Positions 1-64,000 of a stretch of DNA of 64,000 nucleotides are shown here, piece by piece (the first letter of the stretch is position 1; each line of letters begins with the position of its first letter). The DNA comes from Caenorhabditis elegans (lineage: Eukaryota > Nematoda > Chromadorea > Rhabditida > Rhabditidae): assembly GCF_000002985.6 (NCBI RefSeq), contig NC_003279.8, positions 2,542,001 through 2,606,000 of the forward strand, read 5' to 3'. The translations under genes were made by a program, and so were the position numbers. The notes beneath the pieces were generated by a model. That model was given only the letters and a program-made list of their open reading frames with translations. It made no database searches and was not told the DNA's origin.

Positions 1-600
1 GTAGATTGACCCCCCAAACGACACTCCCCGTGTCGTACACCTTGTTCGAATCGAACTCTCAATTGTATTATATTTTCAAATGTTTTTTCTCTTGAATAAA
101 CTAGAATTCTTTTGATTTTTGTACTTTTTCATTTAAACTTTCGCTAGACCTTCCAGATAATTCTAAAGATTTTCAGATGTTTCCAGATTTGGTCTGAAAT
201 TACGGTTGTAAGTAAATCACAAATTCCCAATTTATTGCATACATTTTTTTTTTCACTCATTCTATTCATTTTGAAAGCAAGTACGTGAAACGGAAAATTT
301 ATTTAAAAAAAGAACGGAAAAATTAACAATATTGCGAAAAATCCGAAAAAATAAAAGCAATGAATACAGCATCCGTCTCGGACGAACTCATTGAGATTCC
401 TCCAGATTCCTTTGAGTGAAACGCGATTGTAATGGAGTATTCAATTCAATTTTTTTTTGTAGAAAAGGATCGCTAAGCCAAAGATTCAGGGAAAGCAAGA
501 AAAATACTTGCTTCTTTTGGTTCAAATTGTAAATCTAGGTCGGAAAAAAGTCACACACACCGAGGAGCTAGGCTTCCCTCATCCTCCCTGGATCAGTCGT
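1..600. other. Left-edge sequence, possible 3' UTR
   Basis: No coding region could be supported. An AATAAA at 95-100 on the plus strand, after a TGA at 7-9, is compatible with the 3' end of a gene starting left of the window, but no splice site or protein similarity confirms this. The rest is AT-rich. Confidence 0.3.
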
Positions 601-914
601 AAAAATTATAGAATTCCGGAAATGTTTTGATAGATTTGGATTCTAGATTTTTTAAAAATATTATTGGTATGTTTGTGGGCCAGGAAAGTAAATTTAAGCC
701 GCTCTAGAGAGGTTTTTGTGACGGATTCCAATTTTCACAGGTACTTAAATTTACTTTCCTGGCCCACAAACATACCAATAATATTTTTAAAAAATCTAGA
801 ATCCAAATCTATCAAAACATTTCCGGAATTCCATAATTTTTATTTTTTGTTTTTTTGTGCCTGTATGTACCTGTGAAAATTGGAATTCGTCACAAAAACC
901 TCTCTAGCGCGGCT
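601..914. repeat. Interlaced inverted repeats A-B-A'-B'
   Basis: Arm A (601-696) is the near-perfect reverse complement of A' (746-842). Arm B (697-744) is the reverse complement of B' (867-914). The pairs are interlocked rather than nested, so a single strand cannot form both hairpins without a pseudoknot. The block abuts the satellite that follows. The mismatches are few, suggesting recent origin or ongoing correction. The short open frame inside it is an artefact. Confidence 0.85.
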
Positions 915-915
915 T

Positions 916-1999
916 AGATTGTTACACGAAAAATAGAATGTTACACGAAAAATAGATTGTTACACGAAAAATAGATTGTTACACGAAAAATAGATTGTTA
1001 CACGAAAAATAGAATGTTACACGAAAAATAGATTGTTACACGAAAAATAGATTGTTACACGAAAAATAGAATGTTACACGAAAAATAGATTGTTACACGA
1101 AAAATAGATTGTTACACGAAAAATAGAATGTTACACGAAAAATAGATTGTTACACGAAAAATAGATTGTTACACGAAAAATAGATTGTTACACGAAAAAT
1201 AGAATGTTACACGAAAAATAGATTGTTACACGAAAAATAGATTGTTACACGAAAAATAGAATGTTACACGAAAAATAGATTGTTACACGAAAAATAGATT
1301 GTTACACGAAAAATAGATTGTTACACGAAAAATAGATTGTTACACGAAAAATAGATTGTTACACGAAAAATAGAATGTTACACGAAAAATAGAATGTTAC
1401 ACGAAAAATAGATTGTTACACGAAAAATAGAATGTTACACGAAAAATAGATTGTTACACGAAAAATAGATTGTTACACGAAAAATAGAATGTTACACGAA
1501 AAATAGAATGTTACACGAAAAATAGAATGTTACACGAAAAATAGATTGTTACACGAAAAATAGATTGTTACACGAAAAATAGAATGTTACACGAAAAATA
1601 GAATGTTACACGAAAAATAGATTGTTACACGAAAAATAGATTGTTACACGAAAAATAGAATGTTACACGAAAAATAGATTGTTACACGAAAAATAGAATG
1701 TTACACGAAAAATAGAATGTTACACGAAAAATAGATTGTTACACGAAAAATAGATTGTTACACGAAAAATAGAATGTTACACGAAAAATAGAATGTTACA
1801 CGAAAAATAGATTGTTACACGAAAAATAGAATGTTACACGAAAAATAGAATGTTACACGAAAAATAGATTGTTACACGAAAAATAGATTGTTACACGAAA
1901 AATAGATTGTTACACGAAAAATAGATTGTTACACGAAAAATAGAATGTTACACGAAAAATAGATTGTTACACGAAAAATAGATTGTTACACGAAAAATA
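916..1999. repeat. 19-bp satellite, about 57 copies
   Basis: The unit is ATTGTTACACGAAAAATAG, repeated head to tail with almost no divergence. Essentially one position varies (GATTG versus GAATG), and the two forms are mixed along the array with local triplet patterns such as T-T-A. It ends in a short palindromic run of AGCTGAGCTATAGCTCAGCT type near 2000-2030. Confidence 0.95.
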
Positions 2000-2772
2000 T
2001 AGCTGAGCTATAGCTCAGCTATAGCTCAGAAGTGCTATGAACTGCGGATCTGGGATTCAGGTACACTACCTGGTAGGGCTGTGCAGCTTTTTTTCCTCAA
2101 AATTCAAAAAAGTAGGCGTGGCCAACCAATCAGCTGTTGCTTCTTATTTTCTTATTGCTCAGCTTAAAATTTTACAGCCTCTAATTGGTTGAGCACGCCC
2201 ACTATTTTGAAATTGACCAATAACAAAGCGAGAAACTCCTTGTTTTTTTCCGCAGACTATGGACGCTTCCGCACGCGGGAAGTTCCCGTTTTCCGCAGAC
2301 TATGGACGCACCATTACAACCTCACTCATTCTCACTGAGATGTAAACAAAAAACAAAAAAGTGGTGATCTACCAAAATTCCAAAATTTTTGTGCCACTTT
2401 TTTTTAATAAGACTAGAGTACCTGTGGAAATTGAATTGTGAAAAATTGACTCTGTGCCTCCAGCAATCTTCTCCCCTGTGAAAAATTAATTGCACACAAA
2501 AGTTGAAAAAAAGTTGGCGTGAAATTAAGATTTTCTGAGAAATAGTCACATTACACCCAAAAGAGGCACCATCTAATCAGGCGCCAAAATTCAAAATATT
2601 CAAATAACAAGTTCATTCAGAAACAAAAGAACAAAAATTGAATTGACCAAATATATTTAGTTTAGCCATTCGCTGTGCGGCAGATCAACGAACTAATTCT
2701 ATTGATCCTCACTTCTCTTTCGGACGGTTTTCTGTTCTTTTTCGTGTCATTCAATTTTCCCCCTCTCTTCCC
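2000..2772. other. Intergenic, upstream of the 2.8-kb gene
   Basis: No gene supported. It holds a small palindrome (about 1998-2030), CCAAT-like boxes near 2120 and 2215, and a 19-bp direct repeat, TTCCGCAGACTATGGACGC, at 2248-2266 and 2291-2309. The second half is presumably the promoter region of the following plus-strand gene. Confidence 0.5.
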
Positions 2773-4493
2773 ATGAGTCTCACCCATTTTCTATTCGTTT
2801 TTGTTTCCTTTTCGATTGCATTTTCTGATGATTGTGATGGACATTACGATCTGGAGTACGGATGCAATAAACTTTCGTTGGATTTGATTCGAGACTGGAT
2901 TTCGAATAAGCCGTTGCCCTCAGTCAAAGCAGCGCAGTCCCTGTATTCAGATTGCAGGAGAGCGTTGGTAAGTTTTGTGGGTGCAAATGCGCTCTACTGA
3001 AATTAGTGGGTGTTGTGCGGTAGAGCTTCGGATCAGAGGTGTATGGACCCCCAAAAAACTAATTATTTAAATTTGAAAAAATGAAAAAAAAATTATGTGG
3101 GTCAGCAGGGTGGTGGCGTTCTTATAAGTTTTCTTGATTTTTTTTCGCGGTAGATCCCTTGTTTTGTAGAGAAAAAATTTCTGGAAAAAAGATTCAGAGA
3201 TCCCAGCAATATTTTCGACTCCAAAAAAAACCACCGAAATTTCACAAAACTTCAGTAAAATCCTTTCTAGAAATAATTGAATTTTTCTTTTAAAAAAACT
3301 GAACGCACAAATTTCGGATATAACTCCCATTTCACGTGGTGTCAGACTGTCCCATTTCGATTTGATCTACGTAGATCTACAAAAAATGCGGGAGAAGAGA
3401 GGCAGAGTTTTCAACTGATTTCGCATGGTTAAGAACGTGCTGACGTCACGTTTTTCTGGGCGTAAAATTCCCGCATTTTTGTTGGTCAAACTGTAATGGG
3501 ACAGCCTGACACCACGTGTCATTTGATATTTGCATATTTTTTTATCAAGCTTTCAATCAATTGTATTATAGTTGAGAATTTTTAATTTTTCCAATTAGTT
3601 GTAATCAAATAAACCAATAAAATCAATATTCCAGAGCTGTACAAAATCTCTAAACTGCGACAAAAAAGACAACGAAATTTCGAAGAAAATCACGGATCTG
3701 GACGAACTTTGTAATGGAATTGGCGCATTTGGATCATGGTTTGGATATTGTATTCCAAAGGTATTCCAAAAAGACTAAAAGAGACAAAAACTGAAAAAAA
3801 ATTCAGATTCAAAATGCCATCACATTAATGGAGTGGCCGTGCTTAAGCCATTGGAATAATGCGGTAAGATTTCTTTTTTACATAAGTTTGAATTTTGCGT
3901 GCTGTGGAGCGCATTTGCATTACAAATATATGATTTTTAGGCACAACTTCCAACATGCGAGTATTTCGAGGCTGACAATGAATGCAAGACAATGCCAATA
4001 GAAAATATATGCGGCCCCCGTGCCGTCAAAGAAATGCTGGATAATGAGAATTTTATTCGTGAATATTTTGGATGCAACAGGATCTACAAGCCTTCAAATA
4101 ATTCTAGTAATAGCTTGAAAATCAAAATTTCAGGTAATCCTAATTCGAAATGAAGATGTTTGAAGAATGAAGGCAATTTTGAAACTTTTATATAATGCAA
4201 TTTTGTGCTATCAACTAACTAAATGTTGACCAGATGACAACTTTTTCCTACTTCTCAACATTTTAGAGATAATCTCTGCAAGCATCTCAACAAGTCGGCC
4301 GCAGAAAAAAATGACCAATTTTTCATATATCGTTAAAAACAAGCTATCAGCTCACAAACTATCTCAAAATGGATGTATCGCAAATTTTGAATGCACTTTT
4401 TATTTAAAACATAAAGATGCACTATTAGCTAGCCCCTACAGTGGGGCTGAGCTCCTTTTGGGGCTGTGGCTGGTCTCCAGCCCCACTTTTTGA
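2773..4493 (+). CDS. Secreted cysteine-rich protein, T20D4.11-like (DUF19) type
   Basis: Five exons give a continuous frame: 2773-2967, 3635-3760, 3807-3863, 3941-4133 and 4267-4493, about 265 residues. Residues 1-18 are a clear signal peptide (MSLTHFLFVFVSFSIAFS). The mature part has paired cysteines including an LCNGIGAF..CIPK block and a later ECK....ICG block, matching the layout of the secreted proteins at 4966-6327 and 11094-13326. The family is nematode-specific, secreted and of unknown function. The last exon is least certain: it ends in a hydrophobic stretch (ELLLGLWLVSSPTF) that could be a GPI-type signal or a wrong exon. A MITE sits in intron 1. The gene converges on the minus-strand relative downstream. 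Confidence 0.7.
3333..3518. mobile_element. MITE with CACGTGGTGTCAG termini
   Basis: A complete 186-bp element in intron 1 of the preceding gene. Terminal inverted repeats of about 24 bp (CACGTGGTGTCAGACTGTCC and its complement) enclose a palindromic interior with the motif AAAAAATGCGGGA and a central TGACGTCA. The same element is partly present at 49313-49440 and carries a nested insertion at 56911-57297. No coding capacity. Confidence 0.8.
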
Positions 4494-4965
4494 CGCCGTC
4501 TGCGCACTTTCCGATAAATAGAAAAGAAATTAATCGGCGCAGAATGTGCGCAGACGCCTACCTAGTGGCACACAGGGTTTCGTTCGTTTTTCGCATATTG
4601 AATTTGTGGAATAAATATATAAATATAATAAATAAATAAATAATAAATAAATAATAAATAACTATAATAAATAACAGAGACAGTTTTATGATAGTTTGTT
4701 AGAATTTTAAAAATAAAATAAATCGTTATGGCCAATGTTTTCTTAATGTCCTGGTCATTTATAATTTCAACCAAGATCCCGGAAATCCAAACAAAGGAAA
4801 TCGATACATCGAAAAATACAGAGAGTCCGCCCATATCCTGAGTTGGGCTTCGTTTCCCGGTTAAAGTTAAAATAAGGTTAAAAAAAACAATGAACACAAT
4901 ATAGGTGCTTTTCATTTGATAAAAAGGGGATCAACCCCCGCGAATCGGAATGTCGTTTGGATACA
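4494..4965. other. Intergenic gap between convergent genes
   Basis: Convergent 3' ends. It includes a run of TAAATAAATAA repeats (about 4610-4675). A minus-strand open frame of 117 codons lies here, but its hydrophobic content comes largely from that AT repeat and it was not accepted as a gene. Confidence 0.5.
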
Positions 4966-6327
4966 TTATGGCTGATTTTCACAAGTCATCACTTTGACCT
5001 TATCCTCATTCTTCAACATATCCTCCCATGCTTCATCTCCGCATTGCTCTTGAACAACCCGTTGAAGCTCTGAAAACTCGTCAGGTGTCAACCAGCACTT
5101 TGGTTTATCCTCTCCAATCGTCGTGTTTTTCAGAGTAGTTACGTCGAATTTTGTCTGAAATAAAATGTTCTAGAGGATCTTTTTCGGAGAAGCTTGTAGG
5201 TACCTTTTCCATGCATTTACTGAATGGTCCGACTTTTAAGCCCAAGTCTTCACAGGCGGATCTCATGAACATTGTTCCGAATCTCAAAATACTTTTTAGT
5301 AGCTCTGGGATTTCCATTGATTCTACGCAGTTCTGAAAACTTTTAATTTTTTAAATATCAAAAAAAAACTAAAAGTGATGTACCAAATTTTGGGCGTGGC
5401 CTCTGATGCTCATAATTTTTTTGGGAGCCGTTAAACGGGCGTGGCCTTTCGTTCCGCCCACTTCTTGGTTGTGATCACAGAAGCTCTATCCAGTAGGCTT
5501 CCACGCAGGCGCAGAGAAGCCTACCTCGCCCGCCTTGTGGCGACCAAACCATTTTTCCGGAAATTGGTAAATTGGCAGATTGCCGAAAATTTTGGGCAAA
5601 TTGTGCTTTTGCACAATTTTTTAAAGGAAATTTCAGAATTTCAATTTCAATCGGCAGATTTGTACGTACCTTATAAATTTTCCTACATATATTTTGAAAA
5701 GTGAGCAGATTCTATGAAAATATTTAAAGAAAACGGGAAAATTTTCAAAAAAGCACAGTTTTAAGTGTTTCCGTCTTATGAAAAAATCCCTTTAAAAACT
5801 TCCGGCAAATCGGCAAACCGGCAATTTGCCAATGTGCTAAATATTCCTTCTCGCCATTGTGTAGAAAAATGTTGAGAGGCCAGAGGCTGAGGCGGGCAGG
5901 ATGAAGGCAGGCCCTGAAACCGCGCCTGCCTCCCATGGAATTTTTTTTGGCATTATTTGAAACGAATTTAATGTTCACAAACTACATTTGAGAAAAATTG
6001 GAAATCGGTGGCCGCAGAATTTCTAGGCCACCTACTACTTTTGCAGAAATTTTTTGTTGAAAATTCAATATTTTTCGAAACTCTATTTTTCAAATTTTTG
6101 CTGAAAAAAATAAAACTAACCGTTGTGTCAATGCACATATGATAAAATGTTTCCAAATTACCAATTTTCACATTTTTGCCGTGTTTCGTAGTTTCCAGCT
6201 TCAAATTATTCAAAATATTCTTCATTTTGTTGAGCTTCGTGAGACAATTTTCATAGTTTGTTTGTTGCCCGGAGACAATGGAAAAAACGAAGAAAGTCGA
6301 GAGAAGGAACAAGAGAATTTTGGCCAT
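4966..6327 (-). CDS. Secreted cysteine-rich protein, T20D4.11-like (DUF19) type
   Basis: Three minus-strand exons, all phase 0: 6327-6121, 5332-5204 and 5154-4966, giving 174 residues. A signal peptide (MAKILLFLLSTFFVFSIVSG) is followed by QQ. Cysteine blocks MCIDTTNC, CEDLGLKVGPFSKCMEK and KCWLTPDEFSEL..QCG align by eye with the gene at 11094-13326 (KCQEATDC, CQILNFNTGEFAICTEK, ECRLSDNEFSKL..KCG), so the two are paralogues of near-equal length. Function is unknown; extracellular location is inferred from the signal peptide. Intron 1 contains a repeat element. Confidence 0.8.
5541..5860. mobile_element. GGCAAATCGGCAA-type non-autonomous element
   Basis: In intron 1 of the minus-strand secreted-protein gene. 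It shows the family hallmarks: CCGGCAAATCGGCAAACCGGC ends, and an interior with TTTCAGAATTTCAATTT, GTACGTACC..ATTTTCCTACATAT and a run read as TTTCCGTCTTATG. Flanks carry GCCTACC/GGCAGGC motifs seen elsewhere in the window. Confidence 0.7.
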
Positions 6328-7295
6328 TTCGGTGTATAAATATTGAATAATAACAATTGAATAGCAGAAGAAGAAGAAATGACCTATCGAAAGATATATC
6401 CCTCGTCTCCGTGAAGATATATCTTCCCGGGAGATAGTCTCTGAAGTCGGGAAAACAAATATTTTGAGGTCAACGGATTCATATTTATTAGGTATAGAAA
6501 TATCGATTTTTCCAATGGAGAGATGGGGAAAATCGACTTAAATTTTTTTTGTAGTTTTTTATCTGCCATCTATATTTTTTAAAGGGATATGCCAAATTTG
6601 TTCAAATTTTTTTCAGAAAAATTCAAAATTTCTGAGCAAAAGTTAGTGGGGAATTAAAATTTGAAACAACGGAATTTGGTGGAAAATTTAAATCTTCTGT
6701 GGCAAATATTGGCGGGAATTTCAAATTGTTTGAGTTAATGGGAGGGAATTCAAATTTTCTGAAACAAAAATTTTGGCGAGTAAATTCAATTTTTTTGAAC
6801 AAAAATTGACGAAAAATTTTAATTTTCTCAGAAATTTTTTTGCGGGAGCTTGAAATCTTTAAAGAAAAACATTTGCGGGTAATTCAAATTTTTGATTTAA
6901 AAAAACTTGACGAGAAATTCAAATTTTCTGGGAAACTTTTTTTTTGGCGGAAAAATTGAATTTTCTGAGGAGAAATTAGTGTTGAATTAGAAAAAAAATT
7001 TTTAAACAAATTTCTGAAACAGAAATTGGCGGAAAACTTGGTCACACCACATTTTCTTAGGCCATCTGTGACGTCACTCCTCTTCCAGCCGAGATCAACA
7101 AGAGACCACTGTAAAAATTATCTAAAATTTTACTTAAAATTTATTTTTCAAAAATATTAAAAAGAAAAAAATTAAAATTAAAAAAATGTCAATGACCGTG
7201 CTGACCTTTCTTATCAAATAATCAAATCTCAACTCACGGGACCACAAATCTTGTTCGGCGAAAAATCAATTATTTCGAAATTTCGACTCTTCACA
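6328..7295. other. Intergenic, degenerate short repeats
   Basis: Divergent promoter region. Positions 6600-7030 hold an ill-defined tandem pattern of GGCGGGAATTCAAATTTTCTGA type, roughly 45-bp spacing and strongly diverged. At 7068-7087 lies GTGACGTCACTCCTCTTCCA, a motif recurring elsewhere in the window. No gene is supported. Confidence 0.5.
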
Positions 7296-8543
7296 ATGAG
7301 CTTGGATATGGAGCACCTCCATGGTGCCATGAATTACCGTGAGTTTAGGAAAAGTTGCCGATGGTTGCTGAGCGATCGCCGAGGATGTTGTCGGAGCATT
7401 GCCGCTTCTGTTGCCGGCGTGTCTACAAAAATCAATAAGTGTCATAATGGTTGCTGACAATCTTCAATAACTCCGATTTTATTGATTGCCGGTAGTCGCC
7501 GGCGGTTGCCGATAGTGGCCGGCAGCAGCCATTACTTGTAACAAATGGATTTTTTTTTCGATTAACGATAGTCACCGCTGACCGCCGGCAATGAAACTCT
7601 AATTTTATTGATTACTGATAGTCGCCGGCAATTAACAATAGTTGCCGCTAAGCGCCGATAAATCCAATTTTGCCGGTTCGTAATAGTTAAAGGCAATGGC
7701 GACAGTTGCCGGTAATTATCGATTGCCAAAAGTGCCGGAAATATCAATTTATCTCAATTTCCTTGTTTTTCAGTGTGTTTCGCTGCTGCTGCGTCAATTT
7801 CTGGAGCGATCATTGCCGTCGGCTGTACCACCGGACATCGTGAGAATTCGCGTGGTGGCAAAGGAAAATCGGCGAGATCAAAGCGATCGAAACGATCAAA
7901 ACGAGACAAGAAGCAAAACTCGAAGAGACAACAAAACTCGAAACGACAAAAGAAGATTAAGGTGAGTGGAAGAGTTATTTCTCGGCCACTGTAACAACCA
8001 TCTTTTCAGAGCAATTCTGCCGCTCCGGCACCACCGGCCAAGAGTGGAGTGCCTGCAAAATCGGCGGAGAAGGCAAAGGAAGGATCGCAGAGATCGGCTC
8101 GACTCAAGAAGGAGCAGAAGTCCGAGAAGAAGAAGGTTTGTGTAGATTTACGGAGTACAGTGTATATTTACGAAGCTCTTTTGTTTCAGAAGGAGTGATC
8201 GCAGAGATCTGCAAGATCGAAGAAGGAGGGATCACAAAGATCGAAGAAAGCGTCTAGCGAGAAGCCAGAAGTCGAGAAGAAGCCGGAAGAGCCGCCAGTC
8301 GAGGATGAAGCGAAGACTCCACCAGAGAAGCCGAAGGTTGAGGAACCGGCTCCGGCTCCAGCTCCGGCTCCGGCTCCAGCTGCTGTTGCTCCAGCTCCAC
8401 CACCGCCAGAGCCAGCCGTCGTTCAACCGGAAAGCCAAGCAGGCGTCGAATCGATCTATTTGGATTCTGGAAAACCGTCGTACGATGCTCAAGTGCAGAA
8501 CGCTCCGTCCAATATTCAGTCGACTTATCAGAATTTGGGATGA
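7296..8543 (+). CDS. Membrane-anchored basic, proline-rich nematode protein
   Basis: Exons 7296-7338, 7774-7961, 8010-8135 and 8205-8543 give about 231 residues. After a 14-residue leader comes a hydrophobic segment (LCFAAAASISGAIIAVGC) that could be a signal anchor. Next are Lys/Arg/Ser repeats (KSARSKRSKRSKRDKK, EGSQRSARLKKEQ), then a Pro/Ala/Glu-rich region and a tail ESIYLDSGKPSYDAQ. The usual strong acceptor TTGTTTCAG at 8189 would give AAG GAG TGA, a stop; the frame continues only if the weaker AG at 8204 is used. If not, the protein ends at residue 121. AATAAA lies at 8602-8607. No family recognised. Start chosen as the only ATG giving a spliceable frame into the hydrophobic exon. Confidence 0.65.
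7460..7740. repeat. Degenerate GCCGGTAGTCGCCGGCGG repeats in intron 1
   Basis: GC-rich, irregular repeats of ATTGCCGGTAGTCGCC type, in both orientations, in the first intron of the basic/proline-rich protein gene. They are unlike the AT-rich surroundings and no unit is well conserved. Confidence 0.5.
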
Positions 8544-9374
8544 TCTCTGACCGTTTCTCTGACAACATCTGAACTTATCCAAATGCCCTGAGAATTATAA
8601 AAATAAATGATTGTATTTATTATGTGTTTTTTTTCTTTGATATACGACAAGTGAATGCGCACTCTATTGAAAATGCGCCGCCTCATTCCGCACCGGAGGT
8701 ATGGCCGAAGTTTGGATTTCTCTTCCATGTCCTCAACAGGAGACTTGGTGGTGAAAGGGAGCCGATTTTATAGGCAGCTTGTGTGAATTTACAGTTGATC
8801 TACAGTTTTTTCAGTGTAGTCTTGTAGATTTACGAAAGGGCTTTTAGGGGTTTTGCGTAGTTTTTACCGGGCTATTTAGTAAAATTACGCAGCTGTAAGT
8901 AATTTTACGTACAGTCACTGCCATAAAGGTATGGAAAAGCTCAGTTCAAGCTCATTAATAAAACTGTCATAACTCGAAAACTAAAAGATATTACATTTAG
9001 AGTACATTTAGAGTACAAGAGTACATTTTCAGCCCTACCTTTTAGTGCGTATTTTATTATTTAATGAAAACTACCATTTATAGGCAAAAATAGATGGATT
9101 TTCAAAACTTTGAAAATTCATAAATCTCTTCAAAGTAACTTTTTTTGAAATGTCTTTCAGAAACCTTGTAGTAAATTTTAAGCTCTTTCAGAATATACTA
9201 ACAATATTTCAGTATCAAGTGCGAGATCTTCGCTCAAAACCAGAGGAAACGTCGCCCTTAACAGCTTTAATTTCGGACCAACAAAAGTAAAAAAAAAACC
9301 GGCGGAAATGATACAATTTATTAGCGACTATTTGGTTTTCAATAGGGTTCAATAGAGTCTTCCTATTTTCACAC
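8544..9374. other. Intergenic between convergent genes
   Basis: Convergent 3' region. An AATAAA for the plus-strand gene is at 8602-8607, and TTTATT (minus-strand AATAAA) at 9317-9322 serves the minus-strand gene. Otherwise nothing recognisable. Confidence 0.6.
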
Positions 9375-9590
9375 TTATGGTCCAAGGTAGCACGATTGAT
9401 CGGTGCGAGCCTTGAACACTTGTCCTCCTGGATTGGTGTTTCCTCCGGATCCTTGTTGCTGGTTGTTGTTTGATCCACCATTTCCACCCTGGGCGTAGTC
9501 CTCACGGGCGTATCCAGAAGACGACGCATTGGATCCCATGTAGCCGGATCCGTATCCACCGGCTCCCATGTAAGCGGACTTGTCTGCCAT
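9375..9590 (-). CDS. Small Gly/Ser/Asn-rich nematode peptide, possibly sperm-related
   Basis: Single-exon 71-residue protein beginning MADKSAYMGAGGYGSGYMG and ending in QSCYLGP. It is low-complexity (Gly, Ser, Asn, Gln) with no signal peptide, probably disordered. Strong gene signals surround it: a minus-strand TATA box (TATATAAG) about 60 bp upstream, GATA-type sites further upstream (TTATC near 9720-9765), and AATAAA 53 bp beyond the stop. GC content is well above its flanks. It resembles the short glycine-rich NSPD-type nematode peptides expressed in testis, but that match is from memory. GATA control is also typical of sperm genes such as the MSP-domain gene at 20668. Confidence 0.75.
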   Translation of the reverse strand: MADKSAYMGAGGYGSGYMGSNASSSGYAREDYAQGGNGGSNNNQQQGSGGNTNPGGQVFKARTDQSCYLGP

Positions 9591-9651
9591 TTCTCTCGTC
9601 GATTGTAAAGAGTTGAAAACTCGATTTGAATTTTTGACTGATTTGAAGCTC

Positions 9652-9659
9652 CTTATATA
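9652..9659 (-). promoter_or_regulatory. TATA box of the Gly-rich peptide gene
   Basis: TATATAAG on the minus strand, 62 bp upstream of the ATG at 9590. Its position is right for a core promoter of an unspliced, highly expressed small gene. Confidence 0.6.
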
Positions 9660-10143
9660 GCCAAAGATTTAGGTTATTTAAAGTTCTTTCGACTTTTCAG
9701 GATAACACATCCGAAATTATCGAGAAATAGATCTCTAGACTACAAAAAGTAGACAAATTATCATATTAATTGACTTTTTGGTCTCGCGAAAATTACCGTT
9801 TGGACTCAAATTGTCAGAAGCCAAAAATTCAACAAAATTTTCCACATTGTTTACCGAATATTTTACCCTAGACTTCGTGCTTTCTTGGGGCAAAACTCAA
9901 TTTTTTCAAAACATAAAAACCAATACACATCATTCAGAATATCATAACATTTTCGGGAGAAAAGCAACAACTTCGATTTTATAGTTTTTTCCTGGTCTTT
10001 TGATTTTCAACTTTTAAACGTGATTTTATTTTTGGGAAACTGTAATTTTTGAATCACTTACTTTGTCTTGTTTTTTGTTTCAGCTCAAATTTTTTCTAAA
10101 AAAACAGGTCGCGAATTTTCAAGAAAAAATCTTTATGTAATTT

Positions 10144-10610
10144 CCGGCAAATGGAATTGCAATTCCCGGCAAATTGGCATATTGTCGAAACTGTAGATTA
10201 GCTGCAAATCGGAGAACCGCCAAAATGCCGATTTGCCGATTTTGCCAAAAAACGGAAATTGCCGAAAATTTTGACAAAGTGGTTTTGGACTTTTTTTGGA
10301 AGCTTCAGAATATCAATTTTAATCGGCAAAATTGTACGCATCTTATGAATGTTCCTACATTTATCTTGAAAAGTCAGTAAATTCTATGAAAATATCTTAA
10401 GAAAACGGGAAAAAAAAGTTCAAAAAGCCACAGTTTCAAGTGTTTTCGTCTTATAAAAGTCTTTCTAAAATCTTCCAGCAAATTGGAATTCCGCAAACGG
10501 CAAATCGGCAATTTGAAGAAAATTAAAATTTTCCGGCAAATAGGCAAACCGGCAATTTGCCAATTTGCCGAATTTGTAGTTAAAAAAATTTGCCGAATGG
10601 CAATTGCCGA
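10144..10610. mobile_element. GGCAAATCGGCAA-type non-autonomous element
   Basis: Ends rich in CCGGCAAATNGGCAA flank an interior with GAAGCTTCAGAATATCAATT, GTACGCATCTTATGAATG, and ACGGGAAAAAAAAGTTCAAA then GTGTTTTCGTCTTATAA, as in the other copies. Intergenic. Confidence 0.75.
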
Positions 10611-11093
10611 CCACTCCAGTCATCCTTTCGTTTATCTGTATTAAAAAAATTTCTCATGGCCTAGAATCCTATAAAACTCGGTCACGAGAACACTCAATAT
10701 TTTCGGAGCAATTTTCGCCTCTTTTCTTTCAGCTTTAATATCCATGACCTAGAATTCTGCAAACCTCGGCCATCAATAATTAATGATACGTCCTCCTAAA
10801 CAAATACATCAAAGTGAAGGATCAAATGAAAATATTTGCGGTAAGAATAAAGATCATTTGATCAAAAAGTGTCGTCGTATTCTTTGTCTAATCTCTTTTT
10901 CTCTTTGTCCCCCCTCCCCTCCTGCCATTTTCAGTCAATTAGTCATTAACTCCTCTTACGTAACCCGTCCCTCCCTCTCTCCCATTAATCTCCCTTGTCC
11001 CCTTCTGTCCCCCAGTGTCACACCTAATTTCATTCGACATCGCAGAGCTCTGCTCATTTGCTCCGCCGCTCTAGCTCCAGCTCCAACACACGC

Positions 11094-13326
11094 ATGTTCA
11101 ACTCTCCGTTTTTGGTACTCTTCGCTGCTCTGCTGCAAATTGGCTTTTCGAGTATTTCAAGTGGAATTCTGGAATGCTCGGCTAAGCTTCAAGTTTTTAC
11201 CGATCATTTTGAGCAGTTTAAGCAGGACTTCTCAACGATCACCGATAAGAATCGCGAACGGTTAAGCCTGCTCTACAAATGCCAAGAAGCCACTGATTGC
11301 TATATGAAGCTTGAGCAGCTGCATCCGACGTCTAAGGAAATCAAGAAGCTGGTCAATTTTGTTGAGAGGAACCAGGTGCCTATTTGTCAAATCCTGAATT
11401 TTAACACTGGAGAATTCGCGATTTGTACGGAAAAAGTAAGTAGTTTTTGGGAGGAATTTGCCAAACTTTTGGCAGCCATCGGACTTTTTAGAACTTTTAA
11501 TATTTCCTGTATTCGGCAACTTTCGACAAAAGGGGTTTTTTTTTCTTGAAAATTGAAAATTAATGAGCTCGGCAAGTTTTTTTCTCGAAAAATTCTCGAA
11601 GAATTTAAAAATTGTATTCTTTTCCAAACGTCTCCAAAACATTAAACTGTCCACAAATATTTTTTGGATCAATTCTAAAGGCCCAGAGAAAAGTAAAAAT
11701 GTACTGGAAAAATTTTAAATTAAAATTTAAGGTTTAATTCAATTTTTCTTATTTTTTTAATGATTTTTTTAATTTTGAAAAAATTAAAGGGAGGGCCGAA
11801 ATATTTTTGAATTCCTGCGCAAAATTACTGGTTGGTTTTTATTTATTTTTTCTTTGTTTTTTTTATAATTTGACACATAATTTTTCAGGCTTTTTTCGCA
11901 AACAAAAACGATTTTTAACGTAAAATTATCGATTTCTAGGCCAATTTTAAGATTTCTGCAAGTTTCTTCCCAACTAAAAAGTTTAGAAAATTTTTATGAA
12001 TTGTTTTGCAGTTATCAATTTACTATATATAAAGCGCGTGTCCTTACGACCGTTTGTAGTTTGTAGTTTGATCTTTGATCTTTCAACTCTCTTTTCTGTA
12101 GTTGGAAGTTGTATTGGGTTGGGAGTTGGTGATGGATAATGCCAAGCTGTAGGTATACGGTAGGGTTACTGTAGTTTGGGAAAAATTGAGTTTTTGTCTA
12201 CAGAAGAGGTATTGGGTTGGGAGTTGCTGGGGGATAATGTCAAGGTACTGTAGTAGTACTGTAGGAGAACTGTAGGTATACGGTAGGGTTACTGTAGTTT
12301 GGGAAAAATTGAGTTTTTGTCTACAGAAGAGGTATTGGGTTGGGAGTTGCTGGGGGATAATGTCAAGGTACTGTAGTAGTACTGTAGGCATACGGTATGG
12401 TTCCTGTAGTTTGGGAAAAATTGAGTTTTTGTCTACAGAAGAGGTTTTGGGCTGGGAGTTGCTGGGGGATAATGTCAAGGTACTGTAGTAGTACTGTAGG
12501 AGTACTGTAGATACACGGTAGGGTTACTGTAGTTTAGGAAATTTTGAGTTTAATACGTTTTGAAGAAGTGTTGGCTCGGGAGTTGGTAGGGAATAGTGTC
12601 AAGGTACTGTAGTGGTACTGTTGGGGTGCTGTAGGATTATTGTAGGATTATTGGAGTTTGGTTGAAAATTGCGTTTTAAGTTTTTGAAAATGTATTGGCT
12701 TGGGAATTGGTGAGGATAATGTCAAGATATTTTGATAGTTTCTTGCTTAGAGTCGGGAACATTTGGGAAGATGTGAAAGTTTCATTATTTTTTCATAAGA
12801 CATTTTTGAATGATTGTGTCAAACATTTCAAATGTTGCCAGTCGTTGGCCGCGCCGTAGGCGCGGTCAGCGGCTGGTATAACATATTTATGATATTGCCG
12901 GAAATCGCAAAAATATCAGAAATGACGTCAATCCTTTGCGCCGTAATTCAAAAATAATTCAGCTTTTTTTTGCGAACTTGAAAAAAAATATTTAAAAAAA
13001 TTTAGAAAAATTTTATAAAATTTTTAACAGTTATATTTGGTATATTGGGACGGTATTCTGTCATAGTTTCGAGGTAGCTCAAAATAACTTGCGGTCATTT
13101 TTTGGCCACTAATTTTTTATTATTTTTTTAAATTCAAAATTTTCAGGAGAACATTGACGCCGCCTACATCCGGAATCATGTCCTGGAGCCTGGTTCTTCA
13201 GAATGTAGATTGTCAGACAATGAATTCTCAAAATTGGAAAAGATAATCGATGCAAAATGTGGACAATCAGCTCTCAAAAACCTTCAATTACATTCAAATT
13301 TTGTACGAAATATTTTGTGTCCTTGA
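11094..13326 (+). CDS. Secreted cysteine-rich protein, T20D4.11-like (DUF19) type
   Basis: Two phase-0 exons, 11094-11435 and 13147-13326, encode 173 residues. MFNSPFLVLFAALLQIGFSS is a signal peptide. Cysteine blocks (KCQEATDC, ICQILNFNTGEFAICTEK, ECRLSDNEFSKLEKII, KCGQSAL) match the minus-strand gene at 4966-6327 in order and spacing. That gene carries one additional phase-0 intron, inside the part encoded here by exon 1. The 1.7-kb intron here is unusually long and filled by a minisatellite. Role unknown; likely extracellular. The pyrimidine-rich tract just upstream of the ATG could contain the trans-splice site. Confidence 0.82.
12090..12740. repeat. Intronic minisatellite, unit about 115-123 bp
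   Basis: Three well conserved and about three diverged copies of a unit containing GAGTTTTTGTCTACAGAAGA, TTGGGTTGGGAGTTGCTGGG, AATGTCAAG and a variable run of GTACTGTAG sub-repeats. The GTACTGTAGTAGTACTGTAG sub-repeat is the same motif found at 52560-53020. The 131-codon minus-strand frame here is a by-product of the repeat. Confidence 0.85.
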
Positions 13327-13483
13327 ACGTTTTTTGCTTAAAAGCAAAACATTGTTTCTATTTGTTTTTGGTTAATTTTTAACGTAATAAAAATAAAATT
13401 AATTTTGGTTTTTGACAACAAAAATTTTTCAGAAAATTATTCCTCTCATAAAGTTACAAAAAATACTCTAGAAGGGTTTAATT

Positions 13484-13940
13484 CAGGGGTGAGCGGCAAA
13501 CGACTTTTCCGGCAAATCGGCAAATTGCCGGACTTTAAATTTCTAGCAAATCGGCAAATCTGCAAATCTACAAACCGGCAAATTGCTGATTTGTTGAACT
13601 TGCCGAAAGTTTTTGGCAAATTGTGGTTTTGCACATTTTTTTTTTGGAAATTTCAGAATTTTAATTTTAATTGGCAAATTTGTACGCATCCTATGAATTT
13701 TCCTGCACTTACTTTGAAAAATAAACAAATTTTATTAAAATATCTAACAAGGAAAATGGGAAAAAAATTTCAAAAAGACACTGTTCAAGTGTTTCCGTTT
13801 TATAAAAAATCACTCTAAAGGCTTCCGGCAAGCGGCAAATCGACAAATTGGCGAAAATAAAAATTTCCGGCAAATTGGCTAATCGGCAAGTTGTCGATTT
13901 GCCGCATTTACCGGAAAATAAAATTGTCGCTCGGTTTAAT
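13484..13940. mobile_element. GGCAAATCGGCAA-type element with CAGGGGTGAGCGGCAAA end
   Basis: One of the clearest copies. It starts CAGGGGTGAGCGGCAAACG at 13484; the interior has GAAATTTCAGAATTTTAATT, TTTGTACGCATCCTATGAA, TTTCCGTTTTATAAAAAATC; and it returns through GCCGCATTT to GTCGCTCGG near 13930. Lies between two genes. The CAGGGGTG terminus suggests a hAT-type, non-autonomous origin (inference). Confidence 0.75.
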
Positions 13941-14251
13941 TTACTGGTAATTCGGTAAATTGCCAACTCAGGCAAAAACAATGACAATTTTTTGGCTACT
14001 TCGCAGCTAAAGATGCTGAAAGTCCTTCACTTTCCAGTTTTTCGGCAATTTGGTAACCTTGGATTTTTTTCAGGTTTTTCAATTCAGCAACACAAAAATG
14101 CGACAAAAAATTTGGGGTTCAAAATTTTCAGAAACTTAATCGAAAAAAAATGTAAACATTTTTCTACGTATTTTACAAATCATTTACACGTGTCTTCTTT
14201 TTTCCAAAAATTTCTTATTTTCTGAAATTCAACCCTTAAAAAAACAATAAA

Positions 14252-15425
14252 ATGTTGCGTTTTCCCTTATTTTTCGTGTTATTTCTCAAAGCCTCCAGCT
14301 ACCAGCTAGTACCAAGTGACACACCTGGACTAGGTGAATCAAGGACGGCATATGATGATTTTATGGATATTCTAAGAACTTCTGCCCGGTAAGTTTTTGT
14401 TTTGAAATTTTTACGTGATGCACCATGTTATCCTTCTAGATGTTACATGTACTTCGAGCAATTGTGTGAAGGCAAACATTATGGGAAAGTTGCAAAATGT
14501 GCGGAAGAAATTCGAAGAGATCTTTTTGAGGTTGGTGAGCTTTTCTAGGCCACGTAGCTCGATGGAGTGTCGTAGTATGAATATTTGGAAAATTTTCAGC
14601 AATACGTGGAATTCCGTACATGTGAGCTGACAGAAGATACAATTCGAGACATTTTTAAGGTGTACTGTCAGGCGAAGAGTTATGTACCACTTGCATTAAA
14701 TATTTGGATTCCTCCTCCATTTCTAGAAGGAAGTTATACATGGGATTTGAATCAAGAATCTCCATATAATGTAAGTATTTTTTCTCTGAAAATTATTTTG
14801 AATGAACTTTAAAAATGTCTTCCTCAGAGTGTAGGCACGATTCACAGTTTACCAAAAAAAATTGCACTTCAGCGCCTTTACCACATGGCTCGTCAGGCAG
14901 AAAATCAATATATGGAGAAATTTCAACAACTCAAAAATGAGCAATTGGCGCAATCTGAGAAAAAACGGGATTTGGATGAATTGGAATTTTTTCTTCGGAG
15001 ACTAACAACTTTCTGGTAAGCTCTACACATTATTCATTTGCTCACAAAGATATCAGGCCCGTGGAACGTTGGCCGCATTATAAGTTTTTGGCACCTGCCT
15101 TCCTGTATATACGCAGCCGACATTTTACGGGCCCTGCGATTGTAGTCCCATGAAAAATTGAAATAATTTCAGTTTGTGGATGATGTTTGGATCGTATTCA
15201 GTTCTAGTAACCGTGTCAATTATTAAAACTATCTACTTCAATCATTATTTTTATATCATTCAATACGAAGAAGGTGATGATGACGAAGTGGACGAAATAA
15301 TGCGACGAGAGCATAAAATAAATAAGTGGTTGTACAATATTTCCATGATCGTTTTTATTATTGTATTCTTGGCTAGGGAATATCTCAAATGGAACTATGC
15401 CCTAGATATCAAATACTTGTTGTGA
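14252..15425 (+). CDS. Tandem family member 1: lumenal domain plus two-TM protein
   Basis: Exons 14252-14388, 14440-14530, 14600-14770, 14873-15015 and 15173-15425; 264 residues. Signal peptide MLRFPLFFVLFLKASS; conserved YDDFMDILRTS; cysteines at CYMYFEQLC; YCQAKSYVPLALNIWIPP; YTWDLNQESPYN; then YHMARQAENQYMEKF. A membrane span (LWMMFGSYSVLVTVSII), an acidic loop (EEGDDDEVDEI) and a second span (WLYNISMIVFIIVFLAREYL) follow. Exon lengths 91 and 171 and all phases are identical to the next two genes. Exon 4 could also begin at 14828, adding 15 codons; 14873 is preferred because it matches both paralogues. Product family and function not recognised. AATAAA follows the stop. Confidence 0.82.
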
Positions 15426-15482
15426 TTTTTAATAAAATAAATTATGAATATCAATGAATTTTTGACTGAACAGCATTTATAG

Positions 15483-16048
15483 TGGGGCGGCAAATTGCCG
15501 ATTTTCAGATTTTCAACAAACTCGGCAAACCGGCACATTGCCGGAAAAACGGCAAATGCTGAAACTTTCCGGCAAATTGTGGGGTTGCACTTTTTTTTTA
15601 AAACTTAATCGGCAATGAATCTTTCTATCTTAAAAAAAACAAATTCTATGAAAATATCTACAGAAAACGGCGGAAAAAAAAATTCAAAACGGAACAGTTT
15701 TAAGGGTTTCCGTCTTATAAAAAAATCCCTCTAAACATTTCCGGCAAAATGATATCCGGCAAACGGCAAATCTGTAAATTGCCGGAATTAAAAATTTCTG
15801 GAAAATTGGCAATTTGCCGGAATGGAAATTTTTTGGTAAATCGGCAATTTGCCGGAATTGAAAATTTTTGGAAAATTGGCAAATTGCGGAATTAAAAATT
15901 TCTGGAAAATCGGCAATTTGCCGGAATTGAAATTTTCTGGCAAATCGGTAAATTGCCGGAATTAAACATTTTTGGTAAATCGGCCATTTGCCGGAATTGA
16001 AATTTTCTGGTGAATACGGCAAACCGGCGACTTTCCACCAACCCCAGA
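15483..16048. mobile_element. GGCAAATCGGCAA-type element cluster
   Basis: Fills most of the gap between family members 1 and 2. GTGGGGCGGCAAATTGCCG opens it and GGCGACTTTCCACCAACCCC closes it. The right half is a ladder of about 35-bp units (CCGGAATTGAAATTTTCTGG). The interior carries TTTCCGTCTTATAAAAAAAT. Confidence 0.7.
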
Positions 16049-16194
16049 TTTATAGGGAATCTCTAAAATCGAAATTTAAATTTGAGATTTCTTTTTTAAA
16101 AAAGTTTTCACACGTGATGAACTCTTGTTTTCAACAAATATTTCTGCATGATTTCAAGTATTTTGGTATATTTTCATCGGGCAAATCAAGAAAA

Positions 16195-18110
16195 ATGTTG
16201 CGTTTTCTTCAATTTTTCATTCTCCTTATTCGTTTATCCAAATCGGATATTTTTGGATCGCCGGAACTTGTGGAACCGAGGACTGTCTACCATGATTTTA
16301 TGGATGTTATTTCAACTTCGGAGTCGTAAGTTATTAGTAGTTCATAGTTAAACGAGATGTTCTTGTTCGATGCACCATGTGTCTTATTCAATGTTGGCAA
16401 CTTATATAGTGGCTCATTTCAGAAAATATTTTCTCGGTTTAAATTACTTTGTTAAGCTCAAAAACACCAAGACATGAGTTGTCAACAATAAGCGAGGCGT
16501 TCGCAGTCGATGCACCATGTGCATCCAGGTTCATTTTGTAGTTATCAGTAGGGTTTCAGGGCCTGACTATTTTTCACATTTTTAAGTAAATTTATAAATT
16601 TCTAATTATCTTATTTCTTACTTTCAACACTTTCAGTTGTTCGGACTATTTTGAGCAAACCGTGGCCACGTTGAACCATTTGAATCGATCCAGTTACTCA
16701 GAAGCTATTAGCCAAGATTTGTTCCAGGTTTAAAGAAAAAATTTTAAAATGTGCCTAACTTTGTTATTTCCAGGAATACATTAAGTTGCGTAAAGGTGGA
16801 CTGACGGAAATTGTGATAGAGCAAATTTTGAATTTGTACTGCCAGGCTAAAAGACACTTGCCACAAGCAATCAATAGTTGGATTCCTCCATCATTTCTGA
16901 ACGGGAATTACACAGGGGATTTGACAGGAGATTCTCCATATAATGTAAGTGTGCAAAACCTGAAGCCACTCTAAAAAGAGCAACTCGTTGTCAGAAAATT
17001 GCGAAAGACAGAAAATTAGACCAAATAGGTTATGGGAACATATTCGAAGTTTGCGGCAAATTTGTCGAATTTACCGTTTGCCGATCTCGACCAATTTGTC
17101 GATTTTGCCGTTTTGTTTGCCTTGGCAAATTTGTCGAATTTACCGTTTGCCGATCTCGGCAAGATCGCCGAATTTGCCATTTGTTGATCTCGACAAATTT
17201 GCCGAATTCGCCGTTTTGTTTGCCTTGACGAATTTGACGAATTTGCCGTTTCCAAAATTTGCCGTTTGCCGATCTCGACCAATTTGCCGATTTTGCCGTT
17301 GGCCGAGCTCGTCATATATGCCGAATTTGCCGCTTTCCGAGCTCGGCAAATATGCCGAATTTGCCGTTTGCTGATCTCGGCAAAACTGCCGAATTTGCCG
17401 TTTCCCGATATCGGCAAACTTGCCAAATTTGCGGTTTGCTGATCTCGGTAAATATGCCAAATTTCCCGTTTGCCGACATCGGCAAATTTGCGGAATTCGC
17501 CGTTTGCTGATCCCGACAAATATGCGGAATTTGCTGTTTGCCGGGCTCGGCAAATATGCCAAATTTGCCATTTGCTGATCTCGGCAAATTTGCCAAATTT
17601 GCCGAATTTGCCGCACACCACTGGCAAATATATTTGTTCCAGGACGATTACCACCTGGCGAAAAACAAGGGAGATGTGTTTATGGCCGCCTATCGAACTC
17701 ATAAAAACAACAAATTGGCTGAAAAACTCAAGACATCCACTGATTTTCCATACAAATCGGATTTACTCAAGTAAGTTAATTTCACTTTATAGCACTTGAA
17801 CTTCAATTTCTCTTTCAGATTCTACCGTCTATCTGCCTGTATTGTACTTTTGAGTCTGGCATTGAGTCTGCAAAATGTTCTCCGAATTTTCTATGAGAAT
17901 CAGGAAGAGGATGATGATGACGAAGATTATGATGATGAGGAAGAGGATCAGGGAAATGGTGGATATGGGTTCTACGCTGAAATCTACTTGTGTGTGGTCT
18001 TTGGCCTGTCCTTGATCACTATTTTGATATTGATTAAGGAACTTGAAAAAATATTATTTCTAATCTACATGAGCCTTCTATTTCGTAAAATATATCTTCC
18101 CAGAAGGTGA
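16195..18110 (+). CDS. Tandem family member 2, C-terminus altered by frameshift
   Basis: Exons 16195-16325, 16637-16727, 16774-16944, 17643-17770 and 17819-18110; 270 residues. Signal peptide MLRFLQFFILLIRLSKS; YHDFMDVISTS; CSDYFEQ; YCQAKRHLPQAINSWIPP; YTGDLTGDSPYN; DDYHLAKNKGDVF. First span LSACIVLLSLALSL, then a very acidic loop (DDDDEDYDDEEEDQ), then a second span (VFGLSLITILILI). The last residues, FRKIYLPRR, diverge from the sister exon at 22996-23278 because of a one-base length difference; the sister-like frame continues for 64 codons past this stop. So the allele may be truncated. Intron 4 is filled by a minisatellite. Function unknown. Confidence 0.78.
17055..17620. repeat. Intronic minisatellite, unit about 36 bp
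   Basis: About 15-16 diverged copies of TTTGCCGATCTCGGCAAA followed by TTTGCCGAATTTGCC, in intron 4 of family member 2. The unit itself contains inverted pieces, so both strands lack stops and produce long spurious frames (up to 228 codons). Related in sequence to the dispersed GGCAAATCGGCAA element and probably derived from it. Confidence 0.85.
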
Positions 18111-18291
18111 AATTCAAAATCTGGAGCTGCGGAAACAACATGGATGTAAACTAATTTATCGGTACAATAATAAAGGAGGGTATTGTAAAATGCAATTTCT
18201 GCCTTTTAGGGTACCCACCAGAACGTGGCGGGTGAGCGGATTGGGCTATAAGACAAAGATATGCCAATTAACAATATGCACACTTGAATAA
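18097..18291 (+). pseudogene. Frameshifted former C-terminal coding tail of member 2
   Basis: Offset by one from the frame that stops at 18110, an open frame of 64 codons begins FPEGEIQNLELRKQHGCK and ends TLE-stop. It matches FPRGKIRNLELLEQHGCK encoded at about 23038-23091, with nucleotide similarity continuing through AATAATAAAG. The region before it is aligned in the coding frame, with one extra base (CTATTTCGTAAAATATATC versus the downstream copy). This is best read as a lost tail after an indel, or a read error in one copy. Confidence 0.6.
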
Positions 18292-18399
18292 AAGGAGCAA
18301 TTTTTAAACATGTGAAAAATGGGTTCATGGTTCACGTCTTCAAAAACTTGAATTTCTATTATTCATTTCTTCATATTCAAATCCACATAAATCAGAAAA

Positions 18400-19820
18400 A
18401 TGTTGCGTTTTCTCGTTCTTTTCGTGCTCTTCTTCGAATCCGCCAATACCCAACTAGTGCCACGTGCCTCACCTGAATTTGGTGAAAGCAGGACGGCTTA
18501 CGATGATTTTTTGGACATTCTGAGGTCTTCTACGCCGTGAGTTATTGATTCTTTGTTTTTTTACTTTCTACAGCGCTTTGCCAGCTTTCCGCGGCAGGTT
18601 GTCAGTTTTTTGCAGAATTTTGCCAGCTTTCAGTGTATAGAATATTTCCAATTTTCTGCAGAATTTTGCCAAATATCTGTCAAATTTTGCCAGTTTACTC
18701 CAAAATTATACGAACAAGCTTAGAAATTTAGCCAACTTTCTATAGCACTTTGTCAGCTTTCTTCAAAATTTTGCCAATTTGCAACAGAATTTTCCAACTT
18801 TCTGCAAATCATAGACAGCTTTCTGTAGAATTTTGCCAAATATCTGTCTACCAACTTTTTTCTAATGCACCATACGTATTCTTTCAGTTGTTCTACATAT
18901 TTCGACGCATTATCCAAAATCATGAATCGCCCAAACCTTACAAGCCGTGCGGAGGAAATTCGAGCAGTTCTTTCCGAGGTAGACAGATTTTATTTTTACC
19001 TATTGCCGAATTAAAAATTTTCAGCATTTTATGGAAATGCACAGCAGCGGTCGAAACTTGGAATTAATCAGAGATATTTTGAATTTGTACTGTCATGCGA
19101 AGAGTTATGTGCCACTTGTGTTGAATAATTGGACACCTCCGTCAGTTCCAGAAAGAAATTATACATGGGATATGAATCAAGAGTCTCCATATACTGTAAG
19201 TTTATTTTGATGAGTCGAAATTCAAAAGTTTTCCTTGCGGAGTAAAATTAAACATCTGTTTTTTTTTCGAAAATTAAGGAAGTAGGCGGAAGGCAGGCGT
19301 GAGGCAGGCCAAATAATAGCAGATATCCTTACAAAAACCAATTCCAGATTCACTTTCACTTGGCGAGACAACTAGAAGAAAAATATATGAACAAATTTAA
19401 AAAATATAAAAAATTGGCACTGAATAAAAATAATTCGGAAAGGGAATCTGGTTATACCTACGACCAATTGGCTAATAGGTAATTCAATCTCCCGCAGGTT
19501 TATTCAAAATTAAAAAATGTTTCAGATGCCGCATACTGATCGCACTTATGGTAGTTCAAGTGACCTTTGCTGTCCTTAGAAGTGCATACCATTTCCATTA
19601 TTATTATATTGATCGATATGTATTTGGAGAAGACATTGAAGAGGATGAATTGGGTGAAGCGATAAGACGAATAGATGATGGATATAATTTGATGTATTGT
19701 TTTTTCGCTATTTTAATTATTTTGTTGTGTCTGGCATCGGAATATGTTAAGTGGATTTACGGTTTTGATGCTAAGTATGCGACTCAATATGTTTTCTCCT
19801 TTGATGGTATAAACTTGTGA
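18400..19820 (+). CDS. Tandem family member 3: lumenal domain plus two-TM protein
   Basis: Exons 18400-18536, 18888-18978, 19025-19195, 19348-19478 and 19526-19820; 274 residues. Signal peptide MLRFLVLFVLFFESANT; YDDFLDILRSS; CSTYFDALS; YCHAKSYVPLVLNNWTPP; YTWDMNQESPYT; FHLARQLEEKYMNKF. First span ILIALMVVQVTFAVL, acidic loop (EDIEEDELGEAI), second span (LMYCFFAILIILLCLASEYV). Exons 1-3 have the same lengths as member 1 (137, 91, 171). Closest to member 1. Starts 290 bp after the stop of member 2, so co-transcription is conceivable but unproven. Function unknown. Confidence 0.82.
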
Positions 19821-20667
19821 ATATTCAATCACTTTTCTATCTGGAAAAAAAAATTTCAGTAAAGCTGGACTTACAGATAAAGAAGCGGTGTACGGCAATT
19901 GTCAACCGGCTATTCTACAAAATGAGACCGACATTTTTCATTAAAATATAACGGTATTTACAATATATAATAGAAAAATCTTTGATTCATTTGAAAATAA
20001 CTTTCATTTGACTTTTAAATACCGAGAGAGTGCTCAAAAATTGTCGAAAAATTGGCGGCAATTTTCACCGGCAATTTTCAATATTCGGACAATTTTTGAA
20101 TACTTTTTCGGTTGTTCCAAGTCAAATAAAAATTATTTCCAGATAGAGCAAATATTTTTCTATATTGTATCTTGACAATTTTTTATTGAGGGTCAAAAAG
20201 CAGCAATTACTAAGTTTTTGGCACTTTTTGAGAAATCTATATCACTATCGCATGCTCGAACTCATACAATGTTTGAATAGTGGAAGGAAAATTTTTTTGT
20301 GCGATGACATCCAAAAAAGTGGCAAAAACTGAGATTTTTCCAATTTACAAAAATCATATGCAATTTTTTTTAAAAATTTTGAATGTTTTACTATGCAATT
20401 TGATCATCGTTGTGCCATGTTTTAAGACAATTTCCAGCTGGTGCAACTCTACATTTAAACCGTTAAATTTTAATTTTTACTATTTTTGTTTTCAAGGTAT
20501 TTGTTAGGAATAAAAATTTTAAAAAAGTTTAAACAATTTCTCGTGTACAACATGAAAAGGTTATTTAGTACATCTTGATAAGAAAGGGTATAGATACTTG
20601 GCGAAAACCGTAATCAAATCAGTCTTCAAATTGCCAGTACCAAACGACCAACAACCCAAGCTGCAAC
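19821..20667. other. Intergenic, ssp-19 promoter region
   Basis: No gene supported. The part nearest 20667 carries a GATA site and a TATA-like TATAGATA, consistent with a sperm gene promoter. The 75-codon frame at 20280 is not supported by splice signals or similarity. Confidence 0.5.
20577..20582 (+). promoter_or_regulatory. GATA site upstream of ssp-19
   Basis: GATAAG 86 bp before the ATG, followed by TATAGATA about 10 bp on. Nematode MSP-type genes are known to depend on a nearby GATA site bound by ELT-1-class factors; the use of this site is inferred. Confidence 0.5.
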
Positions 20668-20997
20668 ATGTCCCTCACTGCCGATCCACCAGCCTGCACC
20701 GTACCAGCTGCCGGAGTTTCCTCCACCCACAAGCTCGTCAATGGTGGAGCCGAGAAGATCGTCTTCAAGATCAAATCATCGAACAACAACGAGTACCGCA
20801 TTGCACCGGTGTTCGGATTTGTCGACCCATCTGGATCGAAGGATGTTGTGATCACCCGTACTGCTGGTGCACCGAAGGAAGACAAGCTGGTCGTTCACTT
20901 TGCATCAGCGCCAGCTGATGCTACTGATGCTCAAGCCGCTTTTGTTGCAGTGGCTCCAGCTGGAACTGTCACCATTCCAATGTCGGCCACCGCCTAA
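20668..20997 (+). CDS. ssp-19: MSP-domain sperm-specific protein
   Basis: Intronless 109-residue protein consisting almost wholly of a major-sperm-protein (MSP) immunoglobulin-like fold: DPPACTVPAAG near the start, GGAEKIVFKIKSSNNNEYRI in the second and third strands, PVFGFVDPSGSKDVVITR, and a final TVTIPMSATA. Proteins of this class act in sperm, as cytoskeletal or signalling components of amoeboid sperm. No signal peptide. GC-rich codon choice is typical of highly expressed worm genes. AATAAA lies just after the stop (about 21032). The symbol is from recognising the sequence and its neighbours; another ssp paralogue cannot be excluded without alignment. Confidence 0.9.
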   Translation: MSLTADPPACTVPAAGVSSTHKLVNGGAEKIVFKIKSSNNNEYRIAPVFGFVDPSGSKDVVITRTAGAPKEDKLVVHFASAPADATDAQAAFVAVAPAGTVTIPMSATA

Positions 20998-21413
20998 AGA
21001 GCACTTATTTTGCAGCATTTATTTAAGATGGAAATAAACCTTTTTGTGGAGCTCGTTTTTTTGTTTTCTCGATCCTAATAAGATCTTATAAAAAGGTTCC
21101 ATGCATCTACAATGGAGAAGCACCTGGAAGAGTTTGCAAAAGTGAATTTGGCTTGGGGTGTGGTAGAAAGATACACTGTTCCCCTCGAGACCCAATGCGG
21201 CAAAACTTGTCGAGGCGGCAATTCCTACCCGTTTTCTACCCTCTTCGCGTGTCATGCTTACATCAGATAGAAAAGATTGACATTCACAAATTTATTCTTG
21301 CAAAAATTTCTTCCAAATTCTTCAAAAACATTTAAAAAAAAGGTATTTTTACAGTACATGTACCTCGAGTTTGGAAATGTTATGAATTTTCCAGCATTTC
21401 TCACTAGGGCACC

Positions 21414-22103
21414 GTCAGAAGGTGCCCATCGGACTTGCATATGAGACCTATTCCATTCGATAGCCCATGTCTTAAAACGGTTACTCGTGAATTTTTAGCG
21501 GCAAAACTCCAGAACCAAGCTTACGGCGGGCTCTCAAAGATCTTAAAATAGCACTTTAACGAAGCATTGGAGGGCCAATTTTCCAATTTCACTTTGGTAG
21601 CTCATATCTTAGTGGATAAATTTTTTACAGAAAAATCATCAACTGATAAGTTGTTGATCTTTTTGTAAAGAACAAGTTTGTAGTTGAAAGTTTTTGCCAA
21701 AAAAATTTTGTTCCAGATAAAAGCGTTAGAATAGCAATAGCAGCATTAAAAAAGTAACAACAGTTGCCGCACTTCACGCGCTTCTATCGGAAACAATAAT
21801 TTTTTTGATAAGAACTTTCAACTACAAACTTGTTCTTTACAAAAAGATCAACAACGTATTAGTTGATGGCTTTTCTGTAAAAAAAGTTATCCGCGGAGAT
21901 ATGAGCTACCAAAGTGAATTTGGAAAATTTGCTCTAAAATGCTTCGTTAAAGTGCTATTTTCATGATCTCTGAGAGCCCGCCGTGAGCTTGGTTCTGGAG
22001 ATTCGCAGCTAAAAATTCACGAGTAACCGTTTTAAGACATGGGCTATCGAATGACATAGGTCTCATATACAAGTCCAATGGGCACCTTTTGACGGTTCCC
22101 TAG
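21414..22103. mobile_element. 690-bp foldback element, CTAGGGNACCGTCA ends
   Basis: Arms of roughly 290 bp: 21414-about 21710 is the reverse complement of about 21805-22103, with few mismatches. Termini read CTAGGGCACCGTCA and, inverted, CTAGGGAACCGTCA. The central 90 bp is unique. It ends only 48 bp before the exon at 22152. A partial copy of one arm is at 34507-34632. No coding capacity. Confidence 0.85.
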
Positions 22104-22151
22104 TAAGTCAATAATATGTTTTTCAGAAAAAAATTTCCAAAATTCTTCCAG

Positions 22152-23278
22152 AACGTTTATCAACTCCTGAATATGTGGATCTGTTTTTTATCCTACTCCT
22201 TTTCATGCTCTTTTTCTACGCCTCAGGTTTTTTCACTATGCCCATAATCTCCCAGTCCACCCTCCGACATGAACCTTTGTATGTATCATCTTTCTTTTCT
22301 TTTCACGCTTCAAGAAACTTTCTTTTCTTTTCACGCTTCAAGAACGTAATAAATTATTATTATTATTATCTCTTAAAAAAGTGTAAAAATACACTTAAAA
22401 ATTCGACTTTTTCAGGCCTGTAAAACTGTTTCAAAAGCTTGAAAAATGTTCTATATTTTCAAGGTCCCTAAAAATATGTGAAGCTTTCTGAAAAAAAAAT
22501 TAGCAGAAAACTGGAAATTTCAATTTGGATTTTTTTTTCTAGAAGCCTGAAAATTTAGCCCTAAACTCAAAATTTAAACTGAAAATTTAAAATTTAAACC
22601 GACAATTTAAGATTTTGATTGCAATTTTTGAAATTAACAGCAAACACAGAATTTTTTGTGTACAAATTCACACTTTTCGTCTAATTCGACAGAAAATTCA
22701 ATTTTTTTTTTGACAGAAAATGTAAGTTTTGAAAAGTTTTAATAGGACAGCTGGTTATATTAAGACCACAAAATTGGTTTTTCAATTGTTTCCCTACTGG
22801 CTGTACTCCACCTTTAAAAGAAATTTTCAATTTTTCTAGAATGTTTTGTTTAGTACTCAAATTTGTCTTTCAGGACAAAAGGGGAGTTAGATTGGATATG
22901 TCATTTGAAAAAAAATAATTTTGTTAATTTCTGCACTAAATTTTTAAAAAAGTATTGTGATCCCTAACACGAGTCGGGCGGCTCTTTTATTACAGACACG
23001 GAACGGTATACAACGCCTGTCTTCTATTTTGGACATTTTTCTTCCCGAGAGGCAAAATTCGAAATCTGGAACTGCTGGAACAACATGGTTGTAAACTAGC
23101 TTGGCGGTGCAATAACAAAGACTGGTGTCGTAAATTGCAATGCCTGCCACAATTTGAGTTTGTTATGCCTACCACACGTTTATGGTGCACCTGGATGCAT
23201 GCCCTACTATTAGAGATAAGTTTGTCGGAGGAAAACCTGAATAATTTGAAAAGGATGTGTTACTATTACAATCAATAA
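22152..23278 (+). CDS. C-terminal part of a fourth relative of the tandem family
   Basis: Two exons with compatible phases. 22152-22278 encodes RLSTPEYVDLFFILLLFMLF and on to STLRHEPL. 22996-23278 opens with HGTVYNACLLFWTFFFPRG, runs open for 94 codons and ends YYYNQ-stop. Splice signals: CTTCCAG before 22152, GTATGT at 22279, TTATTACAG before 22996. The second exon matches the tail of family member 2, including KIRNLELLEQHGCKL. No signal peptide exon or start ATG was found upstream, where the foldback element ends. So this is either a gene with distant 5' exons or a truncated relic. An internal ATG (22203) could start a short protein. Confidence 0.55.
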
Positions 23279-25278
23279 TCCCTATAACGTGCAAGACACA
23301 TCCTCAAAGGAGTACGTAATAGAGACCTGTCTATCAAAAATTGTTTGTTGTTACAACGGGGAATAGGTACGCAAATAGACAGGATTCTAGATGAAGAAAG
23401 AGATGTGCAAGGGGTATAACTACTTGCCAACGGGGATGAGAATACTGGAAGGTGGCCTAGAATTTCTGAAAGTGGTCAGGAAGTTGTAAGGTGGCCTAGA
23501 AACTAGAAAAATATTCAAAAAATTGGAAGATGGCTTAAAAATGTGAAAATATCCTTTAAACTTTTGAATATCCAGGAAGCTGTGATCTTGAAATTTTGAA
23601 GATGGCCTAGATATTTTGCAGTGTGGCCTAGAAATTCGGGAAACTGAATGGAAAATTACTAGGTGGCCTAGATATTTGTAATGTGGCCTCGAGCGTTGTC
23701 TTAAATTCGAAAAATGATTTTGAAGCCGTAAAAGGTGGCCTAGAAACTTCGGAAAAAATATAGAATATTACTAGGTGGCCTAGAATTTCGGAAAACGGCC
23801 TAGAAAATTTGAAAGTTGCCAAAAAAGTTTTTGACTAACTTGAAATTCAAAAAATTATCACCTAAAAACCTTGAAAGCTGCCTCAAAATTTCAGATTTTG
23901 TTTTGAAATATTTGTGGCCTAGAAATTTTTTAGAACAACAATTTTGGAAGCTTTGAAAAATGCCCTAGAAATATGCAAAATCCATAAAAGTTCCCGGCCG
24001 CTAGAAAAATAGGAAATGGGGTAATTATTAGAATTTTGAAAATGGAAGCGTTTTACAAGTTAGGCCAGCGGAAACCCATTTTTCAAAAAAAAAATCACAT
24101 TTATATTCTGTAAGAAATTCAGAAATTCTAGGCCAACTTTCGGAGTTTCAGCGTTTTTCAGAAGCCTAGAAAATTTCTAGAACAGCAAAAAATTGCAAAA
24201 ATAATCTCTAGATACTATTTCAATTTTTTCCGGAGTTCTGGAAGAGTTTTGCACAAGCGAATTCCCCGGCGACGAATAAAACTAGGGGTGTATATTCTCG
24301 TAAGATTATAATTTTGAAAATGGAAGAGTTTTACTAGCTAGGCCAGCGGTAAGTCTTTTTTTTTCAAAAATGACACATTTGTATTCCGTAGGAAATTGTA
24401 CTACTTTCCAGAACTCTAGGCTATGTTAGTTTCAGTGTTTTTCAGAAGCCTAGAAAATTCTAGACCAGCCAAAAACTCCCAAAAAAATTTCTAGCACATT
24501 TTCCAATTTTTGAGATGTCTGGAAGAGTTTTGCAAAGCGGTTTTTTCGGCGATGAAAAACACTAGGTTTGCGTCACGCAAGACTTCCAAACTTTCATTTC
24601 CAGATTTCGCGTGTCAATTCACCTAACCAATTTGAACCACTCAATTCCTCTAATCTCTTTACACCTTTCCAAGTACCGGAAGAACAGAGTGGGGGCGGGT
24701 CTTTGTGGTGTCCCCCGCCATATATCACAGACACTTGTCGCAATGTGTTCTTTTTGGCTCGTCACACACATGTTTTTTTTCGCTTTTTTATTTGAAACTC
24801 TGCTCGTTCCTTTGTACATTCCGACCACCTACCGTACCCATGAGAAAAGGCACCCTCCTCGAATTTGCATACTTTTTGTTAGTCAGGTTGCAAGGCAGCA
24901 AGTTTGTTTGGGCAATTCTTCAACTGCCACTGCGTGGCCTAGAAAAAATTCTTCCATGCATTGAGGGGTGTTCTGTCGAAACCACCCCTCTCCCCTCATC
25001 CACTCAAAACCAAAGTTTAAGAAAAGGAGTGGTTGTTTGAATTTTCTCTCACCCCATTTTCCTTCAAAAATTCCCAATTTTCAAGGAATCATTATCAAGC
25101 GAATTAATGGGGGTTACTTATTGCAAACTTGATTAGTTTTGACCCCCCGTTTTCTTCGCCCCCTATCTGTCACTTTTTCTTCCCAAGTACTTTTTCGTGA
25201 TATCTTGGTTTTGATTGTTTCAAAAATAATAACACTTGTTACCGCTTTGGTTTTGAATTTTAAAAGTTAGAAGAAAAT

Positions 25279-25290
25279 GGGGGGGGGGGG
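25279..25290 (+). repeat. G12 homopolymer tract
   Basis: Twelve consecutive G residues directly before TGACGTCAC. Mono-G tracts of this length can form quadruplexes and are deletion-prone in C. elegans lacking the DOG-1/FANCJ helicase (established knowledge). Confidence 0.8.
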
Positions 25291-26119
25291 TGACGTCACG
25301 CATGGGCTAGAAAAATTGGCGGCCGTCAACTACCAAGCCTAGGATCCCCGCTTTTATTTGTTAGGACACTACCGGGTCGTGTATACTAGTTGGGTGGACT
25401 AGAATTTTGACATAGTTGGCCGACATGGCCAAGAATTCTCGAGCTTTGTTGGTCGTGCTCGCCTGGAGACTGTTTTGCAGTGCGTTCAGTGGTATTTTAT
25501 ATAAGTTAAACTAACAGTACACTTGGTGGCTCTACAAGGATTTATTATAGACAACTAGTAACACTAATAGACAAGTAACGTAAGAACATAAAGTAAGAAC
25601 CGATTCGGGAAGTCCCTCCAAGGTTGGCCATGTGGTCCACGTGTCCAAGGTTGAGTTGTTCGTATTGGCGTGGCAAGGTCATGGCGTGAATGTTGTTGTT
25701 GTCATCCTCTGCTGCTCCTTGTGTGCATCCATCCGGAGTTCACGGCGTAAATGGTTCACGTGGTTGTTCCTTATATGTATCGACAGTACGGTTGTCCCTT
25801 GAGCAATGGTGATAGATGTGCTCGGTGTTGCTAGCGTCCATTGTAGAGTGCATAATTATGCAATAATTATGAAAGTCGTGATCGTTGGAGATTCTTCTCC
25901 ATCGTATTCGCGACAGAGACCTGTCCTGGAATTCCACAAGGCCATAACCAAGATACCCGCTTTCGAGTTAGTGGCCTAGAAATCTCCTGCTTCAACTTTC
26001 CGGGAAAAATTCCAGCGTTCCACCGGTCTCCCCGCACGGAGAATATTACCGTGACCTAGAAATTTTGAGCAGTGACGCCTCATTTAATGGAGAACGTGAG
26101 AACCTTGTGTGAGAGCTTC

Positions 26120-26545
26120 GTGGCCTAGAATTTACAATTTTGAAAAAGTAGTGACGTCACCGGTAGACTAGAATTCCTGGCCTAGAAACTATTTTTAGAG
26201 GAGTAGTGATTGAGAAGTAGTGATGTCACCGGTGGCCTAAAACGCCTGGTATAGGAATTACAATTTTAGAGAAGTAGTGACGTCACAGGTGGCCTAGAAA
26301 CCATGGCCTAGAAATTACAATTTTGGAAAAGTAGTGACGTCACCGGTGGACTAGAATTTCTGGCCCGGAAACTCTAAATTTTGAGAAGTAATGGCGTTAC
26401 CGGTGGCCTAGAACCCCAGGCCTAAAGCATACCATTTTAGAGGAGTAGTCACGTCGCCGGTGGCCTAGAATCCCTGGCCTAGAAACTTCCTTTTTTGGAG
26501 AAGTGGTAATGCCACTGGCGGCCTAGAATCCCTGGCCTATAAACC
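26120..26545. repeat. CRE-containing minisatellite, unit about 60 bp
   Basis: Around seven copies of a unit with GAAGTAGTGACGTCACCGGT then GGCCTAGAATTCCTGGCC and a variable spacer. Several copies keep the palindrome TGACGTCA intact; others carry TGATGTCA or CACGTCG. Lies 330-750 bp upstream of the scrt-1 ATG. Confidence 0.75.
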
Positions 26546-26871
26546 ACAGCCCCCTGTAATTTTTCTTTCCGGTGCCCGGGGCGTCAAATTGTCGCATTTA
26601 CACCTCAACAAATCACCTTCCCTCCCCTTCCTCTCGGGGGCGCCAGGTCCCATATGCTTCTTCCCATCGTCTTGTGAATTGGGTGAGAGCAGTTAGTTTA
26701 GTACCGCCAATTCAAATTTACGATGTTTCCCTCTAATTTTTTCCTATAAGTTTTCCCGCATGTCTCCTCCTATCTCGACTACCGTAGGCATTTTATGGCT
26801 GGCTTCGTTACCGCCCACTTTGCACGTAACACCGTCAGTCATCACACTTCCGTTATTCTAGATAGGGCAAT

Positions 26872-28746
26872 ATGTCGTCGTACGAAGTTCCACCGTTCCC
26901 TGTGCTATCAACACCGTTTCTGCTGCAATACATCCCGTCGCTCATCGAGGAAGTTCAGGTACGCACATTTTTTTTTGTTAAAGGGAAGGTTTCAAGAGAT
27001 TTGAGAGCAAATTTTTTGTCTGCAAATTCGGCAAATTGGCAATTTTCAATTCCGGCAATTTGCCAATTTGCCGTTTGCCGGATATATATTTGAAATTTTT
27101 TCCAGTTTTCTTTAGATATTTACATAGAATTTGCTTATTTTCAAATTAGATGTAGGAACATTCATAGGATGCGTACAATTTTGCCGATTAAAATTGAAAT
27201 TCTAGAATCTGCAAAAATAATGTGCAAAAAGACGATTTACCGAAGATTTTCAGCAATTTCCGTTTTTCCGCAAAATTCGGCAAATCGGCAATGTGCAAGT
27301 TTGCCTGAAATTTTCAATACCGGCAATTTGCCGATTTGCCGGAAAAAATCGTTGGCTGCGCACCTCTGTCAGGGAGGTTTTCAATGACAACTGTAATACA
27401 AAATGTTCACAAAAGTAGCTTAATCCGAGTAAAATTTTTTTTTGAGATTTTTAAACAACTTTCAAAAAAAAACAATTATTTTTCGCCAAAACTTTTTTCG
27501 AAAAAAATTCTGTTTTAAAATAGTGTATTTTTTTCAGGTTGCAAATTTTGCGTAGAGTAAGAAAGTTAGCTTTATATTGCTCAAAAGTCAAAATCAAAGA
27601 AAAATGAAGCAAGCGTTCAAACATGGTTTAAAATTAAAAAAAAGATATACATATATGAACTCAAAAAAAAAATTTTTTTCAAGCTTGCCACGATCCAAAA
27701 TCGAACGATGGAAACCCTAGGGTGCCTTAATTTTATAAGAAATGTCCCGTAAATCTCTGTCTCTAGAAATATATTTCACTTTTTCTGCGGCCTAGATTTC
27801 GCTTTTCTCGGCCACCAACAACTCAAATTCTTCCAGAAAAAGTACAACTCCCAAGTGCGTCTGATCCCGATACCGTACCTCCCCGCGTCTTCTTCATCAC
27901 CATCTCTACCCTCGTTTTCTCTTCACTCGGACTCTCCGTCTCTGTCCCCATCGACTACAGTAACCTCCTACAGTACACCTTCGTCACCGGATGGGAAACA
28001 GCTCAAGTTTGCCACGTGTTCACCGGTAAGCTATTATTTGGTAAAATATCAATTTAAAATTGTACGTTCAGGTTTGTCAGTGCAAAGTTTGCGGGAAGCG
28101 ATTCAGCCGCCAATGGCTTCTGCAGGGACATTTGCGAACGCATAGTAAGTTGATGGGTCTCGCAACGTAATTTGTGGGAGTTGGAAGCTAGGGGTACTCT
28201 TCTTAGTGATGGCCTAGAAAACTCAATGTCTGCCACGTTTCTAGGCCACCGATCTTTTCTCCGTGGCCTTTTTTGGATTTAACTAAAGTTTAAGATTTGT
28301 TTGAGATCTCCGACATTTGTTTTTTTTCGTGGAAGAGTTTTTTGAAACTCGGCCGCGTGATATGTTTTTTAAATTCTGGAGTAAAAATACGTGAAAATAA
28401 CTCTTCCATTTTTGAAGCGAATTTTTTTTCAAATTTTAACACAATAATTCTTGTAGTGTTTTTCTTGGCGGTGATCTACATTTTTTCAAAAAAAAATTCA
28501 ATTTTTCAGCCGGCGAAAAGCCATTCCAATGTGAGATCTGCTCGAAACGATTCGCTGACAAGAGCAACTTGAGAGCCCACATCCAAACTCACTCAGGTGC
28601 CAATCAGAAATGCTCCAAATTTTATATGTCATAACTCATTTTCAGGTACTAAACCCCACAAATGCCCCAGATGCGGGAAGAGCTTTGCTCTGAAGTCGTA
28701 TCTTTCGAAGCACGAGGAATCGAAGTGTCTTCCGCGAATGGATTAA
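26872..28746 (+). CDS. scrt-1: Scratch/Snail-type C2H2 zinc-finger transcription factor
   Basis: Exons 26872-26958, 27837-28025, 28072-28144, 28510-28596 and 28646-28746; 178 residues. N-terminus is Pro/Ser-rich. Three C-terminal fingers: residues 96-116 ([21 protein letters not shown]), 124-144 ([21 protein letters not shown]) and 152-173 (C2HC-like [14 protein letters not shown]). [14 protein letters not shown] and the terminal HEESKC are Snail superfamily signatures; the linkers are TGEKPF and SGTKPH. Family members are nuclear repressors binding E-box-like CAGGTG, often in neurons. Here only three fingers are visible instead of four or five, and no SNAG motif starts the protein. Intron 1 contains a repeat element. 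Confidence 0.9.
27005..27366. mobile_element. GGCAAATCGGCAA-type non-autonomous element
   Basis: In intron 1 of scrt-1, opposite orientation to the 13.5-kb copy. Interior TAGATGTAGGAACATTCATA, GGATGCGTACAATTTTGCCG; end GTTGGCTGCGCACCTCTG. Confidence 0.75.
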
Positions 28747-30088
28747 TTTTTTTAATGAATTCTGTAAATTTTTAAACTTACTTAACTAAAAATTATTTGA
28801 AATTTCTATTATTTCCATCAAAACCCCTAAAAAACGAGACACTACGAAAAAAGACTTCCAGAGACACAAAAACGCCAAAATTCTGGTTTTTCTGATATTT
28901 CCTACCTAATTTCTATGTTTTATTTTAAATTTCTAGTCCCCTTGAACATAAATTGTGCTTTCATCTCCCCTCATCCGTGCCTTGAATCTTGGATTTTAAT
29001 ATTAATTTTTAAATTTTTTTCTGAATATTTAATTAATTGGTTTTTTTATTTGAAAATAAATATCATTGTAGAAAAAACCCCCGAAGTTTTGATGTAAAAA
29101 CCATTGAAAATACTGGAAAAAATATAGGAGACCCTACAAAACTGAGCACCCGAAAATTTCATAGATGCAAAAACCCGGGAAGTTTTGGACGTGAACTTGA
29201 AAAATCGCGCAAATCTATGTTTCCAATAAATAATACCCCCGATTTTGTAGTGTCTCCCAAAGCTCTACAAACTAGAAGATCAAAATACGGGGGATACGAA
29301 TCTGGCGAATCGTTTTCCGTGAAAATAAAATTTCCAGTTTTTTGCAGTGCTTACCTATTTGAAAGTTGAATTGTTCACAGCTTTTTTTTAACATGACAGG
29401 TATATATTAGACTTAGGATCAGGTTTAGGTTTAGGCTTAGGCTAAAGTTTATGCTTAGGCTTAGGCCAAGGCTTAGGCTTAGTATTAGGCTTAGGCTTAG
29501 GCTAAGGCATAGGATTCGGCTTCGGCTTAGGCTTAGGCTTAGGCTTAAGCTTAGGCTGGGCGGGGGAGGAAACCCTGAGCCCAGGTAACCTCCACCAACT
29601 AGTTCTCGCCGATCTATGTCTACAAAAGCATATTTTTAAAGGTTGTTGTTTTACCAATCAGAATTATTATGAGTGAATCTCAAAATGTTTGCAGATCTGT
29701 ACCCGCAAAACTGTCATTCTCAAAGTTTTGAGGTGACTGTTTTTTTCGACTTTTTTTCGAGTTTTTAAATTTATATTTATTATTTCTTTATTTATTTTCT
29801 TTTCATTTTTTTTAGTCGAATAAGAACAATTACAAGAAGAAAAAACAAAAAAAAACACGATTATCTATCAAAAAGAAAGAAAAAAGATGAATATATTGGC
29901 TGAAAACAACGAAAATAATGAGCAATGTAGACAACAGATTAACCCATATGGAAGAGAATGATTCCGGAAAAAAGAAGCAATGATAAGCTACTGAACATCA
30001 CTGATAAGATCCACAAGAGATGACGGCACACTGGAGATTCTGAAACCCGCGGAAAATTAGCTAAAATCCTTCAAAAACCCTGGGAAAC
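28747..30088. other. Intergenic between convergent scrt-1 and aat-5
   Basis: Convergent 3' region without genes. Positions 28840-29370 are AT-rich with AAACCCCC/AAAACCCGGG-type motifs. The TTAGGC tract is described separately. The 110-codon frame at 29037 is unsupported. Confidence 0.5.
29395..29560 (+). repeat. Degenerate interstitial telomeric TTAGGC tract
   Basis: About 25 hexamers, many exact TTAGGC (the nematode telomere repeat), others GTTAGG-, ATAGGA- or TTCGGC-like. All read in the same direction. Lies about 530 bp beyond the aat-5 stop. Confidence 0.85.
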
Positions 30089-33000
30089 CTACAGCATTTT
30101 CAATCCAGCTGCACTACCATTCCTTCGCATAATATTTTTCTCATCAGAGTGGAGATCGGGGAAACTGTCGTCAGAAAGCCGCGTCGATGAGAGTCTCTCA
30201 GAAAGCAAGGCCTGTGAACTGTCGGACGCAAGAAGCTGGACACCGCCTTTGACATCTGGCAGGCAGTCGAATAATATGCAACACCACAAGGTTACTTTTT
30301 CTGGAAATAGGTGGACTCGGGATTTCTAGGCCACTTGAGATTTTGATGAACTTACTGTTAAGAGCAACAAGCCATCTTGGGAAAATCGCCTTGTGAATGA
30401 AGACATAGTACAAGACGAATCCGAAAAGACAAATCGCGATAGCCAGCGCAGTTGACTGGAACTCATAGAAGATTGGGATGATGACAAGAGCCACGGTGAT
30501 CGCCAAAAACAGATAGATACTGAAATAACTCTAATTTTTATATTCTATAAAAGCTTCAGCTTAACAAACCAAAAAAGCGGAACTCGAACCGCGTCGGGAT
30601 GCACCGGAATGTGATTGTGGCGGATGATGAGGAGGGCGACGAGACTGAAGATTCTCTGAGCCCAGAAGCCGAACATCACGTAGGTGATGAGGGTGTCGAG
30701 GTCCCCGATGTAGGAGATCACAAGCGCGAGGACACTCTGGAAGAAGTTTATGTCAGTGGTGACGTGGCATCTGGCTGATAAGTAGCCTAGGCCATGGGCG
30801 ACGTTACTTCCTACATGGCTGAGGAATTTAGGCCTCATAGGCTCAAATCCAGGCCATGGGGTGACACCTTGGAACCAGTGTCCTCTAACAAATATCTCGT
30901 TAGGTTTCGCGCTCCACTTTAGGCTCCAATGTTAGACTGTTTTTAGACTAAATATTAATAATTTACTTCAGCTAAACATGGTCGTAAATGATCCTAGGCT
31001 ATTGATGACGTCACTTCGTAGATAGTTCGGTAGTAGAACCATACATGACGCCACACCTTAACTGAAGAGGAGCAAAGCCAGGGGTGGAGGGAAAACGATT
31101 TTTTTAGGCAAATCGGCAAATCGGCAAATTGCCGGAATTGAAATTTCCGACAAATCGGCAAACTGCCGGAATTGAATTTTTCGGAAAATCAACAAATCAG
31201 CAAATTGCCGGAATTGAAAACTCCCGGCAAATCTGCAAACCGGCAAATTGCTGGAATTGAAATTTCCGACAAATCGGCAAATTGCCGGAGTTGAATTTTT
31301 TCGCAATTCGGCAAATCGGCAAAATTGCCGGAATTGAAATTTTCGGCAAATCGGCAATTTTCCGGAATCGAAAACTTCCGGAAAATTGCGAATTTGCCGA
31401 AAATTTTCGGAATGTGGTTTTGCACATTTTTTTGGAAATTTCAGAATTTTAAATCGACAACATTGAACGCAAGATGCTCATACATCTATTTTGGAAAGTA
31501 AGCAAATTCTATGAAAATATCAAATTGCCGAGATTGAAAACTTCGGCAAACCGGCAATTTGTCGAAAAAAATTTGCCGCTGACTTGGTCCATGTGAAAAT
31601 TTTTTCAGTTGGAACAGTTGAAAAAGTGCTCAAAATTTGTCTGAAAATTGAACATTACCGGTTTTTTCTGGCAATTTTCAACTTCCAGACTTCAGATAGA
31701 GGTTTAATGCCTTAGCCCATATCCATGAACTTCAACTAACCTGCGCTAGAACCGCCACCCTTGGCGACTCTGTCTCTGTATTGACACACGAGAAGCATGC
31801 TGGAAGATGTCCTTGCCTGGCCGCCGCATACATGTACCTGCTGCCCGAGAAGAGGTTGCTGTTCAACGATCCGATGAGCAGAATACCAATGAGAAAGGGC
31901 ACGACGTTCGCAAAATCGCCAAGCGTCTCACGACTAAAAATCTGAAATTGAGTAGAAAGTGGACTATTGAATTAAGAGAGCCTTTAGGAATTGGGTACCG
32001 CAGCGACTGCATCCGATTGTTTCACCGTCTCCACGTCGAGCACCACGAAGTAGGCCACATTGATCGCCACGTAGATCGCCGTGACGACACTGATTCCGGT
32101 GAGTAGTGCAAAGGGCACGTTTCGCTTCGGATGCTTGATCTCTCCGGTACTATAGTTGAGCACGTCCCACCCGGAGAACGCCCAGAGACCACCATAGAAT
32201 CCTAGGATAAGGTTACCAGTTCCGTATTTTGAACCTTGCATCGGGTTTTCCAAATAGCCATGCCATCCTGAAAGATAGAATGAGCGTTAAACTGCAAAGT
32301 AAACTTGCAAACCTTTCACGAAATAAAAATAGAAGCCGGTCCCGATGATGAGCATACACGAGAAGAGCTTGGCGATTGTTGCAAGAATTTGAAAGCGAGC
32401 TGCAAACTTGCTCAACTCAAAGAAGTTCATCCACGTGACGAGAACTGCAAAAAAAAGAAAGTGAAAAAATAGCACAATGAAATCGGATATGAGAGAGGGT
32501 TGACAAAAGAAGATACTTACATAATAACGAATACGCAAACAACTTTTGGCACGTCGGCACGAGGGCATCGTCGATTTCGTAGTACTGAAAATTGGACAGG
32601 CTATAGTGGAGGAGTTAATTTGTCAACACTGATTAGTAAAATTTTTGGGCAAGCTTCAGGCAGACCAAGGGCCTCACAAGTTGCCCTTGACTTACGGTCT
32701 GTCAGAAAACAGAGCCCGAGCGGCAAACGATTTTTTTTTGGCAAATCGGCTAAATTGCCTAAATTTAAAAATTCGGAAAATCAGAAAATTGGTTAAATTG
32801 CCGGAATTGAAAATTCGGAAAATCAGAAAATTGGCTAAATTGCCGAAATTTAAAAATTCGGAAAATCAGAAAACCGGATAAATTGCCGAAATTTAAAAAT
32901 TCGGAAAATCAGAAAACCGGCAAATTATGGTTTGGCACTTTTTTTTTGGAAACGTCAGAATTTGAATTTTAATCGGCAAAATTGTACGCATTCTATGAAT

Positions 33001-34093
33001 GTTTTTCCTACATCAATCCGTTTCCGGCAAATCTAATAACCGGCAAACGGCTGGAAATTCGCCAAAAATGAAATTTTCGACAAATTTGTCGTGTTGAGCA
33101 AAATCGAAAAAATGCGATCATTTTTGAAGTTTTGTTTTGGAAAGAAATCCGTAATTTCAGTCAATGTTTTGTCCAATCCGGGGTGTGTGGCAAATTTCGA
33201 AAGTTGCCGGTTTGCCGATTTGCCAGAATTTTTCAATTCCGGCAATTTTTGCCGATTTTCCGAAAATTTGAATTCTGGAAATTTAGCCGATTTGCCAATT
33301 TTCCGAAAATTTCAATTCCTCCAATTCGGCAAATTTGCCGCACACCTCTGGTTAGCAAATAGTGATGATTTTAATTTTTGGAGGGTCAGGGAATTAGTAC
33401 TACATGCCGCACTAATAAAGAATTTTTTGGTGACCTACCTGTTTCAGACCCTCTATAAGGTACTGCCCGAACGTTTCTGCACAAATTGCAATTGTGGCGG
33501 GATATGTCATCAGGACGGAGACCCACATGAACGCAAAAGCAATTGAGTACCATTTCACGTAACAAATGTAAGCGAAATCACAGCCGGCTTCTCGAATTGA
33601 GGTGCCTAATTCGATGTAACAAATTGCACCTGGAATTTTTTTAAATGGAGATTTTAAACTTGAAATGTTATAGACTGGGTGTTATAGAACTTTTTTTCAA
33701 ATTTAAGCTATTTGAATTTTTTCAGAATAAAACGATGAGAAATATTTCATCTCAATTTCTGATTATTTTTAGAGTTAACAAAATTAAAAAGCTAAGAATA
33801 TTTTTTAAACTCCTGTAGCAATTTTATTTAAATTACTTACCCAAAATAGCAATAACTGCACAGAGCACCCAAATGAGCAAGCTCAGACCAATACTATCGA
33901 CATTTCGAAGAATTGATGCTGGTGTGATAAAGATTCCTGACCCGATAATATTACCGATCACATATGACGTGGCTCCGAGGAATCCCATTTTATGGGATTC
34001 GTCCATGATTTGTGTATTTTCTGGAATTATTTTGGGTTCGGAAAGAACTACAGGAGGAAAGAGACAATTTAAGAAAATAGTTCTGGCATACAT
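30089..34093 (-). CDS. aat-5: Heteromeric amino acid transporter light chain (LAT/SLC7 type)
   Basis: Nine minus-strand exons in frame: 34093-33841, 33629-33439, 32584-32521, 32444-32313, 32267-31999, 31941-31741, 30736-30570, 30519-30356, 30300-30089; 550 residues. Plasma-membrane exchanger of the APC superfamily with about 12 spans. Visible: IGNIIGSGIFITPASIL (substrate-binding GSGIF at 51-55), AICYIELGTSIREAG, VPTC with Cys160 at the position that disulfide-bonds the SLC3 heavy chain in this family, YGGLWAFSGWDVLNY, and SLNSNLFSGSRYMYAAARQG. The soluble tail is Ser/Asp-rich. Methionines at 30 and 36 could be alternative starts. Repeat elements sit in introns 2 and 6. Symbol assigned from family plus neighbours. 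Confidence 0.93.
31079..31590. mobile_element. GGCAAATCGGCAA-type element in aat-5 intron
   Basis: Starts CAGGGGTGGAGGGAAAACG at 31079 and ends AATTTGCCGCTGACTTGG. Contains a ladder of about 40-bp GCCGGAATTGAAATTTCCGA units and a shortened interior. In the long intron between exons 6 and 7. Confidence 0.75.
32710..33350. mobile_element. GGCAAATCGGCAA-type element, possibly two copies
   Basis: In the intron between exons 2 and 3 of aat-5. Left end GAGCGGCAAACGATTTTTTT; repeated AAAATTCGGAAAATCAGAAA units; right end GCCGCACACCTCTGG at 33336-33350. The internal AATCGGCAAAATTGTACGCA block is present. Confidence 0.7.
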
Positions 34094-34377
34094 GGTGCAT
34101 TAAAACGTTTTGGAAGAAATATTTGAAAAAATTGAATTTCTCGACAAATTTCGATAAATTTCGTACGATTCCTAAGAAAAAGCAGAAAAACAGGGATTTT
34201 TGGCAATTTTTAAATATTTTTTGGGAAACTTCAAATTTCTAATTTTCGGTAAATTTTTGCTGAAATTTCGAAAATTTTTTGGATTTGGATGCTTTTGTCA
34301 ATTTTTCCCAATTTTCGGATCTAGGTTTAAAGAAATTTTAGGGTCATTTATATGAATTTGAAACAACATTTTGAGCA

Positions 34378-34506
34378 ATAGGCTTGGGTTTAGTCTTTGG
34401 CTTGAGCTTAGGTTTAGGCTCAAGTTTTGGCTCAGGCTTAGACTAAATCTATGGCATAGACTTAGACTTTGGTTTAGGCTTTGGCTTAAGCTCAAGCTTA
34501 GCTCAA
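34378..34506 (+). repeat. Second degenerate TTAGGC-like tract
   Basis: Hexamer-like repeats (TTAGGC, TTTGGC, CTTGAGC, TTAGACT) in the same orientation as the tract at 29395-29560 but more decayed. About 290 bp upstream of the aat-5 start. Confidence 0.7.
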
Positions 34507-34632
34507 CCAAGCTCAGGGCGGGCTTTCAAAGATTCTAAAATAGCACTGTAACGAAGCACTGTAACGATCAAAAGAAGCAATTTTCCTAATTCACTTTGGT
34601 AGCTCATATCTCCGCGGATAAATTTTTTACAA
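34507..34632. mobile_element. Partial arm of the 690-bp foldback element
   Basis: GGCGGGCTTTCAAAGATTCT, TAAAATAGCACTGTAACGAA and TTCACTTTGGTAGCTCATAT match one arm of the element at 21414-22103. Terminal ends are missing, so it is a fragment. Confidence 0.75.
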
Positions 34633-36230
34633 TCACAACTTCCAAGGGATTTCCAGAAAAAATAGGCCCACATACATTGGCTGATAGGAATTTTAATTTA
34701 TAGGATTTTAGGTATACAATCAAAATATATTTTGGAGCATTTTTCCAAAAAAAAACTTTAAAATTTTGAGCCTCAATTTCAAAAAATTCCAGTTAATTGT
34801 TTGAAAATTTTTCTATAATTTCAGACCGTTCAAGCTTATTTAAGCCTAGTCCCGTTGAACTCATTCTTTAATTTTTGCCAAGATTTTTGGCAATTTGGCA
34901 GAATTTTAGACAAGATTTGAAGAATTATTATCAACTTCGGAATTCACTTCAATTGCTTTTTAATAAAAATTATGTGCAGTTCTCAGACCAATTTAAATCA
35001 AAATTTTGAAAAGGAAAATTTCAAGAAATAATTGCAACATTTCAGGGATAGCAAATCAGAAATCAGGAAAAAAAAGAGACGAGGTCAGAGTAATAGAAAA
35101 GCGTGATTTATGAGATTTGATATAGAGACTTTCAAGTATGTTTTTAGCCCATTACCTACGAGGACATGTGACAAAAGTTGCCGACCCCTAGAAGTTTCTT
35201 CTCATAATCATAGCTGTCATGAAAGAGAATGAGCTGCGAGAAGGAGGAAGCAGCACATCCCGCGAGCTCTTTCTTCCCCTCTTTCTCTGCGTCTTTTCCC
35301 TCTCGCCGAGCTTCTTCGTTCGCAGCAAAAAGAAAACATGAAAAAAGTGCAAAAAAGGGAAAATCTCCGGAAACATGGGGCGGCAATCACAATCTCGTCA
35401 CCCCTACCAAATGAATTAGTGTGCTCTTTTTCTGACTCTTTGGAGCATTGGAGCTTCGATTACGTCACTATTACATCAGGGTTGGTGAGTAGGGGGGAGG
35501 GGAGGGGCACGTTTGTTTTGTTCCTCAGGAAGAAGAAGAAGAAGATGAAGCTTAGGTTTTTCTGGCAGAGGTGAAAAATCGCAGTGGTTCTCAGAGCAAT
35601 TTTTCAAATTTTGGGGACGTGGGAGAGAGAAGAGGAAAAACTCGGCCATGCCTTAAAAATGGACGAGGCCGAACACAGTTCGGTGTTTGCTAGAGAAACC
35701 TCGGCTAAAAATTTTTGGCTAAAATATTTTTTTCAAGTTTTTGAAAAAAGGCGTTCATAAAAAATAGTTTTTTTTTGCATTTCTTGTGAACCGAAATAAG
35801 CATGCGCCTTTAAATTTTAAGTCTTCGAATTTTACAACAAAAAATCGATAAATTTTAATTTATCAAACTTGAAAAATAATTATATAGCGAGATAAAAAGT
35901 ATGTGCGCCTTTCAGCTTTGATTACTGTAGGTGATAATTTAATTTTCAATTTTTTGTATTATATGTCCGCGAAATTGTGCGATGTTTGCTCCAAAAATAC
36001 GGTACTAGGTCTCGACGCGACAAATTTTTGTTAAATAAAAACGTATGTGTGCCTTCAAATAGGGAAACTGTGATTTCGAAATTTTTATTGATTTTTTATA
36101 GTTTTTTTCTCGATTTGTGTTTAGTTTTTTAAAGAAAAATATATTGTTTTACAAAAATTATTATAAAAAAGAAGAAAATTCCAAAAAAAAAGTGAAATTT
36201 CAGTACTTTTTAAAGGCGCACAACGTATTA

Positions 36231-36573
36231 CGGGAACACAAAATTCTGAGAATGCGTATGACGCAACATATTTGACGCGCAAAATATCTCGTAGTGAAAA
36301 CTACAGTAATTCTTTGAATGACTACTGTAGCGCTGGTGTCGATTTACGGAAATCATTTATTAATGGATAAAATATTAAAAGAAAACACAAAAACTAAAGA
36401 AAATAAAATTTCGTTGTCATTTTTCGAAAATAAATTCATTTCGAAAATCTCGCCCGTAAATCGACACAAGAGCTACAGTAATCATTTAAAGAATTACTGT
36501 AGATTTCGCTACGAGATATTTTGCGCGTCAAATGTGTTGCGCAGTACGTATTCTCAGAATTTTTTGCTCCCGG
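36231..36573. mobile_element. Palindromic element, ACTACAGTAATTC core
   Basis: Inverted repeat beginning CGGGAACACAAAATTCTGAG and ending with its complement. Each arm contains ACGCGCAAAATATCTCGTAG, AAACTACAGTAATTC and ATTTACGG; the centre is unique. First of five copies. Confidence 0.85.
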
Positions 36574-37632
36574 AATATTCTAAAATAGCAAAAAAAATTG
36601 TTTAAGCTCAAAAAAGAATTTCCAAAAAATAAAACCGAAAAACCAAAGAGAAATTCCACCTGACTGGAGGTCTATATAACCCAATTTGTTCTTGCAGGTG
36701 CTTGAGCCCTTACTGGAAGAGCAAGTGACGTCACTCCTCTTCCAAGGGAGGCGCACCACACCACCCGAGCGAAAATTGCTAAATGAGGTTAACCTTTGCA
36801 ATATATCGTTTTTTGATTTCTTTGTGATAAGTGTAATCAAATGAGAGCACACGCGCAATAATCCCGAGGTGTCAAATGCAAACAGTCTCCCGTAGCCGCC
36901 GCCGGTAGCACTTTGTTTGATCTCGGTATAAGTTACGATTCGTTTTGGCACGTTTTGATGAGGTTGAAGCGTAGCAAACTATGGAGCCAATTACAAAAGG
37001 AGGAAGAAGCTTATCCCATTAAAAACTGCACAAATGTTCTGTGCTCTACACTTCTGAGAGATCAGAAAACACTGGCTTCTGCGTGAATTTCTCGATTGTC
37101 CACGTGGAGTACACAGGCATTTTTTTTTGTAAATTTCATTTCATTGAGGATCTCTACGACACTATACCCAATTTTTGCTCCACGGACAAACTCTGTTAAT
37201 TTTTCAAACTGAAAGATTTACAAAATATTCAACTCCTAAATGTGCTCTATTGAGAAAAAGCTTGTTGAAATTTCGAAAATTTTGACCATGAAAACGCGCT
37301 CTACTGACAAATTTTGTGAATTCCGTGTGAAATCCCAAAAACCAGCGGGATTTTAAAAAAAGTGAATTCACAGAAAAATCCACAAGTCGCCACAAAATTC
37401 AAAGAATCCTTGGAAAATCTATTGAGAAACCGCGATCTACTGGCATTTTTTTTTGTGAGATTCCCATTAAAAATTCCAAACAAAAAAACAATTTTTAAAA
37501 AATTTCACAAAAAAATTAAACAAAAACTGTTTTTTCTTCCAATTTTATACAGAAACTTGTACTGAAATTGGCTTTAAAAAATCATTGAAAATCACAGAAA
37601 TTTTTTCAAAAATTCCAGAAATTCGTGAATTA

Positions 37633-37963
37633 CGGGAGAACTAAATTCTGAGAATGCGTATTGCGCAACATATTTGACGCGCAAAATATCTCGTAGCGAA
37701 AACTACAGTAATTCTTTAAATGACTACTGTAGCGCTCTTGTGTCGATTTACGGAAATCATTTTTCATACGAAGAAACGAAGGAAAATGGAATATCGTTGT
37801 CAATATTTGAAAATAAACTATTTTTAAAAATCGAGCTCGTAAATCGACACAAAAGCTACAGTAGTCATTTAAAGAATTACTGTAGTTTTCGCTACGAGAT
37901 ATTTTGCGCGTCAAATATGTTGCATAATACGCATTCTCAGATTTTCAAGTTCCCGGAATACTG
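37633..37963. mobile_element. Palindromic element, ACTACAGTAATTC core
   Basis: Second copy, same arms (TGCGTATTGCGCAACATATT, CTCGTAGCGAAAACTACAGT). Starts ACGGGAGAACTAAATTCTGA and ends TTCCCGGAATA. Confidence 0.85.
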
Positions 37964-38549
37964 CACATGGAAAACCCTTTTTTAATTAAAAAATAACCGA
38001 AAATAAGAAAAAACTCGTCATTTCGAAATCCGAACTGCTGACACCGTTTACTCGTGAGTAAACCGAGAAAAAAAAACGAAAAAAAAATGAAATTTTGACG
38101 AGCTCAATTCCCCAAGGCGGGTGAGCACTGAAAAAAGAGCACAAAATTGTGGAGAGCAAGCGAGTGAGCAAGAGCTCCCCGGGTGGTGGGTGTAGATAAA
38201 GAAGAAGCAGGAGCAGATGAAGACGACGACGACGAAAAAAAAAAGAAGAAGAGGGGGTGGAGAGAAATATAGATGAATTGATGAGTGAAATGAGAGACAG
38301 GTCTCCCTCCCTTTCGCTTGACTCTGGAGGGGGCTCTGCCAAATCCTGCTCCGCGAGCTGGATTTTCTTGGCTCCGTGCCAAGATTCTTCTTCTTATTCT
38401 TCTTTTTCTGGCGCTCGGCGAAAAAAATGTCGATTTTTAGATTTTAAAAATTTTCTCAAATATAATCGGAAATCTCCAACAAAAAAATTTTGTTTATTGA
38501 AAATTTCATAGATTTATCAAAAAATTTGCTGAGTTTTATTACAGGCAAA

Positions 38550-38890
38550 CAAATTTTTGAGAATGCGTATTATGCAATATATTTGACGCGCAAAATATCT
38601 CGTAGCGAAAACTACAGTAATTCTTTATATGAGTACTGTAGGTCGATTTACGGAGCCTCGATTTTCGAGGTGGATTTCTTTTCGAATTGTGACAGCAACA
38701 TTCGATTTTTTAAATTTTTTCGTAATGTTTGTGTTTTCTTCAAATATTTCATCGCTCAATTTCCGTAAATCGACACAAGAGCGCTACAGTAGTTATTTAA
38801 AGTATTACTGTAGTTTTCGCTACGAGATATTTTGCGCGTCAAATATGTTGCACTGTACGCATTCTCTGAATTTTTTGTTCCCGTAATATG
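38550..38890. mobile_element. Palindromic element, ACTACAGTAATTC core
   Basis: Third copy, with a slightly degraded left end (GCAAACAAATTTTTGAGAAT). Right arm ends TTTTGTTCCCGTAAT. Confidence 0.8.
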
Positions 38891-39202
38891 TGAAAAGGAT
38901 AAAAATGGGGGTTTTTTTTGACCGAAAAATTCGATTTCCAAAAAAAAATTTTATTGCAAAAAATTTTCTAAAATAATTTTCTGCTCCGCATCGGTTGGCT
39001 CTTCGTACAAAATTCCTCGACAAAAAAAGTTCATATAATTTTCGATTAGCATGCAATATATACCAAATTTGGCACAAAAAAACGTGGAAAAAACAGTTGA
39101 AATTAGAAAAAATAAGAATAAGTGCTGAAGAATGAGGGTGATGTACATGTAAACATTTAAAAAGAACTACTACTCGAATAAAAAAATTTGACTTGGGGGA
39201 CC

Positions 39203-42200
39203 CTAATTATCATATTTGGCAAGATATTCGAGAGCCTCCTCGACGTCGAGTTTCGATCCGAGAATGATTGGAGCGCGTTGGTGAATCTGAAGAATTTGTT
39301 TTTTTTGAATTTTTGGAATGTTTTAACAATTTTTTTAAAAGTAACTTTCGGGAAAATTTTTTTTCAAAATTTTTATATAAATTTTTACCGGAAATTGTGT
39401 CTCAAAAATTTAAATTACGCCGAAATTTAAACTTTATGTTAGGAAAATAGACAAATTGGCGGAATTTAAAATCTCCGGCAAATCGGCAAATTGCCAAAAT
39501 TGAAAATTTCCAGAAAATCGGCAATTTTCCAGAATTGAAAATTTCCGGCAAATCGGCCAATTGCCGAAATTGAAATTTCCGAAAAATCTGCCAATTGCCG
39601 GAATTGAAATTTCCGGCAAATCGGCAAATTGCCGGAATTTAAAATTTCCGGCAAATCAGAAAGCCGGCAATTTGGTTTCACGGTTTTTTCTCCTCGATTT
39701 GTGGAAAATTTCAAATTTTTTTCCGCTACACACCTGTGTTGGCTGAATATCGAGAATGCGTTCTTTTCCAGAATTGAAAATTTCCGGCAAATTGGCAAAT
39801 TGCCGGAATTGAAATTTCCAGAAAATCGGCAAATTGCCGGAATTGAAAATTTCCGACAAATCGGCAAATTGCCAAAATTGAAATTTCCGGCAAATTGCCA
39901 GAGTTGAAATTTCCGGCAAAGCGGAAAATTGCCAGAATTGAAATTTCCAAAAAATCAGCAAATTGGCGGAATTTAAAATTTCCAGAAAATCGGCCAATTG
40001 CCGGAATTGAAAATTTCCGGCAAATCAGCGAATTGCCGGAATTTGGAATTTCCGTCAAATTAGCAAATTTCCGGAATTGAAATTTCCGACAAATCGGCAA
40101 ATTGCCGGAATTGAAATTTCCAGAAAAACGGCAATTTGCCGGAATTGAAAATTTCCGGCAAATCGGCCAATTGCCGAAATTGAAATTTCCGAAAAATCTG
40201 CCAATTGCCGGAATTGAAAATTTCCGGAAAATCGGCAAATTGCCGGAATTTAAAATTTCCGGAAAATCGGCAAATTGCCGGAATTTAAAATTTCCGGAAA
40301 ATCGGCAAATTGCCGGAATTGAAAATTTCCGGCAAATCAGCGAATTGCCGGAATTTGGAATTCCCGTCAAATTAGCAAATTGCCGGAATTGAAATTTCCG
40401 GCGAATCGGCAAATTGCCGGAATTTAAATTTCCGCCAAATCGGCAAATTGCCGGAATTGAAATTTTAGGAAAATAGGCAAATTGCCGGAATTGAAAATTT
40501 CCGGCAAATCGGCAAACCGGCAATTTGGTTTCAGGGTCTTTTCTCCTCGATTTGTGGAAAATTACCTGTGTTGGCTGAATATCAAGAATACGTTCTTTTC
40601 CAGTCGTGGCGAGACCTCCGGCCTGTTCAATGATATAAGCCATCGGATTACACTCGTACAACAAGCGGAGCTTTCCATTTGGAGCCGATACAGTTGGTGG
40701 ATAGAGAAAGATTCCTCCGTTGAGAATTGTACGATGAACATCGGCAACCATCGACCCGACATATCTCTGTCCCATTGCCTTTTTGCCGGCTTCTGGATAC
40801 TTTCGTGTACGAATATACTCGGCGAAACCCTTGCTCCATGTCTGAGCATATCCTTCGTTTAGCGAGTAGATTGAACCCTTTTCCTTGCATTTCATATTTG
40901 GGTGGGTTAGGATGAACTCTCCGATGGACTGAAAAATTATCGATTTTTCAAAAAAAAAAAATAACTGATTTTATTTATTTTTTTCGCTTTTTCAAATTTC
41001 GAAAAAGTGTTTTTGATTTATTTTTTCTAAGATTTTTCAATTTTTTCCTAAAGATTAAATTTTTAAAGTCTGAAAAACAATTTTTTTTTGAATTTTTAAA
41101 ATTTTTCAGAGAGATTTAATCTTTTAAGTCTGAAAATCGAATGTTTTTTGATTTTTCAATTTTTTTCAGAGAGATTTAACTCTAAAAAACCTGAAAATCG
41201 ATTTCGTATTGCTGTTTAAAATTTTTTAAGAGATATTTAATAAAAAACACGTTTTTTTGCGATTTGTCAAGACATTTTAGGGATATTTAATTGTTTTAAA
41301 AAAATCTCAAAATCATTTTTTTTTTTAATTTATTCAGAGGGATGTTATTTAAAAATCGGATTTTTTTGATTTTTCAAGTTTTTTCAGAGATTTTAACTTT
41401 TTTTTCAAATGAGTTTTTAATTTTTTTACAGTCCGAAAATCTTTTTTTTTTCGATTTTTTCTAGATTTTCAGAGATATTTATTTTTAATTAATTTTTAAT
41501 TTTTAAAATTCTCAATATCGATTTTGTGCAATTTTTCAAGTTTTTTTTTCAGAGAGATGTAATTAATTTTTTATCTGAAAATCAATTTTTTTAAAATTAA
41601 AATTTTTGTTTTTTTTTCGGAGATTTAATATTTAAAAAAAATTCTGAAAATCGATTTTTTTTAATTTAAAAATTTTTTTAAAGAGTTATTTTTTTAATCT
41701 GAAATTTAATATTTTTAGTTTTTTTTTTAATTTGAAAAGTGAAAAATCGTTTTGTTTTTTCTCAAAATTTCAAAAATAAGGAGAAATAGGTAAAAACTAT
41801 TTGAAAATGGTGAAATCTTTGATTTTAAAAAGGCTTTCAAATTAAATATCCCTAACAAGATTGAAAAAATGTCTAAAAATACTCAATTTTTCTAATTTTA
41901 ACCGGATTTTTCTGAAAAAAAAAAACTGAATTTTTATCCAATTTTCACCACAAAAAAACTCGAAAAAAAAGACTACTAACAGGGTCAAGAGTGAACCCAT
42001 TGACACCATCACCAGTGGACAAAACGACCATAGTAGCAGATCCATAGAGAGCATAACCAGCTGCCACCATTTCCTTTCCAGGCTTCAGAACATCATCGAC
42101 AGTCGCCGGACCATCTCCACGTTTTTTGTAGATTCCGAAGATGGTTCCGATTGAGACGAGGCAATCGATATTGGAAGATCCATCCAATGGATCAAAAGTC

Positions 42201-44122
42201 ACAATGTACTTTCCACGACGTTGCTCCTCCACCTCAATGAGCTCATCGTTCTCCTCGGAGACTAGGAGACATGTTGTGTAGCTGCTCTTGAGCATGTTGA
42301 TCATGAGCTCATTGCTCAGCACGTCAAGCTTCTTCACTTCCTCGCCTTGTACGTTGGTGGCTCCAGCGATTCCGTATCTGGAATATATATATATATATAT
42401 TTAGTTTTTTAAGGAATACTGAAAATTTATTTAAAGGTGGTGTAGTCAATTTTTTATTGCTTTATTAGACTCAAAATTTTCTGAAAACACCGAATTTCAT
42501 AATGAAACTTCTTGAAAACTTCTCAAAAAAAAGTTATGACGGCTCGAAAAACGGCCTAAAATTAATTGAAATTTGAAATTTGACCGACTTGTCAAGCGGC
42601 TGGAAACTAACTTTTTTGAAATTACCGTCTTATTTTGGGTATATAATGTAATTATCTTGGCGTTTTCAACTTCATTTAGGTATTTTAAAGACGATGGACG
42701 GCAAGAATTGTTTAACTTTTTTCACCAAATCTTGCCGTCCATCGACTTTAAAATACCCAAATCGAGTTGAAAACGCAAGATAATTAAATTATATACCCAA
42801 AATTTGACGGTGATTTCAAAAAAATAAGTTTCCAGCGGTTTGACAAGTCGGTCACATTTCAAATTTTAACTAATTTTAGGCCAATTTTTGAGCCGTCATA
42901 ACTTTTTTTTGAGAAGTTTTCAAGATGTTTCATTATAAAATTCGGCGTTTTCAGACTATTTTCAGACTATTTTGAGGATAATTAAGCAATTAAAAAAATT
43001 TCGACTAAACCACCTTTAATTTTATTTATTTTACGAGCAAGGGTGTCGGTTTTCCGAATTTTTAAAAAAATCGAAAAACGAAAAATTTTAGTTTTTTGAT
43101 TATTTTTCTCGAAAATTCTGAGAATGCGTATTGCGCAACATATATGACGCGCAAAATATCTCTTAGCGAAAACTACAGTAATTATTTAAATGACTACTGT
43201 AGCTCTTGTGTCGATTTACGGAAACATTAAAAATAAGCACAAAATAAGGAAAAAAAAAGGGTTTTTCGATTTTTTTTTTCGAATTTTCGATTTTTTGAGG
43301 GGAATTCTAAAACCCGAAAAAAGTTTGATTTCCCAAAAATCGGAAAAAAAAATCTGAAAATTAACCATTAAATGTGATTTTTTATTCAATTTAATTTTGT
43401 TTATGTTGATGATAAAAACATAATATTTTATTCTAACAAAAAGAACAATTACCAAATTTTTTCGCCTAAAAAAAATCGAAAAAATTGAAAAAAAAATACG
43501 AAAAATCGAAAATTTTTCGTTTTCCGATTTTTTGAATTAATCGAAAAACCGACACTCTTAATCGAATTTCGAAAAAAAAGATCCATTCCCGTAAATCGAC
43601 ACCAGCGCTACAGTAATCAGTTAAAGAATTACTGTAGTTTTCGCTACGAGATATTTTGCGCGTCAAATATGTTGTACCGTACGCATTCTCAGAATTTTGT
43701 GCTCTTATAATATTAGAAATGCGTCCAAATGAACAAAAATGTCTCAAAATATCGAAAAAAAAAATGCAAATTTTAGCTAAAATCTCAAAATTTTGGTAAA
43801 AGTACGGAAATATGACCAAAATTTGAGATTTTAGCTAAAACTAGACCGATTTATCGAAAATTTGAACTTTCATAGCAATTTTTTGGCAATGTTTGCGTAT
43901 TTTTAAATAGATTTTTCGTGATAAATCCCAAATTCCATACAATTTCGCGAGTCCTGCCTTCTGGGTGGCTGAAGCGATTGCCTTGATGGCGACGAGCATG
44001 TTGGTGAGCAACGCGGTAAGCTCTCCACTTGCATCGGCATGCTTACGCTGCTCTTGGAGCACGTAACGTTGAAGGGTGATCGAGTCGGTCTCGATTCCGA
44101 ATTGACTGGTTTCCGAGGCCAT
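39203..44122 (-). CDS. fbp-1: Fructose-1,6-bisphosphatase
   Basis: Four minus-strand exons: 44122-43941, 42377-41981, 40928-40566 and 39286-39203; 341 residues, the normal family length. It hydrolyses fructose 1,6-bisphosphate to fructose 6-phosphate, the regulated cytosolic step of gluconeogenesis. Visible: [17 protein letters not shown] (AMP-binding N-terminal helix), SEEND at 101-105, metal/substrate motif FDPLDGSSN at 122-130 with preceding KY at 117-118, [50 protein letters not shown], and C-terminal [13 protein letters not shown]. Introns are unusually large and filled with foldback and GGCAAAT-type repeats. Intron 3 contains a duplicated piece of exon 3. Symbol: single fbp gene expected in C. 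elegans. Confidence 0.97.
39440..40565. mobile_element. Expanded GGCAAATCGGCAA-type repeat block in fbp-1 intron 3
   Basis: A long ladder of about 37-40 bp units (GCCGGAATTGAAATTTCCGG, CAAATCGGCAAATT) with only end-type sequence, lacking the TACGCATCC..TTCCTACAT interior. It is interrupted at about 39668-39773 by a duplicate of fbp-1 exon/intron sequence. The region is nearly stop-free on the minus strand. Confidence 0.8.
39733..39773 (-). pseudogene. Duplicated 3' end of fbp-1 exon 3
   Basis: Reads CTGGAAAAGAACGCATTCTC on the minus strand and encodes [12 protein letters not shown], identical in protein to the end of exon 3 (40566-40606) with two synonymous changes. About 65 bp of adjoining intron (TTTCTCCTCGATTTGTGGAA region) is duplicated too. 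No acceptor precedes it, so it is a relic rather than an alternative exon. Confidence 0.8.
42432..43018. mobile_element. 587-bp foldback element in fbp-1 intron 1
   Basis: Arms about 285 bp: GGTGGTGTAGTCAATTTTTT at the left and its imperfect complement (AATTTCGACTAAACCACC) at the right. Each arm contains GAAAACTTCTCAAAAAAAAG and TGACCGACTTGTCAAGCGGC; the centre is near 42722 (GACGATGGACGGCAAGA). No coding capacity. Confidence 0.85.
43038..43712. mobile_element. Palindromic element (ACTACAGTAATTC type) with enlarged centre
   Basis: Arms at about 43111-43225 and 43585-43712 belong to the same family as 36231-36573. The centre (about 43226-43584) is larger and includes inverted GTGTCGGTTTTCCG / CGAAAAACCGACAC blocks near 43045 and 43540. 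It appears to be two interleaved inverted repeats, perhaps nested insertions, in fbp-1 intron 1. Confidence 0.7.
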
Positions 44123-45695
44123 TTCTGTAAGAATTTATTGAATTTTGAAATTTAGAAATTTAAAATAGAGAATTTTGCATTGAAAAATTGGAAATTAAAA
44201 AGGAAATCGAATTTTTACGGCGTCGAAATGGCAATTTAGATGGTAAAATCTGTTAATCTCATGTTGCCGGTCATTGAGAAGAACAGAGGCCGAGCGGCGA
44301 GATAGCATGCAAAACTGGGAGAGCACAGAGAAGCGAGCGACGGCGAAATAGAAAGGCGGGAGAATGAGGCGATCAGGCAACAAAATACTTTGTGTTGCCC
44401 GCTGATACTTTGAACTTTGTGGTAAACAAACATTAATGCGCTGATTTTTGAATATTTCGAGGTGGAAAGTAGTGCAAAATATTTAATTTAGTAGAGAAAC
44501 CTGTGAAAATCCGGGAGAATCGGTCAAAGATCGCTAAAATACATTGAAAAATGAATAAAAAAGCTTTAAAACCATCATCGTTGTGAAACCCTAAGTACAG
44601 AAAAGCAATTTGTCCCATTAAAAGATTACTGTAGAAATTTTTAAGTTTTTTTACTGCTATTTTGCTAGCAACTGCTTTTGTTTAGATTTTCTTGAAATTT
44701 CTCAAGTGTTATTCTTTATATAAAGTAATCTAAAAATATTCAAAAATATTTTGAAAACACTAGAAAAATAAAAAGTGAAAAAATTTTTTTAACAATGTTT
44801 TGTAGAAATCGCAGTGAGACCCGAAGCCAGAAGGGAAGGCGTGCGCCTTTAAAGGATTACTGTAACAAACGTTTTGTTTTTATGTTTTTTAGGAAATTAA
44901 TTACACTCAAAATAATAAAACTGCGTGGCGTGTACTGCAGAAAACCTAATATTTAGGCCCCGCCTTTTAATCGTCCACTCACGGGGAAAAAACAAAAATA
45001 GGGGAGGGGGGGACAGCTCGCCACGCCAACAGTGAGAAAAATAGTGTGGTGCGCGGACCTCGAATGATGTCGGCGGCTGATATTGCCTGGGGTACCGCTT
45101 TTTGCGTTTTCCCCGTGAGTGGACGATTAAAAGGCGGGGCCTAAATATTAGGTTTTCTGCAGTACACGCCACGCAGTTTTATTATTTTGAGTGTAATTGT
45201 CGTCCATAATGCTTAAAAAATCGTTTTCCAATAATAATTTGAACGGTTTTGTGATTAAAAAATATTCAATCTGACAATATATTTAGTTTTGAAGAAAAAA
45301 AAGTTCAGAGTAAAAATAAATCCGATTCGAAAAAAATTCGCCTAACACTCGACAAAATGCGAATTTTATAGTGAAAAGTTGCGGGAGGGATAGTGAAAAC
45401 GTGAGACGGAGAGCGGAGAGAAATGTCCAATGTTTTCGACGATTTAAAGTGCGGTCAGTCACGTATACTTCCATTTATCCCTGGATGTTGGTCCAGAAAT
45501 TTCCAGAAAAAGCAGTTGTCCACGTGTATTGGGCGAGTTATCTTTATTACCGTATTATCATTTAGAAATCACCGTAAAAATTATTTATCAAAGGGAATTG
45601 GTAAACAGTGGAGGGAAAGTTTGGCGGGGGAGAGAGAAAGAGAGAGACGCAGACAGCACAAAGATCGAACAAACATAATAGATTGGAATTCGAGA
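44123..45695. other. fbp-1 promoter side and patched-related 3' side
   Basis: Both genes read leftward, so this is the 3' flank of the patched-related gene and the 5' flank of fbp-1. It holds a 300-bp foldback element and a GA-rich stretch at 45625-45660. No intervening gene. Confidence 0.5.
44899..45198. mobile_element. 300-bp element with about 90-bp near-perfect inverted arms
   Basis: Begins AATTACACTCAAAATAATAA and ends with the exact complement. Both arms contain GCGTGGCGTGTACTGCAG, TTAGGCCCCGCCTTTTAATC and GTCCACTCACGGGG. High identity of the arms suggests it is young. Lies about 0.8 kb upstream of fbp-1. Confidence 0.88.
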
Positions 45696-48600
45696 TCATT
45701 TTGATTCAATTGGAGATGTTTTCGGTACTCGGAACAGTGAATGTATTCGATGGAAGATTGCAAACAGGCAGGGTAAGAGGACGAGAGCATGGAAGACGCA
45801 GAGTATCATACACGTTATCATCGTTTTTACGAAGGCCTGAAATTTCATTGATAAGATAAGATCTATATATTACGGGAAGAACACTGCAAATGCGTATCGC
45901 ACAATGTATTTGACGCGCAAAATATCTCGTAGCGAAAACTACAGTATTTATTTAATGACTACTGTAGCGCTTGTGTAGATTTACGGGCTCAATTATTAAA
46001 ATTAATTTTTTCGAGTAGTACAAAATATCTCGTAGCGAAAACTACAGTAATTCATTAAATGCTAATTTTGAATCGGTGTCAATATTCAAAAATAAATTAA
46101 TTTCAAAAATCGAGCCCGTAAATCGACACAAGCGCTACAGTAGTCATTCAAAGATTACTGTAGTTTTCGCTACGAGATATTTTGTGCGACAAATATGTTG
46201 CACAATACGCATTCTCAGATGTTTGTGTTCCCACAAAAGATTTTTGCGCGTCAACTTTTCGATTTTCGCACCTTAGATTTTTTTTTTGAAATTTCGCTGT
46301 GTTGCACCATGTTGAACTCTGACGAAGTCAAATTAATTTTTTTAAAGCGATTTTTCGTAAAATCGTATAATTTAATTTTGCCCTATTGCTAAAACTTTCA
46401 AAACGACACAAAAAATGCACCAGATTTAACTAGAACAAAACAACAAACTGATTTTCATTCAATTTTCGTGCAAAAAAAAATCGAAAAATGTCTTTAGAGC
46501 GTGTTTGCATCATATACTGTTGACGCAATCAAAATGGTTCAAAAAACAAAGTTTTTGGAAAAATCTATATTCACGGAATTCTGGCTTCCTTCATAAATTG
46601 AAATGGAAGAGTTTGCCGAAGGTCATTTTGGCTCGGCTATATCTGGGGTAGATTTACTGCGCGTTGCGTGTCGCGTCGCGGCTCAGTTTTAGTGTAAAAT
46701 TAATTGTATTTGTCCGTGTGGAGTACACGATTTTCCCACGCGTTGTCCGACGGGCGCTTGTCAATGGAGCGCGAAAAATTCAATGAGGAAGGTCAGAACC
46801 CCGTGTGTAATACAATTGCACTCTATTACACAAAATACACCAGATTTGACGCGCAAAACCAATTTTCTCAATGAATTTTGATGGAATTTCTAGTTTTTCT
46901 AGGTTCTGAGAAAATCAAAATTCAAATTTTTATTTACCAAAAAAAATTGTGAGCTAAATTTTATTGCGGACCCATTACACCATATCTTACGCGCAATTCC
47001 AAAAACTTACACATGACATATAAATCGACGAGAATTTCAGAGAAAGCACACATAATGACGTGGAAACTGTCGCCTGTAAAGCTGGAAACCCGACGGATGA
47101 CAGTGTTTTGTGTAGTCGATGTCTAATTCCATTATCTGACGGAGATGTGTGATAATGATAGGAGATATGTGCTGGGATGTCCACTGAGAAACCAATTGAG
47201 ATAATCAGTGCAGACATTACAATCGGGTCCAGGTCTGTGCCGGTGAGAGATAGGATTCCAAGGATTCCTGCAACAAAATTTGGATTGGGTCGGAAGTTTT
47301 GATGCACCATGAGCAAATATGCTCTTTGGAGCACACTTTCTACTACAAATTAGCCAATTTTTCAATGGGATTCGGGTCCCCTGCCACAAAGTCGGTAGAT
47401 CAAAATTTTTATCAAGGAGCGCATTTTCAAAGTCCGGATCCCACGTACCTGTCATGATACTTGCAATAATCGAAGTTGCCACCATAACCGTCGGCACATC
47501 ATACATGAAAACGAAGCAAATAAACGCCATACATGCCAACGTGGCAACCGCAGACTGCCACGCGTCAGTCGGCATATTCTCGATAAGATCCACGTAGATT
47601 CCGTCGTCCGAGAACACGGAGAGACCGAATTCGGCGCTGAAAGCAATGAATGGATGTGCACATTTAAACTACAGTAATCCATGCTTACCTGTACTTATCA
47701 ACCACATTTCTCCACTCTCTCAGGGCATCTCCTCTGGCCGGCCAGGATTGTAAGTTGGTGCCATGGATGGCAAAAGTGATGAAGAAACGATCCAGCACAG
47801 TTCGATTCCTGGAAAGAAAATCTACCAGTTTCCAGGCCACCAGATACTAGGCCACGAGTTTCTAGGCCGCCAACTTTTATGGTATTTGTACCTAAGCGCC
47901 TAATGACTAGGCTCGTATTTTCTGTCTGGCAAGCCACTTGTTTCCAAATCACTAGTCTGGGCCACTATTTCCATGTAAGCAATATCTAGGCCAGCAGTCC
48001 ATAGGTTTGAATTTCTAGGCCACCAATTATTAGTGTGCTAACTTTTAGGCCAACAGTTTCTGGGCCGCTAATTTTTAGGTAATTTTTTAGGCAACCAGTT
48101 TCCAGGCCATCTAGTTCTAGTCTGCAATTTTTCAGGGCCGACAGTATCTAGTCCACTAATATCTAGGTCATCGATATCTAGGCCACCAACATAGTGACTA
48201 TCAGTTCTTAGGTCACCAGGTTCTACATAGTCCCAAATTTTTATGTCATACGTCTCTAGGCCACCGGTTTCTGGGCCACCAATATCTAGACCATCAGTTT
48301 TTATATCACCAGATTCTATACTCGAAATTTTAGTAAATACGTTTCCAGGCCATCGGATTCTAGGCCATCAGTTTCTAGGTCACCAGTGGTTTTCTAACGT
48401 TTAGTTCAAAAGTTTCTAGATATACTAGATACATTTTTAGGCCACTATTTTTTTAGGCCACTAATATCTAGGTCACCAACATAGTTCCTAGGCCACTAAC
48501 TTTTAGGCTTATATTTTCTACTTTTTTCACTTACTCCGCACTGTGAAATTGCACAAATCCCTTCCAAAACAAGTACTCCGGCCATTCCAAGAACATTGGC

Positions 48601-51600
48601 AAATTATTCACATCAATTCCTCCTCTCTTCACAATTGAAGCTTCTTCCTCTCCACCTTCAGCCTCCTCCTCCTCTACCATTGCTGCTTGAAAGTTCACAA
48701 AGTCCCTAACAAAATAGTTAGTTCCCAAGGATCCCCAGCTTCCATTCAAATGCTCCATCTCCTCCACAAACTGATTAAGCCTCTGAAGTCGTGCTCCATC
48801 CGTCAAATCTCCAGGTTTCCGCACAAAAACGTTGGCCAGGTAGAAGTTTGGAATCACATACTTCACACGCAAGTCGTCCATTTCTCGAAGACTCGAGTCC
48901 TCCATGAAGAGCTTGCGGGGGCTTAGGTTGATGTTCATGATGGTGATTCCCTGAAAGAATGGATATAGGCTCGGACCCCCTCGAAAAGATTAAAACTCAC
49001 GTAAATTGAGACAACCAAAAATGCGATCCAAACAAGGACCACGAAAATTTGGAAAAAGGCATTTGTAATTAGCGATATATAATTTTCCAGGAAGCTCGTC
49101 ACGCGTCTCTTCACGATCACATCGAAACTTTCCACCGAGGAACTCTGAATTCTATCATTATTGATTTGTTGATTATTAGTTACGTCACGATTTACAAGTT
49201 TAGTGACGTCATGCGTTAGAGGGCCCCCGCTACTTGCCCAAAAGTTGCCCACTACATACCCGCAGCCGCTAAACTATTTACCCTTTCGAAAGCGTGGCAA
49301 CCACGTGGGGCTTGGTTTGATCTACAAAAAATGCGGGAATTTTTCGCCCAAAAAAAGTGACGTCAGCACGTTTTTAACCATGCAAAATTCCTAGAGAACT
49401 CGCGTCTCTTTTCCCGCATTTTTTGTAGATCTGCGTAGAGGGTCAACCTCATTTTTCGGAATAATGACGTCACAATAATTTTACAGAGCAAATCCTGTGA
49501 CGTCATACTTCCGGTGCTACTTGGCCTAGCTTTTCCACTTCCAGAGCCACGTGGCATGGGTCCCAGTCCTTGACCTTTCAATGTTGCGTACGTGCTCTTT
49601 TCCAACATTTTTCGTGAACAACTGTCCCAAGTGCTTGCTCCATGCTCGCATAGTCTAGGAGCATCGAGCAGTTGCTCCGCGTTCTCTGTCACTCAAAATT
49701 GACACGGAGGAGGGGGCTCTTCTTCTCATTTTTCCAAAACAAGCGATCTCTGAATAACCTTGAAATAGGTAAGGAAAAGAGTAAAGATTTCAATATTTTA
49801 TCGCTTCCACCCATCTTCAAAACCATTTTAGATTGCAATCTAATAGTAAGTCTCTTTTGAAAAAAAGAAAAAAAAAATGACCTCACCGTACAACTGGAAT
49901 CATCACTATCCGCGCCACATGCGATCTTCTTAATATGCCTCTTCTGCTCTTCGTCCTTCATTTCAAAATACCCGGTAAGCGTCATAATCGCCGAGTAGAA
50001 CGTGATCTGGTACAGGAAATCGCAGAAAATACACGCCATATTTCCATAGCCGAGCAGTGAGATCTCGGGGCTCGACGTGAAGCATCCGGCGACGTCGGCG
50101 AAGATGTTCGTCAGCGCTGAGATCAGAATAGCCGGTCCAGTGTCGACGAGAACTTCTGATAGCCGGCTGCCCGGTGAATCATTAGCCACCGGGTGCTTCC
50201 GTCTCTCCGCAGTCACTCGTTGCCAAGAGTGAATCATCAGGTAGGCGTCGTCAACTCCGATGGCTAGGACTAGGAATGGGGTCACACAGAGGATTGATCC
50301 GAAGCGGACACCGCAGAAGAAGAGGGCTCCGAGAGCTGTGCCACACGCCATGAAGGGACAGATACACGCGGCGATGGCTAGGGAGAACTGAAAGGATGAT
50401 TAAGATCACAGAGGTCATAATATAGACTAACCTTATGAATTGAGACCTGCTGCATGTAGACGGCTGAGAAAAACGTGGTGACCGATGAGACTATGGCCAT
50501 AATCACAAAACCAACGATGAGAAATGGTAGCAGAGACATTCCAGCTCGCACCACCTCAGCCTCCACGTAAGAGGTGGAAAGAGTGAGCACTCGGATTTCG
50601 GGGGATTCGAATTCTCTGAAATAATGCAATAGTGGTATGGTAGCCTGGAACAAAAGGGGTACTGTAAGGGTCTTTAGGAGTACGTACTACGGTGTACAAA
50701 GCCTAGCATACTGTAACAGCATTGTTAGGGTCGCAGTATGCGGATGTACTGTAGGTGTACGGTAGGTACATTTCCTAGAACTACAATAAATGCACCCTTG
50801 GATTACGGTATGGAAGAAATTTGGTTAACATTTGTAGCAGTGGCGGGCTGCAAGCGATTTTTTCCGGCAAATCGGCAAGTTATCGGAATTGAAAATTTCC
50901 GGCAAATCGGCAAATCGGCGAAATTGCAGAATTGAAAATTTCCGGCAAATCGGCAATTTTCCAAAAATTTTCAGTTCCGGCATTTTGCCGATTTGCCGGA
51001 AATTTTTGCCGGAATAGAAAATTTCCGGCAAAGCGGCAAATTACCGGGATTGAAAATTTCCTTCAAATTGGTGACAGGCCGGAATTGAAAATTTTCGGCA
51101 AATCGGCAAATTGCCGGAATTTAAAATTTTCGGCAAATCGGCAAAATTGCGGGGTTGAAAACTTTCGGCAAATCGGCAATTGCCGGAATCGAACATTTCC
51201 GGTAAATCGGAAACCGGAAAATTGCCGGAATTGAAAATTTCCTGGAAATCGGAAACCGGCAAATCGCCGGAATTGAGAATATCCGGCAAATCGGAAACCG
51301 GCAAATTGCCGGAATTAAGCATTTCCAGTAAATCGGCAAACCGGTAATTTGCAGGAATTGAAAATTTCTGGCAAACCGGCAATTTGCCGAAGTATGGGCT
51401 ACGGTATGGGGTACAGTACTCCAAAAACGATAGCAACCCTCTTGAAGGGTGTGTATTTTATTAGTAAAATACTAAAAAAAAAAATTTTCCTTACTTCTCC
51501 AAATAATTAGTGATAGACATCTCGAAATCTTTAATCCCATTACTATTCCATCCTTCCTTCCTTTCAGACCTCAATTGTAGAGCAATAAGTTTTGACGACC

Positions 51601-53242
51601 GAATATTTGTAATGGATTTCTTCGTTTCATTCATCATCTCGATTCCGAAAAAGTTTGGTTGAATACTCATTTTTCGTGAGTAAATGCTTGTTATAGGATA
51701 GTTCAAAGATATTCTCTCCGAGAGATCTGTCCCATTTTTTGAGTTATCCAGTTCGGTGAGGTAGCTTCTCTAAAAAAAGTGAAAATTAAAAAATTAAGGT
51801 TAAGTTGCCCATAAAATTTTGAAAAAGACTCACCGCAAACTGCACAAATGGCTCGTTGATTTGGCAGAAATTCGTGCAGAATTCCTGGTAGTTTTCAGGT
51901 TTTCCGTCGGCCGAGAGCATGCTGAAGTTGGTGGACAGGATGTCTTCTAAGCGAAGAGCTTCACGGAGCACATCCGGATGGAGCACACTTTCGTGTCGAG
52001 TGGGAAGGATCAGAACGAACATAGCGATTCCATTTCCGTTGTGCGCGAAGAAATCTGTCATCACCTGGAAATTTCATGAATTCTTCGATTTTCAGTTCGA
52101 TTATTTTTGGAAGACGCCCTCCAATCAGTAGGGAGTTTTGATAATTAAAATTTAATATTTCTGGAAACTTGAAAATCTCAAGTGTTTTGTTTTCACAAGC
52201 TCTGCCACCTTCTGCGACCACATCAAAAACTAGTCCACCGGAAATCCCAAAATCCTTTTTTTGAAGTTTCCAAAAACTCACATCAAATTCATCGCGAGCT
52301 CTAGCCCCGTACGGGGTGTAACCAGTGATATCGTTATCATTTCTGCAAAAGTTGATTTATCAATTCTCTCCCATATTAATTCTCACGGTGTAGTGGCCAC
52401 TTTGAAAGTTCCGATCAAAGTGAGAACCACACAAATGACGATAAGGGCGACTGCGTGGTCAGCTACGAAATGAGACCATTTCTCGAAGAACCACGATATG
52501 CCACGGACTAGTCGCGTCGTTTTGACCGCTTCTGAAAAAAATTGGTGAATTTTTTGAAAATTCAGTTGTACTGTAGTAATGTTTTAGGACTACTATAGGA
52601 TTACTCTAAGGGTACTGTAGAAAAATTGTAGGACTACTGTAGGATTACTGTGGAGGTACTGTAGAAATGTTTAAGGAGTACTGTAGGATTACTGTGGCGA
52701 TACTGTAGTATTGTTGTAGAAGTACTGTAGGATTACTGTGGGAGTTCTGTATTTATGTTGTAGGAATACTGTAGGATTACTGTGGGAGGGGGGTACCGTA
52801 ACAATGATGAAGGACTTTTGTAGGGGTACTGTAGCGGTCCTTTAGTAATGTTGTAGGGATACGGTAGGATTACTGTGGGGGTACTGTAGCTAAAAACTTT
52901 TAAAAAAATAAGTTTTGGTCTTTTGAGGGGTACCGGTTTAGGGCTAGTGAAGGGATGGTGTCGTGGGACTGAAGAAGTACTGCTGAAGTACTGTAGGGTA
53001 CTGCAGGAGTACTGTAGTGTGTTTATAAATTTTGGGTCTTGAAGAGTGACTTAGAAGACTCCGCCTACTTTTTTGCAATTGTTTTTGCTGGTGCATGCAC
53101 GGAGAGACGGGAAATTAAAATGTTAATTTTCTAGTTTTTTTTTTGTGAGAAGTTCAAATTTCTATTACTTTGAAATTTTCGCTTCGAGACCCCACTTACC
53201 ATGAGAAGCGGATTTTGTTTGGATATGTGATTCGGCTGTCAT
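45696..53242 (-). CDS. Patched-related (PTR) sterol-sensing-domain membrane protein
   Basis: Minus-strand exons: 53242-53200, 52531-52387, 52342-52282, 52064-51834, 51769-51495, 50615-50432, 50387-49887, 49683-49474 (uncertain), 49144-49001, 48950-48535, 47808-47689, 47636-47449, 47267-47011, 45836-45696; roughly 965 residues. About 12 spans in two RND-like halves. Visible: first span ALIVICVVLTLIGTFK, NDITGYTPYGARARDEF, sterol-sensing core LAIGVDDAYLMIH, second-half GFSVDIPAHISYHYH, C-terminal span FVKTMITC..FHALVLLPCLF. Nematode PTRs act in molting, secretion and lipid-related traffic. The hydrophilic loop at 49683-49474 has weak splice sites and may be longer or skipped. Probably the locus ptr-12 from neighbour order, but unverified. 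Confidence 0.9.
45871..46235. mobile_element. Palindromic element in last intron of the PTR gene
   Basis: Fifth copy of the ACTACAGTAATTC family: starts ACGGGAAGAACACTGCAAAT, arms meet through an extra repeat of CTCGTAGCGAAAACTACAGT near 46030, ends TTTGTGTTCCCACAA. Begins only 35 bp from the final exon. Confidence 0.8.
46555..46802. mobile_element. GTTCTGGCTTCC..CAGAACCCCGTG dispersed repeat
   Basis: About 245-bp element with AATTCTGGCTTCCTTCATAA, TTTACTGCGCGTTGCG, TGTGGAGTACACGA, ACGCGTTGTCCG and TCAATGGAGCGCGAAAA. The same sequence is nested in a MITE at 56985-57215. Short inverted ends (TTCTGGC/ GGTCAGAA). Confidence 0.8.
47820..48530. repeat. Dispersed TTCTAGGCCACCA tandem repeats
   Basis: The PTR intron between exons 10 and 11 is almost entirely diverged 15-30 bp units such as TTTCTAGGCCACCAGTTT, with no fixed period. 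Similar units occur at 23440-24500 and 62330-62660. Confidence 0.75.
49313..49440. mobile_element. Partial MITE of the CACGTGGTGTCAG family
   Basis: TTTGATCTACAAAAAATGCG and its complement (CGCATTTTTTGTAGATCTGC) form an inverted repeat around GTGACGTCAGCACG. The outer terminal sequence is lost. It lies in the poorly resolved loop region of the PTR gene. Confidence 0.75.
50843..51395. mobile_element. GGCAAATCGGCAA-type element in PTR intron
   Basis: Begins TGGCGGGCTGCAAGCGATTT; ladder of GCCGGAATTGAAAATTTCCGG units about 38 bp long; interior block absent. In the intron between exons 5 and 6. Confidence 0.75.
52560..53020. repeat. Intronic GTACTGTAGGATTACTGT minisatellite
   Basis: About 15 irregular units of GGTACTGTAG(N)GATTACTGTGG type in the first PTR intron. 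It shares the GTACTGTAG core with the minisatellite at 12090-12740 and short runs near 50650-50780. Confidence 0.8.
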
Positions 53243-54852
53243 TACATATACAGTTTGGCCAAAAAATGTATGAAGGTTGGCTGAAAATTTCAAGTTTTTG
53301 GAGCGTACTGTAAAAATTGGCAAAAAAAGTAACAGTAGGAAGTCTGTGGGTGCCAAAAGGTAATGAAGAAGTTGTAAAGAAAAATGTGAGAAAGCTATTA
53401 AGGACCGGTCCATGTGGATCTTTTTTTCAAAAAAAAAAAAAAGAAATCAAATCGAACAGGAATGTGTAAAGGTTGATGGAGGTGGCAACAGACACAGAAG
53501 GCTTATTGGGCGGTTCCAAGGAGGGGGTGAAAAATGACAAAAGATGTGACGTATGTGTTGTTACTGATGACTTGAAAGGTTAGATGTTGGTCTGCAATCT
53601 AGTGTCAAAAAGTTTTAAAATTGTTCGCTAAACAACGCGTGCTAGGGGCGGAGTTTAGGAGCGGAGTGTCGTTGCGAACTTTTCAAAAGCTTAGTGATTT
53701 TATGTATTAATAACATTCAAACTTCTTAGCATTATGGAATTTCTAAAGTTTCTAAAAAAATTTTTTTACTCTTTGGGTTCAGAAAAAATTTTAAAAACCA
53801 AAAAATTGGAAATTTCCTGCAAAAAAATTTCAATTTAAATCCCGAAAAAAACTGGTATCGAAAATTTAGAAAAAAATAGAGGAACATAGAAATTAAAAAA
53901 ATCCAAAATTTCAAAATTTTTTAAAATTTATAATGCCTATTAAATTCAAAACAATTAAATTTTTTTGTATTTCCGAAAACTTTAAAATTCTGAAAATCCA
54001 AGAAAAATATCTTTTAAAAGCTCGGGCATGAGACAATAATTTTCAAAATTTTTAAAAATATAAAAATTCTGAAATTTTGAAGTTTCAAAAATTCCGAAAA
54101 TTCCAAAACGAGATACAAAAATTCAAAAATTCAAAAAAATCAGGAATTTTAAGAAATCTAAAATTTTGAGAATTTTTAAAATTTTGAAACATCAAAAAAG
54201 TTCTAAAACTCAAGACATTAAAAATATTTCAAAATTTTAAAATTCCTAAATTCCAAAAGTTGTAAAATTCTGAAAATTCTGAAAATTCTAAAATTCCAAC
54301 GAAAAAAAAATTATCATTCTCCAAAAAATCAGAAAAATACTTTTAAAAATTCAATTTTTTAAAAAAATAACTAAAATCTAAATTCTCGAAAATCTGAAAT
54401 TCGAGGTTTTTTGAAAATCTAGAAATTTCAAAAATTCTGATACTTTACAAAAATAAGTCCCCAGTAATCTAAAACAAAATAAAAAACGAAAAATGTGTGA
54501 AATTTTCTTTTGACGCGAATTTGGAGATGATTCGAAAAGATAGGAAATTTGTGTAGTCTCGTTGGTCAGCAGACTGTCTAAGGAAGTACTTGAACAGTTA
54601 ATTGACTCAGTTTTTGAGTGATTTTTGAAAAGTTTTTGGTCTAATTTTGTTGATGGGGGAGTAGCACTCTGCTAGAGCAAAAGTGTTGAAAAATTAATTC
54701 AAAAGGTGGCCGCGGAATTTCTAGGTCATCAATTTTAATTTCAGGTAGCCAAACATTAAGTTTCAAGGTCGAAAGAAGAATCATGATATTTTTCAATATT
54801 TTATAGTACATTTGTAATGATCACTAGCGATGATATGATCAGTGTGTACCTG

Positions 54853-55229
54853 GGGTGGGCGGCAAATGATCTTTTTCTACAAATTGCCGATTTGTCGACT
54901 TGCCGGAAATTGTGATTATCGGCAAATTGCCATAAGACGGAAACACTTGAAACTGTGCCTTTTTGAAATTTTTTTCCCAGTTAAAAAAAAAAAGATATTT
55001 TCATAGAATTTGCTTACTTTTCAAAATAGATGTAGGAACATTTCTAGGATGCATACAATTTTGCCGATTAAAATTCAAATTCTGAAATTTCCAAAAAAAA
55101 TTTGCAAAACCACAATTTGCCGAAAACTTTGGGCAATTGCCGGTTTGCCGATTTGCCGGAAGTTTTCAATTCCGGCAACTTGCAAATTTGCCTATTCGCC
55201 TGGAAAAAATAGTTTGCCGCCTACCCCTG
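54853..55229. mobile_element. Compact GGCAAATCGGCAA-type element, nearly complete
   Basis: 377 bp from GGGGTGGGCGGCAAATGATC to TTGCCGCCTACCCCTG, with the standard interior (TAGATGTAGGAACATTTCTA, GGATGCATACAATTTTGCCG). A good reference copy because it lacks the ladder expansion. Confidence 0.8.
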
Positions 55230-56910
55230 GGTCTGATATAGTTAGGAAAATATTTTCAGCTAACAAAATTTAAAAAAAATACAATTTTTTCTACGTTACT
55301 TCGGGAAAAAGCTACAGCAGCTGACATCTTGTAGGTCTATTTTTGAAAAAAAAAACTACAAATAGATTTCTACGTTTTCCAACCTAACTGAAAACTTTCT
55401 ACCGTAGTTTGGCCACCAGAAGGACTAACACTTTGCCCACCGCAAAGGTATTATAGTATAAATAGAAAGTACGAGAACGAAATTGAAAGAAGATTAGAAA
55501 GATGGTAGGCAAATCATATGTTCGTGCCCGGAAAGGTTGGAAATTGGCAACACAACTGTGTCATAAACAGAAAACACGACCATCCTACCGATCAACATTT
55601 CCTTCAACCGAGAATTACTTGTTATATTACAATTGTGGTTGACTTTGACCGTCCATTTCTTCTTCAGGGGGTATTCTAACTGGCTTCTCGTTATCACTGA
55701 TCATAAAAACAAAGTGGATCAAAATATCAAATATCCGATGGTTTCAGCTAATTTAAAACTAGTGCAGAAAACTAGCAAGCCTTTGAAAATTGCTTTGAAA
55801 TATTGCAAAAAAATCAGTAATTTAGAGAAGTATGTATACATTTATTAAATTGCAAAACATTTTTCAAATTATAATCGTAGGATTTTCAGAAATTGCCGGA
55901 ACCGCCGAGTTTGCCAAATGATTAGAAACGGTTGAAAAATCGATGGCTTAAAAAACGATGAATGCTAAATTTTCAAAACTGGCAGGAATTTTAAATTTTA
56001 TTTTAAATCGTTAATTCGAAAAAAAAAATCAATAATCAGAAAACAAGCAAACTGTTGAAAATTTGAACTATGAAGATTTTGAAATAAAATACTTTTTTGA
56101 GAAAGTTGGCCAATTTACTTAAAATGTGTATCACAAAAAATTAATTGTTGGAAGACAACAAAACTTGATTTTACAATTAAAAAATAATCTATTAAAAACT
56201 GGCAGAAAAACATTGGAAATTTCTTTGCCATTGCCAAAAAATGCGGGATTTCAAAATGTTATTAAATTTTTCAAAAGTTTTCAAAATAAAATTTTTTAAA
56301 TATTTTAGAAGTTTAATGAAACAATTGCTGGAAGTCACAACAACGGATATTGAAAAAAAAAATAAGTGGACGACAAAATATAAAATATGGCCACCAACTT
56401 ATACCGCGACCACGTAGCAAAAACCAACTTGCCTATTGGTCAACTGGCTTCAAAACCAAGAAAGGCTATAAAAATGACCACCATCACAACTTCCGTCGAA
56501 AAAAAAAGACACATCTTCTTCTCGTCTCGGTTTCTCATATTCTCGTCCCGTTCATTGCTTTCCAAAAAATAAGATGTCCTCGAATCAGTGTCTGCGTCTC
56601 TAACAAACACAGTTAACACACACTTCTGACGTCGTCAAAGGCAAATGAAAATGAGAAGAAGAAGCGATTGGAGGGGGGTGGAGAAAACGGGGACAAAGTA
56701 GCAGTAAATGGGTAAGCGGCGGCGGCGGGGCGAGAATTATTCGGACCGGCAGTTTTTTACACTCTGAAAATGTAATTGTTAGGGAGTTTTGTTGACAATC
56801 GATTTTAATCCTCTAGAAAAGGTGATTCGACGAATTTTGGACAAACATAGAACGTCATCACCCGGCGGCCATGCGTGACGTCACTCTTCTTTCAGGTACG
56901 GAGACCGCAT

Positions 56911-57297
56911 GTGGTGTCAGGCTGTCCCATTATGGTTTGATCTACAAAAAATGCGGGAATTTTTTCCCGTAAAGTATGTGACGTTCTGGCTTCCCTCATA
57001 AATCGAAATGGCAGAGTTTGCCGAACTAGGCCATTTTGGGTCGGAGAGATTTTGTGTAGATTTACGGCGCGTTGCTTGTTGCGTCGCGGCTCGTTTAAGT
57101 TGTAAAACTGAAGTTTGTTGTCCGTGTGGAGTACACGACTTTTCCACGCGTTGTCCGTCAGGCGATTGTCAATGGAGCGCGAAAATTCAATGAGAAAGGC
57201 CAGAACCCCGTGGTGACGTCGTGCGAAATCAGTGGAGAAGTCTGCGCCTACATTCCCGCCATTCTCGTAGATCTACGTAGATCAAACCGACATGGGA
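56911..57297. mobile_element. MITE carrying a nested second element
   Basis: Outer element: TGTGGTGTCAGGCTGTCCCA on the left, and GTAGATCAAACCGACATGGGA on the right, as in 3333-3518. Inner element at about 56985-57215 matches 46555-46802 (TTCTGGCTTCCCTCATAAAT to CCAGAACCCCGTGG), inserted near the central GTGACGT. The right terminus is GACAGTGGCC, so the last bases are eroded. Confidence 0.8.
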
Positions 57298-57988
57298 CAG
57301 TGGCCGGTAGCCGGCAACATATACGGCCCCGGGTCCTTATGAAAATTAGATTACCTGTTATCGATTTCCTGTAAAATTAATGAACAAATCTATAAGTGTA
57401 TTAAATTTCGATTACTTGAATTTCGAAAAAAAAAACTAATTTTTTCACTTATCGATTTTTTCAGAAATCGATACATCTATATTAGGTGCGACGGGAGTTG
57501 ATTGGCGATTATCGATTTTTTGAGCGCCACATCCAAAAATCGATAAATGTTTGAAGCCGTCTAGATTGGTTCGGCTGAACCACTAGTGACGTCACTTTTT
57601 TTCAGCGGCCGCCGACAAGCAAGCTGTGACGTCACTCGGCGCCCGAGCATCGAATAAGTCGGCGATTGATAAATGTTTCAAGATATCGATTTTATAAAAT
57701 TCGAAAAAATAAAATTAAAAATTCTGGAGATTATTGATTTTCAGATTTTTCATTCAAAAATCGATCGACCTGACTTTGTAAATTCCACTTTATAAAAATC
57801 ATGGTCCAAGTGAGAGTTTCGACCGCTATTTTTCTTCCAAAATAATTGAAATTTTCAAAAAAAGTTGAATTTCAATAAATTGACGTAAAAATTTCAAAAT
57901 TTCAAAAAATAAATTGACGTAAGAACAACATTTATCGAATCCAACAAACTTTCAACCAAAAAAAAAATCATTACCAATTTTACTCGAA

Positions 57989-60627
57989 ATGTTTCGAATT
58001 GCATCCTCTTCTTACTCTCAATTCATTGCTTCTGGTAAGCTTGCTTTTCTCAAAATTTCAAAAAAAATAAGTTTTTCAGCAAACCCATCAATCCAAACCA
58101 GATGTATTTCTATTGCAAGAATTGATCAAAAAATTAAACGGTAAGAGACACTCAGAAGCTAGATCAGCCAGAAAAATGAAAAAATTCAAGTGGAAATTCC
58201 GATCGCCGAGTGATTCACGCCAAGAAGTTCACCAAACAAACCGATTCACCGGCCTCTGTAGCTGGAGACGGATTCATTTTGAGCAAGACGTTTCTTCAAA
58301 ATGCGATTGCTCATCAGCCGCCGTCTGGATTGACACCGGTCGGGAGAGATGGTGGACGGGATGAAAAGAAGCTTATATTGCATCCAAAGTAAGTAATCAT
58401 CTCTCACCTGTGCCCGAAACCCGGAAGACGTCGTCCGCTGGGCACAGGGTGTGGCAAACCCCGGGAGATGTCGGCCGCCGAGTTTGCAATCTAAGTGCAT
58501 ATTCCCTATTCCAGAGAAATCGTCGAGCACCTGAACAAGTACGTGGTTGGCCAGGAAGAAGCCAAGAAGTATCTGGCAGTTGCTGTCTATCAGCATTACC
58601 GACGAGTTGAGAACAACCTGAGAGTCACTGAGGTTTGTAAGCTCACAATTTTCTGTAGCTGGTTGGCGCCCGACACCTACCGGTTTTCTCTGCTTGCTGC
58701 GAAAGGTCGGTCGATGCACCATGTCTCATGGCGAAGCGGCTAGCTTTACCTGGAAGGCACAACGATGCCTGTCTGCCTTGTATTGTCAGTTGTCAATTTG
58801 TGCTAGATTTTTGCGGCCGACGGCAGCCGGGTTCCGCTGCTCGTAGATGTCTGTCGATGCACCATGTTCTAGAGACCCTACTTCCGCTACATGGTGCATC
58901 GACCGACATCTGCCGGGTTGTAGGATTTCTTAGGCAGACACATAAGCAAGCACATGTGCCTATTTATATGCCTGCCTACCATACCTACCTTTTTAGCAAT
59001 GGATGCTCTCTGAAGCAGTGGCCGCCGCCAAGGAACGTAAGAAGATGAGAAAACAGAACCCAGAAGAGGAGGAATACTACCCGGAGTACGTCCAAAAATC
59101 GCAGCGTCAAATCCTCAAGGATCTGGAGAAGCGTCAAGACATGATACTCGACAAGTCGAATATGATACTTCTCGGAGCATCCGGCACCGGAAAGACGTTC
59201 ATGACTCAGAAGTTAGCTGAAGTTCTGGATGTTCCGATTGTGATCTGTGACTGCACAACGTTGACTCAGGCCGGATATGTTGGTGATGACGTGGATACGG
59301 TGATTCAAAAGCTGTTGGCCGAGGCGATGGGCGATATTGAGAAGTGTCAGAGGGGTATTGTGTTTTTGGATGAATTTGATAAGATCTACACATCCTCGGA
59401 TCCACTGCACACTTCCGGAAATCGGGGTATGCTTTTAATTTTTGATTTTTTTTTCTTTGAATCTAAAGAGTCCGATGCACCATGTCCCGGAGGCGCCTGC
59501 TTCTGCGACATGGTGCATCGACCACAATGCAGACAAATAAACGGTAGGCACGCCTGCCTACCACGCCTTCAAAAAATTCAAATTCAAATTTCAATTTTCC
59601 AGATGTGAGCGGAAAAGGAGTCCAACAAGCCCTTCTGAAACTTGTCGAAGGAAGTCTTGTAAAAGTGAGAGATCCACTAGCCCCAAACTCGAAAGTCACA
59701 ATTGATACTAGTAACATTTTGTTCATCGCATCCGGAGCATTCTCGAATATCGAGCATATCGTTGCGAGACGGATGGATAAGAGGTTAGTGACGTCACTCC
59801 TCTTCCACTTTCCCCAATGACGTCACCTTGTCGCAACTTGGCAGGGCGATTGTATTTGTCTTCCATCTGTGAGTTGTTCGTGGCCGTGGAAAATTTTCAG
59901 AAGGCATTCTCTAAAAATTAATGAGAAAACGAGGATTTTATAAATTGTGAGCTAAGCCAATATTTTTTCAGAAGCCTTGGCTTCCTATCCGCAACTTCCC
60001 CGCACAAACTTGGCGACCAGGATACGACGGAAAAGCTTCGTGATTCGGATGAAGAGATCGTCTCGAAAGCCAGAAATGAAATGATTAAGCAGTGTGATCA
60101 AGGGGATCTCATATCGTAAGTAGATCACTATCGCTGATAAGAAGACACAGTATTTCCTTCCAGATTCGGGATGATCCCGGAACTTGTCGGCCGCTTCCCT
60201 GTCATTGTTCCCTTCCACTGCCTTGACAAGACCCACCTGATGTCGGTGCTCACGGAGCCCAGAGGAAGTCTGATTGCTCAAACAAAAAAGTTTTTTGAAA
60301 ATGAGAATGTGGAGCTGAGATTTTCTCCGGCGGCTATTGAAGCGATTGCCGAGATGGCGGTGAAGAGAAAAACCGGCGCACGAGCATTGAAGTGGGTCTT
60401 AACTACGTGGCCGGGTAGTGTAAAAACTCGGCCACCAACTTTTTACGGGTTCGTGAAATATTTTTGTGTTTTTCAGAAGTATTGTGGAGAAAGCAGTGAT
60501 GAATGCGAAGTACGAGGTGCCTGGATCAGATGTGAAATGCGTCGAGATTACTGACCAAAATCTGAAAGATCACAGCTTCACTGTCATTGAGAATCAAAAT
60601 GTGATTGGAACTGAGAACACGAATTGA
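57989..60627 (+). CDS. Mitochondrial-type ClpX AAA+ unfoldase paralogue
   Basis: Nine exons: 57989-58034, 58080-58140, 58191-58388, 58515-58632, 58997-59426, 59603-59783, 59972-60115, 60164-60391, 60477-60627; 518 residues. ATP-driven unfoldase that may feed ClpP in mitochondria. N-terminus is Ser/Arg-rich, like a targeting peptide. ClpX marks: [20 protein letters not shown], Walker A GASGTGKT 201-208, pore loop GYVG 234-237, Walker B IVFLDE 262-267, [17 protein letters not shown] from 285, SLGF (ClpP-contact-type loop) 346-349, [13 protein letters not shown], sensor-2 GAR 464-466. The N-terminal four-cysteine zinc domain typical of ClpX is absent, and the basic RKH-type pore loop is replaced (LAPNSK). 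A faster-evolving paralogue is likely. Confidence 0.93.
58706..58908. repeat. GATGCACCATGT hairpin element, intron copy 1
   Basis: In the ClpX-like intron 4. A single arm lies at about 58712, and a full hairpin at 58853-58905: GTCGATGCACCATGT, a 20-odd-base loop, then ACATGGTGCATCGAC. Confidence 0.7.
59468..59523. repeat. GATGCACCATGT hairpin element, intron copy 2
   Basis: In ClpX-like intron 5: CGATGCACCATGTC, loop with GGAGGCGCCTGCTTCTGC, then GACATGGTGCATCG. Followed by GGTAGGCACGCCTGCCTACC. Loop end TTCTGC resembles TTCCGC of copy 1. Confidence 0.75.
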
Positions 60628-60716
60628 TTAATGAATTAGTTTTTGAATAGCAGTTTCAATTTTCAATTTTGCCCGATCATATGAAGTTTGCAGTTTGCAA
60701 CCTGTAGTTTGTAGCA

Positions 60717-61550
60717 GGAGTAGGCGGTAATTGCCGTTCGGCAAATTTGGCAAATCGGTACTTTGCCGGTTTGCCGATTTGCCAGAAATTTTTATTTTCG
60801 GCAAATTTCCGATTGGCCGTTTGCCGGATATTTTTTCATTGGATTTTTCAATGGATTCGTACAACTTTGCCGATTAAATTTGAAATTCTGAAATTTCCAA
60901 AAAAAGTGCAAAACCACAATTTGCCGAAAATTTTCGGTAATAGCCGTTTTTCCGGCAAATTCGTTTTTTTCCGATTTTTCGGCAAAAATCGGTCATGTGC
61001 CGGTTTGCCGGTTTGCCGGAAGTTTCAATTGTGACAATTTGCCGGTTTGCCAGAATTGCCGGAAATTTCGATTCCGCCAATTTGTCGGTTTGTCAATTTG
61101 CCGGAAATTTAAAAAAACTTGCCAATTTGCCGGAAATTCAAAAAAATTGCAACTGCAGATTTGCCGGAAATTTCATTTCCGCCAATTTGTCGGGAATTTC
61201 AATTCCGCAAATTAGCTGATTTGCCGGAAATTTCAATTCCGGCAATTTGCAAATTTGCCGATTTGCCGGAAATTTCAATTCCGGCAACTTGCCAGTTTGC
61301 CGGAAATGCCGTAAATTTTTAATTCCTGCCAGTTGCCAATTTGCCGATTTGCCGGAAATTTCAATTCCGGTAAATTCGGTTTTTTTTTGTTGTTTTTCCG
61401 GCAAAAATCGGCAGTTTAAAAAAATTTCAATTCCGCCAATTTGCCGATTTGCCTGAAATTTCAATTGTGACAATTTGCCGGAATTGCCGGAATTGCCGGA
61501 AATTTAAATTCCGGCAATTTGTCGATTTGCCGATTTGCTGGTCACCCCTG
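60717..61550. mobile_element. Expanded GGCAAATCGGCAA-type element
   Basis: Starts AGGAGTAGGCGGTAATTGCC, ends GCTGGTCACCCCTGG. Contains the ATTCGTACAACTTTGCCGAT interior and a long ladder of TTTGCCGGAAATTTCAATTCC units of about 38 bp. Begins some 90 bp after the ClpX-like stop. Confidence 0.8.
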
Positions 61551-61839
61551 GTTTTAGGTACCATAGGGGTACTGTAGTAGAACCACTAGAGAAAAACCTG
61601 ACCCAAATCTTTGCCCCCTGAAAAAGCTGACATTAGTGATTGTTTCAACATGTACATGTAATTGAATGTGAATGTTAGAATCAGCGTGGTCCAGCCTCGT
61701 TAGGTAGTCTCTCCGCCGCCGGGTCCCCCTTCTCCCCATCTCTCTGTCTGCCTATATCTCTCAATTTCGCGCACTCTTTCTCTCTGCGTCTCCTCACTTA
61801 TGCCACTATCTCTCGTAGATTTCTTTGAAATTTCTGCCA

Positions 61840-61960
61840 AACACACACACTCGCACACACACACATAGACACACGGAGAGATGGAGACATACGCAAGATG
61901 ACCACCAACTACTGGCCAATATATATATGTATGTATATGTATTTGTATATATTTTGGTTT
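61840..61960. repeat. CA and TATG microsatellites
   Basis: ACACACACTCGCACACACAC near 61840, then ATATATATATGTATGTATAT near 61920. Simple sequence only. Confidence 0.8.
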
Positions 61961-62679
61961 TATTTATTTTTTCCTTTTTTTTTAAATTTATTCCTTGTGG
62001 ATTTTTGGATTTTCTTGAAAAATTATTGAAGTTTTCTTTAATTCTGAATATATATTCATATTGGTTTTTTGTTTATCTGCCAAGGCCCCTCATGCGCCAT
62101 TAATCCGGTGTCCATCTCCACGCACTGCAGCCGCGCCCCATTGACAATTTGTAATGTTCGGAACAACAAAAATTCATTTCAAATTAATTTTTTGGCCCCT
62201 GGAGCAAAATGTTTTGCTTTGGGGGAAAACTGTGAAGAATGACGTCATGGCCTTCTCCCAAGAAAGGATGGAAGAGTAGTGACGTCATAGTGACCTTTGA
62301 GGAGCCGTAGGCTTCACGTACTTGGCCACGGCCAACCAATTAGCCGAGGGCGCCCATTAGTGGCAGAGAAGTGGAATCCTAGGCCACGTCCAAACAGCTA
62401 GCGGAGGGTGCCAAAGACCACCTTTACTAAGAGTGGAAGAGAAGGGGGTTCTTAGGCCATGGCCGAAAATTGTGTGACTTTTGGAGTACTACAATTAGCA
62501 TGTTATTAAAAAAGGAGGTTCTCATTTCTGGAAGAGGAACGGAATCCTAGGCCACGTCCAGACAACTGGCATAGGGTTCAAGCCACCTCTTTCCAAGGGC
62601 AACTGGCATAGGTTATCCTAATAATGGAAGAAGTACGAAATCCTAGGCCACCGCTTACGATTGTAATTTTTGGGCCCCG

Positions 62680-63150
62680 GCAATTTTCCGGTTGGCCGAT
62701 TTGCCGGAAATTTTCATTTTTAGCAATTTGGCGAAAATTTTTATTTTCGGCAATTCGTCTTCTTGCCGATTTGCCGGAAATATTCATATTGCGCAATTTG
62801 CCAGTTTGCCGATTTGCCAGAGATTTTGATTTTTGGCAATTTGCCTTCTTGCCGATTTGCCGGAAATTTTTTATTTCGGCAATTCGCCGGTTTGCCGATT
62901 TGCCGGATATCAATTTGCCGGACGTTTTTAGAGATATTTTTTATAAGACGGAAATAACTGTGCCTTTTTGAAATTTTTGTTCCCGTTTTCTCAGATATTT
63001 TCATAGAATTTGCTTACTTTTCAAAACATATGTAGCAACATTCATAGGATACGTACAATTTTGCAGATTAAAATTGAAATTCTGAAATTTCCAATTGCCG
63101 AAAATTTCCGGAAATTTGCCGGTTTGCCGATTTGCCGGAAATTTCAATTC
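62680..63150. mobile_element. GGCAAATCGGCAA-type element
   Basis: GGCCCCGGCAATTTTCCGG at the left; TTGCCGATTTGCCGGAAATT ladder; interior TATGTAGCAACATTCATAGG, ATACGTACAATTTTGCAGAT; right end CCGGTTTGCCGATTTGCCGG near 63140. Confidence 0.75.
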
Positions 63151-64000
63151 AACAAAAATTCCCACAAAAAAAATTCTAGGTCATTTCCAGCCAGTGTGCA
63201 AACCACCCCTCTTGCAATAATGGAAGAGGAAAAAAATCCTAGGCCAGCACTACAACACCCACCCCTGTTCACATTAATGGCCCCCTCATAAAATAATAAT
63301 ATGTTTCTAATCGATTCGGGTGATCGGTTCGTAGTCGTCACCCATCCATCTCTCTTTCTCTTTCTTCTTCTTTTTCTTCTTCTCACTTCTAGTCCGCGCC
63401 GCGGCGACAAGAAGAAGAAGAAGAAACTGGCAAGAGAGAGAGAGAGCCCCACTTTACACTCTTGCTCCCTCTCCCTCTCTGTGTCCGGAGCACAAGAGCT
63501 CTCGCAGATGGGGAGCCGCAGCAGCAGCAGCGGCGACGGCGGTGGAGCAAGAACACAAAGTGCCCTCTGCCTTTTAGTCACCCTCTGTTGAGCACAACAA
63601 CCACCGGGCTCCCCGTGGTCACTTTTCTGGAAATCCTCTTGAGACAGTTCTCTTGATACCATCTCCTTTCTCATTTTTCCCTCTCTTCCGGGTTTTGTTT
63701 TTACCCCACAGATTTGTTTTTTTTTGTTTTTTCTTATTGCCGAAAGTGTTCCACTTATATTCCATGCTCCTTTTTTTCTAAAAAAAATTGGTTTTGAACC
63801 AAGGAAAATTTAGATTTTTCAATCAAACTTTCAAAAAGAAAGCGGGTACAATACTCAAAGTTTAAAAGCGCATAGCCTATTTTGGGCAATGAAAAATTTT
63901 TTCCGCCTTTTTTTCTGATATAAAAAATAGATTAAATTTTTTTTTTTAAAGAAAGACATTTTGAAAGGTCGGCAAATTTTTTCTGTCAATAAATTGGGCG

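Follow-up and report, generated by a model that had tools for sequence, protein, structure and literature searches.

What do the three adjacent genes between positions 14252 and 19820 of the window, the whole 64,000-nt stretch of Caenorhabditis elegans DNA analysed here, encode, and what could their products do? An earlier note had described them as a tandem trio of an unrecognised family, secreted or with two transmembrane spans, and had suggested that an acidic loop between the spans might bind calcium. The interval that we obtained, from the ATG at 14252 to the last stop ending at 19820, is the same as in that note.

All three genes lie on the plus strand, at 14252-15425, 16195-18110 and 18400-19820. 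Their spliced models have open frames and predict proteins of 279, 270 and 274 aa, and GT..AG borders are found at the predicted splice sites of 12 out of 12 introns. Gene 1 is assembled from exons of 137, 91, 171, 188 and 253 bases (14252-14388, 14440-14530, 14600-14770, 14828-15015 and 15173-15425), gene 2 from exons of 131, 91, 171, 128 and 292 bases (16195-16325, 16637-16727, 16774-16944, 17643-17770 and 17819-18110) and gene 3 from exons of 137, 91, 171, 131 and 295 bases (18400-18536, 18888-18978, 19025-19195, 19348-19478 and 19526-19820). The cumulative exon phases 2,0,0,2,0 are common to the three genes, so that the five-exon layout, the fixed lengths of exons 2 and 3 and the matching phases that had been proposed are all borne out by models with intact frames.

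Two details of these models deserve mention. Exon 4 of gene 1 contains, 45 bases in, an in-frame predicted acceptor at 14873; its use would shorten the exon to 143 bases (14873-15015) and drop 15 residues that are mostly unmatched in the paralogues in the protein alignment. Judged on this alignment, a start at 14873 fits the paralogues better and is more likely than one at 14828. Gene 3 has an optional predicted splice from 19807 to 19860, which would swap its last residues for a longer basic tail. With regard to a possible common transcript of genes 2 and 3, 289 bases separate them and an AATAAA begins 59 bases past the gene 2 stop; the 150 bases before the gene 3 ATG contain no YYYCAG acceptor, and a weak AATCAG lies directly ahead of that ATG.

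The homology of the three proteins is evident by BLASTP, with 41% identity over 280 aa between genes 1 and 3 (E 6e-68), 39% over 178 aa between genes 1 and 2 (E 5e-41) and 34% over 192 aa between genes 2 and 3 (E 1.4e-35); together with the gene structure, it establishes a tandem trio of one family, as first described. A per-exon profile search of the window recovered the three copies for every exon at E 3.4e-19 or better and no convincing further copy, the next best match having an E of 0.18; none was found either in two 10-kb stretches flanking the window on the left (best E 0.057). NG86 estimates of dN/dS are 0.39 for genes 1 and 3, 0.33 for genes 1 and 2 and 0.28 for genes 2 and 3, rough values because dS (1.1 to 2.5, with infinite estimates for the C-terminal columns in two of the three pairs) is near or past saturation. 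Such dS values indicate that the copies are old, and the ratios of 0.3-0.4, read with this saturation in mind, suggest purifying selection. Divergence is unevenly distributed: dN amounts to 0.30-0.49 in the ectodomain columns vs 0.58-0.98 in the C-terminal columns, the C-terminal half diverging faster than the N-terminal half, which keeps a Cys pair and the sequence motifs.

All three proteins begin with MLRF and share a YC(Q/H)AK block and a W(I/T)PP block (YCQAK and WIPP in exon 3 of gene 1). The first motif, YDDFMDI in exon 1 of gene 1, reads YHDFMDV in gene 2; of the blocks initially listed, MLRF, YC(Q/H)AK and WxPP thus stand in the three proteins, and YDDF(M/L)D(I/V) is amended to Y(D/H)DF(M/L)D(I/V) because gene 2 has a histidine. 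The ectodomains have one Cys pair in common. Potential N-glycosylation sequons occur in the ectodomain of gene 2 (residues 60 and 119) and of gene 3 (62, 111, 121 and 161), and none in that of gene 1. Hydropathy reveals two C-terminal hydrophobic spans in each protein, all encoded with the intervening loop and the stop by exon 5, and in gene 2 an extra hydrophobic window overlapping the second span. The N-termini look like signal peptides by eye, with a 19-residue hydropathy scan flagging one of the three (gene 3). The initial label of secreted or two-TM proteins can consequently be kept for the spans and the signal-peptide-like starts (by eye), with "secreted" better replaced by membrane-anchored. 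The loop between the spans contains 9 acidic residues out of 28 in gene 1, 16 out of 29 in gene 2 and 10 out of 34 in gene 3, its boundaries being placed by hand from hydropathy; these counts agree with the 9-16 announced. Charges flanking the spans give no decision on topology. With a cleaved signal peptide, the loop would lie on the cytosolic side; a signal peptide left uncleaved would make a protein of three spans.

The search for relatives outside the trio was extended to several collections. Neither the three whole proteins nor gene 1 queries limited to exon 3 or to the C-terminal part retrieved another locus in the same genome at E below 0.1, in searches that could miss a remote paralogue because they were made with single sequences, exon by exon. 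Single matches on other chromosomes (E 0.334, 0.11 and 0.893) were taken as chance. No protein of the trio matched Pfam-A above the curated cut-off, and exon 3 alone gave no Pfam-A match for any of the three members; the best Pfam match, DUF3270 (E 0.0043, 17.7 bits vs a cut-off of 25), and another to DUF3742 (E 0.34) were put down to chance. The same holds for an NCBIfam match to GadX (E 0.0061, one of three members), NCBIfam being a weak test because its names are bacterial and archaeal. Against PDB sequences, the best match had an E of 0.13 and gene 3 alone gave none; matches at this level and above were likewise considered fortuitous. Among pattern matches, 0 of 96 in viral contigs and 0 of 81 in prokaryote genomes were confirmed as relatives. 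The family therefore remains unrecognised against Pfam-A, PDB sequences and, for what that test is worth, NCBIfam.

Adjacent copies with the same exon layout, found by single-sequence searches at one locus, make the trio a tandem single-locus family. Tandem gene families lacking a known domain are well known from nematodes. Like those nematode families of small membrane proteins that are tandem and restricted in taxonomic range, the trio combines adjacent same-strand copies, a shared gene structure and the lack of a known domain; it differs from them in that its copies number only three and were found at a single locus. It is an uncharacterised local tandem family of the ordinary duplication kind, with no evidence of a new system, and adds a cleanly modelled three-gene family without match in the domain libraries searched. 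In the literature matches listed for C55C2, K07A3, ssp-19, DUF19/T20D4.11 and sperm membrane or species-specific tandem families, the trio is not named, a comparison that could miss mentions under the genes' own names; two of the papers on clone C55C2 concern C55C2.1 (scrt-1).

The explanation that we favour as a whole, with a probability of roughly 0.35, combines a trio of paralogues with the architecture of membrane glycoproteins and a function in recognition or adhesion. Its first part, architecture and family status, is very probably correct. Each gene would encode a small membrane glycoprotein whose signal peptide is presumably cleaved, leaving a domain of roughly 160-180 aa, closed by one putative disulfide (C47-C99, gene 1 numbering), facing the lumen or the outside. 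The two-span tail would serve as the anchor, with the acidic loop in the cytosol and a short C-terminus outside. The sequons of genes 2 and 3 and the retained loop acidity favour this picture; the missing sequon of gene 1, the single N-terminus flagged by hydropathy, the extra hydrophobic window of gene 2 and the possibility of an uncleaved signal weigh against it. For the second part, the proteins may act in recognition or adhesion at a surface or on vesicle membranes, the folded outer domain binding a partner. The acidic loop, tolerant of sequence change, could hold a basic cytosolic partner by electrostatic attraction, or serve in sorting, rather than bind calcium. This is the most likely mechanism that we can propose, and a distinctly doubtful one.

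A more specific function is offered by the neighbourhood. The next gene downstream of the trio, not a member of it, lies at 20668-20997 on the plus strand and is ssp-19, encoding an MSP-domain sperm protein (PF00635, 4.9e-24). The encoded protein matches PDB 1row over residues 1-109 of 109 (E 1.8e-66), which we take to be SSP-19, and the gene is presumably C55C2.2. PMC3343087 cites a published structure of SSP-19 and includes ssp-19, at -15.7, in a table of SPE-44-regulated sperm genes. This adjacency makes sperm expression of the trio a testable guess: its members might be sperm proteins of the spermatid surface or the membranous organelles, employed in sperm activation or gamete contact, a possibility that we regard as somewhat unlikely. 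The tandem arrangement and the faster-evolving C-terminal half would suit such a role. However, the argument is one of neighbourhood only, and physical neighbourhood is all that the trio has in common with MSP-domain sperm proteins such as SSP-19 (109 aa), the Pfam-A scan giving no MSP-domain match in the trio. The upstream neighbour is of DUF19 type, and a GATA site is not shared among the 150-base upstream regions, with 0, 0 and 1 occurrences for genes 1 to 3 and 2 for ssp-19. Should expression prove specific to sperm, the trio could be considered for a role in a step of nematode fertilisation that is still unexplained; if not, it would simply join the other lineage-restricted tandem families. 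Going further, one may imagine that the three genes beside ssp-19 encode sperm membrane proteins that are found in worms only and diversify rapidly, whose cytosolic acidic loops tie the membrane to a basic partner, for instance the MSP cytoskeleton, and whose outer domains take part in gamete recognition, but this scenario is highly speculative and very improbable.

The trio as membrane-anchored recognition proteins also has to be weighed against the proposal that calcium is bound by the acidic loop. The 9 to 16 acidic residues of the loop speak for this proposal. Acidity is a feature of the loop in each protein, with binomial P values against ectodomain composition of 0.018 (gene 1), 8e-8 (gene 2) and 0.007 (gene 3), extreme in gene 2 only. 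On the other side, the acidic run of gene 2 is partly derived from an 18-bp tandem repeat (17904-17948), and the exon-5 alignment contains a single invariant acidic loop position, acidity being retained while most of the loop sequence is not. No EF-hand profile matched any of the three proteins in the Pfam-A scan and no other domain match passed its cut-off, and the loop would probably face the cytosol. Calcium binding by the loop, as raised in the earlier note, is thus very improbable.

Equally improbable is the derivation of the trio ectodomain from a diverged DUF19 (PF01579) domain of the neighbouring secreted DUF19 genes. A DUF19 gene does lie about 3 kb upstream (frame 11028-11549, 23.6 bits vs a cut-off of 23.2), and DUF19 resembles the trio as a small Cys-containing domain of secreted type behind a signal-peptide-like start, present in tandem copies elsewhere in the genome. 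However, the DUF19 profile matched none of the three proteins at E up to 1, and a profile-profile comparison, weak for remote kinship because the trio profile holds three sequences only, returned a probability of 0.3% over 10 columns; the trio differs further by its two hydrophobic spans and acidic loop, and its ectodomains share 2 Cys, vs 9 columns in which over 70% of a DUF19 set have Cys (13 stretches out of 30, 17 with stops having been dropped). Pfam scan and profile comparison together disfavour this kinship. By eye, more small Cys-containing genes of secreted type are visible at 2773-4150 and 5105-6537; a weak DUF19 match below the cut-off (E 0.0099) falls at 5105-5350 on the minus strand, and 2647-3000 and 5968-6537 have no profile match.

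The non-coding parts of the locus carry several repeated elements. ATGCACCAT is present in the first intron of each gene, and a family-specific intron-1 element was considered; it was rejected as not specific to the trio because GATGCACCATG occurs 1371 times genome-wide (vs 9 for the reversed pattern). Among the first 30 of these 1371 sites (plus strand of C1, with some local near-duplicates), about 13 bases are common and the flanks are otherwise unrelated. The dispersed motif can be written TCGATGCACCATG; within the window, the exact 11-mer GATGCACCATG is found at 14417, 16369, 16509 and 58713-59519, with the 9-mer only at 18865. Judged from these sites, TCGATGCACCATG seems to resemble a protein-binding site more than it does a transposon, and the literature matches listed offer no evident account of it. 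CACGTG, of which the window holds 13 copies, stands at -65 from gene 1 and -84 from gene 2, with none within 150 bases of gene 3. Units of 34-35 bases related to TTTGCCG/CGGCAAA are arrayed over 17057-17613, within the third intron of gene 2, and over 15768-16022, between genes 1 and 2, and a 21-base tandem repeat (18607-18846) occupies most of intron 1 of gene 3.
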